Shown piece after piece: positions 1-64,000 of a stretch of DNA of 64,000 bases. The notes under the pieces were generated by a model. It was not told where the DNA came from. It searched no databases and saw only the letters and a list, made by a program, of their open reading frames with translations. The stretch is taken from positions 1,883,501 through 1,947,500 of the forward strand of contig NC_007512.1 of the NCBI RefSeq assembly GCF_000012485.1, read 5' to 3'. The translations under genes were made by a program, and so were the position numbers. The stretch is from Pelodictyon luteolum DSM 273 (lineage in GTDB: Bacteria; Bacteroidota; Chlorobiia; Chlorobiales; Chlorobiaceae). The stretch's first letter is position 1. Every line of letters starts with the position of its first letter.

Positions 1-1551
1 AGCGAAGGGTTGCGGCTCGGAAAGAAAACGGAACGGGACCGCCTCCAGAAAGAGCTCGCCCTCCTGCAGCAGTCGATCAGCAAAGAGGATGAACGAAAAA
101 GGGAACTCGAAGGGGAGCTGCAGAAGCTGCAAAGTGATGCTCTTCGCCGCAGCATCTCGGAACTCGAATCCTCAGCGGCCGCCATTGAGCGCCAGATCGC
201 CCGCCATGAAGCCGAAGGAAACTCCCTGAAGCAGGAACTCGCCGGAGCGGACGCTGAAACCCGCTCGACAGCGGAGGCCGAAGCCGAGGCTGACCGTTCA
301 CTGAAGGAACTCATTCCCGCGCTCGAACAGGGGGAATCCGGAACCCTGCGCATCCGCAAAGCCATTCAGGCCATGCAGACCGAACTCACCCGGCTCGAGG
401 AACGCCACCATGAGATGGGCCGGGAAGTACAGGCCCGCCAGAGCGGCTGGCGCGATGCCCTTCTCGAACTCGAAAAGCTCCGGATAAGCATCGAGGGATG
501 CCGCAAAAACCGCACCGCCTTCAAGGAGGAGACTGCACGGCTCCTGGAGGAGGAACGCTTAGCCCGCGAAGCACTCAAGGGAGGTGCGGGGATCATCCGG
601 GAACTGCAGAATGAACTTGAAACCCTCATCATGCGCGCCGCAGCCGAACAGAAAAGCCTCAATGAACGCGAATCGGCCTATCGCCAGGAGCAGGTCCGCC
701 ATCAGGACGCACGCACGGAGGTACGGGAGATGAGCCGCAAGCTCGAGGTCGGACGGCAGCTGCAGGGCGCCCTGCAGGAGGAGCGGGCCGCAGTCAACCG
801 CGCCCTCGACCACCTCTTCACCGAAGTGCGGCTGAAGCACGGCTGCGACCTCGCCACCATGGACCGGCCCCCGATGGAGGGCACCGAAGACCCTGAAGCG
901 GCAGGGAGAAGACTTGAAGAACTCGAAAAACAGCGTGAACAGTTCGGGGCCGTCAATGAACTGGCCCTGGAGGAGTACGACACGGAAAAAGAGCGCTTCC
1001 TGTTCCTCACCGAACAGAAGAACGACCTCAGCACGGCTGAAACCCAGCTGCGCGAAACAATCGAAGAGATCAACCGCACTGCGCTCAAGAAGTTCGATGA
1101 GACCTTCCGTGCAGTGCGAAAGAACTTTACTGCCATTTTCCAGGAACTCTTTGACCCGGAGGACGAAGCCGACCTCCTCATCCACACCGGCGAAGACCCG
1201 CTTGAAGCACACATTGAAATCATCGCCAAGCCGAAAGGCAAAAAGCCCCTCTCCATCGAGCAGCTGAGCGGAGGAGAGAAGGCGCTGACGGCCCTATCAC
1301 TCCTCTTCTCAATCTACCTCGTCAAGCCGAGCCCGTTCTGCATTCTTGATGAAGTCGACGCCCCGCTCGATGACGGAAACGTCGGAAGGTTCACGAAGCT
1401 CCTGAAAAAATTTGAGAATAACACCCAATTTATTATTGTTACGCACAACAAGAACACCATGGCATCATGCCAGGCGCTCTATGGCGTCACAATGGAGGAG
1501 GAGGGCGTATCGAAACTGATACCGGTCCGACTCGAAAAAATCAGGCACTGA
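1..1551 (+). CDS. smc: Chromosome segregation ATPase SMC, C-terminal part
   Basis: This is the 3' part of an SMC condensin subunit. The reading frame is open from the first base, so the gene starts outside the window and the visible 516 residues are only its C-terminal part. The first ~370 residues are charged, Glu/Lys/Arg-rich coiled coil (the arm returning from the hinge). The end carries the ABC-type head: signature LSGGEKALTALSL near residue 420 and Walker B/D-loop CILDEVDAPLDD. The head dimerises on ATP and works with the ScpA and ScpB partners; scpB lies at 12792-13433 in this window. The TTG at base 10 is an internal codon and not a start. The SMC call is firm. Confidence 0.95.
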   Translation, partial: SEGLRLGKKTERDRLQKELALLQQSISKEDERKRELEGELQKLQSDALRRSISELESSAAAIERQIARHEAEGNSLKQELAGADAETRSTAEAEAEADRSLKELIPALEQGESGTLRIRKAIQAMQTELTRLEERHHEMGREVQARQSGWRDALLELEKLRISIEGCRKNRTAFKEETARLLEEERLAREALKGGAGIIRELQNELETLIMRAAAEQKSLNERESAYRQEQVRHQDARTEVREMSRKLEVGRQLQGALQEERAAVNRALDHLFTEVRLKHGCDLATMDRPPMEGTEDPEAAGRRLEELEKQREQFGAVNELALEEYDTEKERFLFLTEQKNDLSTAETQLRETIEEINRTALKKFDETFRAVRKNFTAIFQELFDPEDEADLLIHTGEDPLEAHIEIIAKPKGKKPLSIEQLSGGEKALTALSLLFSIYLVKPSPFCILDEVDAPLDDGNVGRFTKLLKKFENNTQFIIVTHNKNTMASCQALYGVTMEEEGVSKLIPVRLEKIRH

Positions 1552-1569
1552 AAGGGTGCTGGAGCGTAC

Positions 1570-2271
1570 ATGCCAAGAAAACTTGTGTTGTTTGACATAG
1601 ACGGAACGCTGCTCAATGTAGGCCCCGTCAACCGTCGGGTCATTCAGGACGCACTTCTGGAGGTCTACGGAACCGAAGGAACCGCCGCCACCCACAGCTT
1701 CGCCGGCCGCATGGACAATGTCATCATCCATGAGGTGCTTGAGGACACGGGACTCACCCGAACCGAGATCGAGGCGAAGTTCGAACGTGCCAAACAGACC
1801 TACATCGATCTGTTCAGAAAGCGCGCAACCAAGGACGACATCACCCTCACTCTCGGCATCCACACCCTGCTTGAAAGACTGCAGGCACACTCCGGCATCA
1901 TCGTCGGACTCCTTACCGGCAACTTCGAAGCCTCCGGCCGGCACAAGCTCCAGATTCCCGGCATCAACCATTTCTTCCCCTTCGGTGCTTTTGCCGATGA
2001 CGCCCGTCACCGCAACGACCTGCCCGCCGTGGCTGTGGAGAAAGCCTGGCGCATCACCGGCAAGCGCTTCACGGGACAGGACGTCGTCGTCATCGGCGAC
2101 ACCGAACACGACATCAGCTGTGCCAGAGCCCACAACGCCCGCAGCGTTGCCGTGGCAACCGGCACATACTCCCTCGACCGTCTCAAAGGACACCGTCCTG
2201 ACGTCCTTCTGGAAAACTTAAACGAGCCGGATGTTGTTATACGGGAGATACTTCGATCACCAACCACTTAA
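1570..2271 (+). CDS. HAD-superfamily phosphatase, phosphoglycolate-phosphatase-like
   Basis: A 233-residue cytoplasmic HAD hydrolase. Motif I is FDIDGTLL at residues 8-15 (Asp nucleophile and acid/base), motif II is GLLTGN, a Lys lies near AVEKAW, and motif IV is [10 protein letters not shown] helical cap lies between motifs I and II, as in phosphoglycolate or beta-phosphoglucomutase-type enzymes. The natural substrate cannot be read from the sequence. GGAG lies just before the ATG. The gene is 18 bp downstream of smc on the same strand and is followed at once by nusB, so it is probably part of a housekeeping transcript. Confidence 0.85.
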
Positions 2272-2281
2272 CTGCTCTTTT

Positions 2282-2773
2282 ATGAAGACCTACCGTAGAC
2301 AGATCCGTGAAAAGATCCTGCAGGCGCTCTATACTCTGGAACTCCGTGAAACGGACATCGAATCTGCAGCGGGATGGCTCCTGACCCCTGAGATCCTTGA
2401 GGATCCTAACGCCATGAAGTTCTTCAACCTTCTGCTCAAAAGCATCAAGGACAATCGTGAGGAAATCGACCGATACATCGCGGCCCATACATTCAACTGG
2501 GACATGAGCCGCATCGCCATCATCGACAAGAACATCCTGCGCATGGCGCTTGCCGAGCTCCTCTACTGCGAAGACATTCCGCCGAAGGTCTCCATCAACG
2601 AAGCCATTGAGATCGCAAAGAAATTCAACAGCACCGACAAGAGCAGCAAGTTCGTCAACGGCATCCTTGACGCAATCTTCAACGAGCTGAAAACAGAAGG
2701 GAAGATCAAGAAGAACGGACGGGGCCTGATCAACCACTCTCCCGCAAAGGTGCAGAAAACCGAACCGGAATAA
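2282..2773 (+). CDS. nusB: Transcription antitermination factor NusB
   Basis: A 163-residue all-helical NusB. It binds boxA RNA with NusE (ribosomal protein S10) and supports antitermination of rRNA operons. Family hallmarks are the N-terminal [16 protein letters not shown] helix and the C-terminal [12 protein letters not shown] and [10 protein letters not shown] segments. I start it at ATG 2282 (MKTYRRQ) because the family begins there; an in-frame upstream start would overlap the HAD gene and add 17 unrelated residues. The last ~20 residues are a basic tail. Confidence 0.93.
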
Positions 2774-2791
2774 AAATCCTGGGGAGTGCCC

Positions 2792-3499
2792 ATGCAGGCA
2801 GGCAGCCACCTCACCGAAGAGAACCGGATCATCGCCATCGGCGACGTACACGGCTGCATTCGAACACTGAAAGGGCTGCTCCATGATATCGGGCTCCAGC
2901 CCGAAGACCAGCTGGTGTTCCTCGGCGACATCATCGATCGCGGCCCGTCTTCAATGCAGACCGTAGAGTTCGTCCTTGAGCTGCGGGACTCGTTCAGCTG
3001 CCACTTCATTGCAGGCAATCACGAGCTCATGCTGCTCGATGCCCTTGATTCAGGCAAACCTGACGCCTGGATCAGGAACGGCGGCATGGAAACCCTTGAC
3101 TCCTACGGAGGCATCCCTCCGATGGGGTTCCCCGAACCCCATCTGGACCTCTTCAGGGAGTGCCGGCCCTATCTGGAAACAGAGCACTGGTTTTTCGCCC
3201 ACGGCGGTCTCGACCCCGATATCAGCATACGGGACGGCATACGCCTCCAGTCTCCGGAAGACTTCAGCTGGCAGCGCGCGCATATGCGGCGGGAATACCT
3301 TGAACGGAACGAGTACATCTGGGAAAAGACCCTCGTCTGCGGCCACACGCCGGTACCGGCCCCCGTCATGCTTGAACGGCTCATCGCCATCGACACCGGC
3401 TGCGTGCACCGGGAAAGGCCGCATCTCGGAACCCTCAGTGCCGTCATCCTCCCGGAACGGCGCATCGTCCAGCAGAAAAACATAGAGCCATATCCGTAA
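2792..3499 (+). CDS. PPP-family metallophosphatase (Ser/Thr phosphatase-like)
   Basis: A 235-residue calcineurin-like phosphoesterase of the bacterial PPP type. The three metal-binding blocks are present in order: GDVHGC, GDIIDRGP and AGNHELM. They are followed by the His blocks FFAHGGLDP and CGHTPV. These motifs bind two metal ions and activate water. Bacterial members dephosphorylate proteins or cleave diadenosine polyphosphates (PrpA/ApaH relatives), and I cannot choose between these. Start: GGGGAG at 2781-2786 lies five bases before ATG 2792 and favours it over GTG 2786. The gene sits between nusB and nth on the same strand. Confidence 0.88.
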   Translation: MQAGSHLTEENRIIAIGDVHGCIRTLKGLLHDIGLQPEDQLVFLGDIIDRGPSSMQTVEFVLELRDSFSCHFIAGNHELMLLDALDSGKPDAWIRNGGMETLDSYGGIPPMGFPEPHLDLFRECRPYLETEHWFFAHGGLDPDISIRDGIRLQSPEDFSWQRAHMRREYLERNEYIWEKTLVCGHTPVPAPVMLERLIAIDTGCVHRERPHLGTLSAVILPERRIVQQKNIEPYP

Positions 3500-3510
3500 C
3501 CCTCATCCCC

Positions 3511-4149
3511 ATGAGCCAGACAGCAAAACAGAAAATCGAGTTCCTCCGTGAAGTGCTCGGAGCACGCTACCCCGACCCAAAAAGCGAACTGGTGTTCCAT
3601 TCCCCCTTCCAGCTCCTCATCGCCACAATCCTGGCCGCCCAGTCAACCGACCGGCAGGTCAATATCATCACCGGAGAGCTCTTCAAGGCTGCCCCCGATG
3701 CAGAAAGCATGGCCGTCCTCGACCTTGAGGCAGTGACCGGATACGTCCGCACCATCAACTATTTCAACACCAAGGCAAAAAACATCCTCGCAGCGAGCAG
3801 GATACTCGCTGAAGAGTACAACGGCAAGGTGCCGGAAACACGCGAGGCACTCGAGCGGCTGCCGGGAGTGGGACGCAAGACCGCAAATGTAGTCCTGGCC
3901 GGAGCCTTCCGCCAGCCGGTCATGCCGGTCGACACCCATGTCCACCGCGTCTCGAACCGCATCGGCCTCTGCCGAACCAGGAACGTCGAAGAGACCGAAG
4001 CCGCTTTAATGAAAATCATCCCCGAAGAGTGGGTCGTCGACTTCCACCACTACCTGCTCCTGCATGGCCGCTACACCTGCAAGGCGAAAAAGCCGGCCTG
4101 TGCCGACTGCCCGGTCCGTGAAATATGCGCCTACCCGGAAAAGCAGTAA
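3511..4149 (+). CDS. nth: Endonuclease III
   Basis: A 212-residue base-excision repair DNA glycosylase/AP lyase that removes oxidised pyrimidines. The helix-hairpin-helix LPGVGRKTANVVL contains the catalytic Lys, and the catalytic Asp is in VDTHVHRVSNR. The C-terminus carries the [4Fe-4S] loop with exact Cys-x6-Cys-x2-Cys-x5-Cys spacing (CKAKKPACADCPVREIC). Length is normal for the family. It is the last gene of the smc-nusB-nth rightward run, and a perfect palindrome follows the stop. Confidence 0.96.
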   Translation: MSQTAKQKIEFLREVLGARYPDPKSELVFHSPFQLLIATILAAQSTDRQVNIITGELFKAAPDAESMAVLDLEAVTGYVRTINYFNTKAKNILAASRILAEEYNGKVPETREALERLPGVGRKTANVVLAGAFRQPVMPVDTHVHRVSNRIGLCRTRNVEETEAALMKIIPEEWVVDFHHYLLLHGRYTCKAKKPACADCPVREICAYPEKQ

Positions 4150-4157
4150 AAAGAAAG

Positions 4158-4191
4158 GCGCATGGTTCCCCCCCGGGGGGGAACCATGCGC
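4158..4191. terminator. Perfect palindrome with C7/G7 centre between convergent genes
   Basis: Two 17-base arms, GCGCATGGTTCCCCCCC (4158-4174) and its exact reverse complement (4175-4191), meet with no loop. The element lies 9 bp after nth and ~38 bp from the end of the leftward gene at 4229. A bidirectional terminator is the simplest reading, but no T-run follows on either strand and the zero-loop centre is unusual. Confidence 0.6.
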
Positions 4192-4228
4192 ATATGCATC
4201 CATCCGGCCCTTGCCCTGAAACGAAGGC

Positions 4229-4681
4229 CTACAGCAGCTCTATTTTTTTGTCCACAGCATAGAGCCATTCGCCTTCAGGACGCTTGCGGTTGCCGGCCCA
4301 GAGCTCAAGGGTGACCCCTTTGGTGGAGGGAATGGGAGAGGTGAAGATTTCAACCTGGTAGATGAACTCGTCGAGCAGGTCCGCCCATGCCTGTTGAAGG
4401 TCTGCCCCGCTGTATGCGCCGCAGGGCTGAATGCCATCGGGGCCGGACTGGAAATAGTCGGTAAGGTACACGAAGCTGTCGGGCATCAGGAAGCCGCCGC
4501 GGAAAGTGCCACGGGAGCGCTTCATGCCGGGCAGTTCAACCCAGAACTCAAGCAGTGACTCGCTGTCAAGCGTCCTGTCGGCAACGAACCGGTCTACAAG
4601 CTGATGGATGGTCCCTGCGATGAGTTCACGGTTCAGGGCGCTGAGTTCGTGCATGGCGAAGTTCGGCGTATGGTCTTGCAT
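4229..4681 (-). CDS. Conserved-looking protein of unknown function
   Basis: A 150-residue acidic protein that I do not recognise. It has no signal peptide, membrane segment or Cys motif. The N-terminal third looks helical (LNRELIAGTIHQLVDRFVAD) and the C-terminal half is richer in aromatic and beta-prone segments (IYQVEIFTSPI, VTLELWAGNRK). It is transcribed toward nth and sits 61 bp downstream of the pabBC stop on the same strand, so it could be co-transcribed. Codon use matches the neighbours, which argues for a real gene. Confidence 0.6.
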   Translation of the reverse strand: MQDHTPNFAMHELSALNRELIAGTIHQLVDRFVADRTLDSESLLEFWVELPGMKRSRGTFRGGFLMPDSFVYLTDYFQSGPDGIQPCGAYSGADLQQAWADLLDEFIYQVEIFTSPIPSTKGVTLELWAGNRKRPEGEWLYAVDKKIELL

Positions 4682-4742
4682 GGCGGAAGGAAGAAGTTTG
4701 GCGGTTTTGGCGGACGAAGACGATGCTGTTTGAAATATACAG

Positions 4743-6590
4743 CTATTTCAGCCCTGTTTCAACCTGACGCCCCCGAATGAGCCCGCGGCGCATGCCGCGG
4801 ACAGCATTGGCCACAAAGATGGCATCGGCCTCCAGAAGGTCCCGGAGGGTGAGGCTCTGCTGCCTGATTTCGGGACGCGTACGCAGCATGTAGGCGCGGA
4901 AAACACCGTCGAGAATGCCGGCACTGAGGGGAGGGGTGAACAGGTTCCCCCCTTTCCGGATGAACACCGTACTCACGGCTCCCTCGGCCACTTCCAGTCG
5001 CTCGTTGAGAAACAGCACCTCATCGAACCCCTCATCGAGGGCAAGCCGGTACCGGCGGTCATAGAACTCCCGGAGGGTGGTCTTGTGGCGGAGAATCGGG
5101 TTCAGGGAGTCGATACGCTCTTCCGGAATGCACAGCCGGAGCGGGAGCATACCTTCATGCGGGGTAACCGGAACGGCAGCGGCGGAAAGTCCTCCCGTCG
5201 GGGAAAGATCGAGGCGGACCTTGAAGCGGGGTCCCGCAAGATGCAGTTCCCCTTCAAGCCGCCGCAGCGCTCTTCGTGCATCGGCCTCACTGAAGGGAAT
5301 CCCGAAGACGACGGCAGAATCGCCGAGGCGACGGCAATGTTCGTCCAGCCAGACATACTCCCCGTTCCAGAGGATGCTCTCGAAAAGCCCGATCGAGGCA
5401 ACGGGAGGAGCTCCGATAATGGCCGCCTTCAGGCGGCACTCCGCCAGCTCCCCGAGCGGCTTCGAGTCCCATACAATCCCTCCGCCGGCACCGTACACAC
5501 CGGCACCGTCACTGAGTTCCACGGTCCTGATGGCGACGCTGAACACCATGTCCCGCCCGGGGGAGATCCAGCCGATGGTGCCCGTGTAGGCACCCCTCGG
5601 AGAGTCTTCGAGGCGTCCGATCAGCTGCATCGAGCTTAGCTTCGGCGCTCCGGTGATGGAGCCGCAGGGAAAAAGCGCTCGAAAGATATCGTAGAGGCCG
5701 GTTTCGGCCCTGAGCTCTCCGCCGATGCGCGAGACCATCTGGTGCAGGGTCGGCCAGGTTTTCATCGCAAAAAGCTCCTGCACCTTGACCGAGCCCGGCC
5801 GGCAGATACGGCCGAGGTCATTGCGCAGGAGATCAACAATCATGAGGTTCTCGGCCCGGTCCTTGCCTGAACCGGAAAGACTGCTCAAGAATGAACGATC
5901 CTCAACGGGTGAAGTGCCGCGGGGTGCGGTCCCTTTCATCGGCATGGTGTCGATTGCCGGGCCTCTCTTGCTGAAAAACAGTTCGGGGGAAAAGGAGAGG
6001 ATGCTCCGGCCGGCGGCATTGATGCATGCACTGAAGGATGAGGGCTGCAGAAGACGCAGCCGGCTGTAGAGTGCGGAGGGTGTCAGGTCGGTGCGGAACC
6101 GGTAGCGGCCGGTGAAGTTGACCTGGTAGACGTTACCGGCGGCAATCTCCCGGCGGACGGCCTCGATTTTTCGGCTGTACTCCCCGTCCCTTACGCTGAA
6201 GGAGAGATCGTAGACTGCGGCATCCGGAACGCAGGAAGAATCGGGGAGATCTTGGGACAGATTCAGCGCCCCGGCCTCTTCGGCCGTGAACCGCTCCGGC
6301 GCACCGAACACCCCGAACCAGCCAATCGGTCTATCGTCATCACGGTCGGTGCCAGCCGGGAAGCACTCCGGCTCGAACCCCATCCCCGCCTCGTAGTCCA
6401 GCCATCCGGCAAGGTGGAACCCTCGCCCGAGCCACTCCTCCAGTCCGGCAAAAAAACGCCGGAGCCCGTCCGGCCGGTGCAGTACGACCTCCGCCACGGG
6501 ATCGCTGAAGCGCATGGCATGGCACCCCTCATCCTGACAGAATGCCGATTCAAGCCAGATCGAACCCAGAGGACCGCCGCTGCCGGCCAT
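4743..6590 (-). CDS. pabBC: Fused aminodeoxychorismate synthase component I / aminodeoxychorismate lyase
   Basis: About 615 residues. The N-terminal ~390 residues are a chorismate-binding PabB domain (MPMKGTAPRG, FPCGSITGAPK and the Glu-rich active-site loops). The C-terminal ~220 residues are a class IV aminotransferase fold like PabC, with the family segments SLNPILRHKTTLREFYDRR and DEVLFLNERLEVAEGAVSTV. Together they make p-aminobenzoate from chorismate and ammonia for folate; the PabA glutaminase is not in the window. ATG 6590 lies one base past the ppx stop, which suggests translational coupling. An in-frame ATG at 6635 would overlap ppx by 44 bases. Confidence 0.9.
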   Translation of the reverse strand: MAGSGGPLGSIWLESAFCQDEGCHAMRFSDPVAEVVLHRPDGLRRFFAGLEEWLGRGFHLAGWLDYEAGMGFEPECFPAGTDRDDDRPIGWFGVFGAPERFTAEEAGALNLSQDLPDSSCVPDAAVYDLSFSVRDGEYSRKIEAVRREIAAGNVYQVNFTGRYRFRTDLTPSALYSRLRLLQPSSFSACINAAGRSILSFSPELFFSKRGPAIDTMPMKGTAPRGTSPVEDRSFLSSLSGSGKDRAENLMIVDLLRNDLGRICRPGSVKVQELFAMKTWPTLHQMVSRIGGELRAETGLYDIFRALFPCGSITGAPKLSSMQLIGRLEDSPRGAYTGTIGWISPGRDMVFSVAIRTVELSDGAGVYGAGGGIVWDSKPLGELAECRLKAAIIGAPPVASIGLFESILWNGEYVWLDEHCRRLGDSAVVFGIPFSEADARRALRRLEGELHLAGPRFKVRLDLSPTGGLSAAAVPVTPHEGMLPLRLCIPEERIDSLNPILRHKTTLREFYDRRYRLALDEGFDEVLFLNERLEVAEGAVSTVFIRKGGNLFTPPLSAGILDGVFRAYMLRTRPEIRQQSLTLRDLLEADAIFVANAVRGMRRGLIRGRQVETGLK

Positions 6591-6591
6591 G

Positions 6592-8136
6592 TCAGACCCG
6601 CTCGAATTGGATGGGGCGCAACAGAACGGTTTCAAGCCAGGACTTCAGCTGGTCGGCCGCCCATATTTCAATGTCGGGATCGAACTTCGTCGTGAGACGC
6701 AGCACCAGACGGGAGCCTTCGTCCACCGCCTCGATCGATTCGACGTTCCGCCGGTGCCCCCGCTCAAGGCCGTTGGCAATCCGGAGTATCCCCGACAAAA
6801 CGTCCACCGCAGTGCGGTGTTTCGCCTTGAGGAAAGCATAGCCGGGGTGCTTGTCCGAAGGGGGAGATTTGCGGTGGTAACGGGCAACGTTGGCAATGAT
6901 GGCGGTTTCAGAAGGAGAAAAGCCGCGGAGTTCTCCGTTGAGTATGATGTACTGCGAATGCTTGTGGTGCGAGGAAATGGAGATGAAGGTCCCGATGTTG
7001 TGCAGGAGGGCTGAGTATTCGAGAAGTTCGCGGTAATGGCCGTCGAGGCCGTGGAGCGGGGCGAGGCCGTCGAACATCTGCAGGCTGATGCGGGCGACCT
7101 GCTCCGAGTGCGCCTGGTTCCAGCCGCAGCGGAACCCGAGCTCTCTGGCGCTTTCCATGCGGATATCGAGCTCGGGGTCGGCACAGCGCCGGGGACGGGA
7201 GGGCGGACACTGCTGCAGATAGTGCAGCACCATCCCTTCGCGGAGCGAGGAGTCCGATACCACGATCTCCTGCAGGTTGAAGAGCCGGAAAATCATGTTG
7301 ACGAGGATGAGGCCGGGGACGATGAGGTCCACCCGTTTCTCATCAAGACCGGTCATCTTCCTGCGCTCAACGGAGCCAAGCGGAATCACCGCCCGGTACA
7401 GCGCTTCGAACTCGGTGCGGGTAAAGCAGCTGCTGTTGAGCGAACCCTCGCTGTCTATGCCCTGCATCGAGCGGATCATGCGGGCGATGTTCTCGGCCGT
7501 GCCGGAAGATGCGATGGCCCGGTCAACCCCGATCGACTCGGCAGCCTCGACCGCAGAGACCATCTCCGCTGCAAAAAACTGTTCGAGCAGCTTGATTTCA
7601 TGTGCAGTGACGGGGTCGTGGCCGATGAAGCGCTCGAGCATACGGGCAACGCCGATTTTGCGGCTCTCAAGCAGCCGCACACCCTGTTTGTTGGCGATGA
7701 TGAACTCGACCGAACCACCCCCGATGTCGAACATGAGATCGTATCCCTCACCGAGGGCGACGGCGTTGCGGACCCCGTAGTAGATGAATTCAGCCTCTTC
7801 AAGGCCGGAGATCACCTTTACCTTGAGGCCGGTTTCATCGCGGACCCGCTGGAGGAAATCCTGCTGGTTTTTGGCCTCACGTATGGCGCTTGTGGCAAAT
7901 GCAAGAATGTTTTCACGCTCCACGCCCTGCTGGGAGGCAAGGACAAGGAAGTTCTTCAGTGCGGCGATGCCCTCACGCATGGAGCCATCGTCGAGCATTT
8001 TCGTCGAAATGCTTCCGCGACCTATGCAGATCATATCCTTCACCCGGTCGATTTCAACAATCCCCTTTCCGGGACTGTCCTCGACAATGACCATGTGGAA
8101 AGAGTTCGTACCCAGGTCTATGGCAGCAACCCTCAT
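6592..8136 (-). CDS. ppx: Exopolyphosphatase / pppGpp phosphatase (Ppx/GppA family)
   Basis: A 514-residue ASKHA-fold phosphatase. The phosphate-binding loops are IDLGTNSFHMVI at the N-terminus and FDIGGGSVEFI near residue 150. The C-terminal ~180 residues form an HD-like helical domain with HNIG and SSHHKHSQ. The family hydrolyses polyphosphate and/or the guanosine pentaphosphate alarmone, and specificity cannot be read here. I start at ATG 8136 because AGGA lies about seven bases upstream and the family begins MRVAAIDLGT; the ATG at 8151 adds five residues. It leads the ppx-pabBC pair. Confidence 0.92.
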   Translation of the reverse strand: MRVAAIDLGTNSFHMVIVEDSPGKGIVEIDRVKDMICIGRGSISTKMLDDGSMREGIAALKNFLVLASQQGVERENILAFATSAIREAKNQQDFLQRVRDETGLKVKVISGLEEAEFIYYGVRNAVALGEGYDLMFDIGGGSVEFIIANKQGVRLLESRKIGVARMLERFIGHDPVTAHEIKLLEQFFAAEMVSAVEAAESIGVDRAIASSGTAENIARMIRSMQGIDSEGSLNSSCFTRTEFEALYRAVIPLGSVERRKMTGLDEKRVDLIVPGLILVNMIFRLFNLQEIVVSDSSLREGMVLHYLQQCPPSRPRRCADPELDIRMESARELGFRCGWNQAHSEQVARISLQMFDGLAPLHGLDGHYRELLEYSALLHNIGTFISISSHHKHSQYIILNGELRGFSPSETAIIANVARYHRKSPPSDKHPGYAFLKAKHRTAVDVLSGILRIANGLERGHRRNVESIEAVDEGSRLVLRLTTKFDPDIEIWAADQLKSWLETVLLRPIQFERV

Positions 8137-8343
8137 GGCGTCGTCCTGCATACTGGTGGTAGGGATAGGAATTCAGGGAAGTGTGATCCTGCCCTCGGGG
8201 AAGGCGTGCCTGCAAGGTAGTGAATTTTAACAAAAAAGACGGGCGGGAGAGTTGGAAATTTCGATGTATATTCCGCCTCAGTTCCCCTTTCCGCTGTTCG
8301 TGGAAAGCAGCGTTTTCATGATCCAGAGAACCTCCCGTTTCAA

Positions 8344-9000
8344 ATGGAACACAACGACCGCCTGGGCCTGCGCTATGAAGTCGCCCGGAAAGCCATCCAT
8401 CTGTCCTCGCTGGCAATCGCCGTCATCTACTGCCACATCACGCGGGAACTGGCGCTCATGCTCCTCGTTCCCCTCTTTCTTGGATTCTTCGCCGTCGACC
8501 TCCTGAAAAACTTCAAAGGACCGGTTGCCGACTGGTACCACGGCACCTTCGGCTACATGCTCCGCGAGCATGAACTGGAAGGTGAGAAACCCCACATGAA
8601 CGGGGCGACCTGCATCACTCTCTCGGCCCTCATCCTCGTCATCTTCTTTCCTAAAATCATCGCCATCACCGCATTTTCGATGGTGGCCGTATCCGACGCC
8701 ATGGCCGCCCTCGTCGGCAAGACCATCGGCCGGCACCGGTTCGGGCACAAAAGCCTTGAAGGAAGCGGCGCGTTTTTCCTCTCAGCACTCGGCATCGTCG
8801 CCGTCGTCCCCAACATTGACCCGCTGGCGGGTGTCCTGATGGCCTTAGTCGGAACAGTTGCCGAAGCGTTTGTTGTCCGCATTGCCGGTTTCAGGATCGA
8901 TGACAACCTGAGCATTCCGATCGTTGCCGCAGCGGCAGGCATGCTCTACTACACCATCTTCATCCCCGAAGCAATCGAGATCCTCTCCATCTGCCGATAG
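8344..9000 (+). CDS. SEC59/VTE5-like integral membrane kinase (dolichol/phytol kinase family)
   Basis: A 218-residue protein with about six hydrophobic helices. The segment VSDAMAALVGKTIGRHRFGHKSLEGSG is typical of the CTP-dependent polyprenol kinase/CDP-diglyceride synthetase fold, in which Asp and the K-S-x-E-G motif line the active site; EGS is visible. Automatic annotation often calls these phosphatidate cytidylyltransferases, but the short length and early KAIH segment look more like SEC59/VTE5 dolichol, phytol or farnesol kinases. A role in prenyl-alcohol salvage would suit a farnesyl-bacteriochlorophyll organism (inference). It is 15 bp upstream of tsaC. Confidence 0.75.
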   Translation: MEHNDRLGLRYEVARKAIHLSSLAIAVIYCHITRELALMLLVPLFLGFFAVDLLKNFKGPVADWYHGTFGYMLREHELEGEKPHMNGATCITLSALILVIFFPKIIAITAFSMVAVSDAMAALVGKTIGRHRFGHKSLEGSGAFFLSALGIVAVVPNIDPLAGVLMALVGTVAEAFVVRIAGFRIDDNLSIPIVAAAAGMLYYTIFIPEAIEILSICR

Positions 9001-9015
9001 ACGGACCAAGCACCC

Positions 9016-9963
9016 ATGCAGACCTGCATCACCGATTCAGCCGAGGAAGCAGCCAGAATCCTCAACGCCGGAAAGATCGTCGCGTTCCCCACTGAAACCG
9101 TTTACGGGCTCGGAGCCGGCATCGATTTTCCCGAAGCGGTTGAAGGGTTGTTCCGGGCCAAAGGCCGCCCCTCCGACAACCCGCTCATCGTCCACGTCAG
9201 CAGTGTCGAACAGGTGGAGATGGCAGCAGCAAGGGTCACAACGGACGCACGGCGCCTGATGGAGCGCTTCTTCCCCGGCCCGCTCACCATCGTCTTCCCT
9301 AAAAGCCCGAGGGTGCCGCATTCGGTCACGGCAGGGCTCGAGACCGTCGGAATCCGCTGCCCCCGGCACCCCGTAGCCCGAGAGTTCCTCTCCCGCTGCT
9401 GCTGCCCTGTCGCAGCGCCTTCAGCAAACCGCTCGGGCCGCCCCAGCGCAACCACATGGCAGGCCGTCCAGGAAGATCTCGACGGCCGCATCGACGCCAT
9501 CCTCAAGGGGGAAGCGAGCAGGATCGGCCTTGAATCGACAATCGTAGACTGCACCGGCCCGCACCCCGTCATGCTGAGAGCCGGAGCCGTCAGTCTGGAA
9601 GAACTGCAGAGCATTGTGCCCTCAACCACCGCCGCCCGCCCCTTAAGGGAGGGGGAAACCCCGAAAAGCCCTGGACTGAAATACCCCCACTACGCGCCGG
9701 AAGCCACAATCATCCCGATCGAAAAGGAGGAAACGCCCTCTCCAGAAGGACGCGCTGCTTACATCGGTACCGCGCCCGCGCCCAAAGGCATGGCATTCGT
9801 CGAGCAGTGCCCTGACCTTGAAGCATACGCCCGGAGCCTCTTCCACTTCTTCAGGGAGTGCGACCGCCGGGCAATCAGCACCATCTACTGCGAACTCCCC
9901 CCGACGGCCGGCATCGGCCGCGCCCTTCTTGACCGCATAAACCGTGCCGCCGGCCGCCCGTGA
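9016..9963 (+). CDS. tsaC: Threonylcarbamoyl-AMP synthase (Sua5 type)
   Basis: A 315-residue Sua5-type enzyme that makes threonylcarbamoyl-AMP from Thr, bicarbonate and ATP for the tRNA t6A modification. The YrdC domain (~1-205) has AFPTETVYGLGA, KGRPSDNPLIVHV and APSANRSGRPS. A Sua5 C-terminal domain follows the linker KSPGLKYPHYAPEA, which distinguishes this long form from E. coli TsaC. MtaB, which methylthiolates t6A, is encoded at 51651-52967. It is convergent with the HhH-barrel gene, and the two stop codons abut at 9963/9964 with no room for a terminator. Confidence 0.94.
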   Translation: MQTCITDSAEEAARILNAGKIVAFPTETVYGLGAGIDFPEAVEGLFRAKGRPSDNPLIVHVSSVEQVEMAAARVTTDARRLMERFFPGPLTIVFPKSPRVPHSVTAGLETVGIRCPRHPVAREFLSRCCCPVAAPSANRSGRPSATTWQAVQEDLDGRIDAILKGEASRIGLESTIVDCTGPHPVMLRAGAVSLEELQSIVPSTTAARPLREGETPKSPGLKYPHYAPEATIIPIEKEETPSPEGRAAYIGTAPAPKGMAFVEQCPDLEAYARSLFHFFRECDRRAISTIYCELPPTAGIGRALLDRINRAAGRP

Positions 9964-12042
9964 TCAGAACGTCCACAGGCACCCGACATGCATCGAAGCC
10001 GGAGAGTCCGTGCTGCGCATGTCGGAACCGCTGCTGTAGACCTCCCTGTCGGTATACGTCGTAACCTCATATCGTGCTGCCAGCTTCAGGTTCTCGGCAG
10101 CTTTCCATGATGCAAGCAAAAACATCGACGTTCCCCGTCCATTGTATGCACCGAGGTCGAACTGCATCGGAAGGCCGTCCTCATATGCATAGATCTGCGC
10201 GTCGGAGCTGTCGGTATTGAACAGGGTTCCGCGCCACTTCAGGCTGAGCCTTCCGGTGGCATAGTTCAGCTGTTCATAGACCATCCATCCGTCATATGAG
10301 GGGCTCCCGGAGTAGTAGTCCCTGGTCACCCGCTTGAGTTCGCCGCGGGTACGGGTACTGAACCCTTTCAGCACTTTCAGGTCGCAGTCAAGCCTGATGC
10401 GATCAGTCTCGGAGATTACCTCCGTATAGACTTTGCTCTCATCATCGCAGTCCACAAAAACCCCGTCCACAAGCGGGCACTGCGTCACGGCCTCGCCCTT
10501 CCGCTTGTGCTGCAGCTGCATCGTCCACGACACTGAACGCGAAGCCTTCCACACCGTAAACAAACGCATATCCTGCCCCTCCGAAGGGTAGGGGTAGGAG
10601 GAGGAGCTGAGAAGCGGAAAACGGAACCAATCGAAGTACGCACCAACCTGGACCCGGCGGCTCAGCTTCGCATCGATGCCGACATAGTACCCCTCTTCGT
10701 TCGACGCATTTGAACCCCGTTCGGCAAACGCGCCGGCGAATGGCGAATAATAGCGGTCCCCGTAGTTGCGCACTGCCGCTACCGCATTCACCCCGTGCAG
10801 CGGCTCGTATGATACGCCGCCGATCCATGAGCCCGCTTCGGGCTTTTGGGAAAAGGCCGCTTCCATGAACATCCCGAGCTTTCCGGACGTGAGCGCCGCC
10901 TCAAAGCCCACGAGATCGCCTGAAGAGGCTCCGTCAGGAGAAAAGCCGGAGTCGACAAGCGACTCCAGCGGCTCGGAATACCGGTAGTGCACCATGCTTG
11001 CACCAATCCGCCCGTTCAGTCCGGGAGCGCTGAAGTTCCATAAAAGGTTGGCGCCAGAAGCCTCCTCCCGCACCCCGTCCTGACGGGAAATCTCCAGTTC
11101 CGTGCGGTGGTAGCCCGACTCGTCAAAACTGGTGATGAGCTCAAGGTCACTGACCCTTCCATCCACGCGGTTGGAGGCGGTGAACGCCGTAACCTCGAAA
11201 TCACCGGGCCGGAGGGTTGCCGCCGCACCCTGCAGGAACCCGTACTCGGCGCTCGAACTATAGGGGGACAGTCGCCGGGAATGCAGCCGCACGCTTCCGG
11301 CAGGATCGGAGCCTTTTGAAAAATACCGGTTCTGGCCCATCAGAAGTCCTTCACCGAAATTGAGGGTGTAGTTGCCGACAACGGCGCTTTTGACGATGCC
11401 GATGTCGTATGCATTGAGGCTGAAGGAGGTGAAGTCGTCCAGATCCGGCTCCCCCACGTCCTTTTCCTGAACCACGCTAGCCTTCAGGTGCGGGATGGCA
11501 AGCTGAAAGCGATTGTACAGTTTATAATTGTCGCCCTCATAAGCACCGGTCGTGATGCCCTGCCGCTCGGGCATTTCAGTATAGTAGCGACTGTAGAAGG
11601 ATCCTTCGATCTGGTCGCGGAGAGCCTCCCGACGCAGCATGAGGTCCTTTTCAAAGACAATGTAGGGGATCGTCCGCGCGGCCTTCTCCCTGCCGACGAG
11701 GGCAGCGAGGTCCGCTTCGTTGCGGATGGGAGTCCTGCGGCGAGCGGAAAGAATAGCCTGGGCGTCGGTGTTAGTCAGCCAGGGCAGCTGGAGCAGGTCT
11801 TCGGCAGTGGCTTCATTCAACGGGATCTTCTGCCGCTTGAGATCGGCAAGGTCTTCAAGGAGGGGTTCAAGGTTGCCCTCTGGTTCGAGGGCACCGAAGA
11901 CGGACTCGAGCTCGCCCGAATCAGCGGCTTCGGCGGCTTCGGCTGCCTCAGGCGGCCGGGCCAGAAGCACGATGAAAAGATAGCCGGCCATCACCCGCAT
12001 GGCGTGACCGTTTTCCCTGTTGTGAAAAAGTCTCATTGCCAT
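9964..12042 (-). CDS. Helix-hairpin-helix protein with predicted outer-membrane beta-barrel
   Basis: About 692 residues, of a kind known in Chlorobi/Bacteroidetes but without an assigned function. From ATG 12042 there is a basic N-terminus and a hydrophobic signal segment (MAGYLFIVLLA). A short acidic Ala-rich spacer follows, then two ComEA-like helix-hairpin-helix repeats (IPLNEATAEDLLQLPWLT, TDAQAILSARRRT, NEADLAALVG). The remaining ~540 residues are aromatic-rich alternating strands with Gly/Asn turns, ending in Trp-Thr-Phe; the terminal Phe is typical of BAM-inserted barrels. It is the last gene of the hisH-hisA-scpB-rluB run. Upstream in-frame starts would run into rluB. Confidence 0.8.
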   Translation of the reverse strand: MAMRLFHNRENGHAMRVMAGYLFIVLLARPPEAAEAAEAADSGELESVFGALEPEGNLEPLLEDLADLKRQKIPLNEATAEDLLQLPWLTNTDAQAILSARRRTPIRNEADLAALVGREKAARTIPYIVFEKDLMLRREALRDQIEGSFYSRYYTEMPERQGITTGAYEGDNYKLYNRFQLAIPHLKASVVQEKDVGEPDLDDFTSFSLNAYDIGIVKSAVVGNYTLNFGEGLLMGQNRYFSKGSDPAGSVRLHSRRLSPYSSSAEYGFLQGAAATLRPGDFEVTAFTASNRVDGRVSDLELITSFDESGYHRTELEISRQDGVREEASGANLLWNFSAPGLNGRIGASMVHYRYSEPLESLVDSGFSPDGASSGDLVGFEAALTSGKLGMFMEAAFSQKPEAGSWIGGVSYEPLHGVNAVAAVRNYGDRYYSPFAGAFAERGSNASNEEGYYVGIDAKLSRRVQVGAYFDWFRFPLLSSSSYPYPSEGQDMRLFTVWKASRSVSWTMQLQHKRKGEAVTQCPLVDGVFVDCDDESKVYTEVISETDRIRLDCDLKVLKGFSTRTRGELKRVTRDYYSGSPSYDGWMVYEQLNYATGRLSLKWRGTLFNTDSSDAQIYAYEDGLPMQFDLGAYNGRGTSMFLLASWKAAENLKLAARYEVTTYTDREVYSSGSDMRSTDSPASMHVGCLWTF

Positions 12043-12070
12043 GGGGGTTAGTCCTGCGTGAGAAAAAATC

Positions 12071-12823
12071 TCAGGGGCTTCCGGCCAGATGGCGAAGCTG
12101 CTGCACCTCTGTGCGCGTAAGATGGCGCCACTGGCCGCGGCGGAGGTCACCGACCGTGAGACCTGCATAGGTCGGCCGATCAAGCCGCGTTACTTCAAAG
12201 CCGAGTGTCTTGAACATCCTGCGAACCTGATGGTTCTTTCCTTCATGTATGCTGATCCAGACCTGTGAGCCGTCTCCCATGATCTTGGCTTGGCACGGAC
12301 TGACCTTCTCCCCGGTATCGCTCAGGCGCATGCCGCCCGTGAGGAGAGGAAGAGACGCCTGCGGGAACGGTGCGTCCAATACTGCAATGTACTCTTTTTT
12401 CACATTTGAAGAAGGGTGCATGAGTTTATTTGCCAGCATCCCGTCATTGGTGAGGAGAAGCACGCCGGTGGTCTTGCGGTCGAGACGGCCGACCGGATAG
12501 ACCCGCTCGTTGACGTCGATGAAATCGAGCACCATCTCACGGTTCCGCTCATCACTGCTGGTGGTGATGACGTTGCGGGGCTTGTTGAAAAGGATGTATA
12601 TCTTCCTGCCCTCAGGCTGGGCGAATTTCGATCCGTCGACAATCACCTCGTCCTTTCCCGGCACCACCTTCACGCCGGGCTCACTGGCAAGGACGCCGTT
12701 GATGGTAACCCGGCCCTCGAGAACCATCTGGTCTGCGGCCCTGCGCGAGGCAATGCCGCACATGGCCAGATACCGGTTGATCCTTACCGCCTCATTCTGT
12801 TTCTTCTCCACGTTGCTCCCCAT
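12071..12823 (-). CDS. rluB: rRNA pseudouridine synthase (RsuA/RluB family)
   Basis: A 250-residue pseudouridine synthase. An N-terminal S4 RNA-binding domain (RINRYLAMCGIASRRAADQM) is followed by the catalytic domain with the Asp-containing motif PVGRLDRKTTGVLLLTNDG. The C-terminal motif is NHQVRRMFKTLGFEVTRL. RluB-type enzymes modify 23S rRNA, while RsuA modifies 16S, and the exact site is not decidable here. The ATG lies 32 bp inside the end of scpB, an arrangement that is common for the scpB-rluB pair in many bacteria. Confidence 0.92.
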   Translation of the reverse strand: MGSNVEKKQNEAVRINRYLAMCGIASRRAADQMVLEGRVTINGVLASEPGVKVVPGKDEVIVDGSKFAQPEGRKIYILFNKPRNVITTSSDERNREMVLDFIDVNERVYPVGRLDRKTTGVLLLTNDGMLANKLMHPSSNVKKEYIAVLDAPFPQASLPLLTGGMRLSDTGEKVSPCQAKIMGDGSQVWISIHEGKNHQVRRMFKTLGFEVTRLDRPTYAGLTVGDLRRGQWRHLTRTEVQQLRHLAGSP

Positions 12824-13433
12824 CGGTTATTTCCTGTTCTCCGCCATCAAAGGGTTCCCCTCCGCTGTCCGGCTGTGTTAGATATTCCTGTTCCTCGTGT
12901 TCGCGGAGGATCTCCTTGATCTCGCGAAGTTTCGGCAGGTCTTTTGCTGATGAAAGATGAAACAGGTCGAGGAACTCTTTCGTGGTTCCATACTGCAGGG
13001 GCTTGCCGGGGGAATCGGCACGGCCCCGCACTTCGATGAGCTCGCGCTCCAGAAGGCGGTCTATGGCATAATCGGGGCTCACCCCCCGGATCTCCTGTAT
13101 GGAGCTTTTTGTCACCGGCTGGTGGTAGGCGATGACGGAGAGCACTTCGAGAATGGAACGCGACAGACGGCGCCGGATTTTTGGCGACTCAAGCTTCCTC
13201 AGCAACTCCGCATACTCCTCCCTCGAAAGGAACCGGTAGCCGCCGGCGAGCCGGTGGATATGGAAGGTTCGCCCCGTTTCCAGATACTCGGCATTCAGCC
13301 GCTCAATGATCTCCTGCAGCTCGCCCGAGTCGAGGGAGGTACCGGTCACCTGCCGTATGGTCTGCAGGGTCACCGCCTCCTCGGAGGCGAAGATCACCGC
13401 TTCGATCTGTTGCTGCAACGCGAGTTCCTGCAT
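12792..13433 (-). CDS. scpB: Segregation and condensation protein ScpB
   Basis: A 213-residue ScpB with two winged-helix domains. Recognisable parts are the N-terminal QQQIEAVIFASEEAVTL, VLSVIAYHQPVTKSSIQEIRG, and DSPGKPLQYGTTKEFLDLFHL near the C-terminus. It bridges ScpA-kleisin and the SMC heads; smc is at the start of the window and scpA is not present. I start at ATG 13433, preceded by GAGAGAG. The longer in-frame extension would run through the hisA coding region. The last ~35 residues are acidic and low complexity and overlap rluB. Confidence 0.9.
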   Translation of the reverse strand: MQELALQQQIEAVIFASEEAVTLQTIRQVTGTSLDSGELQEIIERLNAEYLETGRTFHIHRLAGGYRFLSREEYAELLRKLESPKIRRRLSRSILEVLSVIAYHQPVTKSSIQEIRGVSPDYAIDRLLERELIEVRGRADSPGKPLQYGTTKEFLDLFHLSSAKDLPKLREIKEILREHEEQEYLTQPDSGGEPFDGGEQEITDGEQRGEETE

Positions 13434-13476
13434 CTCTCTCGGGGGGAATGCTTCGGTTGGGGGAACGGCTGCGGAA

Positions 13477-14247
13477 CTACCTCTTGCGGGCCGTCGAAAA
13501 GTTGTGGTCGAGGCAGATGCCCTCTTCGAAATTATACCAGAGTTCCTGGCACGGGAAATTGCACTCGTAAAAGGCTTTTCCGATAATGACCGAATCGACT
13601 CCGCAGTACTGCAGACCGGCAAGGCGCCGGAGGTCCTCGGAATTGGTCACGCCGCCCGAGGCAGTCACCTTCATGCCTGCCAGTTCGGCAAAGCGCCTGG
13701 TGGTCTCGTAACCGACACCCTGGAGCATACCGTCGCGCGTGATGTCGGTGTAGATGATGCGCTCGATGCCCATGTCCTTCATCCTCTGGGCCAGCTCGAA
13801 GTCCTTCAGATTGGCGCTCTCGGTCCAACCCTTGATCTTCGGCACGCCGTTCACGGCATCGATGCCGACAACGATCTTCGATGCGCGCCAGGTTTTCATG
13901 AGTTCGCGAACCAGTTCGGGGTTCGTCACAGCCGCAGAGCCGATGACTACCCGTCCGACCCCCATATCGAGGTAGCGCTTCACATCATCGGCAGAACGTA
14001 TGCCGCCGCCGACCTGGACGGGAATATCGAGTTCTTCGACAATCTGGCGGATGCGTTCAAAATTGACCATCTCGCCTGTCAGGGCAGCGTCGAGGTCGAC
14101 GATATGGAGCATCTTGGCGTTCTGCTTGCGCCAGATGATGGCCATGTCAAGCGGATTGTCAAGGTAGATCTTCTGCTGGCTGAAATCGCCTCTCGTCAGC
14201 CTGACGCACTTTCCGTCCTTTATGTCTATAGCGGGAATAATCAGCAT
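13477..14247 (-). CDS. hisA: ProFAR isomerase (histidine biosynthesis)
   Basis: A 256-residue TIM barrel that converts ProFAR to PRFAR in histidine synthesis. The N-terminal catalytic Asp sits in LIIPAIDIKDGKCVRL, the second catalytic Asp region is VVGIDAVNG, and phosphate-binding loops are VQVGGGIRS and TASGGVTN. The family start is ATG 14247; the TTG at 14262 would add five residues. It follows hisH by 42 bp on the same strand, matching the HisH/HisF/HisA steps. hisF is not visible. The downstream neighbour is scpB, an unrelated cell-cycle gene. Confidence 0.94.
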   Translation of the reverse strand: MLIIPAIDIKDGKCVRLTRGDFSQQKIYLDNPLDMAIIWRKQNAKMLHIVDLDAALTGEMVNFERIRQIVEELDIPVQVGGGIRSADDVKRYLDMGVGRVVIGSAAVTNPELVRELMKTWRASKIVVGIDAVNGVPKIKGWTESANLKDFELAQRMKDMGIERIIYTDITRDGMLQGVGYETTRRFAELAGMKVTASGGVTNSEDLRRLAGLQYCGVDSVIIGKAFYECNFPCQELWYNFEEGICLDHNFSTARKR

Positions 14248-14289
14248 GGCGGGTCGCAGCAATACATAGGTTAAAAAGGGGAGCAGATG

Positions 14290-14895
14290 CTAGCACTCCG
14301 CGAAATTCCGAAGCACCTGCAAACCAGCTTCGGAGCTCTTTTCGGGGTGAAACTGCACCGCAAAAATACCATTTTTTTCAATGGCTGAACAAAAGTTTTT
14401 TCCCGCGAACCAGGTCGTCGAGGCAATGCTCGAGGCCTCCAGAGGATCGCAGTAGTATGAGTGTACGAAATAGAAGAAGGAGTGGTCCGCAATGCCCCGG
14501 AAGAGGACGCTCTCCTGCTTGAGGTCGATGGAGTTCCATCCGATCTGGGGAATCTTGTCAGAGTCGCTCTGGAAATGGCGGACACTGCCCGGAATGAGAC
14601 CGAGGCCGCGGTGCGAACCCATCTCTTCGCTATCGGAGAGCATGAGCTGCATACCGAGGCAGATGCCGAAAAGATGGCCGCCTTTGTCAACATGCTCAGA
14701 AAGGGCATCAGTGAACCCCAGACGGTCGAGCGCCTCGATGGCCTGACCAAATGCACCGACACCCGGAAGCACGACCTTTCTGCAGCCGGCCATTTTGGCG
14801 GGATCGCTGCTGACGGTTGCCGGAATGCCGAGATAATCGAAGGCCTTCTGCACCGAACGGAGGTTACCGGCGCCGTAATCAGCTATAAACACCAT
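14290..14895 (-). CDS. hisH: Imidazole glycerol phosphate synthase glutaminase subunit
   Basis: A 201-residue class I glutamine amidotransferase that channels ammonia to HisF. The nucleophile elbow is FGICLGMQLML (Cys), and the His-Glu of the triad are in FAVQFHPEKSSEAGL. The oxyanion strand MVFIADYGAGNLRSV marks the N-terminus. ATG 14895 has GGGGA ten bases upstream; a GTG at 14901 would add two residues. It is the first gene of the leftward his-scpB-rluB run and is divergent from sudB. Confidence 0.94.
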   Translation of the reverse strand: MVFIADYGAGNLRSVQKAFDYLGIPATVSSDPAKMAGCRKVVLPGVGAFGQAIEALDRLGFTDALSEHVDKGGHLFGICLGMQLMLSDSEEMGSHRGLGLIPGSVRHFQSDSDKIPQIGWNSIDLKQESVLFRGIADHSFFYFVHSYYCDPLEASSIASTTWFAGKNFCSAIEKNGIFAVQFHPEKSSEAGLQVLRNFAEC

Positions 14896-15040
14896 GTGCA
14901 CGCGATCCCCGGGAAGGGCGGCAGGAGCCGCTGTCCAACCCCATTTTTTAATTCAATTTTTAATCCGTATTATGTTAGCTTTTGCGCCCCGCCGAAAAAA
15001 AGTACCGGACTCCATAAACCCATACGAAACCGACGAACCA

Positions 15041-15886
15041 ATGTATAGAATTGTTTCCTCAATTTTCTTAGCTGAAAATATCAAAAAATTGGAAATTGAG
15101 GCGCCGAGGATCGCCAAAAAGAGAAAAGCCGGTCAGTTTATTATGTTGCGCGTCACCTCGCATGGAGAACGGGTCCCCTTGACCATTGCCGGTTCAGACC
15201 CCGAAAAGGGCACCATCACCCTCATCGTCCAGGGAATGGGGAAGTCCACCAGGGAACTCAATATGCTGGAGGCCGGAAAATCGATCGCTGACATCGTCGG
15301 TCCCCTCGGCACACCGTCTCACATTGAGAACTTCGGAACGGCAGTCAGCATCGGAGGCGGCGTCGGCACCGCCATTGCCTACCCGACCGCAGTCGCCCTC
15401 AAAGAGGCGGGCAACCACGTCATCACGATCAACGGAGCCCGTTCGAAAGATCTCGTCATCCTCGAAAATGAGATGAAGGAAGTCTCGGACGAAGCCTACA
15501 TCACCACCGATGACGGCTCGTACGGCTTCCACGGCTTCGTCACCCAGAAACTGCAGGAGCTCATCGACTCCGGCCGCAAGATCGACTATGTACTTGCCAT
15601 CGGCCCCATCCCGATGATGAAGGCCATAGCCGAAGTTACCCGCCCTTACGGCATAAAGACCGTTGTCAGCCTCAACCCCATCATGGTCGACGGCACCGGC
15701 ATGTGCGGCGGCTGCAGGGTCACGGTAAAGGATGAGATCAAGTTCGCCTGCGTCGACGGACCGGAGTTCGATGCCCATGAGGTTGACTTCACCAACCTCG
15801 CCGACCGCAACAGAATCTACCTCTCTGAAGAGAAAGAGTCGGCTGAAGGCACAAGCCACCGCTGCCATCTGCACATGGATAAGTAA
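15041..15886 (+). CDS. sudB: Ferredoxin:NAD(P) oxidoreductase small subunit (SudB/NfnA type)
   Basis: A 281-residue flavoprotein of the ferredoxin-NADP reductase fold. FAD-binding RVPLTIAGSD is followed by the nucleotide loop GGGVGTAIAYPTAV. A C-terminal [2Fe-2S] site reads GTGMCGGCRV then FACVDGPEFDAHEV, as in SudB/NfnA, where Cys and an Asp ligate the cluster. It pairs with the larger subunit 53 bp downstream. The pair was first described as sulfide dehydrogenase and later as electron-bifurcating NfnAB transhydrogenase; sequence alone does not choose. ATG 15041 begins the conserved MYRIVSSIFLAENI. A ~145 bp AT-rich gap separates it from divergent hisH and should hold both promoters. Confidence 0.9.
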   Translation: MYRIVSSIFLAENIKKLEIEAPRIAKKRKAGQFIMLRVTSHGERVPLTIAGSDPEKGTITLIVQGMGKSTRELNMLEAGKSIADIVGPLGTPSHIENFGTAVSIGGGVGTAIAYPTAVALKEAGNHVITINGARSKDLVILENEMKEVSDEAYITTDDGSYGFHGFVTQKLQELIDSGRKIDYVLAIGPIPMMKAIAEVTRPYGIKTVVSLNPIMVDGTGMCGGCRVTVKDEIKFACVDGPEFDAHEVDFTNLADRNRIYLSEEKESAEGTSHRCHLHMDK

Positions 15887-15939
15887 CCCGGACGGCAATA
15901 ACGGCAGAGCGCTCAATCATTTTCCAACAGAACACACCT

Positions 15940-17391
15940 ATGGACGCAAAACATATCACGAACAAAGAACGCCTGGCCATTCCCCGCCAGCCGATGCCGG
16001 CGCAGGACCCCAAGGTCCGTAGCACCAACTTTCGCGAAGTCAACCTCGGCTACACCCCTGAACTTGCCCAGCAGGAAGCGCTCCGCTGCATCCAGTGCAA
16101 GGACCCCGTCTGCATCCAGGGATGCCCGGTGAACATCAAGATCGACGAATTCATACAGCTGGTCGCCGACGGCGACTTCCTTGGTGCAGCCAGAAAAGTC
16201 AAAGAAGACAACGTCCTTCCCGCCGTCTGCGGCAGGGTCTGCCCGCAGGAGGACCAGTGCGAAAAGGCCTGCGTCATCGGCAAGAAACACGCGCCTGTTG
16301 CCATCGGCAACCTCGAGCGCTTCGTCGCCGACTGGGAGCGGGAGCACGGTGAACCGGATCTTCCCGCCATCAAGGCACCGACAGGCAAGAAAGTCGCCGT
16401 CATCGGCAGCGGCCCTGCAGGACTTTCCTGCGCAAACGACCTGATCCGCCAGGGCCACCGGGTGGTGGTGTTCGAAGCGCTCCACGAACTCGGCGGCGTG
16501 CTCATGTACGGCGTCCCTGAGTTCCGCCTTCCCAAAGAAATCGTGAAAACGGAAATTGAGGGGCTCAAGAAAATGGGCGTGGAATTCCAGACCGACGTGG
16601 TTGTCGGCCGTTCAGTCACCATCGACGAACTGATTGAGGAAGAGGGCTTCGATGCCGTCTTCATCGGCGTCGGCGCAGGACTTCCCTGGTTCATGGGCAT
16701 CCCCGGCGAAAACCTCGTCGGCGTGCTTGCGGCCAATGAGTTCCTCACCCGCGTCAACCTCATGAAGGCCTATGACTTCCCCGCCGGCAGCGACACTCCG
16801 GTGTTCGACTGCAGGGGCAAGAACGTCGCAGTCTTCGGCGGAGGCAACACCGCGATGGACGCGGTCCGCACCGCAAAAAGGCTCGGAGCCGAACACGCCT
16901 ACATCGTCTACCGCCGTTCGGAAGCCGAGATGCCTGCGCGGGTCGAGGAGATCCACCATGCGAAGGAAGAGGGCATCGAGTTCCTCCTTCTCATGAACCC
17001 GCTTGAGTTCCTCGGCAACGACCGCCACTGGCTGACCGGCGTGAAATGCATCAAGATGGAGCTCGGCGAACCCGATGATTCCGGCCGCCGCCGCCCCGTT
17101 CCTGTAGAGGGCTCCGAGTTCGTCCTTCCGCTCGACATGGCAGTCATCTCCATCGGCAACGGCTCGAACCCGCTCATCAAGCAGACCACTCCCGACATCG
17201 AGGTCAGCAAGCGCGACACCATCATCGTCGACATCAACACCATGGCGACCTCAAAAGAGAACGTCTATGCCGGCGGCGACATCGTCACCGGCGGCGCCAC
17301 CGTCATCCTCGCCATGGGCGCAGGGCGTACGGCTGCCAAAGCTATCCACGATAAGCTCATGGGTACGGAAGTAAACCACAACGAGTGGTAA
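15940..17391 (+). CDS. sudA: NfnB/SudA-type oxidoreductase (GltD-like flavoprotein)
   Basis: A 483-residue GltD-family protein, often annotated as homotetrameric glutamate synthase. The N-terminal Cys-rich domain has CIQCKDPVCIQGCPVNIKI and CGRVCPQEDQCEKAC for two Fe-S clusters. The FAD loop is [15 protein letters not shown] and the NAD(P) loop is VFGGGNTAMDAVRTAKR. It ends with a FAD-contacting GGDIVTGGATVILAMGAG. The tight sudB-sudA order argues for an NfnAB/Sud complex over a glutamate synthase subunit, because no large GltB is present. It is convergent with the AEC transporter, 10 bp apart. Confidence 0.9.
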   Translation: MDAKHITNKERLAIPRQPMPAQDPKVRSTNFREVNLGYTPELAQQEALRCIQCKDPVCIQGCPVNIKIDEFIQLVADGDFLGAARKVKEDNVLPAVCGRVCPQEDQCEKACVIGKKHAPVAIGNLERFVADWEREHGEPDLPAIKAPTGKKVAVIGSGPAGLSCANDLIRQGHRVVVFEALHELGGVLMYGVPEFRLPKEIVKTEIEGLKKMGVEFQTDVVVGRSVTIDELIEEEGFDAVFIGVGAGLPWFMGIPGENLVGVLAANEFLTRVNLMKAYDFPAGSDTPVFDCRGKNVAVFGGGNTAMDAVRTAKRLGAEHAYIVYRRSEAEMPARVEEIHHAKEEGIEFLLLMNPLEFLGNDRHWLTGVKCIKMELGEPDDSGRRRPVPVEGSEFVLPLDMAVISIGNGSNPLIKQTTPDIEVSKRDTIIVDINTMATSKENVYAGGDIVTGGATVILAMGAGRTAAKAIHDKLMGTEVNHNEW

Positions 17392-17401
17392 CCCACCCAG
17401 A

Positions 17402-18307
17402 TCAGACGTTTCCGAGAAGCATACTCCAGAGAGCCAGCGTCACAAAGGAAAAAATGATGCCAAGAGCAACCATCAACCCGGCAAGCGGCGGGTTGATGTC
17501 ATGCTCTGCGGCAATGATGCCAGCGGTTATCATCGGCGGCATCGCTGCTTCGAACAGCATCACCTCCACCCCCGGACCGCGCACCCCGACAATCCCCAGA
17601 TAGAACACTGCGAGCACAAGCGGCGCAAGCACCAGCTTGAAGCCGAGGCCGAGCGAGAGGTTCCGCCCGTTTCCCTCGAGATGACCGGGACGGAACGCAA
17701 ACCCTACCGAAAAAAGCGCCAGCGGCGCAAGCGTGTCGCCAAGGCGGCCGAGCACGGCAACCAGCCATGCCGGATAGACAACGGGCATGAGGAAGAGCGC
17801 CAGAAGGAGCGCGATGAACGGCGGAAAGATGATGATGCGCTTCAGGATGGCCGGAATTGAAGGGCGCCCCTCTGAATAGATGCCGGCAACCGTGATGCCG
17901 AGGGTCGAGAGCACCATGAACGAACCAAGCTGGTCGACGATGATGCCGTGGGCAATGCCTTCACGTCCGTAGAATGCCTCGATCATCGGAAGGCCCAGAA
18001 ACGAGGTATTGCCGAGCCCGCCGGTCAGGATGAGGGCGCCGACCGTTTTCCGGGGTAGGCGGAGTGCTTTGCCGGCAACGAGAAAAAACGCCGCTGCGAG
18101 CATGAAATGCAGCCATGGCATCGAGGCCAGAACGGCGACATCCCCCGTAAGCCGGAGGTCGTGCACATAGAGCAGGGTCAGCGCCGGAAGCGACACATGG
18201 ATGATGAAGCTGTTGAAGACGGAGGAAGTATCGGCAGGCATGCGGCCGAGCTTTCTGGCGGCTATGCCCAGAAGGAAGCAGATGATGATGAGCGTCAGGT
18301 TATGCAA
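17402..18307 (-). CDS. AEC-family (auxin-efflux-carrier-like) membrane transporter
   Basis: A 301-residue integral membrane protein with about ten hydrophobic helices and the family landmarks LTGGLGNTSFLGLPMIEAFYG and AAMPPMITAGIIA. AEC proteins export or import small organic anions; the substrate here is unknown. The only start that keeps the first helix (LTLIIICFLLGIAARKLG) is TTG 18307, because the upstream ATG is out of frame. It follows the membrane-fusion protein by 24 bp in the same direction and may be co-transcribed with it, an unusual pairing. Confidence 0.85.
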   Translation of the reverse strand: MHNLTLIIICFLLGIAARKLGRMPADTSSVFNSFIIHVSLPALTLLYVHDLRLTGDVAVLASMPWLHFMLAAAFFLVAGKALRLPRKTVGALILTGGLGNTSFLGLPMIEAFYGREGIAHGIIVDQLGSFMVLSTLGITVAGIYSEGRPSIPAILKRIIIFPPFIALLLALFLMPVVYPAWLVAVLGRLGDTLAPLALFSVGFAFRPGHLEGNGRNLSLGLGFKLVLAPLVLAVFYLGIVGVRGPGVEVMLFEAAMPPMITAGIIAAEHDINPPLAGLMVALGIIFSFVTLALWSMLLGNV

Positions 18308-18331
18308 CGGGCTCGCGGGATGGGATGCATT

Positions 18332-19414
18332 CTAGGATTTCGGGCTGGCTGGCACATGCGCCACCATCCCCTCGCGGAACCGATCTTCGGGAACCGATGC
18401 CACCAGGTCACCATCCTTGAGTCCCTCGAGCACTTCAACATAGGTGAGGTCCGAGGCCCCGATCCGGATCGGCTGCTTCCTCAGCCGGCCCTCATCGAGT
18501 TTCCACACATAGCTGTCGGCACCATCCCGGAACACTGAGCCTTTCGGAACGAGGAGCGCTTTTTGTTTGACGTTGTATATGATGTTGGCCGTCGCCGTCA
18601 TGCCCCCCTGCACCGCGCCCTTCGGCATGTCGGCTACAAGATAGATCTTCGAGGTTTTCGTCACCCTGTCCGTCATCGGCACCACTCTGGACACTGAAGC
18701 CGAAAAACGGCGCTCGGGGTATGCATCGAACACCACTGCCGCCTTCTGGCCAGGCCGGATCCGCGGAACATCGAGTTCATCGATTTCGACAACGACCGCG
18801 TACCCGCTGGTGTCGACCACCGTTGCCACAAGGGTACCCGAAGAGACATAATCGCCCGTCTTCACGTCCTGCAGGGTCAGCACTCCCCTGAACGGGGCGC
18901 GAACTGTCAGTTTTTTCAGGTCATCTTCGACCATTTTCAGCCGGAACTCCTTCTGGCTCTTAAGCTCACGGGCCTGCACCCGGACTTTTTCCGCCCGGTC
19001 GAAATCCTGGCGCGAGACGGCGCCCTCCCGGAACAGGTTCTCTTTTCGTGAAAAATCCAGCTCGGCATCCTTCATGGCGGCCTCCTGTTCCCTCAGGGCG
19101 GCCCGGGCCTCCTTTACGGCAAACTCGGGACGCGGACTCTCAAAGGAAAGGATCGACTGGCCCGCTTCGACCATCTCACCCTCTCGTGCACCGATGAAGC
19201 TCACCGTCCCGGAATATTCGGCCGAGAGGTTCGCCACCGCGTCAGCCTCCACGTATCCGGTAGCATACACCGCCTGCACCAGTTCCCGGTACTCCACCCT
19301 GACGGCATCGACCTCTACGGTTCCACCTTTCAACAGAAGGTAGGTAACCGTCAGGATAAACAAGGCGCCAAGGGCGATGGAGTATTTCGGAAAAATTTTC
19401 TGTAGGGACTGCAT
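18332..19414 (-). CDS. Periplasmic adaptor / membrane fusion protein (HlyD/AcrA family)
   Basis: A 360-residue adaptor. A single N-terminal membrane anchor (ALGALFILTVTYLLL) is followed by a beta-barrel/lipoyl half (VSFIGAREGEMVEAGQSIL), a coiled-coil hairpin (residues ~90-160), the second lipoyl half (TVRAPFRGVLTLQDVKTGDYV) and a barrel domain. Such proteins join inner-membrane pumps (RND or MacB-type ABC) to outer-membrane channels. No pump permease or TolC lies next to it; the only ABC ATPase of that class is the separate lolD-like gene at 25742. The downstream neighbour is the AEC transporter. Confidence 0.88.
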   Translation of the reverse strand: MQSLQKIFPKYSIALGALFILTVTYLLLKGGTVEVDAVRVEYRELVQAVYATGYVEADAVANLSAEYSGTVSFIGAREGEMVEAGQSILSFESPRPEFAVKEARAALREQEAAMKDAELDFSRKENLFREGAVSRQDFDRAEKVRVQARELKSQKEFRLKMVEDDLKKLTVRAPFRGVLTLQDVKTGDYVSSGTLVATVVDTSGYAVVVEIDELDVPRIRPGQKAAVVFDAYPERRFSASVSRVVPMTDRVTKTSKIYLVADMPKGAVQGGMTATANIIYNVKQKALLVPKGSVFRDGADSYVWKLDEGRLRKQPIRIGASDLTYVEVLEGLKDGDLVASVPEDRFREGMVAHVPASPKS

Positions 19415-19580
19415 GGGCCTGCTCAGGGTTGATTAAGTGATTTCAAAGTTACATCTTTTCGCCTTTTTCTCCATTGCGACCTTGGTTTTTCCATAATTTT
19501 ATCAATCTTTAAAAACCTAATTCCGCTCCGGCCGCATCCGTCGGCCGTTTTCGATCAGGAAAACTTAACAGGCAGTCATC

Positions 19581-19994
19581 ATGGCAAATAACGAAGGTAT
19601 CGACAACAGCTTTCTCGACACAGTCAAATTCGATGCAAAGGGACTGGTCCCGGCCATCGTACAGGACCATGAAACTGGCAAAGTCCTCATGATGGCATGG
19701 ATGAACCGCGAGAGCCTGGAGATGACGCTCGAGCGCAAAAAAGCCTGTTACTGGAGCCGCAGCCGCAACAAACTCTGGCTGAAGGGCGAATCGTCAGGCA
19801 ACATGCAGGACGTGTACGACATCCTCATCGACTGCGACGGTGACACCCTCATCCTGAAAGTCTCCCAGATCGGCGGAGCCTGCCATGTCGGCTATCACTC
19901 CTGCTTCTACCGCAGGGTGCTGGAGAACGGCAATATGGAGATCTGCGACACCCTGATGTTCGATCCTGAAGAGGTCTATGGCAAAAAAAGCTGA
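19581..19994 (+). CDS. hisI: Phosphoribosyl-AMP cyclohydrolase
   Basis: A 137-residue monofunctional HisI that opens the purine ring of PR-AMP in histidine synthesis. Signature elements are [33 protein letters not shown], the metal-binding Asp cluster [11 protein letters not shown], and the Zn/Cys site [13 protein letters not shown]. It lacks the HisE domain, so a separate hisE is expected elsewhere. It overlaps menG by 17 bp. The ~165 bp upstream region is AT-rich and shared with the divergent membrane-fusion gene. Confidence 0.95.
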
Positions 19995-20727
19995 ACCTAT
20001 GGCAACCCCTGCAAAAAAAACTGCCGAATCGCTCAACCTCACCAAATCGAGGCCCTCTATCCAGCAGATGTTCGACGAAGTCGCTCCGACCTACGACTTC
20101 CTCAACCACCTGCTCTCGCTCGGTATTGACAACTACTGGCGTGCAGCGGCAACCAGCCGTGCGCGGAAGCTGCTCTTGAACGTTCCGGCACCGCGTATCC
20201 TCGACGTCGCAACCGGCACCGGCGACCTTGCTGCCGCGATGATGAAAATCACCAATGCGAAAGTCAGCGCGCTCGACCTCTCCCCCGAGATGCTCACCAT
20301 TGCCCGCAAAAAATACCCTTCAATCGAGTTCACCCAAGGCTGCGCCGAAGAGCTGCCGTTCAAGGACGCCAGCTTTGACATCGTCTCTGCCGGGTTCGGG
20401 GTGCGCAACTTCGAGGACCTCAAAAAAGGGATGCAGGAGTTTCACCGGGTCCTGAAACCCGGAGGCCATGCGCTCATCATCGAACCGATGATTCCGCGGA
20501 CTCCGATCCTTAAAGACCTCTACCTCGTCTACTTCAAGAACGTGCTGCCGAAAGTTGCCGCACTCTTCAGCCGCTCGACGTTCGCCTATGACTACCTCCC
20601 CCACTCGGTCGAGCAGTTCCCCCAGGCTGAAGCATTCACTGCGATCCTCAAGGAAAGCGGTTTCAGCTCAGCAGAGTACCGTCCCATGACATTTGAGACT
20701 TCGATCCTCTACATCGCAAGCAAGTAA
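19978..20727 (+). CDS. menG: Demethylmenaquinone methyltransferase (UbiE/MenG)
   Basis: A 249-residue class I SAM methyltransferase. UbiE/MenG hallmarks are [20 protein letters not shown], the SAM loop [28 protein letters not shown] and [10 protein letters not shown]. It performs the last C-methylation of menaquinone, the quinone that feeds the Rieske/cytochrome b complex (petCB at 40773-42645). ATG 19978 overlaps hisI; an internal ATG at 19999 is also possible because residues 1-20 are not conserved. A 12-bp-arm inverted repeat lies downstream. Confidence 0.93.
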
Positions 20728-20770
20728 GGATATTCGGCGATTCATCCTTATTTTTTTCTGAAAAATCCGG

Positions 20771-20806
20771 TATTTCCTTGATAACAATTATGAAATCAAG
20801 GAAATA
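20771..20806. repeat. Inverted repeat between menG and the porin-like gene
   Basis: Arms TATTTCCTTGAT (20771-20782) and ATCAAGGAAATA (20795-20806) are perfect 12-mers around a 12-base AT-rich loop. No T-run follows, so a simple intrinsic terminator is not favoured. It could be a weak terminator for menG or a regulator site for the porin-like gene, whose promoter-like sequence lies ~30 bp further on. Confidence 0.55.
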
Positions 20807-20838
20807 TCATTTATACTTCCATCGCCCCAGGGCTTTTT

Positions 20839-20867
20839 TTTACACACAGCGCTATATACTTTAATAT
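20839..20867 (+). promoter_or_regulatory. Candidate sigma-70 promoter for the porin-like gene
   Basis: TTTACA (20839-20844) is followed after 17 bp by TAATAT (20862-20867) inside a strongly AT-rich tract, ~32 bp before the ATG at 20900. The -10 match is imperfect (4 of 6), and TATA-rich alternatives overlap it. Confidence 0.4.
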
Positions 20868-20899
20868 ATAACGGAAAACACAACAACACCTCCACGGCC

Positions 20900-22036
20900 A
20901 TGAAAAAAACTCTGATCATTTTATCCGCCCTTGCCGCAGCAGGATGGGGCCGGGAAGCAGCCACCGCCAGCGAGATTGAATGGAACTGGAAAGGCGACGC
21001 GCTCTACCGCTACGAATCCAGCCGCCTTGATGGCGACTCCCGATTTGACGGAAGCCACCGCATCGGCCTCCACTTCGGCGCATTCCCGAAAATCAACGAC
21101 GAAATCAAGGGCGGCATTGAAGTTGCAACAGGCGCCAGCAACCCGACATCGCGCCTGTACGTCCTTGGAAGCGGCGATGCCTTCAGCATGAGCGACCTGA
21201 TGCTCAACCAGGCCTACCTGGAAATCCGTCCGCTCTCCTACGGGCTTGAAGGCAACGCGGCCCTGAGCGCCGGCAAGCGCGACGTCAGCGAGTGCCTCGT
21301 GAGGGTCAATGACCTGCTCTGGGACACCGACGTCACCCTCGAAGGCCTTACCCTCCAGTACGGCAGGAACGGCAAGAAGCTGCAGCAGGGACTCAGCGCC
21401 ACCGCCGGCTACTATATCCTTGGAGAGGTGAGTGAAACGGCCACTACAGACAAAACCGTATCTGACGACCCCGCACTCTGGACAGCACAGCTCGCCTGGA
21501 GCGGCAAATCGGGCGGAGTCGACTATATGCTCGGGAGCAGCTACTACAACTACCTGAACATCGAGGGGTCCAGCATCACCTGGACCTACGGAGACAAACT
21601 GTTCGGCAACACCGGCACCAGCGGAAAGCTCACCTACGACTACAATGTCCTTGAGTTCTTCGCCAACGCGGGCGGGAAATTCGGCAGCGGACTCCCCTGG
21701 AAGGTTTACGGACAGTATGCCAGCAACATCGCCAGCGGCGTGGACAATAATGATACCGCCTACCTCGTCGGCGGAACGCTGGGCAAAGCCGACAAGGTTG
21801 GAAAATGGTCGTTTGACGCCAACTACTGCTACCTTGAAAAAGACGCCATTCTTGGAGCATTCACCGATGGAACCCGCTTCAAGGGCGGAACCGATGGCCA
21901 GGGCATCAAGCTCACCGCCCAGTACCAGCTCATCAAGGACCTGAATGTTGCCCTGAAATACTATAACCACGAAAAAGTCATCGATTCAGGAAACCGCTAC
22001 CAGCTCTGGCAGGCCGACATGCTCGTCAAGTTCTAA
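20900..22036 (+). CDS. Putative outer-membrane porin-like protein
   Basis: A 378-residue exported protein. A signal peptide (MKKTLIILSALAAAGWG, cleavage probably near ATAS-EI) is followed by ~360 residues of alternating, Tyr/Trp/Gly-rich segments typical of a beta-barrel (WNWKGDALYRYESSR, VDYMLGSSYYNYL, LKYYNHEK). It ends in Val-Lys-Phe, a barrel-type C-terminus. No characterised substrate family is recognised. It stands alone with its own AT-rich upstream region and a strong hairpin downstream. Confidence 0.75.
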   Translation: MKKTLIILSALAAAGWGREAATASEIEWNWKGDALYRYESSRLDGDSRFDGSHRIGLHFGAFPKINDEIKGGIEVATGASNPTSRLYVLGSGDAFSMSDLMLNQAYLEIRPLSYGLEGNAALSAGKRDVSECLVRVNDLLWDTDVTLEGLTLQYGRNGKKLQQGLSATAGYYILGEVSETATTDKTVSDDPALWTAQLAWSGKSGGVDYMLGSSYYNYLNIEGSSITWTYGDKLFGNTGTSGKLTYDYNVLEFFANAGGKFGSGLPWKVYGQYASNIASGVDNNDTAYLVGGTLGKADKVGKWSFDANYCYLEKDAILGAFTDGTRFKGGTDGQGIKLTAQYQLIKDLNVALKYYNHEKVIDSGNRYQLWQADMLVKF

Positions 22037-22071
22037 GCCGAAGCCGCATATAGCAATCATGCATAATCGCA

Positions 22072-22101
22072 CTAAAGGCTGCCCGCACAGGCAGCCTTTA
22101 G
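22072..22101. terminator. Bidirectional hairpin between porin-like gene and ligA
   Basis: Perfect 12-bp stem CTAAAGGCTGCC / GGCAGCCTTTAG with a six-base loop (22084-22089). It lies 35 bp after the porin stop and 44 bp from the ligA stop on the other strand, so it can serve both convergent units. Confidence 0.75.
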
Positions 22102-22145
22102 CTTTCTGCCGAAGCATTCTGGACTCGGAGAGGACGTTCAGGAGT

Positions 22146-25723
<3,578 letters not shown>

Positions 25724-25741
25724 GCAGAGATCAGGTTTAAC

Positions 25742-26464
25742 TCATTGGGAGAGGACCGGGACGCCATCGCGAAGCACCCGGTCGCTCTCGATCTTTCCGT
25801 CGACAAGATGGATGCGCCGGCCCGCCCGGTTGGCAAACTCCTCGTCATGGGTCACCACAATCACGGTCTGGCCAAGTTCGCGGTTCAGGCGTTCGAACAG
25901 CTGGTAGACCTTGTCGGCGGAACGGGAATCGAGGTTCCCGGTCGGCTCATCGCCAAGCAGCACCTTCGGCTCGTTTGCCAGCGCACGGGCGATGGCCACG
26001 CGCTGCTGCTGTCCGCCGGAGAGCTGGCTCGGCTTGTTTGTGTACTTGTCCTGGAGCTCAACCATGTCGAGCAGGGCCATGGCACGCTCCCTCGTCTCCT
26101 TACGGGACAGGCGTCCGCCGATCAGCATCGGCATGCTCACATTCTCCACGGCATTGAACTCCGGAAGCAGGAAGTGGAACTGGTAGATGAACCCGATCTT
26201 GCGGTTCCGGATCCGGGTCATCTCCTTCTCTTCCGTTTCGGTGATATCCTCCCCGTCAAGAAACACCCTGCCGGAAGAGGGCTTGTCGAGCCCGCCCATG
26301 ATGTAGAGCAGGGTCGACTTTCCGGACCCCGAAGGGCCTGTGATGGAAACGAACTCTCCCGCCGTTATCCGGAGGGAGAGGTTCGGAATGATCGTCTGGC
26401 GGACATCGCGCGACAGCTCAAGCTCCTTCTGTATATGTTCAAGGCGGAGAATTTCGTCGGCCAT
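25742..26464 (-). CDS. ABC transporter ATP-binding protein (LolD/MacB/FtsE-like)
   Basis: A 240-residue ATPase. Walker A is GPSGSGKST, the Q-loop region is [18 protein letters not shown], the signature is LSGGQQQR, Walker B is [17 protein letters not shown], and the switch His is in [15 protein letters not shown] and [10 protein letters not shown] place it in the LolD/MacB group that works with MacB-like permeases in lipoprotein release or efflux. No permease is adjacent. ATG 26464 ([12 protein letters not shown]) is the natural start; further upstream reading frame overlaps acr3. Confidence 0.88.
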
Positions 26465-26534
26465 CACTCGGATTTTTATTCTTGTCGCTCTTGAAGAAGA
26501 TACGAACAAAAAGGGACTGACGGGAACCGATAAA

Positions 26535-27605
26535 TCAGTCCGCCACAGCTGGCATCCCTTCGGCATCAGAAAAGAAACGCTTCCGGAGGCCGAGCGACAC
26601 ATTGACGAGGCCGATGAGCACCGGAACCTCCACGAGCGGCCCGATGACGGCGACGAACGCTTCGGGTGAATGGATGCCGAACACGCCTACCGCCACGGCA
26701 ATGGCAAGCTCGAAGTTGTTGCTCGCCGCCGTGAAGGAGAGGGTCGCCGTTTTCTGGTATCCCGCGCCCGCTTTCTTTCCAATGAAAAACGAGGTGAAGA
26801 ACATCAGTACGAAATAAATGAACAACGGAACAGCGATGCGGACCACGTCCATCGGGATGGCGATGATAGAGGCCCCTTTCAGCGAAAACATCGCAACAAT
26901 GGTGAAGAGGAGGGCTATGAGGGTAAGGGGACTGATGCGCCTGATGAACTCACGCCGATACCACTCCGCTCCCTTCCAGCGGATGAGAAAGAAGCGGGAG
27001 AGGAACCCTGCAGCGAAAGGTATGCCGAGATAGATGGCGACCGAAGCGGCAATCTCGCCGATAGTGATCTGGACGCTGAACGAGGAGAGCCCGAGCCAGC
27101 CCGGAAGGACGGAGAGGAAAAACCAGGCGTAGAGCGGGAAAAACAGCACCTGGAAGATCGAGTTGAAGGCAACGAGCCCTGCGGCATACTCCCGGTCGCC
27201 GCCGGCAAGGTCATTCCATACGATGACCATGGCGATGCAGCGGGCAAGGCCGATGAGGATGAGGCCCGCCATGTAATGCGGCATGCCGGAGAGGAACAGC
27301 ACCGCAAGCATGAACATCAGGAGCGGCCCGATGACCCAGTTGAGAAACAGCGAGAGGGAGAGGATTTTGCGATTATGGAACACCTCACCGAGATCCTCAT
27401 ATCGGACCTTCGCCAGCGGAGGATACATCATCACGATGAGTCCTATGGCGATGGGGATGTTGGTCGTCCCTGACTGGAAACTCCCGATGAATGCCGGAAC
27501 GGCGGGAAAGGCCCAGCCAGCGGCAACACCTGCTGCCATGGCCAGAAAAATCCAGAGCGTCAGGTAGCGGTCGAGAAACGAAAGCCTGCCGGAAATCTTA
27601 TTCAT
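26535..27605 (-). CDS. acr3: Arsenite efflux transporter Acr3
   Basis: A 356-residue, ten-helix BASS-superfamily permease that extrudes arsenite. The conserved helix with the essential Cys reads [18 protein letters not shown], and the N-terminus [14 protein letters not shown] and the second half [17 protein letters not shown] also fit Acr3. Its ATG overlaps the arsC coding end by 8 bp, so the pair is translationally linked. It is the last of five leftward ars genes; the 70 bp gap to the lolD-like gene leaves read-through possible. Confidence 0.94.
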
Positions 27606-28035
27606 GAGGGTCTCCCTTGATATCGTTACGATAGAACTCCCCGAAACCCTCTTTGATAAGGTCTCGGACGCTGCGGAACACTTTCAGCACCTCCGCTTCA
27701 GTCCCGGACGCCATGGCAGGATCTTCAAATCCGATGTGCAGGCGTTTTCCTACCTTCCCGGTAAACACCGGGCAGGACTCTCTGGCCCCGTCGCACACCG
27801 TCACAACAAAATCGAACGGCCTGGAAAGGAACCCGTCAACACTTTTAGGTCGGGCTCCGGAAATATCGATGCCCTCTTCAGCCATGGCCTTTATGGCCAT
27901 AGGATGCACCGTTCCGGAGGGTTCGGTGCCTGCGGAATAAACCTCAAGATCAAGGTCGAACGAACGGAGAAACCCCTCAGCCATCTGGCTTCGGCATGAG
28001 TTTCCCGTACAGAGAATCAGCACTGACGTTTTCAT
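27598..28035 (-). CDS. arsC: Arsenate reductase, low-molecular-weight-phosphatase type
   Basis: A 145-residue reductase of the thioredoxin-coupled ArsC type. The P-loop is CTGNSCR, with nucleophile Cys9, Cys14 and Arg15. The relay cysteines are Cys81 and Cys88 in [13 protein letters not shown], which match the Cys82/Cys89 pair of the S. aureus type. The general-acid Asp lies just after, in GFEDPAMA. It reduces arsenate to arsenite for Acr3. ATG 28035 opens the conserved [14 protein letters not shown]; upstream in-frame residues are not conserved. Confidence 0.94.
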
Positions 28036-28057
28036 GATCGAGATGCAGTATTTATAG

Positions 28058-29083
28058 TTAGAGAACCAGATTGAACATATAGCCGACAAGCACGATCCCC
28101 GAAGCCACCACCCCTGCGAACACGGCAATCAGCCTGGGCTTGAGGACCTTCCGGAGGATGATCATCTCCGGGGCGGAAAGGGCGATGACGCTCATCATGA
28201 ATGCCATTACCGTGCCGAGAGCCGCGCCTTTTCCGAGCAGGGCCTGCACTACGGGAATGATCCCCGCCGCGTTCGAATACATCGGCACACCGATGAGGAC
28301 AGCCGCGGGCACGGACCACCAGGCACTCCGGCCCATGAGAGAGGCCATGAAGTTTTCAGGCACATAGCCGTGGATGCCGGCACCGAGCCCGACGCCGAGC
28401 ACGATGAAGAACCATACCCTTCCAACGATTTCCCGGACATGGCCAAACCCTTCACGCATCCGCTGCGGCCACTCCATCCGCTGAGAAGTGCCAGTTCCGG
28501 CTTCAGCGCTGCCCTGCAGTTTCCGCACCCACTCCTCGAGATGTTCCTCCATCCGGAGCCGCCCGATCACCATGCCGGCAATCACGGCAACCCCCAGACC
28601 CATAGCCATATAGAGCAGCGCAACCTCCCAGCCGAACATTCCGAACAGCAGCGCAAGAGCGACTTCGTTCACCATCGGCGCCGAAATCAGAAATGAAAAG
28701 GTCACCCCGAGCGGCACGCCCGCCTGCAGGAACCCGATGAAGAGCGGAACGGCCGAACAGGAACAGAACGGCGTGACGATGCCGAGCATGGCGGCAAGCA
28801 TGTTGCCCACCCCGAGGCGGCGCCCCGAAAGCATGGCCCGGGTCCGCTCCGCAGAGACAAACGTGTGCACCACACCCATCAGGAATACCACGGCCGTAAG
28901 CAGCATCATCACCTTCGGCACTTCGTAGAGGAAGAAATACAGAGCTTCCCCGAAAGGCACGGACCGGCTGAGGCCGAGCATCCCGACCAGCAGTTCAGCA
29001 CCGCCCTCGAGCCTCAGGTAGAGAAACACCCAGAGAAGGGCCGCCAGAAGGAACCCTCCCCACCACAACAGCGACTGTTTCAT
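28058..29083 (-). CDS. arsP: ArsP-type permease (DUF318)
   Basis: A 341-residue membrane protein with about eight helices. The conserved Cys-rich loop is PFCSCSAVPLFIGFLQAG, followed by FLISAPMVNEVALALLFG. ArsP homologues export trivalent organoarsenicals; other DUF318 permeases have unknown or different cargo. Its place between the thioredoxin-like gene and arsC supports an arsenic role. A hydrophilic cytoplasmic linker (~150-195) separates the two halves. ATG 29083 lies 13 bp after the previous stop. Confidence 0.85.
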   Translation of the reverse strand: MKQSLLWWGGFLLAALLWVFLYLRLEGGAELLVGMLGLSRSVPFGEALYFFLYEVPKVMMLLTAVVFLMGVVHTFVSAERTRAMLSGRRLGVGNMLAAMLGIVTPFCSCSAVPLFIGFLQAGVPLGVTFSFLISAPMVNEVALALLFGMFGWEVALLYMAMGLGVAVIAGMVIGRLRMEEHLEEWVRKLQGSAEAGTGTSQRMEWPQRMREGFGHVREIVGRVWFFIVLGVGLGAGIHGYVPENFMASLMGRSAWWSVPAAVLIGVPMYSNAAGIIPVVQALLGKGAALGTVMAFMMSVIALSAPEMIILRKVLKPRLIAVFAGVVASGIVLVGYMFNLVL

Positions 29084-29096
29084 GCCTCTCTCCCCC

Positions 29097-29381
29097 TCAG
29101 CAGCAGGATGAGCCCGAAGAACCCTTGCAGCAGCACCCTTTGGCTTTCGGCGAAAGCAGCGAACGCAGTTCATCAGCCGAAGGGACCCTGCCCGATGCAC
29201 GGACTTCCCCGTCGACCACAAGCGCAGGCGTGGACAGCACATTGTAGGACATGATCTTCTGGATGTCCTCCACCTTTTCGACCTCAGCCACAATGCTGTC
29301 TGCAGCAATGAGGGCCTTGACCGCATCGGCCAGCTGGTTGCATTTCGCACAACCGGTCCCGAGAATTTTTACCTGTATCAT
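29097..29381 (-). CDS. Thioredoxin-like redox protein with Cys-rich tail
   Basis: A 94-residue small thioredoxin-fold protein (thioredoxin_3 / redox-active disulfide protein 2 type). The active-site CxxC is Cys11-Cys14 in LGTGCAKCNQLAD, and the cis-Pro is in LSTPALVVDGEV. The C-terminal tail KGCCCKGSSGSSCC adds five cysteines (83-85, 93, 94), beyond the ordinary fold. It is gene two of the ars operon, between arsR and the permease. Possible roles are reductant for ArsC or As(III) binding; neither is proven. Confidence 0.82.
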   Translation of the reverse strand: MIQVKILGTGCAKCNQLADAVKALIAADSIVAEVEKVEDIQKIMSYNVLSTPALVVDGEVRASGRVPSADELRSLLSPKAKGCCCKGSSGSSCC

Positions 29382-29472
29382 AGTGTTTTCCTGTTTTCTG
29401 TTTGAAAAGTTGATCGCAAATGAACGATGATTGGAGTCAAAAAAAATGAACCGCATAAAAATCTGCCGGAAA

Positions 29473-29808
29473 TCAACGGCAGTCGCAAGACGCTGCCCCC
29501 CCGGTCTCGAAAAAGACCGAGAAAAGCTCCTTCGCCTCTGCCCACTTTTGAGGGTTGATGCAGTAACGAACCTTCGGCGGATTGATCTCTCCCTGAATCA
29601 GCCCGGCCTCAAGGAGCGCCTTCAGATGCTGCGAAATCGTGGACTGCGCCATCGGAATGAGCGTCGTCAGCTCCCCGGTAAAACAGCATGCCTCACACTG
29701 AAGCAGCTGCAGGATCCTGATGCGCACCGGATGGCTGAGCGCTTTAGAAAGTACAGCCAGAGCCTCTTCTCCTGAGCTGTAGTCAACCGGGTTCAATGAT
29801 CGTTTCAT
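29473..29808 (-). CDS. arsR: ArsR-family transcriptional repressor
   Basis: A 111-residue winged-helix repressor. The recognition helix lies in AQSTISQHLKALLEAGL. Candidate As(III) ligands are Cys38, Cys41 and Cys42 (LQCEACCFTGEL) on the helix where ArsR proteins bind metalloid, plus Cys83 and a C-terminal Cys108/Cys110 pair (SCDCR). GGAG lies eight bases before ATG 29808. It is the first gene of the leftward ars operon, and a matching operator overlaps its promoter. Confidence 0.92.
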   Translation of the reverse strand: MKRSLNPVDYSSGEEALAVLSKALSHPVRIRILQLLQCEACCFTGELTTLIPMAQSTISQHLKALLEAGLIQGEINPPKVRYCINPQKWAEAKELFSVFFETGGAASCDCR

Positions 29809-29838
29809 TTCATTTTCTCCATGCCAATCCCTTTGTTC

Positions 29839-29873
29839 ATCGTAAATATACGATAGAGAACGGAAGGAAACAA
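29839..29873 (-). promoter_or_regulatory. ars operon promoter with overlapping ArsR-type operator
   Basis: On the minus strand TTGTTT (29873-29868) is separated by exactly 17 bp from TATATT (29850-29845). A dyad ATCGTA-AATA-TACGAT (29839-29854) lies over the -10 box, ~30 bp before arsR. ArsR-type repressors bind such short dyads over promoters, so autoregulation by ArsR is the natural inference. Confidence 0.7.
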
Positions 29874-30084
29874 GAAATACTGCCGCAAATTTCATCGAGG
29901 AACTGGACCGGTCAAGCCCTATATTACAAAGAAGAGGCAACAGAAAAGCTGCTCTCAGCCCCTAAAACCGCAATCAGGTCTAAACATTTAACGGTTATTG
30001 GGTTTTGTTCCTTAATTATTTATCTTAATTGCAGAATTCATCACTTTACGCCGGGCCTGACAGTTCCGGTTTTTTTCAGCTTAT

Positions 30085-30108
30085 CGGTATGCAAGCGATT
30101 ACATAACG
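30085..30108 (+). promoter_or_regulatory. ModE-like operator upstream of modD
   Basis: CGGTATG (30085-30091) and CATAACG (30102-30108) are near-perfect inverted arms (6 of 7) 10 bp apart, giving a 24-bp site that ends 24 bp before the modD ATG. The arm-spacer-arm layout and CATAACG half resemble the ModE site of E. coli modA as I remember it. No ModE gene is in the window. A second overlapping dyad TTACAT/ATGTAA (30099-30121) also exists. Confidence 0.5.
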
Positions 30109-30132
30109 CTTTCCGATGTAAATGACAGTCGT

Positions 30133-30990
30133 ATGATGCTCTACCAACTCCCTGATGTCGATATCGACCGATTTATCGAAGAGGACGTCCCCTATGGAGA
30201 CCTGACCACCGCGGTACTCGAAATAGGCGACAAGCCCGGCGAAATCACCTTTACCGCACGCCATGAAACCACCCTCTCCGGCACCGAAGAGGCTGCACGG
30301 ATCCTTGAGCGGTGCGGCGCCCGGCTCACCTCTCTAACCCCGAGCGGCACCACTGTCCCTGAGGGGACCCTGTTCCTCTCGGCCGAGGGGAGCGCACTGT
30401 CGCTGCACAGAGGGTGGAAGGTGGCACTGAACATGCTCGAGTACGCCTCCGGCATCGCCACAAGAACAGCCGGCATTGTGAAGAGCGCCCAGAGCGCCAA
30501 CCCGGCAATCAGCATCGCAACAACCAGGAAGTCGTTTCCCGGCACAAAAAAAACCGCCATCAAGGCCATCCTGGCAGGGGGAGCTACCCCGCACCGGCTC
30601 GGCCTTTCAGAATCAATCCTGGTCTTCAGCCAGCATACGGAGTTCCAGGGCGGGCTCGACAGCTTCCTTGAGAGCATCCCTGCAGTAAAAGCACGCGCCC
30701 CGGAGCACAAGATTCTGGTCGAAGCCGACGGCCCCGAAGAGGCATTGAAAATCGCAGCGGCAGGAGCCGATGTGGTGCAGGTTGATAAACTCTCACCCGA
30801 GTGCCTCACGGAGCTGGTCCATGCCATTCGCGACATTGCGCCCGGCATCAAGATCTCGGCTGCGGGAGGCATCACCCCGCAGAATGCCGCAATTTACGCG
30901 GCCACAGGAATCGACATCATCGTACTCTCTTCGGTCTATTTCGGTAAACCGGCCGACATCGCAGCCAGAATGCGTCACAAGCAACCCTAA
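30133..30990 (+). CDS. modD: ModD, NadC-like phosphoribosyltransferase of a molybdenum operon
   Basis: A 285-residue protein with the quinolinate phosphoribosyltransferase fold (IEEDVPYGDLTTAVL, ATTRKSFPGTKKTAIKAILAGG, PHRLGLSESILVF, ISAAGGITPQNAAIYAATGID). The variant LGLSESIL and the direct placement before modA identify ModD over NadC; NadC has a shorter RHRxGL..A region and normally sits with nadA/B. ModD's biochemical role is unresolved in the literature I know. It heads a rightward mod cluster, 12 bp before modA. ATG 30133 or 30136 may be used. Confidence 0.85.
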   Translation: MMLYQLPDVDIDRFIEEDVPYGDLTTAVLEIGDKPGEITFTARHETTLSGTEEAARILERCGARLTSLTPSGTTVPEGTLFLSAEGSALSLHRGWKVALNMLEYASGIATRTAGIVKSAQSANPAISIATTRKSFPGTKKTAIKAILAGGATPHRLGLSESILVFSQHTEFQGGLDSFLESIPAVKARAPEHKILVEADGPEEALKIAAAGADVVQVDKLSPECLTELVHAIRDIAPGIKISAAGGITPQNAAIYAATGIDIIVLSSVYFGKPADIAARMRHKQP

Positions 30991-31002
30991 ACAAGAACAA
31001 CC

Positions 31003-31776
31003 ATGAGCAACCCCGCACTCCGCATGCTGTCCCGAACCCTGAAACACTTCGCCCTCCTTGCACTCTTTGTCGGCACAACTGCAGGCCCGGCCATCGCCGG
31101 CGAGCTCCGGCTCAGCGTGGCGGCAAGTTTGAAGGATGCCATCACCGAACTCTCTCTCAGCTATACAAAAAAGCATCCTGAGGCCGTCTTCACGAACAAC
31201 TTCGGTGCCTCGGGTGCACTAGCCGGACAGATCCAGAACGGCGCCCCTGCCGACCTCTTCATTTCGGCAAACAAAAAATGGATGGAGTTCCTCAAAACAG
31301 AGAAAGCCGTTGACCCTCTAAGCGAACGGCCCTTCACGAAAAACACCCTGGTATTCACCGGTACGACATCGTCGAAGGTATCGTCCATGAAAGATCTGGC
31401 GAAGCTTGATAAAATCGCCATCGGCAGCCCAAAGAGCGTTCCTGCCGGCGATTATGCAATGCAGGCGCTCAGGAACGCGGGCATGCAGCAGAAACTCGCA
31501 GGAAAGATCGTGATGGCAAAGGATGTGCGTGAGTGCCTGATGTACGCCGAGCTCGGCGAAGTAGACGGCGGATTCGTCTATAAAACCGACGCGCTCCTGG
31601 CAAAAAAGGCGACCGTCCGTTTCGAAGTACCCCCGGCACTCTACCCGCCGGTTGAGTACCCGATGGCGCTGACCGCCGATGGCGCTTCAAACCCTGAAGC
31701 AAAAGCGTTCATCAGCTATCTGGAGGGCCCCGAAGCCGCTGCAGTCCTGAAAAAATACGGGTTCACAACCAGATAA
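31003..31776 (+). CDS. modA: Molybdate-binding periplasmic protein
   Basis: A 257-residue type II periplasmic binding protein. A signal peptide (hydrophobic core FALLALFVGTTAGPAIA, cleavage near AIAG-EL) precedes the ligand-binding start LSVAASLKDAITELS, followed by NNFGASGALAGQI, GAPADLFISAN, and ECLMYAELGEVDGGFVYKTDA. These Ser/Ala-backbone and Tyr contacts are the ModA pattern for molybdate or tungstate. It delivers the oxyanion to ModB. The missing Cys after the signal argues against a lipoprotein form. Confidence 0.94.
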   Translation: MSNPALRMLSRTLKHFALLALFVGTTAGPAIAGELRLSVAASLKDAITELSLSYTKKHPEAVFTNNFGASGALAGQIQNGAPADLFISANKKWMEFLKTEKAVDPLSERPFTKNTLVFTGTTSSKVSSMKDLAKLDKIAIGSPKSVPAGDYAMQALRNAGMQQKLAGKIVMAKDVRECLMYAELGEVDGGFVYKTDALLAKKATVRFEVPPALYPPVEYPMALTADGASNPEAKAFISYLEGPEAAAVLKKYGFTTR

Positions 31777-31789
31777 TCAGGCTCATACG

Positions 31790-32476
31790 GTGCACCTCCT
31801 CCCCGAAGATATCGACGCCATACGGCTGTCGCTGCAGATAGCCCTCACCGCAACCCTGCTCTCCCTCCCGCTGGGGTTTGCATGCGCATGGCTCGTCTCC
31901 TTCAGGACCTTCAGGGGTAAGGTGCTGCTTGAAGTCTTCATAAACCTTCCCCTCACCCTTCCTCCGGTGGTCATCGGCTACTTCCTGCTCCTCATGCTCG
32001 GCAGGAACGGATGGGCGGGAAGCATGCTCAACGACGCCGGCATACAGCTCATCTTCACCTGGAAAGCGGCCGTCATCGCTTCGGCCACCGTCGGGTTCCC
32101 CCTTATGGTGCGTTCCATCAGGCTCGGCATGGACTCCATCAACCGCCAGCTCATCGATGCGGCACAGAGCCTCGGATCCTCACGGCTCGACACCCTCTTC
32201 ACCATCATCCTGCCGCTCTCGCTGCGGGGGATCCTGGCAGGTTCGTCACTCATGTTCGCAAGGAGCCTTGGAGAGTTCGGCGCAACCATCATTGTTGCCG
32301 GCAACATACCCGGCGTCACCCAGACCATTCCGCTGGCCATCTACGATTATGCCAGCTCCCCCTCCAGCGCCGAAATGGCCATGACGCTCTGCATCGTCTC
32401 AGTCGCCATTTCCGTGGTGGTGCTGTTCCTGCATGAACTTCTTGAGGGGCGGCTCGAAAAGGGGAGGAAGAAATGA
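31790..32476 (+). CDS. modB: Molybdate ABC transporter permease
   Basis: A 228-residue permease with about five helices. The ATPase-contacting EAA-like loop is DAAQSLGSSRLDTLFTIILPLSLRGILAG, and family segments are NLPLTLPPVVIGYFLL and RSLGEFGATIIVAGNIPG. Translation starts at GTG 31790. Its stop overlaps the modC start as ATGA, so the subunits are coupled. Only one permease gene is present, whereas two ATPases follow. Confidence 0.94.
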   Translation: MHLLPEDIDAIRLSLQIALTATLLSLPLGFACAWLVSFRTFRGKVLLEVFINLPLTLPPVVIGYFLLLMLGRNGWAGSMLNDAGIQLIFTWKAAVIASATVGFPLMVRSIRLGMDSINRQLIDAAQSLGSSRLDTLFTIILPLSLRGILAGSSLMFARSLGEFGATIIVAGNIPGVTQTIPLAIYDYASSPSSAEMAMTLCIVSVAISVVVLFLHELLEGRLEKGRKK

Positions 32477-33528
32477 GGCTGCACTTCGACGCCGAAAAAA
32501 AACTGGGTGACTTCACCTTCAGGGCGGAGGCCGACATAGCAGGCCAGCGCATCGGCATCTTCGGCGAGTCAGGCAGCGGGAAATCGACGCTCGCCCACAT
32601 CCTCTCCGGCCTCATGCGGCCCGACAGGGGTGAAATCACCCTTGACGGGGAGTGCATGTTCAGCTCGAGCCGCCGCCTCAATCTCGCCCCCCGCCATCGG
32701 CGCATCGGCCTGGTCTTCCAGCAGGCCATGCTCTTTCCGCACCTGAGTGTCCGAAGCAACCTCTTTTACGGATACCGCCGATGCCCCAAAGCGCTCCGGA
32801 GGGCTGACCCCGACGAGCTCATCAGCCTCCTCCGGCTCGACGGCCTCCTGCAGCGCGGTGTCGGAAACCTGTCAGGAGGAGAAAAACAGCGGGTAGCGCT
32901 CGGAAGGGCGATGCTTGCAAGCCCGCGCATACTCGTCATGGACGAACCCCTCTCCGCGCTCGACGACGCGCTCCGATTCCAGATCATCCCCTATCTGAAA
33001 AGCGTCAGCGAGCGGTTCCAGACCCCCTGCATCTTCATCTCCCACTCGGTGATTGAGATGCAGCTCATGACCGAACGCATCCTCATGGTCAAAAACGGCA
33101 CCATCACAGCAGAGACAACACCCGACGAGCTGGCACGGCAAAACATGGCAACAAGCCAGCGCGGGTACGTGAATCTGCTCAGGCTTTCAGAGGCCGACAT
33201 TCAGGGCGGCCTTTACTCCTACGGCTGGGGAACCGGCCGGCTGCTCATCTCTGAGGGAAGGAACGGTGGCCCGTCCCTCTTTGAACTTTCCTCGCGGGAC
33301 ATCATCCTCTTCCGCAAAAACCCGGAAGCCATCAGCGCACGCAATATGCTCGAATGCCGGGTGGAGGAACTCTTCAATGCAGAGCACAGGGTCGGTGTCG
33401 TCCTCTCCAGCGGAGGTGAACGGCTGGTTGCTGAAATCGTGCGTTCCGCTGCCGAGGAACTCTCCATCACCCCGGGGACTCAGGTGTTTGCCGCCATCAA
33501 GGCATCATCGTTCCGCCGCCTTGTCTGA
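32473..33528 (+). CDS. modC: Molybdate ABC transporter ATPase with TOBE regulatory domain
   Basis: A 351-residue ATPase. Walker A is GESGSGKST, Q-loop LVFQQAMLFPHLSV, signature LSGGEKQRVALGRAML, Walker B ILVMDEPLSALD and switch His in FISHSVIEM. Residues ~290-350 form a TOBE (Mop-like) domain that in ModC homologues binds molybdate for feedback inhibition. It overlaps modB by ATGA and precedes mop by 9 bp. Confidence 0.94.
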   Translation: MRLHFDAEKKLGDFTFRAEADIAGQRIGIFGESGSGKSTLAHILSGLMRPDRGEITLDGECMFSSSRRLNLAPRHRRIGLVFQQAMLFPHLSVRSNLFYGYRRCPKALRRADPDELISLLRLDGLLQRGVGNLSGGEKQRVALGRAMLASPRILVMDEPLSALDDALRFQIIPYLKSVSERFQTPCIFISHSVIEMQLMTERILMVKNGTITAETTPDELARQNMATSQRGYVNLLRLSEADIQGGLYSYGWGTGRLLISEGRNGGPSLFELSSRDIILFRKNPEAISARNMLECRVEELFNAEHRVGVVLSSGGERLVAEIVRSAAEELSITPGTQVFAAIKASSFRRLV

Positions 33529-33537
33529 GCGCTACCG

Positions 33538-33966
33538 ATGAACAGTATCCAGGCCGTCATCACAACCATCGAGAAAAGCGGGCCGCTCTGTTTTCTTGAA
33601 CTCGATGCAGGCGGCACGATGCTCGCAATGTTGCTGTTCGAGCTCAAGCCGGCTTTTGTTCCGGGCCGCAGCGTAAGGATCCTGTTCAAGGAGACCGAGG
33701 TCGCCCTTGCAAAAGGCCCCGCTCTGGACATCAGCATAGCCAACCGGTTCGGGGCCACCATCACTGCCATTGAACGGGGCGCCATGCTTGCCGATCTCAC
33801 CCTTGAAACCCCGATGGGCACCATCGGCAGCATCACCACCATCCGCGCCATCGAGCGCCTCTCCCTCCAGGTGGGAGATGGAATCACAGCCCTCGTCAAA
33901 GCTACCGCACTCTCCCTGGAGAGCACCGGAGCGGACAGCATGGAAAGAGACGAAGAAGGCCGATGA
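33538..33966 (+). CDS. mop: Molbindin-like protein with two Mop domains
   Basis: A 142-residue protein made of two Mop/TOBE repeats: residues ~1-68 (SIQAVITTIEKSGPLCFLEL ... GRSVRILFKETEVALAKG) and ~72-132 (SIANRFGATITAIERGAML ... GDGITALVKATALSL). Di-Mop proteins bind molybdate or tungstate oligomerically for storage or sensing. It lacks the N-terminal helix-turn-helix of ModE, so it is not itself a DNA-binding regulator. It sits between the two ATPase genes and overlaps the second by ATGA. Confidence 0.88.
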   Translation: MNSIQAVITTIEKSGPLCFLELDAGGTMLAMLLFELKPAFVPGRSVRILFKETEVALAKGPALDISIANRFGATITAIERGAMLADLTLETPMGTIGSITTIRAIERLSLQVGDGITALVKATALSLESTGADSMERDEEGR

Positions 33967-34862
33967 TAAGAATCCAGATTGAGAAAACCCTTTCGGGCGC
34001 CGAGGGCCCGTTCGTGCTCAGCCTCGATCTCTGTCTTCGACCGGGAAGCTTCAACTGCATCTACGGCCCGTCCGGCAGCGGCAAAACCACGCTGCTGCGC
34101 ATCCTCTCAGGGCTCGACGTCCCCGACAGGGGGTTCATCGAGGTCAACGGTTGCCGATGGTTCGATGCCGAAACAGGCATCAACCGGCCCCCGCAGGAAC
34201 GCAGGGTCGGGTTCGTTTTTCAGGACTATGCCCTCTTCCCCACGATGACTGTACGGGAAAACCTCGGCTTCGCACAGCAGAAGAAAGACCGAGGAAAAAT
34301 CGACGACATCCTGGAGCTCACAGGCCTTACGGCCCTCAGCAACCGCCTTCCCCGCACCCTTTCGGGCGGCCAGCAGCAACGGGTCGCACTGGCCCGCAGC
34401 ATCCTGCGCGAACCCGACATCCTTCTGCTCGACGAACCGCTCTCGGCCCTCGATGAGGATACCCGGCGCCGCCTCCAGGACGAAATCCGGAACTACCACA
34501 CCCGGTTCGCTTTGACTACGCTGCTGGTATCACACGACCGGCAGGAGGTGTTCCGTCTTGCCGACACGGTCCATGTGCTCGAGCGCGGAAGAGTGGTGCG
34601 CCACGGTTCTCCAATGGAAGCATTCCTCGGCCGCATCACATCCAGCCGGTTCTCCTTCATCGGCACCATACTCTCCATACGCAGCGCCGACTGCATACAT
34701 CTGGCCGTCATCGCCGCAGGCAACGAACTGGTTGAGGTGGTACTGAGCCGCAGCGATACCCAAACCCTCCATCCCGGCGACCAGGTGCTTGTTGCATCCA
34801 AAGCCTTCAACCCCATCATCCGGAAACTCCAGCCGCACGATCCCGCACCGCCAACTTTTTAA
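33963..34862 (+). CDS. Second ABC ATPase of the molybdate cluster
   Basis: A 299-residue ATPase of the ModC/WtpC/CysA class. Walker A is GPSGSGKTT, Q-loop FVFQDYALFPTMTVREN, signature [15 protein letters not shown], Walker B ILLLDEPLSALDEDTRR and switch His LLVSHDRQE. A C-terminal single TOBE domain (~230-290) ends the protein. Its context says molybdate/tungstate, but a second permease is not present, so it either substitutes for ModC, pairs with it, or serves a permease elsewhere. It closes the modD-A-B-C-mop run. Confidence 0.88.
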   Translation: MIRIQIEKTLSGAEGPFVLSLDLCLRPGSFNCIYGPSGSGKTTLLRILSGLDVPDRGFIEVNGCRWFDAETGINRPPQERRVGFVFQDYALFPTMTVRENLGFAQQKKDRGKIDDILELTGLTALSNRLPRTLSGGQQQRVALARSILREPDILLLDEPLSALDEDTRRRLQDEIRNYHTRFALTTLLVSHDRQEVFRLADTVHVLERGRVVRHGSPMEAFLGRITSSRFSFIGTILSIRSADCIHLAVIAAGNELVEVVLSRSDTQTLHPGDQVLVASKAFNPIIRKLQPHDPAPPTF

Positions 34863-34903
34863 TTCCATCGACTGTTGGTACCTTTGAGTAAAAACAATGG
34901 CAT

Positions 34904-35641
34904 ATGACACAACCCGGCAAAAAAGTCTGTTTCATGACCGGAGCCACCGGCCGGCTCGGCAGTGAAATCGCCCTTTCCGTTGCCGGTCAGGGCTATACCA
35001 TTTTCTTCACCTGGCATGCAAGCGAGCCCAAGGCAGAGGAACTCCTCGAGAAAATCCGCTGGGTCAGCCCCGAGTCAGAGATGGTGCACTGCAGCACCTC
35101 AAGCGCCAAAGAGATCCAGGCTGCCTTTGCGGCTTTCCTTAAGCGATTCGATCGGCTCGACCTTCTCATAGCCAGCGCCTCGAACTTCTACGCCACTCCC
35201 CTGCCAGATGTATCCGAAGAGGAGTGGGACAGTCTCGTCGACACCAACCTAAAGGGCACATTCTTCACCATGCAGGAGGCGTCCAGAATCATGCAGAAAC
35301 AGCCATTCACCAGCCGCATCATCACCATGGCCGACATATCCGCCGACCTGGTATGGAAGAACTTCGCCCCCTACACCGTGGCCAAGGCGGGCGTGGTACA
35401 CCTGACGAAAGTGTTCGCCAAAACCTTTGCACCAAACATCCTCGTCAACGCCATTGCGCCGGGCACCGTCACCCTCAACCCCGGCAAGGACATGGATTCT
35501 GAAGAGGAGATGGTTGCACGCATACCGCTCCGCCGCCTCGGCGACCCGCTCGACATCGTGAAAACCGTTCTCTTCCTCCTCGAAAGCGACTACATCACCG
35601 GGCAGGTCATCACCGTGGACGGAGGCAGGATGCTCAGCTGA
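34904..35641 (+). CDS. Pteridine-reductase-like short-chain dehydrogenase
   Basis: A 245-residue SDR. The nucleotide loop is TGATGRLG, and [10 protein letters not shown] matches the ASS-FY-TPL block of PTR1/FolM pteridine reductases. The usual catalytic Ser is Asp144 (MADISAD), with Tyr157 and Lys161 in YTVAKAG; the Asp-x12-Tyr-x3-Lys spacing is that of PTR1. NADP-dependent reduction of dihydropterin or dihydrofolate is the best guess. It may serve folate, molybdopterin-adjacent or tetrahydrobiopterin-type (limipterin) metabolism. It lies 41 bp after the mod cluster on the same strand. Confidence 0.8.
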
Positions 35642-35715
35642 CATTTTTTTCAGCCCCCGCCGAGAGATTTCATATATTGCACTGAATCGGTCCCTACAAC
35701 TTTTTTTCTTCACCT

Positions 35716-35991
35716 ATGGAACAGGAAGTCCCGGTCATCATCCACGGCAAGAGTGAAGCCGACGCACAGAGAAACACGGCGGCGGACGGCCGCATCCCCG
35801 AGTCAATCCGGGAGATCAGTGACTCGCTTTCCGATGCATTCTCGCGCTTCAAGCAGAGCGAATCCTACGACAGGATACTTGAGGGCGCAGCCGAGACCAA
35901 GGACTACATCCGCCAGAACCCCGGCCCGTCGCTTCTCTACGCCCTCGGAGCCGGCGTGCTCCTCGGGCTCATTCTCGGCAAACGCAGGTAG
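35716..35991 (+). CDS. Small DUF883/YqjD-like membrane-anchored protein
   Basis: A 91-residue protein. An acidic, helical N-terminal part (ISDSLSDAFSRFKQSESYDRI) is followed by AAETKDYIRQNPGPSLLYALGAG and one C-terminal membrane helix ending GLILGKRR. The RxNPxxSL...GAGVLLGLILG..R tail is the YqjD/ElaB (DUF883) pattern; E. coli members anchor ribosomes to the inner membrane in stationary phase. It is the first of three tightly packed small-membrane-protein genes. Confidence 0.7.
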   Translation: MEQEVPVIIHGKSEADAQRNTAADGRIPESIREISDSLSDAFSRFKQSESYDRILEGAAETKDYIRQNPGPSLLYALGAGVLLGLILGKRR

Positions 35992-35992
35992 T

Positions 35993-36370
35993 ATGCAGAA
36001 GAGCGACAGACAGCTGCAGCAGGAAGACCGGAAAACCGGCGTATCGAGGCTCCTGGACGACACAATCTCCTCGACCTTCGACGATGTCAAGGCCATCATC
36101 GACGCACGCCTGGAACTGATGAAAATCGAGTTCTCAGAAAAAATTGCGCTCCTGGCCGCCGTACTCGTCATCGCATTGATCCTCCTCGGCGGTACCGCCT
36201 ACCTCGTGACCACCGTGGCGCTTTTCATCGGGGAACTCTCAGGCCGCACATCACTGGGGTTCCTTGCAATCAGCCTCATTTTCATCGGCTGCTTCATCTA
36301 TTTCACCCGTTTCAGGCCAAGCATCCTGAAAGAGTGGATCCAGAAATTCATCATCTCCCTTTATGACTGA
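35993..36370 (+). CDS. YqjE-like / holin superfamily III membrane protein
   Basis: A 125-residue protein. An amphipathic N-terminal region (SRLLDDTISSTFDDVKAIIDARLELMKIE) leads to two membrane helices (IALLAAVLVIALILLGGTAY and SLGFLAISLIFIGCFIYF). This matches YqjE-type membrane proteins, sometimes labelled phage holin family although no phage is near. ATG 35993 is one base after the previous stop, which fixes the start. A longer in-frame reading overlaps gene one entirely and is rejected. Confidence 0.75.
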   Translation: MQKSDRQLQQEDRKTGVSRLLDDTISSTFDDVKAIIDARLELMKIEFSEKIALLAAVLVIALILLGGTAYLVTTVALFIGELSGRTSLGFLAISLIFIGCFIYFTRFRPSILKEWIQKFIISLYD

Positions 36371-36788
36371 ACAGAACAAGCACCTGGAAAGCGTCCAGGA
36401 ACGTATCGCAGCACTCCATGAAACCATAGCCGAACGTGAGCAGGACATCAGGGATCGGGCCAGGAAGTTCCAGTCCGAGCTGGAACAGGAGATCTCCCCT
36501 GCTGAAATCGTCAGACGCCACCCATGGCAGGCCGTTCTCGGAGCTCTCGCCGCCGGCTTACTTACCGGCAGAATGCTCAGAAGCCTCGCCTCCGGACCGG
36601 CCGATGGAGCATCCGCCGAGCCCGCGGTCCACGCAGCCCTCGCCCCCATTGCACTCCCCGACAGCGCCATGCGCGACATCCGCCTCGAACTGATCCGCTC
36701 GGCAAAAGACCTCGGCGTCAACTACCTCCAGCGCTACATCGAGGGCAAATTCAGGAAAACACCCGAGACTCCCTCCAGCTCACACTGA
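36363..36788 (+). CDS. Small coiled-coil/membrane protein of the YqjD-YqjE-like set
   Basis: A 141-residue protein. The N-terminal ~50 residues are charged coiled coil (LESVQERIAALHETIAEREQ). A weak membrane helix follows (HPWQAVLGALAAGLLTGRML, again the DUF883-like pattern). A ~75-residue soluble C-terminal part is rich in Ala and ends in ETPSSSH. It overlaps the YqjE-like gene by 8 bp. No precise family name; its position parallels YqjK in the enterobacterial yqjCDEK set. Confidence 0.65.
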   Translation: MTEQNKHLESVQERIAALHETIAEREQDIRDRARKFQSELEQEISPAEIVRRHPWQAVLGALAAGLLTGRMLRSLASGPADGASAEPAVHAALAPIALPDSAMRDIRLELIRSAKDLGVNYLQRYIEGKFRKTPETPSSSH

Positions 36789-36942
36789 CCCCGTCTTCCG
36801 GCGGTTGTAATTAACAAGGGCACCAACGACTTATCAGGGAAATTCCGTACCTTCCCATATCCCTGTTAAGCCCTTTGTGCAGCCCGCCAAGGATGCACGA
36901 AAACCACAACCGCCGCAATGCGCCGTCATTGCACCAGAGACT

Positions 36943-39900
36943 ATGACAATCAAGAACACCCTGCCCGAGGCCTTGAACAAAGAACATTTCTACGTCAACA
37001 GAAAAGCCCGGCAACTCTTCCACCTGACCGACCCCGACTTTCTTGCCCTGCCCTCAGTTGGTCCCGACAGCCTCAGAACCACCGAAAAGCAGGCGGCAGT
37101 CATCAACGAGTACCTGAAACAGGAGAAAGGCGAGGGCGTCAAACCCGTCCTTCCCGCCCAGCTCCACGGTATGAAGCTCCTGCATGAGCTGTTCCACTTC
37201 GTCATGGCCCGCTCAATCGCCCGCCGTGAACCTGAAATGCTTGAAAAAGCCTACAGGCGCTTTTCCGACGAGATTTCCCTGGAGCAGTCCAGCGAGTACC
37301 TCGCCCGGTTCCTGGCAACATTCCCGACCATAAATATCTTCACCGGCAGCGAAACCCCTGCCGAGGCTCTTCAGCAGAAGAATGTGCGTCTTAACCTGCT
37401 TGAGGAATCCTTCCTCGTCTGGCTGAACAACCAGAACCCTGCACTCGAGCAGTTCTCCCTGCTCATCAGCGACAGCGAGCTGATGCGCCAGGAAGCCTAC
37501 CGGAAGCTGATTCTCTCGCTCCAGTCCTCCATGCAGGCGATGGGCCCCGTCGGCCCAGACAATGAAGACCTTGCCGAACTGCTTACCCGCCCCATGCGCC
37601 ACGCGCCGGACTCCATACTCGAGCAGCTCCGCTACATCCGCCTCAACTGGTCGGATCTGCTGGAAGGCTCACTCTTCTGGAGCATGCTTTCGGGCGCCAT
37701 AGAGCTCATTGAAGATGAAGACAAGTACCTCTTTTTCCAGCGCATTTCCGAGGAACAGGAAGGGCGTCACGACAGCGCCTTCTTCGACAAGGATGCCTTC
37801 GTGCCGGACTACACCACGCTTGGCGACGGACCGGCAAACTACTCCAGCGACTCCACATGGATGCCTGAGGTGGTCATGCTTGCCAAAAGCACCTATGTGT
37901 GGCTTGACCAGCTCGGCAAAACCTACGGCCGCGCGGTACACCGCCTGCAGGATATCCCCGATGAAGAGCTTGACCGCATTGCAGGCCAGGGCTTCACGGC
38001 ACTCTGGCTGATCGGCCTCTGGCAGCGCAGCCACGCTTCTCGTGAAATCAAGCAGATGCAGGGTAACCCCGAGGCGAAAGCCTCGGCCTACGCGCTTGAG
38101 AAATACGACATATCCGATGACATCGGCGGCTACGAAGGGTACCTCAACCTCCGCCACCGTGCCATGCAGCGCGGCATCCGCCTTGCCAGCGACATGGTGC
38201 CGAACCATACCGGCATGGACTCGGAACTGGTGCGCGAGCGCCCCGACTGGTTCCTATCGGCCACCACGCCCCCCTACTACAACTACTCCTACACGGGACC
38301 GAACCTCAGCCCCGACCCGCGTTACACCATCCAGCTGGAGGACGGTTACTGGAACAGGACCGACGCCGCAGTCACCTTCAAGCGGATCGACCACATGAAC
38401 GGCGATACCCGTTTCATCTACCACGGCAATGACGGCACCAACATGCCGTGGAACGATACCGCCCAGCTGAACTTCCTCTCCGCTGAGGTCCGCGAAGCGG
38501 TCATCCAGCAGATCCTCCATGTGGCGAGGATGTTCCCCATCATCCGCTTCGACGCCGCCATGGTGCTCGCCAAGCGTCACATCCAGCGTCTCTGGTTCCC
38601 GCTGCACGGCCACAGCGCTGCAGTGCCCTCACGCTCCGCCTACGCCATGAGCAATGCCGAGTTCGACGCCGCCATTCCTGAAGAGTTCTGGCGCGAGGTG
38701 GTCGACCGCATCCATGCCGAAGTTCCCGACACGCTGCTGCTTGCCGAAGCGTTCTGGATGCTCGAGGGCTACTTCGTCCGCACCCTCGGCATGCACCGCG
38801 TCTACAACAGCGCGTTCATGCATATGCTGAAGAAAGAGGACAACGCCAGCTACCGCTACCTCATCAAGAACACCCTGGAGTTCGACCCCGAGATCCTGAA
38901 GCGCTATGTCAACTTCATGAACAACCCCGACGAAGACACCGCCATCGCGCAGTTCGGACGGGGCGACAAGTACATCGGAGTCTGCATCGTCATGCTCACC
39001 GTTCCCGGCCTGCCGATGTTCGGCCACGGCCAGGTGGAAGGGTTCACGGAGAAGTATGGAATGGAGTATGCAAAAGCATATTATGATGAACATCCCGACG
39101 AGCATCTCGTCTGGCGCCACTACCAGGAGATCTTCCCGATCATGAAGAAGCGCCCCCTCTTTGCCGAGGTGCAGAACTTCTACCTGTACGATGTCTACTC
39201 CCCCGAGGGATCGGTCAACGAGAACGTCTTTGCCTACTCGAACATGCAGGGTGACGAGCGCGCGCTTGTCATCTACAACAACAGCTTCGAGCGGGCTACC
39301 GGCTGGCTCAAGACCTCGGTAGGCTACCTCCGCGACGGAGGTATCCGCCAGAGCTCACTTGGCGACGGCCTCGACCTCGGCCATGAAGCTGATCTCTACG
39401 TCATCTTCCGCGACCACGCCTGCGGCCTCGAGTTCATCCGTTCCGCGCGTGAAATCCGTGAAAACGGCCTCTTTATGGCGCTCGACGGTTACAAGTACAA
39501 CGTCTTCCTCGATTTCCGACAGGTCCGCCCGTCGCGCCTGAAACCTTACGACCAGCTGGCACGGGAACTTGACGGACGCGGCACGCAGTCGGTCGAGAGG
39601 GACGTGCTGGCAATCAGCCTCTCCCCCCTCCACCGCATGGTGCAGGCGGCGCTTGAATCAGCTCCGATGCCTTCACTGAAGGAGGCGGATGCTGCAGCAT
39701 TCCAGTCCGTTGCATCTACGCTTCTTACGGACCTCTCCCGGCAGTTCAGCTCCCTGATGGAAAAGCCGCTCAGCGTCCCCCGGGGGCTTGATGTGAAGGC
39801 CGCTCTCCTCTTCCTTCAGGCCGCTGAAATCGAAGTCGAACTGGCGAATGAGCCCGCCACCCGGAAACTCCGCGCCACCCTTGCCATGAACGAAGAGGAC

Positions 39901-40440
39901 GCCCCGGGCTATGGCACGCTTGTCGCCCACTGGATCCTGCTCGATGCTGTGCAGGAGATGCTCCGCACAGGGGGCGAACTCCAGCAGAACCTCATCGACG
40001 ACTGGCTGCTCCAGGACACCCTCCGCAACATCTACCGGGAGGGATCCCTCTGCTCGGTCCCCGGAGAGGGTATCGCCGAACTCATGGCATGCCTTGCAGC
40101 ACCGGCCACAGCACCCTCAAGCGCAGATCCGGCCTCCGGCGTCATCCGGGCCATGCAGGAGATGCAGCAGAGCGGTTCACGCCATCTGGCAGACATGCTT
40201 CAGCTCGAAGAGCACCACCAGAAGCACTGGTTCCGCGAACACCGCTTCAGCATGCTTACCGCCTGGCTTACCCTCCGTTTCATGCTTACCGCAGAAGAGC
40301 TCGAGGTGCAAGCCGATGCATCTACAGCCGCAACGCCGCCGATCGACGATATCGCCCGCTGGACCGCCGCGCTTGAATCGCTCGACATGCAGGCGTTCCT
40401 TGCCGGCTATGAACTGGGCGCGTTCTTCAAGATGGAGTAA
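36943..40440 (+). CDS. Giant GH13 (alpha-amylase family) protein
   Basis: About 1165 residues. The GH13 regions are visible: region I DMVPNHTG (from 38191), region II IIRFDAAMVLAKRH (nucleophile Asp at 38551), region III LLLAEAFW (acid Glu at 38746) and region IV FMNNPDEDTA (transition-state Asp). In region IV the usual NHD is NPD. The catalytic barrel lies in the middle, after ~300 residues of helical N-terminus, and ~330 helical residues follow it. No signal peptide is seen, so it is probably cytoplasmic and acts on glycogen or maltodextrin. ATG 36943 is chosen; an in-frame GTG at 36877 would add 22 residues. Confidence 0.85.
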   Translation: MTIKNTLPEALNKEHFYVNRKARQLFHLTDPDFLALPSVGPDSLRTTEKQAAVINEYLKQEKGEGVKPVLPAQLHGMKLLHELFHFVMARSIARREPEMLEKAYRRFSDEISLEQSSEYLARFLATFPTINIFTGSETPAEALQQKNVRLNLLEESFLVWLNNQNPALEQFSLLISDSELMRQEAYRKLILSLQSSMQAMGPVGPDNEDLAELLTRPMRHAPDSILEQLRYIRLNWSDLLEGSLFWSMLSGAIELIEDEDKYLFFQRISEEQEGRHDSAFFDKDAFVPDYTTLGDGPANYSSDSTWMPEVVMLAKSTYVWLDQLGKTYGRAVHRLQDIPDEELDRIAGQGFTALWLIGLWQRSHASREIKQMQGNPEAKASAYALEKYDISDDIGGYEGYLNLRHRAMQRGIRLASDMVPNHTGMDSELVRERPDWFLSATTPPYYNYSYTGPNLSPDPRYTIQLEDGYWNRTDAAVTFKRIDHMNGDTRFIYHGNDGTNMPWNDTAQLNFLSAEVREAVIQQILHVARMFPIIRFDAAMVLAKRHIQRLWFPLHGHSAAVPSRSAYAMSNAEFDAAIPEEFWREVVDRIHAEVPDTLLLAEAFWMLEGYFVRTLGMHRVYNSAFMHMLKKEDNASYRYLIKNTLEFDPEILKRYVNFMNNPDEDTAIAQFGRGDKYIGVCIVMLTVPGLPMFGHGQVEGFTEKYGMEYAKAYYDEHPDEHLVWRHYQEIFPIMKKRPLFAEVQNFYLYDVYSPEGSVNENVFAYSNMQGDERALVIYNNSFERATGWLKTSVGYLRDGGIRQSSLGDGLDLGHEADLYVIFRDHACGLEFIRSAREIRENGLFMALDGYKYNVFLDFRQVRPSRLKPYDQLARELDGRGTQSVERDVLAISLSPLHRMVQAALESAPMPSLKEADAAAFQSVASTLLTDLSRQFSSLMEKPLSVPRGLDVKAALLFLQAAEIEVELANEPATRKLRATLAMNEEDAPGYGTLVAHWILLDAVQEMLRTGGELQQNLIDDWLLQDTLRNIYREGSLCSVPGEGIAELMACLAAPATAPSSADPASGVIRAMQEMQQSGSRHLADMLQLEEHHQKHWFREHRFSMLTAWLTLRFMLTAEELEVQADASTAATPPIDDIARWTAALESLDMQAFLAGYELGAFFKME

Positions 40441-40506
40441 GGCGGGCGCCTCACAGGCCCCAGAAAACCCCCGCGCCACCATCACGCGCAAGACCCGAAC
40501 CCCTCA

Positions 40507-40535
40507 GACGGGCCCCTGACAAACAGGGGCCCGTC
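40507..40535 (+). terminator. Intrinsic terminator after the GH13 gene
   Basis: Perfect 12-bp stem GACGGGCCCCTG / CAGGGGCCCGTC with a five-base loop (40519-40523), followed by CCTGTTTT. It lies 66 bp after the stop. Confidence 0.85.
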
Positions 40536-40667
40536 CCTGTTTTATGGCTGCACTCCCTCACCATAGGGGGGCTTATGGGCTCTCCGGGTTGGGGCCGCTG
40601 TGGAAGATGGCTTCCCCGCAAACAGCCGAAATCAACGCCGCTGTGCGGTTGGTTGAAGTGCATAAAA

Positions 40668-40702
40668 AAAGCCGCCTGATGCGAAATGCATGAGGCGGCT
40701 TT
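40668..40702 (-). terminator. Intrinsic terminator of the petCB operon
   Basis: Read on the minus strand, the stem AAAGCCGCCT pairs with AGGCGGCTTT. The stem continues inward across one G-G mismatch by four pairs to a GAAAT loop, and a run of seven T follows (plus-strand A-run 40664-40670). It is 71 bp after the petB stop. Confidence 0.85.
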
Positions 40703-40735
40703 ATTGTGTTCAGCAGAGCTGGTTGAAAACTCTAT

Positions 40736-40763
40736 GGGGCTGTGGCAGTACTGCCACAACCCC
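40736..40763. repeat. Palindrome just after petB
   Basis: A perfect 18-bp core TGTGGCAGTACTGCCACA (40741-40758) is extended by GGGG/CCCC arms across a single mismatch. It lies 10 bp from the petB stop and upstream of the real terminator. It may stabilise the 3' end of the petCB message against exonucleases (inference). Confidence 0.55.
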
Positions 40764-40772
40764 CACGGCAGC

Positions 40773-42062
40773 TCAGAGGGCGCTGTATTCAGCGTAGACC
40801 CTGTAGGTGTTGATCACGAGGAACGCAAGGACCAGAAGGCCGAGGATCGTGAACATCGGGCTCTTCTCTTCCTTCGAAGCCTTCCTGTCGAGGAACGGCA
40901 CGGCACCCCAGACAACGGCACCGATGGTGAAGAGAATGATGGCCACAAGTTCGCCGCCTTCAAACGTGAAGTCCTTCAGGAGCTGGAACTGTGCCCAGAA
41001 GTACCATTCCGGCTTGATGCCGACAGGAGCCGAACCAAGCGGGTCAGCCTGTACGCCGATTTCCCACGGGAAGACAGCGGACAGATAGACCAGAAGGCCG
41101 AAGCCGAGCAGCCATCCGATGGCGTCTTTGGCAAGGAAGGTCGGGAAGAACTTCTCGTAGCCTTTGATCATGCCGGACTCCTTGTAGCCGATCGGAGCGG
41201 AGGTGCCGAGCACCTGCACCAGCATAAGGTGGGCGGTGAGGACGAGAAGCAGCAGGCCGGGAAGCAGCACCACGTGGAGCGAGAACATCCTGGTCAGGGT
41301 CTCGGGGCTGACCTCTTCGCCACCGCGGAGGATGTCGACAAGGATGGCGCCGCCGGGCATGACCTTGGGAACTTCAGTACCGACCTGGGTCGCAAAGAAG
41401 GCAAGCTCGTTCCAGGGGAGCAGGTAGCCGGTGAAACCGAAACCGAGGCTCAGCACGAGGAGCACGAAACCGCTGACCCACATGAGCTCACGAGGCTTGC
41501 GGTAGGACTTCATGAAGAAGGTGCTGAACATGTGGATGAAGGCCATGCCGACCATGAGGTTGGCGGACCATGCATGGATCTGGCGGATGAGCCAGCCGAA
41601 CGGCACTTCCTTCTGGATGAACACGAACGATGAGAACGCTTCGCTGCCGGTCGGTTTGTAGTACTGGAGAAGAAGAAGGCCGGTGAGGACCTGGATCATG
41701 AAGAAGAACAGGGTAAGGCCGCCGAAGTAGTACCAGAACGACAGGCGGTGCTTCGGAACCTCTTTTTTCTTCAGGTAGGCGATGACGGGCTCAAGAACGT
41801 AGAAACGCTCCTGGAACCATGCCGCCACGGGGCTGACCTTCGCATCCTTGAACGGATTCGGGTCGGGGCGCTCTACCGGGGGTTTGTAGACTCCGCCCTG
41901 TGCTGCGGCGGGTTTTGCAGCCGCAGGTGCGGCCTGTTTTGCGGCAACAGGTGCTGCAGGCTTCGGTGCTCCCGGAGCTGCCGGCTTGGCGGCACCCGGT
42001 GCAGCGGGTTTCGGCTTCGGCGGAACATTCCCCGCACCGGCATTCTGATTGTTTTCAGCCAT
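40773..42062 (-). CDS. petB: Cytochrome b of the Rieske/cytochrome b complex
   Basis: A 429-residue quinol-oxidising cytochrome b carrying both the b6-like and subunit-IV-like parts in one chain. Heme ligands are in [15 protein letters not shown] and [16 protein letters not shown]; the latter pair has 14 intervening residues, as in b6. The Qo-site PEWY is present ([12 protein letters not shown]). Residues ~13-58 are an Ala/Pro/Lys-rich low-complexity extension before the membrane core. The position of the b6 heme-c Cys is Tyr (FWYYFGG). It follows petC by 37 bp and feeds electrons from menaquinol toward cytochrome c and the reaction centre. Confidence 0.96.
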
Positions 42063-42099
42063 ATTTCCAGACTCCCTTGTTTTTCAGCAATAGTTTAGG

Positions 42100-42645
42100 T
42101 TATACGATCGAGATGATGAGGTCTTCGCCTTCGACCCGGACGCCGTAAGGGGCGAGGGGAAGGGGCTGCGGACCCGAGATGATTTCGCCCAGCTGGGTGT
42201 ACTTCGCACCGTGGCAGGGGCAGAAGATCTGGTTGTCTTTGTCTTCCCAGCGGACGAGGCAGCCGAGGTGCGTGCAGACTGCGCTGCAGGCGGTCAGCTT
42301 GCCGTTGTCGTTGATGACGATGACCTTATCCTTGTTGAATGCGTAGATCTTGCCGCTGTTCACGGGAACTTCAGAAGCCTTGCCTACGACCATTTCCTTG
42401 ACCTCCTTGAACTCGCGGACGGGGGGAATGATGAATTTGACGACGGGGTAAAGGGTCGAAACCGCAACGGCCGCGCCGATACCGCCGACGACCTTGCCGA
42501 GGAAGCCCCGGCGCTCAAAATCGACGCCTTTGAGACCCTCTTCGCGTGCTTTGCCGCCGGCAACCGCTCCAGAGGAAGAGGCCGGTGCACCATCTCCAAG
42601 GGCGCCCATCCTGGACGGGCTCTTGAAATTACCTTGTTGTGCCAT
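42100..42645 (-). CDS. petC: Rieske iron-sulfur protein
   Basis: A 181-residue Rieske protein. [2Fe-2S] ligands sit in CTHLGC and CPCHGAKYT, and the Pro loop is in GPQPLPLAPYGV. The N-terminal anchor has a twin-Arg motif (ERRGFLGKVVGG) followed by a hydrophobic helix, consistent with Tat-dependent insertion. It accepts electrons from quinol at the Qo site of PetB. It is the first gene of the petC-petB operon; the ~190 bp upstream gap should hold the promoter. Confidence 0.96.
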   Translation of the reverse strand: MAQQGNFKSPSRMGALGDGAPASSSGAVAGGKAREEGLKGVDFERRGFLGKVVGGIGAAVAVSTLYPVVKFIIPPVREFKEVKEMVVGKASEVPVNSGKIYAFNKDKVIVINDNGKLTACSAVCTHLGCLVRWEDKDNQIFCPCHGAKYTQLGEIISGPQPLPLAPYGVRVEGEDLIISIV

Positions 42646-42836
42646 TACAATGTATCTCCTTTTAAAAGCTATTGTTATGAAGTAAGAAAACAGTTGCCGG
42701 AGCGGCCTCTGTCACTATCGGATCGGCTCTGGCCTACAACCGCCTCTGGCCTCGTCGGAATGAAGCGCAGCTCAGTTCTGCTTGCATGCCTACAATATAC
42801 GGGCGGACGCCGAACAAATTCTGAATTTACCAAATT

Positions 42837-43979
42837 CTACCTTGTAAACCAATCCAATTGATCTTTAATATAATTATACTGCCGGTACATGACCGACTCC
42901 TCTCCGTCACGCCAGATCCGGCTCCGGGTAAAAAATCGCATGAAGCGCGACTCAAGTCGCACGGGGCTGAGGAACTCCGAAATCCCGCGGAGGCCGGTAT
43001 GATGCTCCCCGTCGAACTCCACGGTGATGCTGGATGAAAAACGGAGGTAAAACGGCCCGGCATCAAGCACCCGCTCCTGATCAACCCTCATCCCGACGTC
43101 TCCATCCTGGATGCTGAGCACCCGTCCGTGCGGCGGAGCGAAAAAGCCCCGTGTGAATCCGCTCTCGCTGAACAGAGCGCTGTCCCTGACGAGGGATGCA
43201 CCGCTCATGTTGTCATTGAGCATGAGCAGCGTGAGCGGCTGGAACGCGGGGTCACGGAAAAAGATCACGTAGTAGATGACGTCTACCCGGTCTGAAAACG
43301 CCCTTCCCCAGTACCAGCGGGAAATATACTCCTGCATCGGCATGGTTCCGAGGTTGTGGTCGTGGTACCCTGTAGCACGGACCTCGATGGTCCTGGGAAG
43401 CACTCCCTGGCGGCCGTCACGAAGGATAACCCGTCCCCGGACTTCAGCCCTCGGGACCCGGAGCAGCCACTGATGACATGGCACCACCCCGTCGTTATTA
43501 CCGTCCCTGCGCCGGTAGTCCGCCGTCCTGCATGCACTGAAACAGAGTTCCGCCTGCACGCTCTTCCTGCGTACAGGAAAGTCGAAGTCGATGGAAAGCG
43601 TGTACTCTTCTTTCAGCGGGTCGTAGGTGAACCGGTTCCGCTCGAACGCGGCGCCAATAGCACTTCGGGAGCTTTCAAAAAGCTCCCGGCGTCCTTCGCG
43701 GATGAAGTTAAGCGTCTCGCGGCCGTGTTCGTAGAGCTGGAAACTGAAGCCGGCATAATCGAGCGGAGCCGGGGCCCCTTCGCGCTCTTCCTTGCCACGG
43801 CTGCGCCAGCGCTCGTAATGCTCCTGATAGGAGGGGGAAAAGGGGAACCCTGCAAACCAGATGACGACGATGGAGATGCCGCTCTGCGGGTCTTCGATAT
43901 CGAAATACCACCACTCATAGGCACCGGGCTCCTGCAAATCATGCCATCGCTCCTCTGCTGGCTCAGTGGTGATGTTCAT
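42837..43979 (-). CDS. crtC: Carotenoid 1,2-hydratase
   Basis: A 380-residue CrtC-family enzyme. Family marks are YEWWYFDIEDPQSG near the N-terminus, TGYHDHNLGTMPM and the aromatic RWYWGRAFSDRVDVIYYV. It adds water across the 1,2 double bond of the acyclic end group, and in green sulfur bacteria gives hydroxychlorobactene for later glycosylation. It has no signal peptide. Its stop lies 191 bp upstream of petC in the same direction, and the crtC-petC-petB order is, to my memory, conserved in C. tepidum. Confidence 0.9.
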   Translation of the reverse strand: MNITTEPAEERWHDLQEPGAYEWWYFDIEDPQSGISIVVIWFAGFPFSPSYQEHYERWRSRGKEEREGAPAPLDYAGFSFQLYEHGRETLNFIREGRRELFESSRSAIGAAFERNRFTYDPLKEEYTLSIDFDFPVRRKSVQAELCFSACRTADYRRRDGNNDGVVPCHQWLLRVPRAEVRGRVILRDGRQGVLPRTIEVRATGYHDHNLGTMPMQEYISRWYWGRAFSDRVDVIYYVIFFRDPAFQPLTLLMLNDNMSGASLVRDSALFSESGFTRGFFAPPHGRVLSIQDGDVGMRVDQERVLDAGPFYLRFSSSITVEFDGEHHTGLRGISEFLSPVRLESRFMRFFTRSRIWRDGEESVMYRQYNYIKDQLDWFTR

Positions 43980-44490
43980 ACCTGGTGACGATGGGGTTCA
44001 GGCTCCGGAAGCCGGCATGCGGCTGAATGGAGGGGAGAGAGTAATATGAAAAAATCCCGTTTACACGCAATGCCAGTTGGTTCATAAGACATACGGTACC
44101 GAGAACGATACCCGCAAAAAAACCTCTGACGAAGATGTGGAGCTATACTGGACACATGAAGACCTTCTTTCAATGTGAATGTAATGGTTTTGTCTCTATT
44201 CTGGCCCCTTTAATTTCCCAGGGCCGAAAGCCAGGAGCCCGATGCGTGCATACAGGGCTCCACTCCACCGCTCATCAACTCACTCTCTGCATTGCTTCAG
44301 GCGCCTCGTGGTCTAGGCGCAAGGCTGACATCGCCTCCATACCCCGAAAAAGATCAAATGCTGCAAGAGAGCGCGGTACCCATTTTTTGTCGTGGCCATT
44401 GTCAGGACCCATAATGGTACTCATAATGGTACCCATTACTTCCGGGTTATGCTGCACAACGACAAACAGGTGCGGCCACCAGAAACAACA
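43980..44490. other. Long non-coding stretch between crtC and tRNA-Phe
   Basis: No convincing gene. Reading frames at 44135-44500 (+) and 44275-44457 (-) have no family features and poor codon character. A CATAATGGTAC 11-mer is repeated with a 12-bp period (44410-44432), and GGTACCCATT occurs at both 44375-44384 and 44428-44437. crtC's promoter should lie near 43980-44120. The rest may be decayed sequence beside the tRNA. Confidence 0.5.
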
Positions 44491-44514
44491 AAGCCCCTGA
44501 TTTTACAGGGGCTT
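44491..44514 (-). terminator. Terminator downstream of tRNA-Phe
   Basis: Perfect nine-base arms AAGCCCCTG / CAGGGGCTT around a six-base AT loop (44500-44505). On the minus strand it is followed by TGTTGTTT. It lies ~37 bp after the tRNA 3' end. Confidence 0.7.
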
Positions 44515-44550
44515 CGGGGCTTTGGCGTATGTAGGGATACTACGAAAAAG

Positions 44551-44623
44551 TGGACAGAGAGGGAATCGAACCCACGACACATGGATTTTCAGTCCATTGC
44601 TCTACCAACTGAGCTATCTGTCC
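44551..44623 (-). tRNA. tRNA-Phe (anticodon GAA)
   Basis: A 73-nt cloverleaf on the minus strand. Acceptor stem GGACAGA/TCTGTCC, D-arm GCTCAGTTGGTAGAGC, anticodon stem ATGGA/TCCAT with loop CTGAAAA (anticodon GAA), T-arm GTGGG-TTCGATT-CCCTC, and discriminator A. CCA is not encoded. The T-stem has one T-T mismatch at its second pair. It lies 114 bp downstream of gltX in the same direction, so the two may be co-transcribed. Confidence 0.95.
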
Positions 44624-44737
44624 ATCGCATTCAATTGCAAGCCAGAGAGGCAAAATATAGGAAGTTTTTCAAAACCCCCAAACAGGAAAAAGAAAAAAAT
44701 GGAGCCCGGGAGCGGACTCCGTTCAAGAGGATCTGGT

Positions 44738-46252
44738 TCAGGCCGGCACCGTGATGCACTCCATCCCCTTCCTGATACGGCGAAGAACCGCTTCCCGGCC
44801 GAGCACCTCAAGCATATGGTAGAGGCTGGGGCCGAAGCTGACGCCGGAGGCAAGGATGCGCAGCGGATGGATGAGTACTGCCGCCTTCAGGCCCTTCGGT
44901 TCGACAAAAGCCTTGAGGGCTGCCTCGATGGCGTCCGACGTGAACTCCGGGAGCCCTTCGAGCGTCGGCAGGAACTCGCTGAGCAGTGCGGGGGTATCGG
45001 AGGTCCAGCGTTTCTTGACCGCCTCCTCCTCCCAGGTTTCGGGCTCGAAGAAGAAGTAGGACGAAAAGGTCACGAACTCGTGCTCGAAGCCGACCCGTTC
45101 GCGCATCAGCTCAATAACCTGACGGAGGTAGTCGTCACCGGTGATGACCTCGCGGTCAAGCATGGTCTCTTTCGACGAAAGCTCTTCCTGGAGAAGCGGA
45201 CGGATGGTCTCGATGATTTTCTCGGCAGGCCGGTTCTTGATATACTGTTTCTCGAGCCAGTTGAGTTTGTCGATGGTGAAGATGGAGCCGGCCTTGCCGA
45301 CGCGCTCGAGACTGAACCGGTCAATCAGCTGCTCCATGCTGTAGACCTCCTGTTCGCACCCCTCGCCCTCGTTCCATCCGAGAAGGGCAATGAAGTTTAT
45401 GATCGCCTCCTGACTGTAGCCCTTCTGGATGTAATCCTCCACGGCCACGTCGCCCTGGCGCTTGCTGAGCTTGGAGCGGTCGGGGTTGAGAAGAAGCGGA
45501 AGATGGGCGTACTTCGGCGGCTCCCATCCGAAGAACTCATAGAGCAGGAGATGCTTCGGCATGGAGGGTAGCCACTCTTCACCGCGGATGATGTGGGTGA
45601 ACTCCATCAGGTGGTCGTCGATGACACTCGCAAAATGGTATGTCGGGAACCCGTCTGACTTCATCAGCACCTGGTCGTCGATGGTGGCCGAATCAAACTC
45701 GATCGGGCCGCGGATGATGTCCTCGAACCAGACGGAGACATAATCGGGCACCTTCATGCGGATGACGTAGGGTGCTCCGGAGGCGAGCATCTTCTCGGAC
45801 TCGCTGCGGGGCATCGAACCGCCCATGTCCTCGGGGAGCCATTTCCGGTTGTACTTCGGCTGGAGCCCCTGCTTCATCTGCAGCTGACGGTTCTCCTCAA
45901 GTTCCTCGGACGTTGCAAAACAGTAGTAGGCAGTCCCGTCTTCAAGCAGCTGCCGGCAGTACCCGGCGTAAAGCTCGAGCCGCTCGGACTGGAGGTATGG
46001 GCCGAAGTTGCCTCCGTGCACAGGGCTTTCATCCGGCACGAGTCCTGCCCATTCAAGGGTCTTGATGAGATTCTGCTGCGCCCCTTCGACCTTCCTGCTC
46101 TGGTCGGTGTCTTCGATCCTGATGATGAAGTCGCCGTTCATTTTTTTAGCGAACAGGTAGTTGTAGAGCGCTGTGCGGAGCCCCCCTACATGAAGATACC
46201 CGGTTGGAGACGGAGCAAACCTGGTTCTGACCCTTTTACCGACCATGTGCAT
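44738..46252 (-). CDS. gltX: Glutamyl-tRNA synthetase
   Basis: A 504-residue class I synthetase. The N-terminal [20 protein letters not shown] holds the HIGH-equivalent HVGG, and the KMSKS-equivalent is KLSKRQGD. An anticodon-binding helical domain occupies the C-terminal ~170 residues. Glu-tRNA also supplies 5-aminolevulinate for (bacterio)chlorophyll in organisms using the C5 route, as green sulfur bacteria do. ATG 46252 and ATG 46246 are both possible; [12 protein letters not shown] fits the family slightly better from the second. Confidence 0.96.
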
Positions 46253-46450
46253 TGGCTTTTAAATATTTGACACTGCGTTGACGGAATGCCACCGGACCCT
46301 CCCCGTTCTCTCCGGTTCGCCGGGGACAACGGAAGGGGGCGCCCGATCGTAAGAGCTTTGAATTTAAGAAAAACTACCTGTTTTTGCACGGAGAAGCCCC
46401 CTGGCAAATAAACTTTTTGCTTTCCATCGCAGTTTTACTTTTAATTACTT

Positions 46451-46467
46451 GTAACGTAGTAAGTTAC
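46451..46467 (+). promoter_or_regulatory. Short dyad upstream of ftsH
   Basis: GTAAC (46451-46455) and GTTAC (46463-46467) form a 5-7-5 dyad in an AT-rich tract 28 bp before the ftsH ATG. It could be part of a promoter or operator in the gltX-ftsH divergent region. The arms are short, so chance is possible. Confidence 0.25.
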
Positions 46468-46494
46468 ATTTTACGGCAACGCCAAACGCACTCC

Positions 46495-48480
46495 ATGCCC
46501 GAAACACCCGCGAAACCTCCTGGGGACAACAGTTCCCGCAACAGATTCAAGCCGGTCCGTGAACGCGGCGAGGAGCCCGGCTGGATGCAGGGCAACGGAG
46601 CAGGACCTCAGGGAAATCTGCCCCGCATCCTGCTGTTCCTCATGATCGGCATCGTCATGCTCTTCGTCATCCAGAGATTCTCTCCTGCTCCGGGCGGTCC
46701 CGAAATCATCTACAACAGCTACCGCTCCCTCGTTGACAGCGGAGCCGTATCGGAAATCGACGTCCAGACCCTGGAAGACAAGTCAGTCATCCTCAAAGGC
46801 AGGCTCACGGCTCCAGCCAAACTGCAGCTGACCGACAAGACCACGGTTGAGAGCGACCGGTTTTCGGTCCGCCTTCCCGCATTCGGCGTCGAACAGGTCG
46901 ACATGCTCGCCGATAAAGGAATCCGTGTTCAGGTCGAAGAAGGGCGCGGGGGCATCTACACCTTCCTCGTCCTTTTCGCCCCCTGGCTCATCTTCGGCGC
47001 CATCTATTTCTTCTTCATCCGGCGGATGAACAGCCAGAACGCAGGCCAGGCAAAAAACATCTTCAGCTTCAGCAAGAGCCGGGCGAAGCTGGTCAGCGAG
47101 TTCGACGTCAAGACCACCTTCAAGGACGTTGCCGGTGTGGATGAGGCTGTCGAGGAGCTTCAGGAAACGGTAGAGTTCCTCACCAACCCGGAAAAGTTCC
47201 AGAAAATAGGCGGCAAGATTCCCAAAGGCGTCCTCCTGCTCGGCCCTCCGGGTACCGGCAAGACCCTGCTTGCCAAAGCGATCGCCGGTGAAGCGAAGGT
47301 CCCCTTTTTCTCGATATCGGGTGCGGACTTCGTTGAGATGTTCGTCGGCGTCGGTGCAGCAAGGGTTCGCGACCTCTTTGAGCAGGCCAAGAAAAACTCC
47401 CCATGCATCGTCTTCATCGACGAGATCGATGCAGTCGGCAGAAGCCGCGGAGCAGGCCTCGGCGGAGGGCACGACGAACGCGAACAGACACTGAACCAGC
47501 TGCTCGTCGAGATGGACGGATTCACCACCAGCGACAACGTCATCCTGATTGCCGCCACCAACCGCCCCGACGTGCTCGACACGGCCCTGCTCAGGCCCGG
47601 CCGGTTCGATCGCCAGATCACCATCGACAAGCCCGACATCCGCGGCCGGAAGGCAATCCTTGGCATCCATACAAAAAACACCCCGCTCGACCCGGACGTC
47701 GACATCTCCATCATCGCAAAGAGCACGCCGGGATTTTCGGGTGCCGACCTGGCCAACCTTGTCAACGAATCCGCCCTGCTTGCAGCCCGCCTCGGCCAGG
47801 AGCTGATCACGGCGGAAGACTTCGAACAAGCCCGTGACAAGGTGCTGATGGGCCCCGAGCGAAGGAGCATGTACATCTCTGACGAACAGAAAAAACTGAC
47901 AGCCTACCACGAAGCCGGCCACGTCCTCGTGGCGCTCCATACCAAAGGCTCGGACCCGATCCACAAGGTCACCATCATCCCGCGCGGCCGCAGTCTCGGC
48001 CTGACCGCATACCTCCCGCTCGAGGACCGCTACACCCAGAACAGGGAGTACCTCGAAGCCATGATCACCTACGCCCTCGGAGGGCGGGTGGCCGAAGAGA
48101 TCATCTTTCAGGAGACCAGCACCGGCGCGGCCAACGACATCGAGAAGGCGACAGAGATCGCAAGAAAGATGGTGCGGCAGTGGGGCATGAGCGACAAACT
48201 GGGTCCAATCAACTACGGAGGAAGCCACAAGGAGGTCTTTCTCGGAAAAGACTACTCGCATGTGCGCGAGTACAGCGAGGAAACGGCACTGCAGATCGAC
48301 GTGGAGGTTCGCAGCATCATCGTCCGGTGCATGGAGAATGCTGAGAGGACCCTCAGGGAGAACACCGAGATGCTTCACCGCCTGGCAGGCAGGCTCATCG
48401 AGAAAGAGTCGCTCGGCGCTGAGGAGATCGGAGAAATAACGGGCATTCATCAGGAGATGCTGAAAATGACGGCCGAATGA
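46495..48480 (+). CDS. ftsH: ATP-dependent zinc metalloprotease FtsH
   Basis: A 661-residue membrane AAA+ protease. Two N-terminal membrane helices ([18 protein letters not shown] and [19 protein letters not shown]) flank a periplasmic domain. Then come Walker A GPPGTGKT, Walker [13 protein letters not shown], second region of homology [19 protein letters not shown] and zinc site AYHEAGH. It degrades misassembled membrane and regulatory proteins. I start at ATG 46495 ([11 protein letters not shown]); a TTG at 46384 would add a non-conserved 37-residue segment. Its stop overlaps the next gene as ATGA. Confidence 0.94.
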
Positions 48481-48860
48481 TGGACAGCAGCATTCCGGGA
48501 AACCTCACCATGCTGTGCATAGGCATTCTGGCCGGCGTACTCTCCGGCATGTTCGGCATCGGCGGTGGGATCATCATCGTTCCAGCCCTGGTGCTGCTGT
48601 TCGGCATGACCCAGCAGACCGCCAGTGCAACGTCTCTCGTGGCACTGCTCCTGCCGGTAGGCATACTCGGAGTGCTGGAATACTATCGGGAAGGGCGGAT
48701 ATCGATGGAGAACGTCTGGCTCGGGCTCCTGCTCGCCGCCGGTCTATTTGCAGGAGCGTATTTCGGGGCAAAAATCGCAACACAGCTTTCAGGAACTGTA
48801 CTCCGCCGCGCATTCGCTGTGTTCACAGGAATTGTCGCCCTTCGTCTATGGTTTAAGTAA
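48477..48860 (+). CDS. Half-size TSUP (TauE/SafE) transporter-like protein
   Basis: A 127-residue membrane protein with about four helices. It matches one TauE/SafE repeat: the family start [25 protein letters not shown] and the later [13 protein letters not shown] are clear. Typical TSUP proteins have ~250 residues with two repeats, so this one must dimerise, be truncated, or have a partner elsewhere. The frame is intact with a normal end. It is coupled to ftsH by ATGA and precedes the HU gene by 36 bp. Confidence 0.8.
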
Positions 48861-48896
48861 CTGTCGCACCACCAATAACCCAATCCATACCTCACT

Positions 48897-49205
48897 ATGG
48901 GAACCACTACCACGAAAGCCGATCTGGTCAATGTCATTGCCCACAGGACCGGCCTGACGAAGAATGAGACCGAGACGGTGGTTGATGCGCTGTTCGAAAG
49001 CATCATCGACTCGCTCAAAGCCGGCCGTCGCATTGAAATCCGCGGATTCGGATCCTTCAACATCCGCTACAAGAACCTCCGCCAGGCCCGCAACCCCCGG
49101 ACCGGCGAGAAAGTGACGGTCGAGCCGAAAAACGTGCCAACCTTCAAGATCTCGAAAGAGTTCAAGCAGGCCGTCAGCGAAAGCCTGAAAAGCTCCCAGC
49201 CCTGA
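48897..49205 (+). CDS. HU/IHF-family DNA-binding protein
   Basis: A 102-residue histone-like protein. N-terminal helices (TKADLVNVIAHRTGLTKNETETVV) and the DNA-wrapping beta-arm RGFGSFNIRYKNLRQARNPRTGE with the Pro-containing tip are typical, and PTFKISKEFKQAV closes the fold. It bends DNA as a dimer and compacts the nucleoid or assists regulators. HU and IHF cannot be told apart here. A perfect palindrome follows it. Confidence 0.92.
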   Translation: MGTTTTKADLVNVIAHRTGLTKNETETVVDALFESIIDSLKAGRRIEIRGFGSFNIRYKNLRQARNPRTGEKVTVEPKNVPTFKISKEFKQAVSESLKSSQP

Positions 49206-49217
49206 GGCTAAGACGCT

Positions 49218-49241
49218 GGCATCCGGCGGCCGCCGGATGCC
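49218..49241. terminator. Perfect 24-bp palindrome after the HU-family gene
   Basis: GGCATCCGGCGG (49218-49229) abuts its exact reverse complement (49230-49241) with no loop, followed by a run of C. It sits between convergent genes, 12 bp after one stop and 7 bp from the other. It resembles the zero-loop palindrome at 4158-4191 in form. Confidence 0.55.
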
Positions 49242-49248
49242 CCCCCGT

Positions 49249-49641
49249 TCAGAGCTCGAAGGGATCGTCGATGATCTCCAGGGAAACTTCTTTTCCGTGA
49301 TCGACAAATCCTATCCTGATGTAATGCAGGTTGTCGGGAAGAAAGATGTCCGAGCCCTTTTCTGCAGCATGCAGGATGATGTGGCCCTTGTGGTGACCCA
49401 GCTCTTTTGCCAGATCACCCCACTTCTTCAGGACGATGTTCGTATAGGACTCCCCTTCCCTCAAGGCAACCTGCCCGCAGTCGGTCAAATCACTGATGAG
49501 ATCAGGTGCTGAAATCAACGACATCTCCTTGCCAACCCAGATGCTCAGCAGTTCACAGTGGAACGGAAGAAACACCGAATTGCGGATTACAAGCCCCTTC
49601 CTGCCGCTCTTGACGGCATCGGTAAAACTCTTCATAGCCAT
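49249..49641 (-). CDS. Unknown soluble protein
   Basis: A 130-residue protein I do not recognise. It has no membrane segment or signal. Features are NSVFLPFHCELLSIWVGKEM near residue 22, an acidic middle, HHKGHIILHA, and a beta-like end YIRIGFVDHGKEVSLEII. It is the last gene after nhaD-apt-mtaB on the minus strand, 32 bp after the antiporter stop. Starts at 49641 and 49635 are both possible. Good codon character supports expression. Confidence 0.6.
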   Translation of the reverse strand: MAMKSFTDAVKSGRKGLVIRNSVFLPFHCELLSIWVGKEMSLISAPDLISDLTDCGQVALREGESYTNIVLKKWGDLAKELGHHKGHIILHAAEKGSDIFLPDNLHYIRIGFVDHGKEVSLEIIDDPFEL

Positions 49642-49673
49642 GCGTCCCTTGTGTTATACGGGGGTGGTTAATG

Positions 49674-51077
49674 TCAGAAATTGAAGAACAGGAGCCAGAG
49701 CCCGATGAAGATCGGGATCAGGAACGGAATGGAATACTTGTAGATGTACTCCACGAAATCCGGCACGTCGGCTTCAGCCTGTGCGGCAATGTTCTTCACC
49801 ATGAAGTTCGGGGCATTGCCGATGTAGGTCATCGCACCGAAAAAGACTGAAGCAACGGAGATGGCCATCAGGTAGACGTCTGAAGTGACATCACCGGCAA
49901 CGGGTGAAGCGGTTCCTGCGGCAAAGGAACGGATCTGGGTCACAGCATCCGCTGCATTGATGTCAAGGCCGAACTTGCCGAGCGCACCGGCCAGGAAGTT
50001 CAGGTAGGTCGGCGCATTGTCGAGCACGCCCGAGAGCGCACCGGTCATCCAGTAGAAACGCGTCACCGAGAAATCCCCTGCATGCGCGCTGGCATACTCT
50101 CCGATCAGCTGGAGGGCGGGAATCATGGTGGCAAAAATGCCGATAAAAAGGAATGCGACCTCCTTGATCGGCTCGAAGTTGAACTCGTTGCCTTTCAGCG
50201 CCTGGCTGTCGGCGGTCTTGTAGGCCACAATGGCTACCGTACCCATGATCAGCTCACGAATGCCGAAGGGCACACCCAGCATCTCCTGCAGGCTCGGAAA
50301 TCCCGCAATCACGGCAGGGTCGAGAAACACCGCTACAATGATCATGCCGAGATAAAGGAAGTTGCGGGTTCCGGTGATGGAAATGCCTCCGTTCCCGGCC
50401 GGTTCTTTCACCCCAGCGTCTCCGGCGCGCATGTCGAGGAACATGAAGACGAGGACCAGAGCAACGACAGCCACAATCCAGGGCAGCCATACCTTCGAAA
50501 TCACCCAGAAGAACGGAACGCCTTTGAGGAAACCGAGGAACAGCGGAGGATCGCCGATGGGGGTCAGCCCGCCGCCGATGTTGCTGACGATGAAGATGAA
50601 AAAGACGATATGGAACGCCTTCAGCCGGCCCTCATTGATGCGCATGTATGGGCGGATGAGCAGCATGGACGCCCCGGTGGTGCCGATGACGTTTGAAAGC
50701 ACCGCACCAAAAAGCAGAAGGAGACCGTTGACGAGGGGTTTTCCCCTGCGTTCGATATGGATCAGGATACCTCCTGAAACGATGAAAAGCGAGGCAACGA
50801 GGGCGATGAAGGATATGTACTCCTCAAGGGTATGAAGGAGGGTTTTCGGACCGTGCTCCATCATGAATGCGTAGTAACCCGCCACAATCGCGCCGAGTCC
50901 AACCGCGACCTTCGGATACTGGTGTTCCCAGAAACGGTGGTAGAAAAGCGGTCCGGTGGCAATCATGAGAAGCAGAAGGACGAACGGCAGCACCAGCCAG
51001 ACGGGAGGCATGTGGTGCAGGCCGGCAACAGATGCGGCAGCCGTAACCGCCGCAGTGTGATGTTCAGCTAAAGCCAT
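49674..51077 (-). CDS. nhaD: NhaD-type Na+/H+ antiporter (citrate-transporter superfamily)
   Basis: A 467-residue membrane protein with about 12 helices. Family landmarks are NVIGTTGASMLLIRP, NIGGGLTPIGDPPLFLGFLKG (NhaD core) and LSGVLDNAPTYLNFLAG. It exchanges Na+ or Li+ for protons across the cytoplasmic membrane, useful in brackish or alkaline water. It begins at the base next to the apt stop, so it is probably translated from the same message. Confidence 0.9.
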   Translation of the reverse strand: MALAEHHTAAVTAAASVAGLHHMPPVWLVLPFVLLLLMIATGPLFYHRFWEHQYPKVAVGLGAIVAGYYAFMMEHGPKTLLHTLEEYISFIALVASLFIVSGGILIHIERRGKPLVNGLLLLFGAVLSNVIGTTGASMLLIRPYMRINEGRLKAFHIVFFIFIVSNIGGGLTPIGDPPLFLGFLKGVPFFWVISKVWLPWIVAVVALVLVFMFLDMRAGDAGVKEPAGNGGISITGTRNFLYLGMIIVAVFLDPAVIAGFPSLQEMLGVPFGIRELIMGTVAIVAYKTADSQALKGNEFNFEPIKEVAFLFIGIFATMIPALQLIGEYASAHAGDFSVTRFYWMTGALSGVLDNAPTYLNFLAGALGKFGLDINAADAVTQIRSFAAGTASPVAGDVTSDVYLMAISVASVFFGAMTYIGNAPNFMVKNIAAQAEADVPDFVEYIYKYSIPFLIPIFIGLWLLFFNF

Positions 51078-51611
51078 TTACTCCCCCTCGAATGCAGTGA
51101 GAGAAAACACCTTGTAACCTTTCGCGAGGATCTTCTCTTCGCCGCCGATGTCCGGCAGGTTCACGATGAAGGCCATTTCGGAGACAACGCCGCCGACCTT
51201 TTCAATGAGGGGTGCGGCTGCAAGCGCCGTTCCGCCTGTTGCGAGCAGGTCGTCGACGAGCAGCACACGCGCTCCCTTTTCCAGGGCGTCGATGTGGATT
51301 TCGATCTTGTCGGTGCCGTACTCAAGCGCATACTCCTGCGATACGGTATCAGCGGGAAGCTTGCCCGGCTTACGGACCGGAACAAAGCCCTTGCCGAGCG
51401 CATAGGCGAGCGCACTGCCGATGATGAAGCCACGGGCCTCGATGCCGACGATCACATCGAAATCGACGCCGTTCTCCAGATAGCGCTGGGTCAGGTTGTC
51501 AATGACGAGCCGGAACCCGACGGGATCCTTGATGAGGGTGGTGATATCACGGAACATGATGCCCTTCTTCGGGTAGTCGGGAATCGCGCGGATACGGGAC
51601 TTGATCGGCAT
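51078..51611 (-). CDS. apt: Adenine phosphoribosyltransferase
   Basis: A 177-residue PRTase. The PRPP loop is RVLLVDDLLATGGTA, and the family start AIPDYPKKGIMFRDITTLIKDP and base-site GIEARGFIIGSALAYALG are intact. It salvages adenine to AMP. It starts at ATG 51611, downstream of mtaB by 39 bp, and abuts nhaD. No regulatory site is evident in the short gap. Confidence 0.96.
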   Translation of the reverse strand: MPIKSRIRAIPDYPKKGIMFRDITTLIKDPVGFRLVIDNLTQRYLENGVDFDVIVGIEARGFIIGSALAYALGKGFVPVRKPGKLPADTVSQEYALEYGTDKIEIHIDALEKGARVLLVDDLLATGGTALAAAPLIEKVGGVVSEMAFIVNLPDIGGEEKILAKGYKVFSLTAFEGE

Positions 51612-51650
51612 GGGAGGTTGCGGTTAAGTTGCGACTGATAAACGGAACCT

Positions 51651-52967
51651 TCAAGATAACAGTCTCGCATGTAATTGCAAACCCTCGCCGAGCCCCTCCA
51701 CGTGCACCGGAAGCTCTTTTCCCGCAAGCGGCTCTCCGCCGTCGGGAGGCTCCACAACAACCCTTAGGTACTCGGGCGTGTAGCCGCCATAACCCTCTTC
51801 GAAAAGCACCATCTGCCGGCTGCCTATCCGGGAGAGGGCGAATTCCCGGGCCTTCCGTTCTCCAAGCTCAACGAGCAGTGCGCTCCGCCGGGCAGTTTCT
51901 TTCGGGTTCACCCTCAGCCGCTCACCCCCGGCGACCTGGCGGCCGAGCAGGGTGCCGGGACGGACCGAGCAGCTGAAGACGTGGAGATAGCTGAGCGGCA
52001 GTTGCTCAATGAAGCCGTACATCGCCTGAAAATCCTCTTCCTCCTCGCCGGGGTATCCCACCATCACATCGGCACCCACCGCGCAACCCGGCAGAACCTC
52101 CCGGAGTGCATGCACCGCCCGGCGATAGCCCTCCGCTGTGTAGCGCCGGCGCATGGCCCGCAGGACGGGATCCGAACCGCTCTGAAGCGGCAGGTGGAAA
52201 TGCGGTACGATCCGCGCTGATGAGCCAACGACCTGAAGAAAGGCCGGGCTCAGCATGTCGGGCTCTAGGGAACTGATGCGGATGCGCGACACCGGCACCT
52301 CCTCGAGCATCCGGAGGAGAGCCGGAAAATCCACTCCCCCGCTCCGGTAATCCCCGGTATTGACACCGCTGAGCACGATCTCCCGGTACCCCGAACCCGC
52401 AAGCCGGTGGGCCTGGCGAAGAACATCTTCCGGCTCGATGGAGCGCGAACGTCCCCTTGCCAAGGGAATGGTGCAGTATGCGCAGAGGTAGTCGCACCCG
52501 TCCTGGATTTTCAGGAACGCCCGCGTCCGCCCCGAACCTGCCGGAGGGGAACATCCCGGAGAGGCCGTCTGGAGACGCGACACCGATCCTGCGGCCACTG
52601 CCGGCAGAGCGGACCTGCCGCCCTTTGCCACCGCCAGGTATCGATCAAGGTCGAACTTCTCTTTGTTGCCGAAAACCGCGTCCACGCCTTCAATCCCCCC
52701 GAGCACCTCGGGACTCAGCTGAGCGTAGCAGCCGATCACCGCAACCCGGCATTCGGGATTGCGGCGGATGAGCTGTCTGATTTTCTGCCGGCATTTCTGC
52801 TCTGCCTGCCCGGTGACGGCGCAGGTGTGGACGATAAGGAGGTCTGCACCCTCTTCGGGACCGCACGCCACCCAGCCCCCCTCAACGAGACCCTGGAGAA
52901 TGGAGGACGATTCTGCATAGTTCAGCTTGCAGCCAAGCGTCACGGCAGCAACTTTTTTATTGCACAT
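51651..52967 (-). CDS. mtaB: tRNA t6A methylthiotransferase MtaB
   Basis: A 438-residue radical SAM methylthiotransferase. The N-terminal Fe-S domain has LGCKLNYAES, HTCAVTGQAE and VIGCYAQL (three Cys). The radical-SAM cluster is CDYLCAYC, followed by PLARGRSRS. The GCKLNYAES and CAVT variants point to MtaB, which makes ms2t6A in tRNA-Lys, over MiaB or RimO. TsaC, needed for the t6A substrate, is encoded at 9016-9963. A TRAM-like C-terminal region ends the protein. Confidence 0.9.
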   Translation of the reverse strand: MCNKKVAAVTLGCKLNYAESSSILQGLVEGGWVACGPEEGADLLIVHTCAVTGQAEQKCRQKIRQLIRRNPECRVAVIGCYAQLSPEVLGGIEGVDAVFGNKEKFDLDRYLAVAKGGRSALPAVAAGSVSRLQTASPGCSPPAGSGRTRAFLKIQDGCDYLCAYCTIPLARGRSRSIEPEDVLRQAHRLAGSGYREIVLSGVNTGDYRSGGVDFPALLRMLEEVPVSRIRISSLEPDMLSPAFLQVVGSSARIVPHFHLPLQSGSDPVLRAMRRRYTAEGYRRAVHALREVLPGCAVGADVMVGYPGEEEEDFQAMYGFIEQLPLSYLHVFSCSVRPGTLLGRQVAGGERLRVNPKETARRSALLVELGERKAREFALSRIGSRQMVLFEEGYGGYTPEYLRVVVEPPDGGEPLAGKELPVHVEGLGEGLQLHARLLS

Positions 52968-52999
52968 GATGTGTTACAACATTTACGAAGTCCATGACG

Positions 53000-53023
53000 T
53001 ATCGATTCGAAAACAAATCGATA
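53000..53023. promoter_or_regulatory. Inverted repeat in the mtaB / coiled-coil-gene divergent region
   Basis: TATCGATT (53000-53007) and AATCGATA (53016-53023) are perfect eight-base arms with an eight-base spacer, 33 bp upstream of mtaB. GATAAC is also directly repeated at 53020-53025 and 53031-53036, one helical turn apart. The geometry suits a dimeric regulator. The surrounding 267 bp gap is AT-rich and holds no other gene. Confidence 0.5.
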
Positions 53024-53234
53024 ACAATTTGATAACGATTCAGAAGCCGTTTACCAACAGAACAACAACGCTAAAGAAACATGATACAAACCCTCAGGCC
53101 CCATCGCCTGGATACACCATTAACACAATCGCTGTATAGCCAGAAAAGAATATTGGCTTGGAGACAGATTTACATTCTTATATATTTCGTCTGCAACGAA
53201 TAACATATTCCAAGAACAAAAAGCATAACACACT

Positions 53235-53681
53235 ATGGCACAGGATATCACATCACCGGACAAGTATGATCGCTTCATTCAGAAAATCGATCATTTCCAG
53301 TCGCTGGTTGAAGAGAAAAAGAATCTGCAGGCTAAAATAGCACAGATGCGTGATGAGTTCAATGCAACAATCCGCCCGCTCGAAAACGAGCTGGCCGGTA
53401 TCATCCGCAGCCTTGAAACCAACCTTTCGCGCCTGGAAAGCGGCGCTCCCGTGAAAGCCAGTACCCCGAGGATTTCACGCGGACAGCTCGGCACCGCCGT
53501 AAAGGACCTGCTGCGCGCACATCCCGCCAAAGCCTTCAAGCCGAAAGAAATCGGCGATGCACTCGGAACCACAGGTGGCGCCTTCAGCGTCTGGTTCAAC
53601 AAATACGGCGTGCATGACAACGACATCGAACGTATTCCTACCGGAAAGGAAGGAAAGCGGTTCCTCTACAAAATCAGGTAA
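53235..53681 (+). CDS. Coiled-coil plus winged-helix-like protein, unknown function
   Basis: A 148-residue protein. Residues ~10-75 are heptad-rich coiled coil (FIQKIDHFQSLVEEKKNLQA, IRPLENELAGIIRSLETNLS). After a Ser/Pro linker, residues ~85-148 look like a winged helix: QLGTAVKDLLRAHPAKAFKPKEIGDALG, then a recognition-like GAFSVWFNKYGVHD and a beta wing KEGKRFLYKI. A dimeric DNA-binding role is inferred, and the exact family is not recognised. It stands alone, downstream of an AT-rich region with a dyad, and ends in a strong hairpin shared with rodA. Confidence 0.7.
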   Translation: MAQDITSPDKYDRFIQKIDHFQSLVEEKKNLQAKIAQMRDEFNATIRPLENELAGIIRSLETNLSRLESGAPVKASTPRISRGQLGTAVKDLLRAHPAKAFKPKEIGDALGTTGGAFSVWFNKYGVHDNDIERIPTGKEGKRFLYKIR

Positions 53682-53697
53682 GAACAAACGGTTCCAT

Positions 53698-53733
53698 ACC
53701 GGAAAAAGCGCGCTACGGTGCGCTTTTTCCGGT
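53698..53733. terminator. Strong bidirectional terminator between the coiled-coil gene and rodA
   Basis: Perfect 14-bp stem ACCGGAAAAAGCGC / GCGCTTTTTCCGGT with an eight-base loop (53712-53719). It lies 16 bp after the rightward stop and reaches the rodA stop codon, so it can end both convergent messages. Confidence 0.85.
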
Positions 53734-54959
53734 CAGTAGCCGAGGTTGCGCTTATTATGGAAAAAGTTGAGCGCCAGGCCCACCATGATCATATTTCCCA
53801 CAAGCGACGACCCACCATAGGAAATAAATGGAAGCGGCACGCCGATGACCGGAATAAGACCTAGTGTCATGCCGATGTTGATGATGACATGAATCAAAAG
53901 CAATGAGACAAAACCGGCAAGCGTCAATTCCACGAACCGGTTTTTGATTGAAAAGATTGCCCAGATGAGGCGAAGCGTGAGGGCGGCAAAAAGAAGGATC
54001 AGTATCGCCGAACCGATGAAGCCGAACTCCTCGGCAATGACGCAGAAAATGAAATCAGTCCATTGCGCCGGAATGAAGCGCAGCTGGGTCTGGGTCCCTT
54101 CGAGAAACCCCTTGCCGAACAACCCTCCCGAACTGATGGCGATCTTTGCCTGCAGCGCATTGTAGCCAGCCCCCTGCGGATCCGACATCGGGTCGAGGAA
54201 GGTCTGGATCCGCTTCATCTGGTGCGGCTTGAGGATCTCGCCGGCGAACCGGTGCATGAACAACCCTGCAGCGAGGCCCGAACCCACCACACCGAGCTGG
54301 TGCAGCCTGAAGCCCTGCTTCTGTGCGATCATCACCGTAAGCAGCAGCACGCTGAGCCCCACGACAAACCATACACTGAAAAACCCGGTCAAGAGGAGAA
54401 TCAGTGGTATGACGAGGATCATCAGGATGTAGATATCGAAGCCCGCCATGATGATCATCGGCGCGATGAAGGAGAGGGCGGTCAGTGTGGTGCCCATATC
54501 CGGCTGCAGCATGATGAGCAACGCGGGAAAAAGCGGGATGGCAAGGGCTGTCAGGAGGTGCGGAAGGGAGTGGATGTCGGTCTCGTCGTCCGACAGGAAC
54601 CGTGCCAGGGCGAGGATGGTGACCATCTTGGCAATCTCGGATGGCTGGAAACTGAAGAAGCCGATCCGCACCCAGCTGGTCTGGCCGGCGATCTTTCTGC
54701 CGAATATCAATACGGCCACGAGCATCAGCATGCCGAGGATGTAGAAGATGTAGGACCCGTCCTTGATGACGCGTACGTCGTTATAGTAGACGAACACCAT
54801 GGCAAGCACCCCGACGAGCGCCCAGGTCAGCTGACGGTAGAAAAGCGCCATGTCGCCCGAACCGTTCGTCGCGCTGTAGACCGCCATGAGCCCGAACACG
54901 ACAAGTCCTGCGAGCGGCCCGAGAAGCCAGTAATCAACTCCATGCTGTTTGGTCATCAC
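53733..54959 (-). CDS. rodA: Rod-shape SEDS glycosyltransferase RodA
   Basis: A 408-residue SEDS peptidoglycan polymerase with about ten helices. RodA/FtsW marks are FMAPM-type [12 protein letters not shown], the active-site region [21 protein letters not shown] and [22 protein letters not shown]. The gene order and the FDIYIL region fit RodA over FtsW, although no pbp2 is adjacent. It polymerises lipid II during elongation. Start MMTK at 54959 or 54956. It is divergent from era, with a ~94 bp gap for both promoters. Confidence 0.92.
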
Positions 54960-55053
54960 GCGTCGTCTTTCAATTTTTCATTGTCTCCGTAACCGGGTAA
55001 TTTAGTATAGTAAACATTCACAGCACCCGCCAAAAATAACAAGGCTATCCTTC

Positions 55054-55971
55054 ATGCCATCATCTTCATTCTCATGCGGTTTCGCCAGCATCATCGGACC
55101 CCCGAATGCCGGCAAGTCCACCCTTATGAACGCACTGCTCGACTGCAAGCTCTCGATTGTCACCCCGAAGCCGCAGACCACGCGCAAACGCATAACCGGC
55201 ATCTACCACGATAAGCAGATGCAGGTTGTCTTCCTCGACACTCCCGGCATCATGGAACCCATGCAGAAGCTGCATGAAGCGATGCTTCTGGCAACCCGCG
55301 ACACCCTTCGTGACGCCGATGTCATCATCGCCATGCTCCCCTTCAGAAAAAAAGAGGGGCCCTTCGACCGCGATTTTGCCGCGACACTCCAGAACGACTG
55401 GCTGAAAACATCCGGCAAGCCCATCGTTGCCGTCTTCAACAAGAGTGACCTCGTCACCCTTAAAGAACAAAGCGAAGCCGAAGCCTTCATCAGGGAGGCA
55501 TGGAACCCCGCAGCAGTGTTGAGCATCTCGGCCCTGAAGGGGGTGAACCTCCCGGAGCTCCTCGAGGCTCTCCGGCCGTTCCTGCCGATGAACCAGCCGC
55601 TCTACCCCGAAGATGCGCTGAGCACTGCACCCGAGAGGTTCTTCGTGAGCGAAATCATCCGCGAGAAGATCTTCCTGCTGTACGGCCGCGAGGTCCCCTA
55701 CTCGGCCGAGGTCGTCGTCGACGAGTTCCGTGAACAGCATGAGAATGACCCCTCCCGCAAGGACCTCATCCGCTGCTCCGTCATTGTCGAGCGGGATACC
55801 CAGAAACAGATCCTTATCGGCCACAAAGGTCAGGCCCTCAAAAAGCTCGGACAGGCCGCACGTACTGAAATCGAGGAACTCATCGGCCGACCGGTCTTTC
55901 TCGAGCTCTTCATCAAGGTCCGCCCCGACTGGCGGAAAAAACATACCCTCCTGAAATCCTACGGCTATTAA
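55054..55971 (+). CDS. era: GTPase Era
   Basis: A 305-residue ribosome-assembly GTPase. G1 is [10 protein letters not shown]3 DTPG, G4 NKSD and the G2 region [16 protein letters not shown]-terminal KH RNA-binding domain ([20 protein letters not shown]) follows. It binds the 3' end of 16S rRNA during 30S maturation. It is monocistronic here, closed by the hairpin at 56042. Confidence 0.96.
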
Positions 55972-56041
55972 AATTCAGGAGCAGCAACCGCAACGCCCCA
56001 TAGTGCAGCCCTCTCTTCAGGGTCCATTTTTGATAGAACGC

Positions 56042-56078
56042 AGAAAAGCCCTCCACCTGTAAAGGGGAGGGCTTTTCT
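56042..56078. terminator. Bidirectional terminator between era and rpsA
   Basis: Perfect 13-bp stem AGAAAAGCCCTCC / GGAGGGCTTTTCT with an 11-base loop (56055-56065). The right arm is T-rich on the plus strand and the left arm gives a T-rich exit on the minus strand. It serves era and rpsA, which converge here. Confidence 0.85.
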
Positions 56079-56106
56079 CATTGTTATGCTGAGGAGCGAA
56101 CGGCGC

Positions 56107-57876
56107 TTACTGCCTGTCGCCTTTCCTGTCCGCCTTCGGCTGGGGTTCCAGCTCGGCGGTGGCGTCCTCGATCTCCTTCTTCTCGTTCGGATGAGCCTGG
56201 AGGTACGACTCGATCTCCTCCTTGCTCTTGTCCTTGAAGTACTCAAGCGCGGAGAGGATGATGCGCTTGTTCTCCTTGTCGAACTCAATGACGCGGAGCG
56301 GAAGCTCATCGCCTGCCTTGAAGGAGGTGTGGATATCCTTCACGCCGCCCTGGAGCAGATGGGTCACCGGAACGAAGCCATCGACATCGCCGGGAAGGAT
56401 CACAATGACGCCCTTCTCGATGATCTGGGAGACCTGGCCCGGGGTTTCAGCGCCGACAGCGTACTGCTGCTCGAAGCCGCCCCACGGATCGGGGTTGATC
56501 TGCTTGTGGCCGAGGGCGATGCGGCGTGCGTGCACGTCGAACTTCAGCACCTTGACATTGAGCTCCTGGTTCTTCTTCACCAGTTCGCTCGGGTGGCGGA
56601 TCTTCTTTGTCCATGACAGGTCGGAAATGTGCACCAGACCGTCGACACCTGCCTCGAGCTCGACGAAGACGCCGAAGTCGGTGATGTTGCTGACGGTGCC
56701 ATTGTGAAGCGACCCTTCAGTGTACTTCTCGCTGAGAGCGATCCAGGGGTCCTCGTTGACCCGCTTCATGGAGAGCGAGAGCTTGGTGTGATCCTTGTCG
56801 ATGTTCAGAATCACGCACTCGACTTCCTGACCGAGGGTGACGAACTGACCCGGATGCTTGATATGCTGCGTCCAGCTCATTTCGGAGATATGGACGAGGC
56901 CTTCGATGCCCTTCTCGATCTCGACGAAAGCGCCGTAATCGGTGATGGAGACAACGCGGCCCTGAGCTTTGGAGCCCACAGGGTATTTGAGTTCGATGTT
57001 TTCCCAGGGATGCGCCTCAAGCTGCTTCATGCCGAGGGAGACACGCTTGGTGTTCTCGTCGAAACCGACGACAACGACCTTGATCGGCTGATCGAGCTCA
57101 ACAACCTCGGACGGATGGTTGATGCGGCCCCAGGTGATGTCGGTGATATGGACGAGACCGTCGAGACCGCCGAGGTCGACGAAGATACCGAAATCGGTGA
57201 TGTTCTTGACCGTGCCCTCGAGCACCATGCCGACCTTGATGTTGGCAAGCATTTCCTCGCGGCGTGCAGCGTACTCCTCCTCAAGGATGACCTTGTGGCT
57301 GACGACGATATTCTGGGTGACGGGGTTGATCTTGACGACCCTGAAGTCCATGGTCTGGCCGACAAGAGCGTCGAAATCGCGGACAGGCTTGACATCGATC
57401 TGCGAGCCGGGAAGGAAGGCCTCCACGCCGGAAAGCGAAACCGTCATGCCGCCTTTGACGCGGTTGATGATCTTGCCGTTGATGATCGTGTCGTTCTCGA
57501 TTGAATCATAGATCTTGTCCCAGATACGAAGGACGTCGGCTTTCTTCTTGGAGAGGATGAGCTGGCCCATCTTGTCCTCGATGTTCTCGAGGTAGACCTC
57601 GACATCATCGCCGACCTTGATCTCGTCGTCATCGCGGAACTCGAGCAGGGAGACGATGCCTTCCGACTTGAATCCGACGTCGATGGTGACGTCCTTGTTG
57701 GAGATCGAGACGATGCGTCCCTTTACGATCTCGTCTTCGGTGATTTCATTGAGCGTGCTGGTGTACAGCTGCTCCATCTGGGAAAGCTCTGCGGGCTCGT
57801 AGTGAGCAAAATACTTGATTTTCTTTCTCGCGGGTTTTTCCTTGACCGTTTTTTCGACTGCTACTGTTTCTAACAT
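56107..57876 (-). CDS. rpsA: 30S ribosomal protein S1
   Basis: A 589-residue S1 with six S1/OB repeats. The repeats are marked by recurrent G-x-V-x-x-I-T-D-F/Y-G-x-F-V and G-L-V-H-I-S/T-x-x-S-W blocks (for example [40 protein letters not shown]). It binds mRNA leaders and helps initiation on weakly structured or SD-poor messages, which may matter here because many genes in this window lack a clear SD. It lies downstream of cmk in the classic cmk-rpsA order. Confidence 0.96.
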
Positions 57877-57965
57877 GCTTTTTTCCTTTCTCTCAGGTGA
57901 TTTCCGGGCCTGCCGCGAGAGATTTCGGCAGGGGGTTTCAGGGTTGAAAAAAAATTACTATCGGC

Positions 57966-57984
57966 AAAAACCCGCTAAGAGCGG
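57966..57984 (-). terminator. Weak intrinsic terminator at the cmk 3' end
   Basis: On the minus strand a short stem CCGCT-(3)-AGCGG is followed by G and five T (plus-strand A-run 57966-57970). It overlaps the cmk stop codon. The stem is only five pairs, so partial read-through into rpsA is likely. Confidence 0.45.
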
Positions 57985-58691
57985 TTTTCCCGTTCTTTCT
58001 CTACAGCCATTCCATATACCATCTCGACCTGCTCATCGATTGAGAGCCTCGAAGTATCGATCTTTACGGCATCGGGATGCTTCCGGAGGGGAGCGAGCTC
58101 CCGCTCGGCATCAGCACGGTCGCGTTCCATAATCTCCCGCTCGAGGGTCTCGAGGTCCGGCAGGCCGGTCCCGTCGGGGGACTTCGCCTGGAGTTCAAGC
58201 AGCCGCCTCATGGCCCGCTGGCGGGCATCGGCGACAAGAAATATCTTCAGTTCGGCTTCCGGGAACACAACGGTTCCGATATCGCGGCCGTCCATCACAA
58301 CCCCGCGGCCGCGGCCAAGCGCCTGCTGCATGACGAGGAGGCTGTCGCGGACCGGCTTAAGGGAGCTGATGAAGCTCACCTCACGGCTCACCCTGTTGTC
58401 GCGGATTTCACGGCTGACGTCGCGCCCCTCAAGCAGGACCCGGTCGCCATCAAACGCAATGGAGATTCCCTCAAGGATGCCGGCCACCTGTTCGGGTGCC
58501 TGTTTCAGGGTGTCGAGCAGTCCGTTTTCGATCACCTTCAAGGCCACCGAACGGTACATCGCACCGGTATCTATGTAGGTGTAGCCAAGCTTTCCTGCAA
58601 CCTTCCGCGCTGTCGTGCTCTTGCCCGAAGCGGCCGGTCCGTCAATGGCTATGATGATCTTCTGGGTACTGATTTCGCCGTTCTCCTGCAT
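57975..58691 (-). CDS. cmk: Cytidylate kinase
   Basis: A 238-residue (d)CMP kinase. P-loop [19 protein letters not shown], then [15 protein letters not shown], the CMP-contacting [18 protein letters not shown] and the lid Arg region [11 protein letters not shown]. It phosphorylates CMP to CDP for nucleic acid and phospholipid synthesis. It precedes rpsA by ~98 bp on the same strand and is divergent from ychF. Confidence 0.96.
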
Positions 58692-58799
58692 TTTGAATTA
58701 GCCTGCTATTTTATAAAATAAATTTGCTTTTTCCAAACATAATGGTTAGATGAAAAGGCCTTATATTTATGTCCGTTTTGAATCAAAACATTGCTCCAT

Positions 58800-59891
58800 A
58801 TGGCACTTCGCTGCGGCATCGTCGGCCTCCCCAACGTCGGCAAATCAACCCTCTTCAACGCCATCACCGCAAAGCAGGCGGAAGCGGCCAACTACCCGTT
58901 CTGCACCATTGAACCCAATGTCGGCACCGTACTCGTGCCCGACCCCAGGATGCAGGCGATTGCCGACGTTGTCAAGACACCCACTCTGGTACCGACCACC
59001 CTTGAAATCGTCGACATCGCCGGCCTCGTCAAAGGTGCGAGCAAAGGCGAAGGGCTCGGAAACCAGTTCCTCTCGCACATCCGCGAGGTCGACGCCATCG
59101 TCCACGTAGTCCGCTGCTTCGACGACCCCGACATCATCCATGTCGAAGGAAAGATCGACCCCCTGGACGACATCAACACCATAGATACCGAACTCATGCT
59201 CGCCGACCTTGAGGGCATGGAGAAGAAGATGGAGAAGCTCCGCAAGAACGCCCGCAAGGAAAAAGAGCTCCTGCAGCAGGTCGAGCTCGGAGAGAAAATC
59301 ATCAAGGGCCTTTCCGACGGCATCCCCGCCCGCAGGCTCATTGATACCCCCGAAGAGGCCGAGGCGGCAAAACAGTTCTTCCTCCTCACCTCAAAGCCGC
59401 TCCTCTATGCGGCAAACGTCGGCGAAAACGATCTGCCGGACGGCAACGGGTATACGAAACAAGTTGAAGCCATAGCGGCCGAATCCGGTTCGAAGATGCT
59501 CATCATCTGCGCGAAAACCGAAGCCGAGATCGCTGAACTTCCCGAGGAGGAGCGCCCAGAGTTCCTCGAGAGCCTCGGCCTCGAGATGTCGGGCCTCGAC
59601 CGCCTGATCCAGACCGCCCACGACCTGCTCGGTCTGCAGGTATACTTCACGGCCGGAGTCAAGGAGGTCCATGCCTGGACCATCCGCAAGGGTGCCGCCG
59701 CACCTGAAGCCGCAGGAGCGATCCACAGCGACTTCGAGAAAGGGTTCATCCGTGCGGAGGTGATGTCGTGGCGCGACCTTGTCGAACTCGGCTCCGAACA
59801 GAAAGTCAAAGAGGCCGGCAAGCTCCGCAGCGAGGGCCGCGACTATATCGTCAAGGATGGAGACGTGATCGTCTTCCGCTTCAACGTTTAA
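58800..59891 (+). CDS. ychF: Redox-regulated ATPase YchF (Obg-like)
   Basis: A 363-residue OLA1/YchF protein. The P-loop is [19 protein letters not shown]3 [19 protein letters not shown], an atypical G4 replaces NKxD with AANVGEND (hence ATP preference), and a C-terminal TGS domain ends in [12 protein letters not shown]. It binds ribosomes and responds to stress. ATG 58800 starts the conserved MALRCGIVG; a TTG at 58791 is less likely. murI follows after 13 bp. Confidence 0.95.
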
Positions 59892-59904
59892 CCGAAGCAC
59901 CGCC

Positions 59905-60720
<816 letters not shown>

Positions 60721-60823
60721 GGACCTGAACAGGATCCTCCGGTACTTTCAAACCATCCCATTTCTTCTTACTTTCACTTGCGGCAAATCCGCCGGGATCA
60801 TTCATCCTATCAAGAGTGCAAGC

Positions 60824-61786
60824 GTGAAAGTAAACCTCGACAGAAACTCCTCCGGCTTCTGCATCGGCGTGCAGGGAACCATCCATGTCGCTGAAGAAAA
60901 GCTCCGGGCCGAAATCGGCCTCTACTCCCTCGGCGACGTAGTCCACAACGAAGTGGAGGTAAAACGCCTCGAAAGCCTCGGGCTCGTGACCATCGATGAC
61001 CAGGCATTCCGGGAGCTCAGAGACGCACCGGTCCTCATCCGTGCGCACGGCGAGCCCCCCTCGACCTACGAAACAGCCAGAGCAAACAACCTTGAAGTCA
61101 CCGACACCACATGCCCCGTCGTTGCCAAGCTGCAGCGTACGGCGCGCCAGCTCCATCTGCTCGGCTACCAGGTCATCATCTACGGCAAGCCTGTCCATCC
61201 GGAAGTGATCGGCATCAACGGCCACGCCGCCAACAGCGCTGTCATCATCAAGCATGCCGACCTCTCGGACCCTGCTGAAACGGCACCGCTCGACCTCTCA
61301 AGGAAAACGGCGCTCATCTCGCAGACCACCATGGATGTCCCCGGGTTCTACCAGCTCAAGGAGAACCTCGAAACCCTGTTCCGCAATGCAGGAAACCCTC
61401 AGGAAGGGCCCTGGACCGAGGTGCGCGACATCGACATCACGCTCGGCCTCACCGGCATGCAGCCGACGGCACCCCATGTCTACAAGGACACCATCTGCCG
61501 CCAGGTCTCAAGCCGCAACAGCAAACTGCACGACTTCGCTCTTTCGAACGACTGCATCATCTTCGTTGCCGGAAAGAAAAGCTCCAACGGCCAGGTACTC
61601 TACAACATATGCCGCGACGCCAACCCCCGCAGTTATTTCATTGAAGATACCGGGGACCTCGACGAAGGCTGGCTGAAAGAAGCAAACGGCTCCCCGGTCG
61701 GAAGCGTCGGAATCTGCGGAGCCACGTCCACCCCTATGTGGCTCCTGGAAAAAGTTGCCCGTCACATTGAATCACTGGAGCGATGA
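60824..61786 (+). CDS. ispH: 4-hydroxy-3-methylbut-2-enyl diphosphate reductase
   Basis: A 320-residue IspH that makes IPP and DMAPP in the MEP pathway. The Fe-S cluster cysteines are in [24 protein letters not shown] and [13 protein letters not shown]. An additional Cys is in [12 protein letters not shown]; the QVSSRN block equals the usual ATQNRQ-type region. The reading starts at GTG 60824 because no ATG fits the conserved N-terminus [13 protein letters not shown]. It supplies precursors for carotenoids, quinones and bacteriochlorophyll tails. It overlaps the following oxidoreductase as ATGA, so an electron-donor link to IspH is possible (inference). Confidence 0.94.
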
Positions 61787-63747
61787 ACACCATATCCCTC
61801 ATCATCAACGGCCTACCGGCAACGGCCGCACCCGGCACCACCATCCTTGCCGCAGCGGCCGACGCCGGCGTGACTATCCCGACCCTCTGCCACAGCGAAC
61901 GACTGGAATCCACCGGATCCTGCTGGATGTGCATCGTGGAGCTGAAAGGCCGGAACCGCTTTGTGCCTGCCTGCAGCACCGCCGCGACGGATGGCATGGA
62001 GATCGAGACCGAAAACGCGGACCTCGACAAGATGCGGCGGGAGAGCCTCCAGCGCATCCTCGCCCAGCATACCGGCGACTGCCAGGGCCCATGCGAAACG
62101 TCCTGCCCTGCAGGCTGCAACATTCCGGGGTTCATCGACGCCATCGCCGGCGGCAACGACCGCCTGGCAATTGAAATCATCAAGGACTCCATCCCTCTTC
62201 CCGGCATGCTCGGAAGAATCTGCCCCGCGCCCTGCGAGGAAGAGTGCCGCCGGAACGGAGTAGACGAACCGGTCTCCATCTGTGCCCTCAAACGCCATGC
62301 CGCCGACCTCGACACAGCTTCGACGGAACGCTTCATTCCCCCGCCCGCCCCGGAAACAGGCAAAAAGATCGCCATCATCGGTTCCGGCCCTGCCGGCCTC
62401 AGCGCCGCCTACTACCTCCGGAGGATGGGCCACCGGGTCACCCTCTTCGAAGCCGAACCGCAGCCCGGCGGCATGATGCGCCAGGCCATCCCCCGCTTCC
62501 GGCTTCCCGAATCGGTCATCAACTCCGACATCGCCCCGCTCGAAGCCATGGGCGTGGAGTTCCGCTGCGGCACCACATTCGGAAGGGATGTCACTATTGA
62601 CGAACTCAGAAAGGACTACGACGCCCTGCTCCTTGCCGTCGGAGCGCAGCTGTCCGCCCGGCTCGGCATCCCCGGTGAAGATTCCCCGGGGGTCATCTGC
62701 GGCATCAGTTTCCTGAAAAAAGCCGCTCTCGGCGAAAAGCTGGAGATCGGCAGAAAGGTGCTTGTCGCCGGAGGCGGCAACACGGCCATCGACGCAGCAC
62801 GGACCGCCCTCTGCCTCGGCGCAGAGTCGGTGGAGATCATCTACCGCCGCTCGACTGAAGACATGTCGGCCAACCGCCCTGAAATCCGGGAAGCGCTTGG
62901 CGAAGGAGTGAGGATCACCCCGTACACCGCGCCACTCTCTATCGAGTCATCCGACGGCCGGCTGGTTCTCACCGCCCTCAGAATGGAAGCCGGAGCCCCG
63001 GACGAAAGCGGCCGGCGGAGACCTGTGCCGATCGAAGGCTCAGACTTCACCATCACGGCCGATACCCTCATCACGGCCATCGGACAGGAGATAGACCCGG
63101 AGGTTTCAAGAGCAGCCGGACTGTATCCCAGTCACGGCCTCCGCATGCCCGTCGAGCGCGGAACGCTTCAGTCCAGAGAAGGGTGGATATTCGCTGCCGG
63201 TGACTGCGTGACGGGAGCCGACATTGCCGTGAAAGCCGTGGCGGCGGGAAAAACAGCAGCCCTCTCAATTGAGAGGTTCCTTGCCGGCAAGGAGCCCTCA
63301 TCCCCCGTGCGTCCGTTCAACTCCTCCTACGGCTTGCGCCATGAAGCGCCCGATGCACTCAGGGCAAATGCATCGGCTGAAAGCAGAATCCCCATGCAGG
63401 AAATCGGACACGAGATGAGAACCAGGGGGTTTGAAGAGATCGCAAAGGGTTACAGCCCGGATGAAGCCCGCAGAGAGGCCCTGCGATGCATGCAGTGCCG
63501 CTGCAGCGACGTTGATGCCTGCCGCCTGCGCCAGCTCGCAACCCTCTACCGGCCGGACACACCGCCCGTCGAAACGCTCCACGGCGGATTCAGCCGCCAG
63601 GAGCTTGGTGGAATACGGGTTGAACGGGAGAAATGCGTCGACTGCGGCATATGCATCCGCACGCTGCAGGAGGAGGGAAGCAGCAGAATGGAGGTCATTG
63701 CGAGGAACTGCCCCACCGGTGCGCTCTCAGTGGCCGAACATGGCTGA
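61783..63747 (+). CDS. Fused [2Fe-2S]/GltD-type/4Fe-4S oxidoreductase
   Basis: A 654-residue multidomain flavoprotein. N-terminal [2Fe-2S] ferredoxin-like domain ([20 protein letters not shown], then C in VPACSTAA) is followed by a Cys-rich GltD domain ([31 protein letters not shown]), an FAD loop [17 protein letters not shown], an NAD(P) loop [15 protein letters not shown] and a C-terminal region with [14 protein letters not shown] and [10 protein letters not shown]. It is a larger relative of SudA (15940). A partner is not adjacent except ispH, with which it overlaps by ATGA. It may hand NAD(P)H electrons to IspH or other Fe-S enzymes, but this is not shown. Confidence 0.85.
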
Positions 63748-63987
63748 GATGAAGTGAAGTGCGGTTGTGAAATGCTGCCAGAGCTGCCCGAAAAGGGGTG
63801 AGACGCCGGCGCCGGTAAACGAGAGGTAGGCGGCGTAGAGCACCACAAAGGCTGCCGCAACCAGCACAACCTGTACGACCTTCTTCAGGACGAACATCAA
63901 TACGAACGCCAGTACTGCGAGCGAGAGCACTACAGCCACGGCGAACAGCGCAGGGTGCTGGGAAAAATATGCGACGATCACCTCCAT
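63727..63987 (-). CDS. Small membrane protein, unknown
   Basis: An 86-residue, very hydrophobic protein with two or three helices (LFAVAVVLSLAVLAFVLMFV, VVLVAAAFVVLYAAYL), ending in HFISAMFGH. No family is recognised. It converges on the Fe-S oxidoreductase and overlaps its end by 21 bp. ATG 63987 starts MEVIVAYF. The base composition of the frame supports a real gene, but the size keeps confidence moderate. Confidence 0.6.
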   Translation of the reverse strand: MEVIVAYFSQHPALFAVAVVLSLAVLAFVLMFVLKKVVQVVLVAAAFVVLYAAYLSFTGAGVSPLFGQLWQHFTTALHFISAMFGH

Positions 63988-64000
63988 TACTCCACTCCTC

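Follow-up and report, generated by a model that had tools for sequence, protein, structure and literature searches.

The window analysed here, the whole stretch of 64,000 nucleotides at positions 1883501-1947500 of the closed 2.36 Mb genome of Pelodictyon luteolum DSM 273, carries on its minus strand a complete gene whose product joins a signal-peptide-like leader and a small helix-hairpin-helix (HhH) domain to a large predicted outer-membrane beta-barrel (Table 1). The first-pass annotation had given the extent of this gene correctly. Its start is probably ATG 12000 rather than ATG 12042, because the former yields the better signal peptide and the orthologues start close to it; hydrophobic leaders at the equivalent place in the orthologues bear out the signal peptide read at first pass. 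The stop codons of the barrel gene (end 9964) and the convergent Sua5-like gene (end 9963) abut with no spacer (9961-9966). Scans for promoters and terminators around the barrel gene gave about as many matches as expected by chance. The closest named record (89-91% identical) is a Pelodictyon luteolum MAG.

Table 1. Features of the barrel gene and its neighbours, in window coordinates.
Feature	Position	Strand	Basis or remark
Complete ORF, 692 aa + stop	9964..12042	minus	ATG 12042; probable true start ATG 12000
Signal-peptide-like leader MRVMAGYLFIVLLARPPEAAEA	11935..12000	minus	Sequence reading; hydrophobic leaders at equivalent place in orthologues
Helical segment preceding the HhH domain	11836..11916	minus	AlphaFold2 helices, model residues 23-38, 47-58
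Single degenerate (HhH)2-fold domain	11653..11835	minus	Pfam HHH_3, family profile, AlphaFold2 helices
Hairpin 1 turn, Trp-Leu-Thr replacing Gly-hydrophobic-Gly	11773..11781	minus	
Asp codon aligned with the DNA-contacting lysine of ComEA (V. cholerae K63)	11764..11766	minus	
Hairpin 2 turn, Leu-Val-Gly	11692..11700	minus	Only last Gly retained
Outer-membrane beta-barrel, 547 residues, predicted	9967..11607	minus	AlphaFold2, Foldseek, invariant C-terminal Phe
rluB-like pseudouridine synthase gene, directly upstream of barrel gene	12071..12823	minus	
Sua5/TsaC-like gene, convergent to barrel gene	9016..9963	plus	

AlphaFold2, run on an alignment of 58 family members (A3), returned a model with pLDDT 90.8 and pTM 0.87. 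The leader is followed in this model by helices, the HhH helices, a short low-confidence linker and 24-26 long strands, which run from model residue 134 to 679 and end in a Phe that is invariant in 34 of 34 orthologues. The protein thus combines a signal peptide, amphipathic strands closing a predicted barrel and a C-terminal aromatic residue, as an outer-membrane barrel does, and the barrel of about 540 residues ending in Phe that had been read from the sequence is recovered by structure prediction at 547 residues. Foldseek returned for the barrel only generic large barrels (best PDB matches at TM about 0.3-0.4), with no known translocon among the PDB matches, and a BFVD search again gave generic barrels only. 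Searches of PDB and family collections with the single sequence of the window protein gave almost no matches, the family becoming visible only with profiles; neither Pfam nor NCBIfam has a family for the barrel gene, and NCBIfam gave nothing relevant. We found neither a description nor an assigned function of this barrel in the literature searched, which agrees with the earlier remark that no function is assigned to the architecture. A Bacteroides HhH gene that may belong to the barrel family, BT3167, sits in an iron-response table.

The part of the protein preceding the barrel has the (HhH)2 fold, as indicated by the AlphaFold2 helices (68-71, 79-91, 97-104 and 106-115, pLDDT about 85-94) and by profile matches to 8dss, 8dfk and 2duy. 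Pfam HHH_3 scores the window protein weakly (19.9 bits, E 8e-4, against a cut-off of 27) and its relatives clearly (52-55 bits), and the A3 profile matches ComEA structures significantly, over the HhH part only, with E-values of 8.2e-15 (8dss) and next 1.5e-12. ComEA thus shares the fold, but it carries Gly-hydrophobic-Gly turns and a key lysine, both of which are lost in the Chlorobiaceae protein, where the HhH part is fused to a barrel. The ComEA-like HhH repeats described at first pass are therefore ComEA-like in fold but are not repeats: we observe a single (HhH)2 domain with divergent turns. In hairpin 1, Leu-Pro-Trp-Leu-Thr replaces the Leu-Pro-Gly-hydrophobic-Gly of ComEA, and hairpin 2, with Leu-Val-Gly, is two residues shorter than in ComEA. 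Across the family, the Gly-hydrophobic-Gly turn occurs in hairpin 1 of none of the 58 members and in hairpin 2 of 11, all outside Chlorobiales (L104 and L126, for example, have GIG), and the position of the ComEA lysine is occupied by Asp in 33 and by Glu in 1 of 34 Chlorobiaceae. Mutation of this lysine (K63 in V. cholerae, K164 in B. subtilis) cripples DNA binding and transformation, and the K63E exchange in V. cholerae abolishes transformation (PMC3879209, PMC9747964). The window protein has neither Gly-hydrophobic-Gly turn, which is the observation that the first-pass annotation had itself named as refuting, so that its sequence does not support DNA binding by the module; the other part of that reading, a barrel at the surface whose HhH-fold module faces the periplasm, is supported.

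The host genome also encodes a ComEA-like protein (L001:1486-2025:-, 179 aa, with a membrane anchor), which has GVG in both hairpins (C1 about 284742-284918). It carries Met at the key-lysine position and lacks the hairpin 1 lysine pair required in V. cholerae and B. subtilis; hence, that lysine is no absolute feature of ComEA. Moreover, members of other HhH families, XPF for example, tolerate Gly-hydrophobic-Asn turns. The net charge of the HhH domain averages about +2 in Chlorobiaceae (range -3 to +7) and about 0 in the other family members, and is +1 in the host's ComEA-like domain. HhH-fold domains have roles apart from DNA as well: one family member (L112) exceeds the score required for a type II secretion protein K domain. 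Another homologue (L120:5070-6812:-, 581 aa) has no HhH domain at all and keeps the barrel, encoded directly behind a gene for the PorV-like partner described below.

The barrel gene is present, normally in one copy, in 85 of 86 Chlorobiaceae genomes, including all 65 of good quality, and the family extends to about 230 of 296 Bacteroidota genomes (A3 profile, E<1e-20). Within Chlorobiaceae its surroundings are stable: each of the 49 loci tested has rluB as the immediate upstream neighbour in the same orientation, and a Sua5-like gene converges on the barrel gene in 39 of 47. When the window gene is compared with those of three other Chlorobium, dN lies below dS in both parts of the protein, at 0.27-0.35 for the HhH part and 0.15-0.20 for the barrel, while dS is close to 1 or higher. 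Mean pairwise identities are 0.46 (HhH) and 0.54 (barrel) within the family and 0.33 for both parts phylum-wide. From these rates and identities, the HhH part appears constrained, but more loosely than the barrel within the family. With an intact reading frame, universal presence in Chlorobiaceae and dN well below dS, the feature is, as judged from sequence, far above chance.

Outside Chlorobiales, the barrel gene has a different neighbour. In 31 of 33 such loci, a gene for a protein of about 285 residues lies directly upstream on the same strand, with a distance from its stop to the barrel start of -14 to +76 nt in 28 of 32 measured cases, and a divergent DUF4835 gene comes next in 26 loci. 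The model of one partner (L149, pLDDT 90.6) shows 14 strands, flanked by hatch helices at the N-terminus and an HhH domain at the C-terminus. Its best Foldseek matches are to PorV in the T9SS translocon (8gl6_F 3.8e-13, 6h3i_F 2.9e-12) and then to FadL, and a sequence search of the PDB with the partner profile gave PorV as its one significant match (7.8e-9). Barrel, hatch and homology together place the partner in the PorV/FadL family; the Pfam PorV search of the host genome matched none of the controls and is therefore uninformative. A search of the 296 Bacteroidota genomes with the partner profile (A2, E<=1e-20) found it in 150. In a cross-tabulation of the barrel (A3) and partner (A2) tables, in which related genomes are not independent, 139 of the 164 genomes that carry the barrel outside Chlorobiaceae also have the partner, against none of 66 barrel-less genomes, and four families (f6, f8, f9 and f33) each contain genomes with both genes and genomes with neither. 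In a group of order-level relatives of Chlorobiaceae (L149-L154, e.g. L149:4830-5945:-) and in L163, the partner gene is unlinked to the barrel gene, and the protein carries at its C-terminus an HhH domain of its own, whose turns include GMS/GIS and GIT/GVN. An HhH module on both proteins supports a functional link between barrel and partner that goes beyond the operon. Among the 66 Chlorobiaceae in this set, the partner is found in 11, all of genus g2 and none with the gene adjacent to the barrel gene, and the profile recognises no partner in the host genome or in its whole sampled genus.

We propose, with about an even chance of being right, that the window protein is the large subunit of an undescribed, Bacteroidota-wide outer-membrane system of two barrels, forming a translocon-like pore. 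The proposal builds on architecture, distribution, adjacency, co-occurrence, the predicted fold of the partner and the lost DNA-contact residues, whereas contact between the two barrels, an open pore, and the direction and substrate of transport are what we infer. By analogy with SprA-PorV (PMC10202324) and with BamA-BamG, in which BamG is a FadL homologue (PMC12578637), the pair would form a pore through which bulky cargo is translocated or assembled. The large barrel would be the passage for the bulky substrate, the PorV/FadL-type protein would stand laterally beside it, as PorV does to SprA and BamG to BamA, and the HhH-fold domain would act as a docking or gating module beneath the pore rather than as a DNA clamp. 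In Chlorobium, where the PorV-like gene is undetectable, the large barrel may work alone or with a diverged substitute. As the host genome and its whole sampled genus are without a recognisable partner, the pairing is, on sequence grounds, not obligatory, and the partner that is missing or unrecognisable in Chlorobium is the main weakness of the two-barrel proposal. The lack of any known translocon among the structural matches of the large barrel also counts against it, and its sequence gives no pointer to a substrate. Should the pair prove to be a complex, it would join SprA-PorV and BamA-BamG as a third Bacteroidota example in which a large barrel works with a subunit of FadL/PorV type, and would indicate a general design for the passage of large cargo across the Bacteroidota outer membrane. 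Although it lacks a Pfam or NCBIfam entry, the barrel gene belongs to the core of green sulfur bacteria and occurs in most of the Bacteroidota sampled.

The likeness to the two precedents lies in design. SprA (or Sov) is a large barrel that works with PorV, and the large barrel studied here has its genetic link to a PorV-like barrel of 14 strands; SprA, however, has 36 strands, over 2000 residues and the SprA_N domain, whereas the window protein has about 24-26 strands, 680 residues and no Pfam SprA match. Of 19 genomes searched, 15 have SprA_N; the four Chlorobiaceae tested, the host among them, all have the barrel and no SprA_N. With no SprA, a role as T9SS component is rejected for Chlorobium. 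The Bacteroidota BAM complex again pairs a large barrel with a FadL-type subunit (PMC12578637), but the window protein has no Omp85 or POTRA domains detected and no sequence relation to BAM. The MtrB-type porin of the Mtr complex (6r2q_B), the fourth Foldseek match at TM about 0.35, is a large barrel of comparable strand number. Such a conduit has an adjacent multiheme cytochrome gene, whereas no decaheme-cytochrome gene was seen beside the barrel gene, the neighbours being rluB and the Sua5-like gene in Chlorobiaceae and the PorV-like and DUF4835 genes elsewhere.

The barrel could instead be an outer-membrane channel for DNA uptake, handing DNA to ComEA and ComEC with the HhH domain assisting at the periplasmic mouth, a minority reading that we regard as unlikely. 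The HhH domain is homologous to that of ComEA and recurs on the partner barrel in relatives, the host genome encodes ComEC along with the ComEA-like protein that has both GVG turns, and natural transformation is known in Chlorobaculum tepidum (Frigaard and Bryant 2001, as cited in PMC12285230). The lost hairpin 1 turn in all 58 members and the Asp at the key lysine in 33 of 34 Chlorobiaceae weigh against it, the more so as an acidic exchange there abolishes transformation in V. cholerae, yet the host's own ComEA-like protein is also without that lysine. The homologue that has lost its HhH domain while barrel and partner are kept is a further point against. The DNA uptake suggested at first pass might thus go through the barrel, but not by way of a ComEA-like clamp. 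Co-occurrence with comEC, which the first-pass annotation had suggested as a check, is uninformative by itself, since comEC is found in 288 of 296 Bacteroidota genomes. That ComEC is kept in 59 of the 66 barrel-less genomes speaks against uptake. All seven genomes of family f36 lack both ComEC and the barrel, as uptake would predict, but they are one lineage and probably represent one event. On this reading, Flavobacteriaceae-like lineages, which are barrel-less, would use another receptor, and indeed the outer-membrane step in Riemerella uses proteins that are mainly of Flavobacteriaceae (PMC8459023), which is consistent with replacement; these other proteins fit either replacement or irrelevance of the barrel. 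One of the Riemerella proteins needed for natural transformation, RA0C_RS02645, is also an HhH-bearing envelope protein of Bacteroidota, but its HhH lies at residues 236-301, it is predicted periplasmic, and no barrel is reported for it (PMC8459023). Outside Riemerella, the literature searched assigns no outer-membrane DNA-uptake channel in Bacteroidota. The barrel is a clear candidate for this step, one that can be tested in a transformable green sulfur bacterium.

FadL family members are channels for hydrophobic compounds, and we give a small probability to the barrel being an ordinary solute channel or receptor, which the HhH-fold domain would simply plug or cover on the periplasmic side, while the FadL-type neighbour would serve hydrophobic solutes. 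The top of the Foldseek ranking, where TonB-dependent receptors, AlgE and large barrels of MtrB-like type stand, agrees with this. A nutrient receptor would be expected to be patchy, with substrate genes as neighbours, whereas this barrel is universal in Chlorobiaceae and fixed behind rluB, and Pfam detected no plug or TonB-receptor family in the window protein. Improbable, in our judgement, is a factor for outer-membrane assembly or maintenance, associated with BAM or LPS transport and not itself a translocon. That BamG, a FadL homologue, is a stable subunit of BamA in Bacteroidota (PMC12578637) lends it some weight, as do the core status of the barrel gene in Chlorobiaceae and the divergent neighbour in many lineages, DUF4835, for which a periplasmic, T9SS-associated role is given as hypothetical (PMC9722745). 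The barrel is absent, however, from several families with complete genomes and matches no solved BAM subunit in sequence.

Some further features of these genomes were observed. Among the secretin-domain ORFs of the host genome (L165, L166 and L167), there are two near-duplicate tad-type genes, in tad-like contexts as judged by eye (CpaB-like and TadE-like neighbours), and one ORF that fuses TPR repeats to a secretin domain; none is an obvious PilQ. The seven f36 genomes (G217, G247, G253, G277, G286, G296 and G303) include five in which the family profile matches no HhH at all, and SprA is present in the two tested, so that the competence set seems to have been lost from f36, a lineage that has T9SS. 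In seven loci (L095, L098, L099, L111, L113, L123 and L125), a HEAT-repeat protein fused to a cyclophilin-type isomerase is encoded beside DUF4835 and the two barrel genes, and is possibly a periplasmic chaperone of the same two-barrel system.
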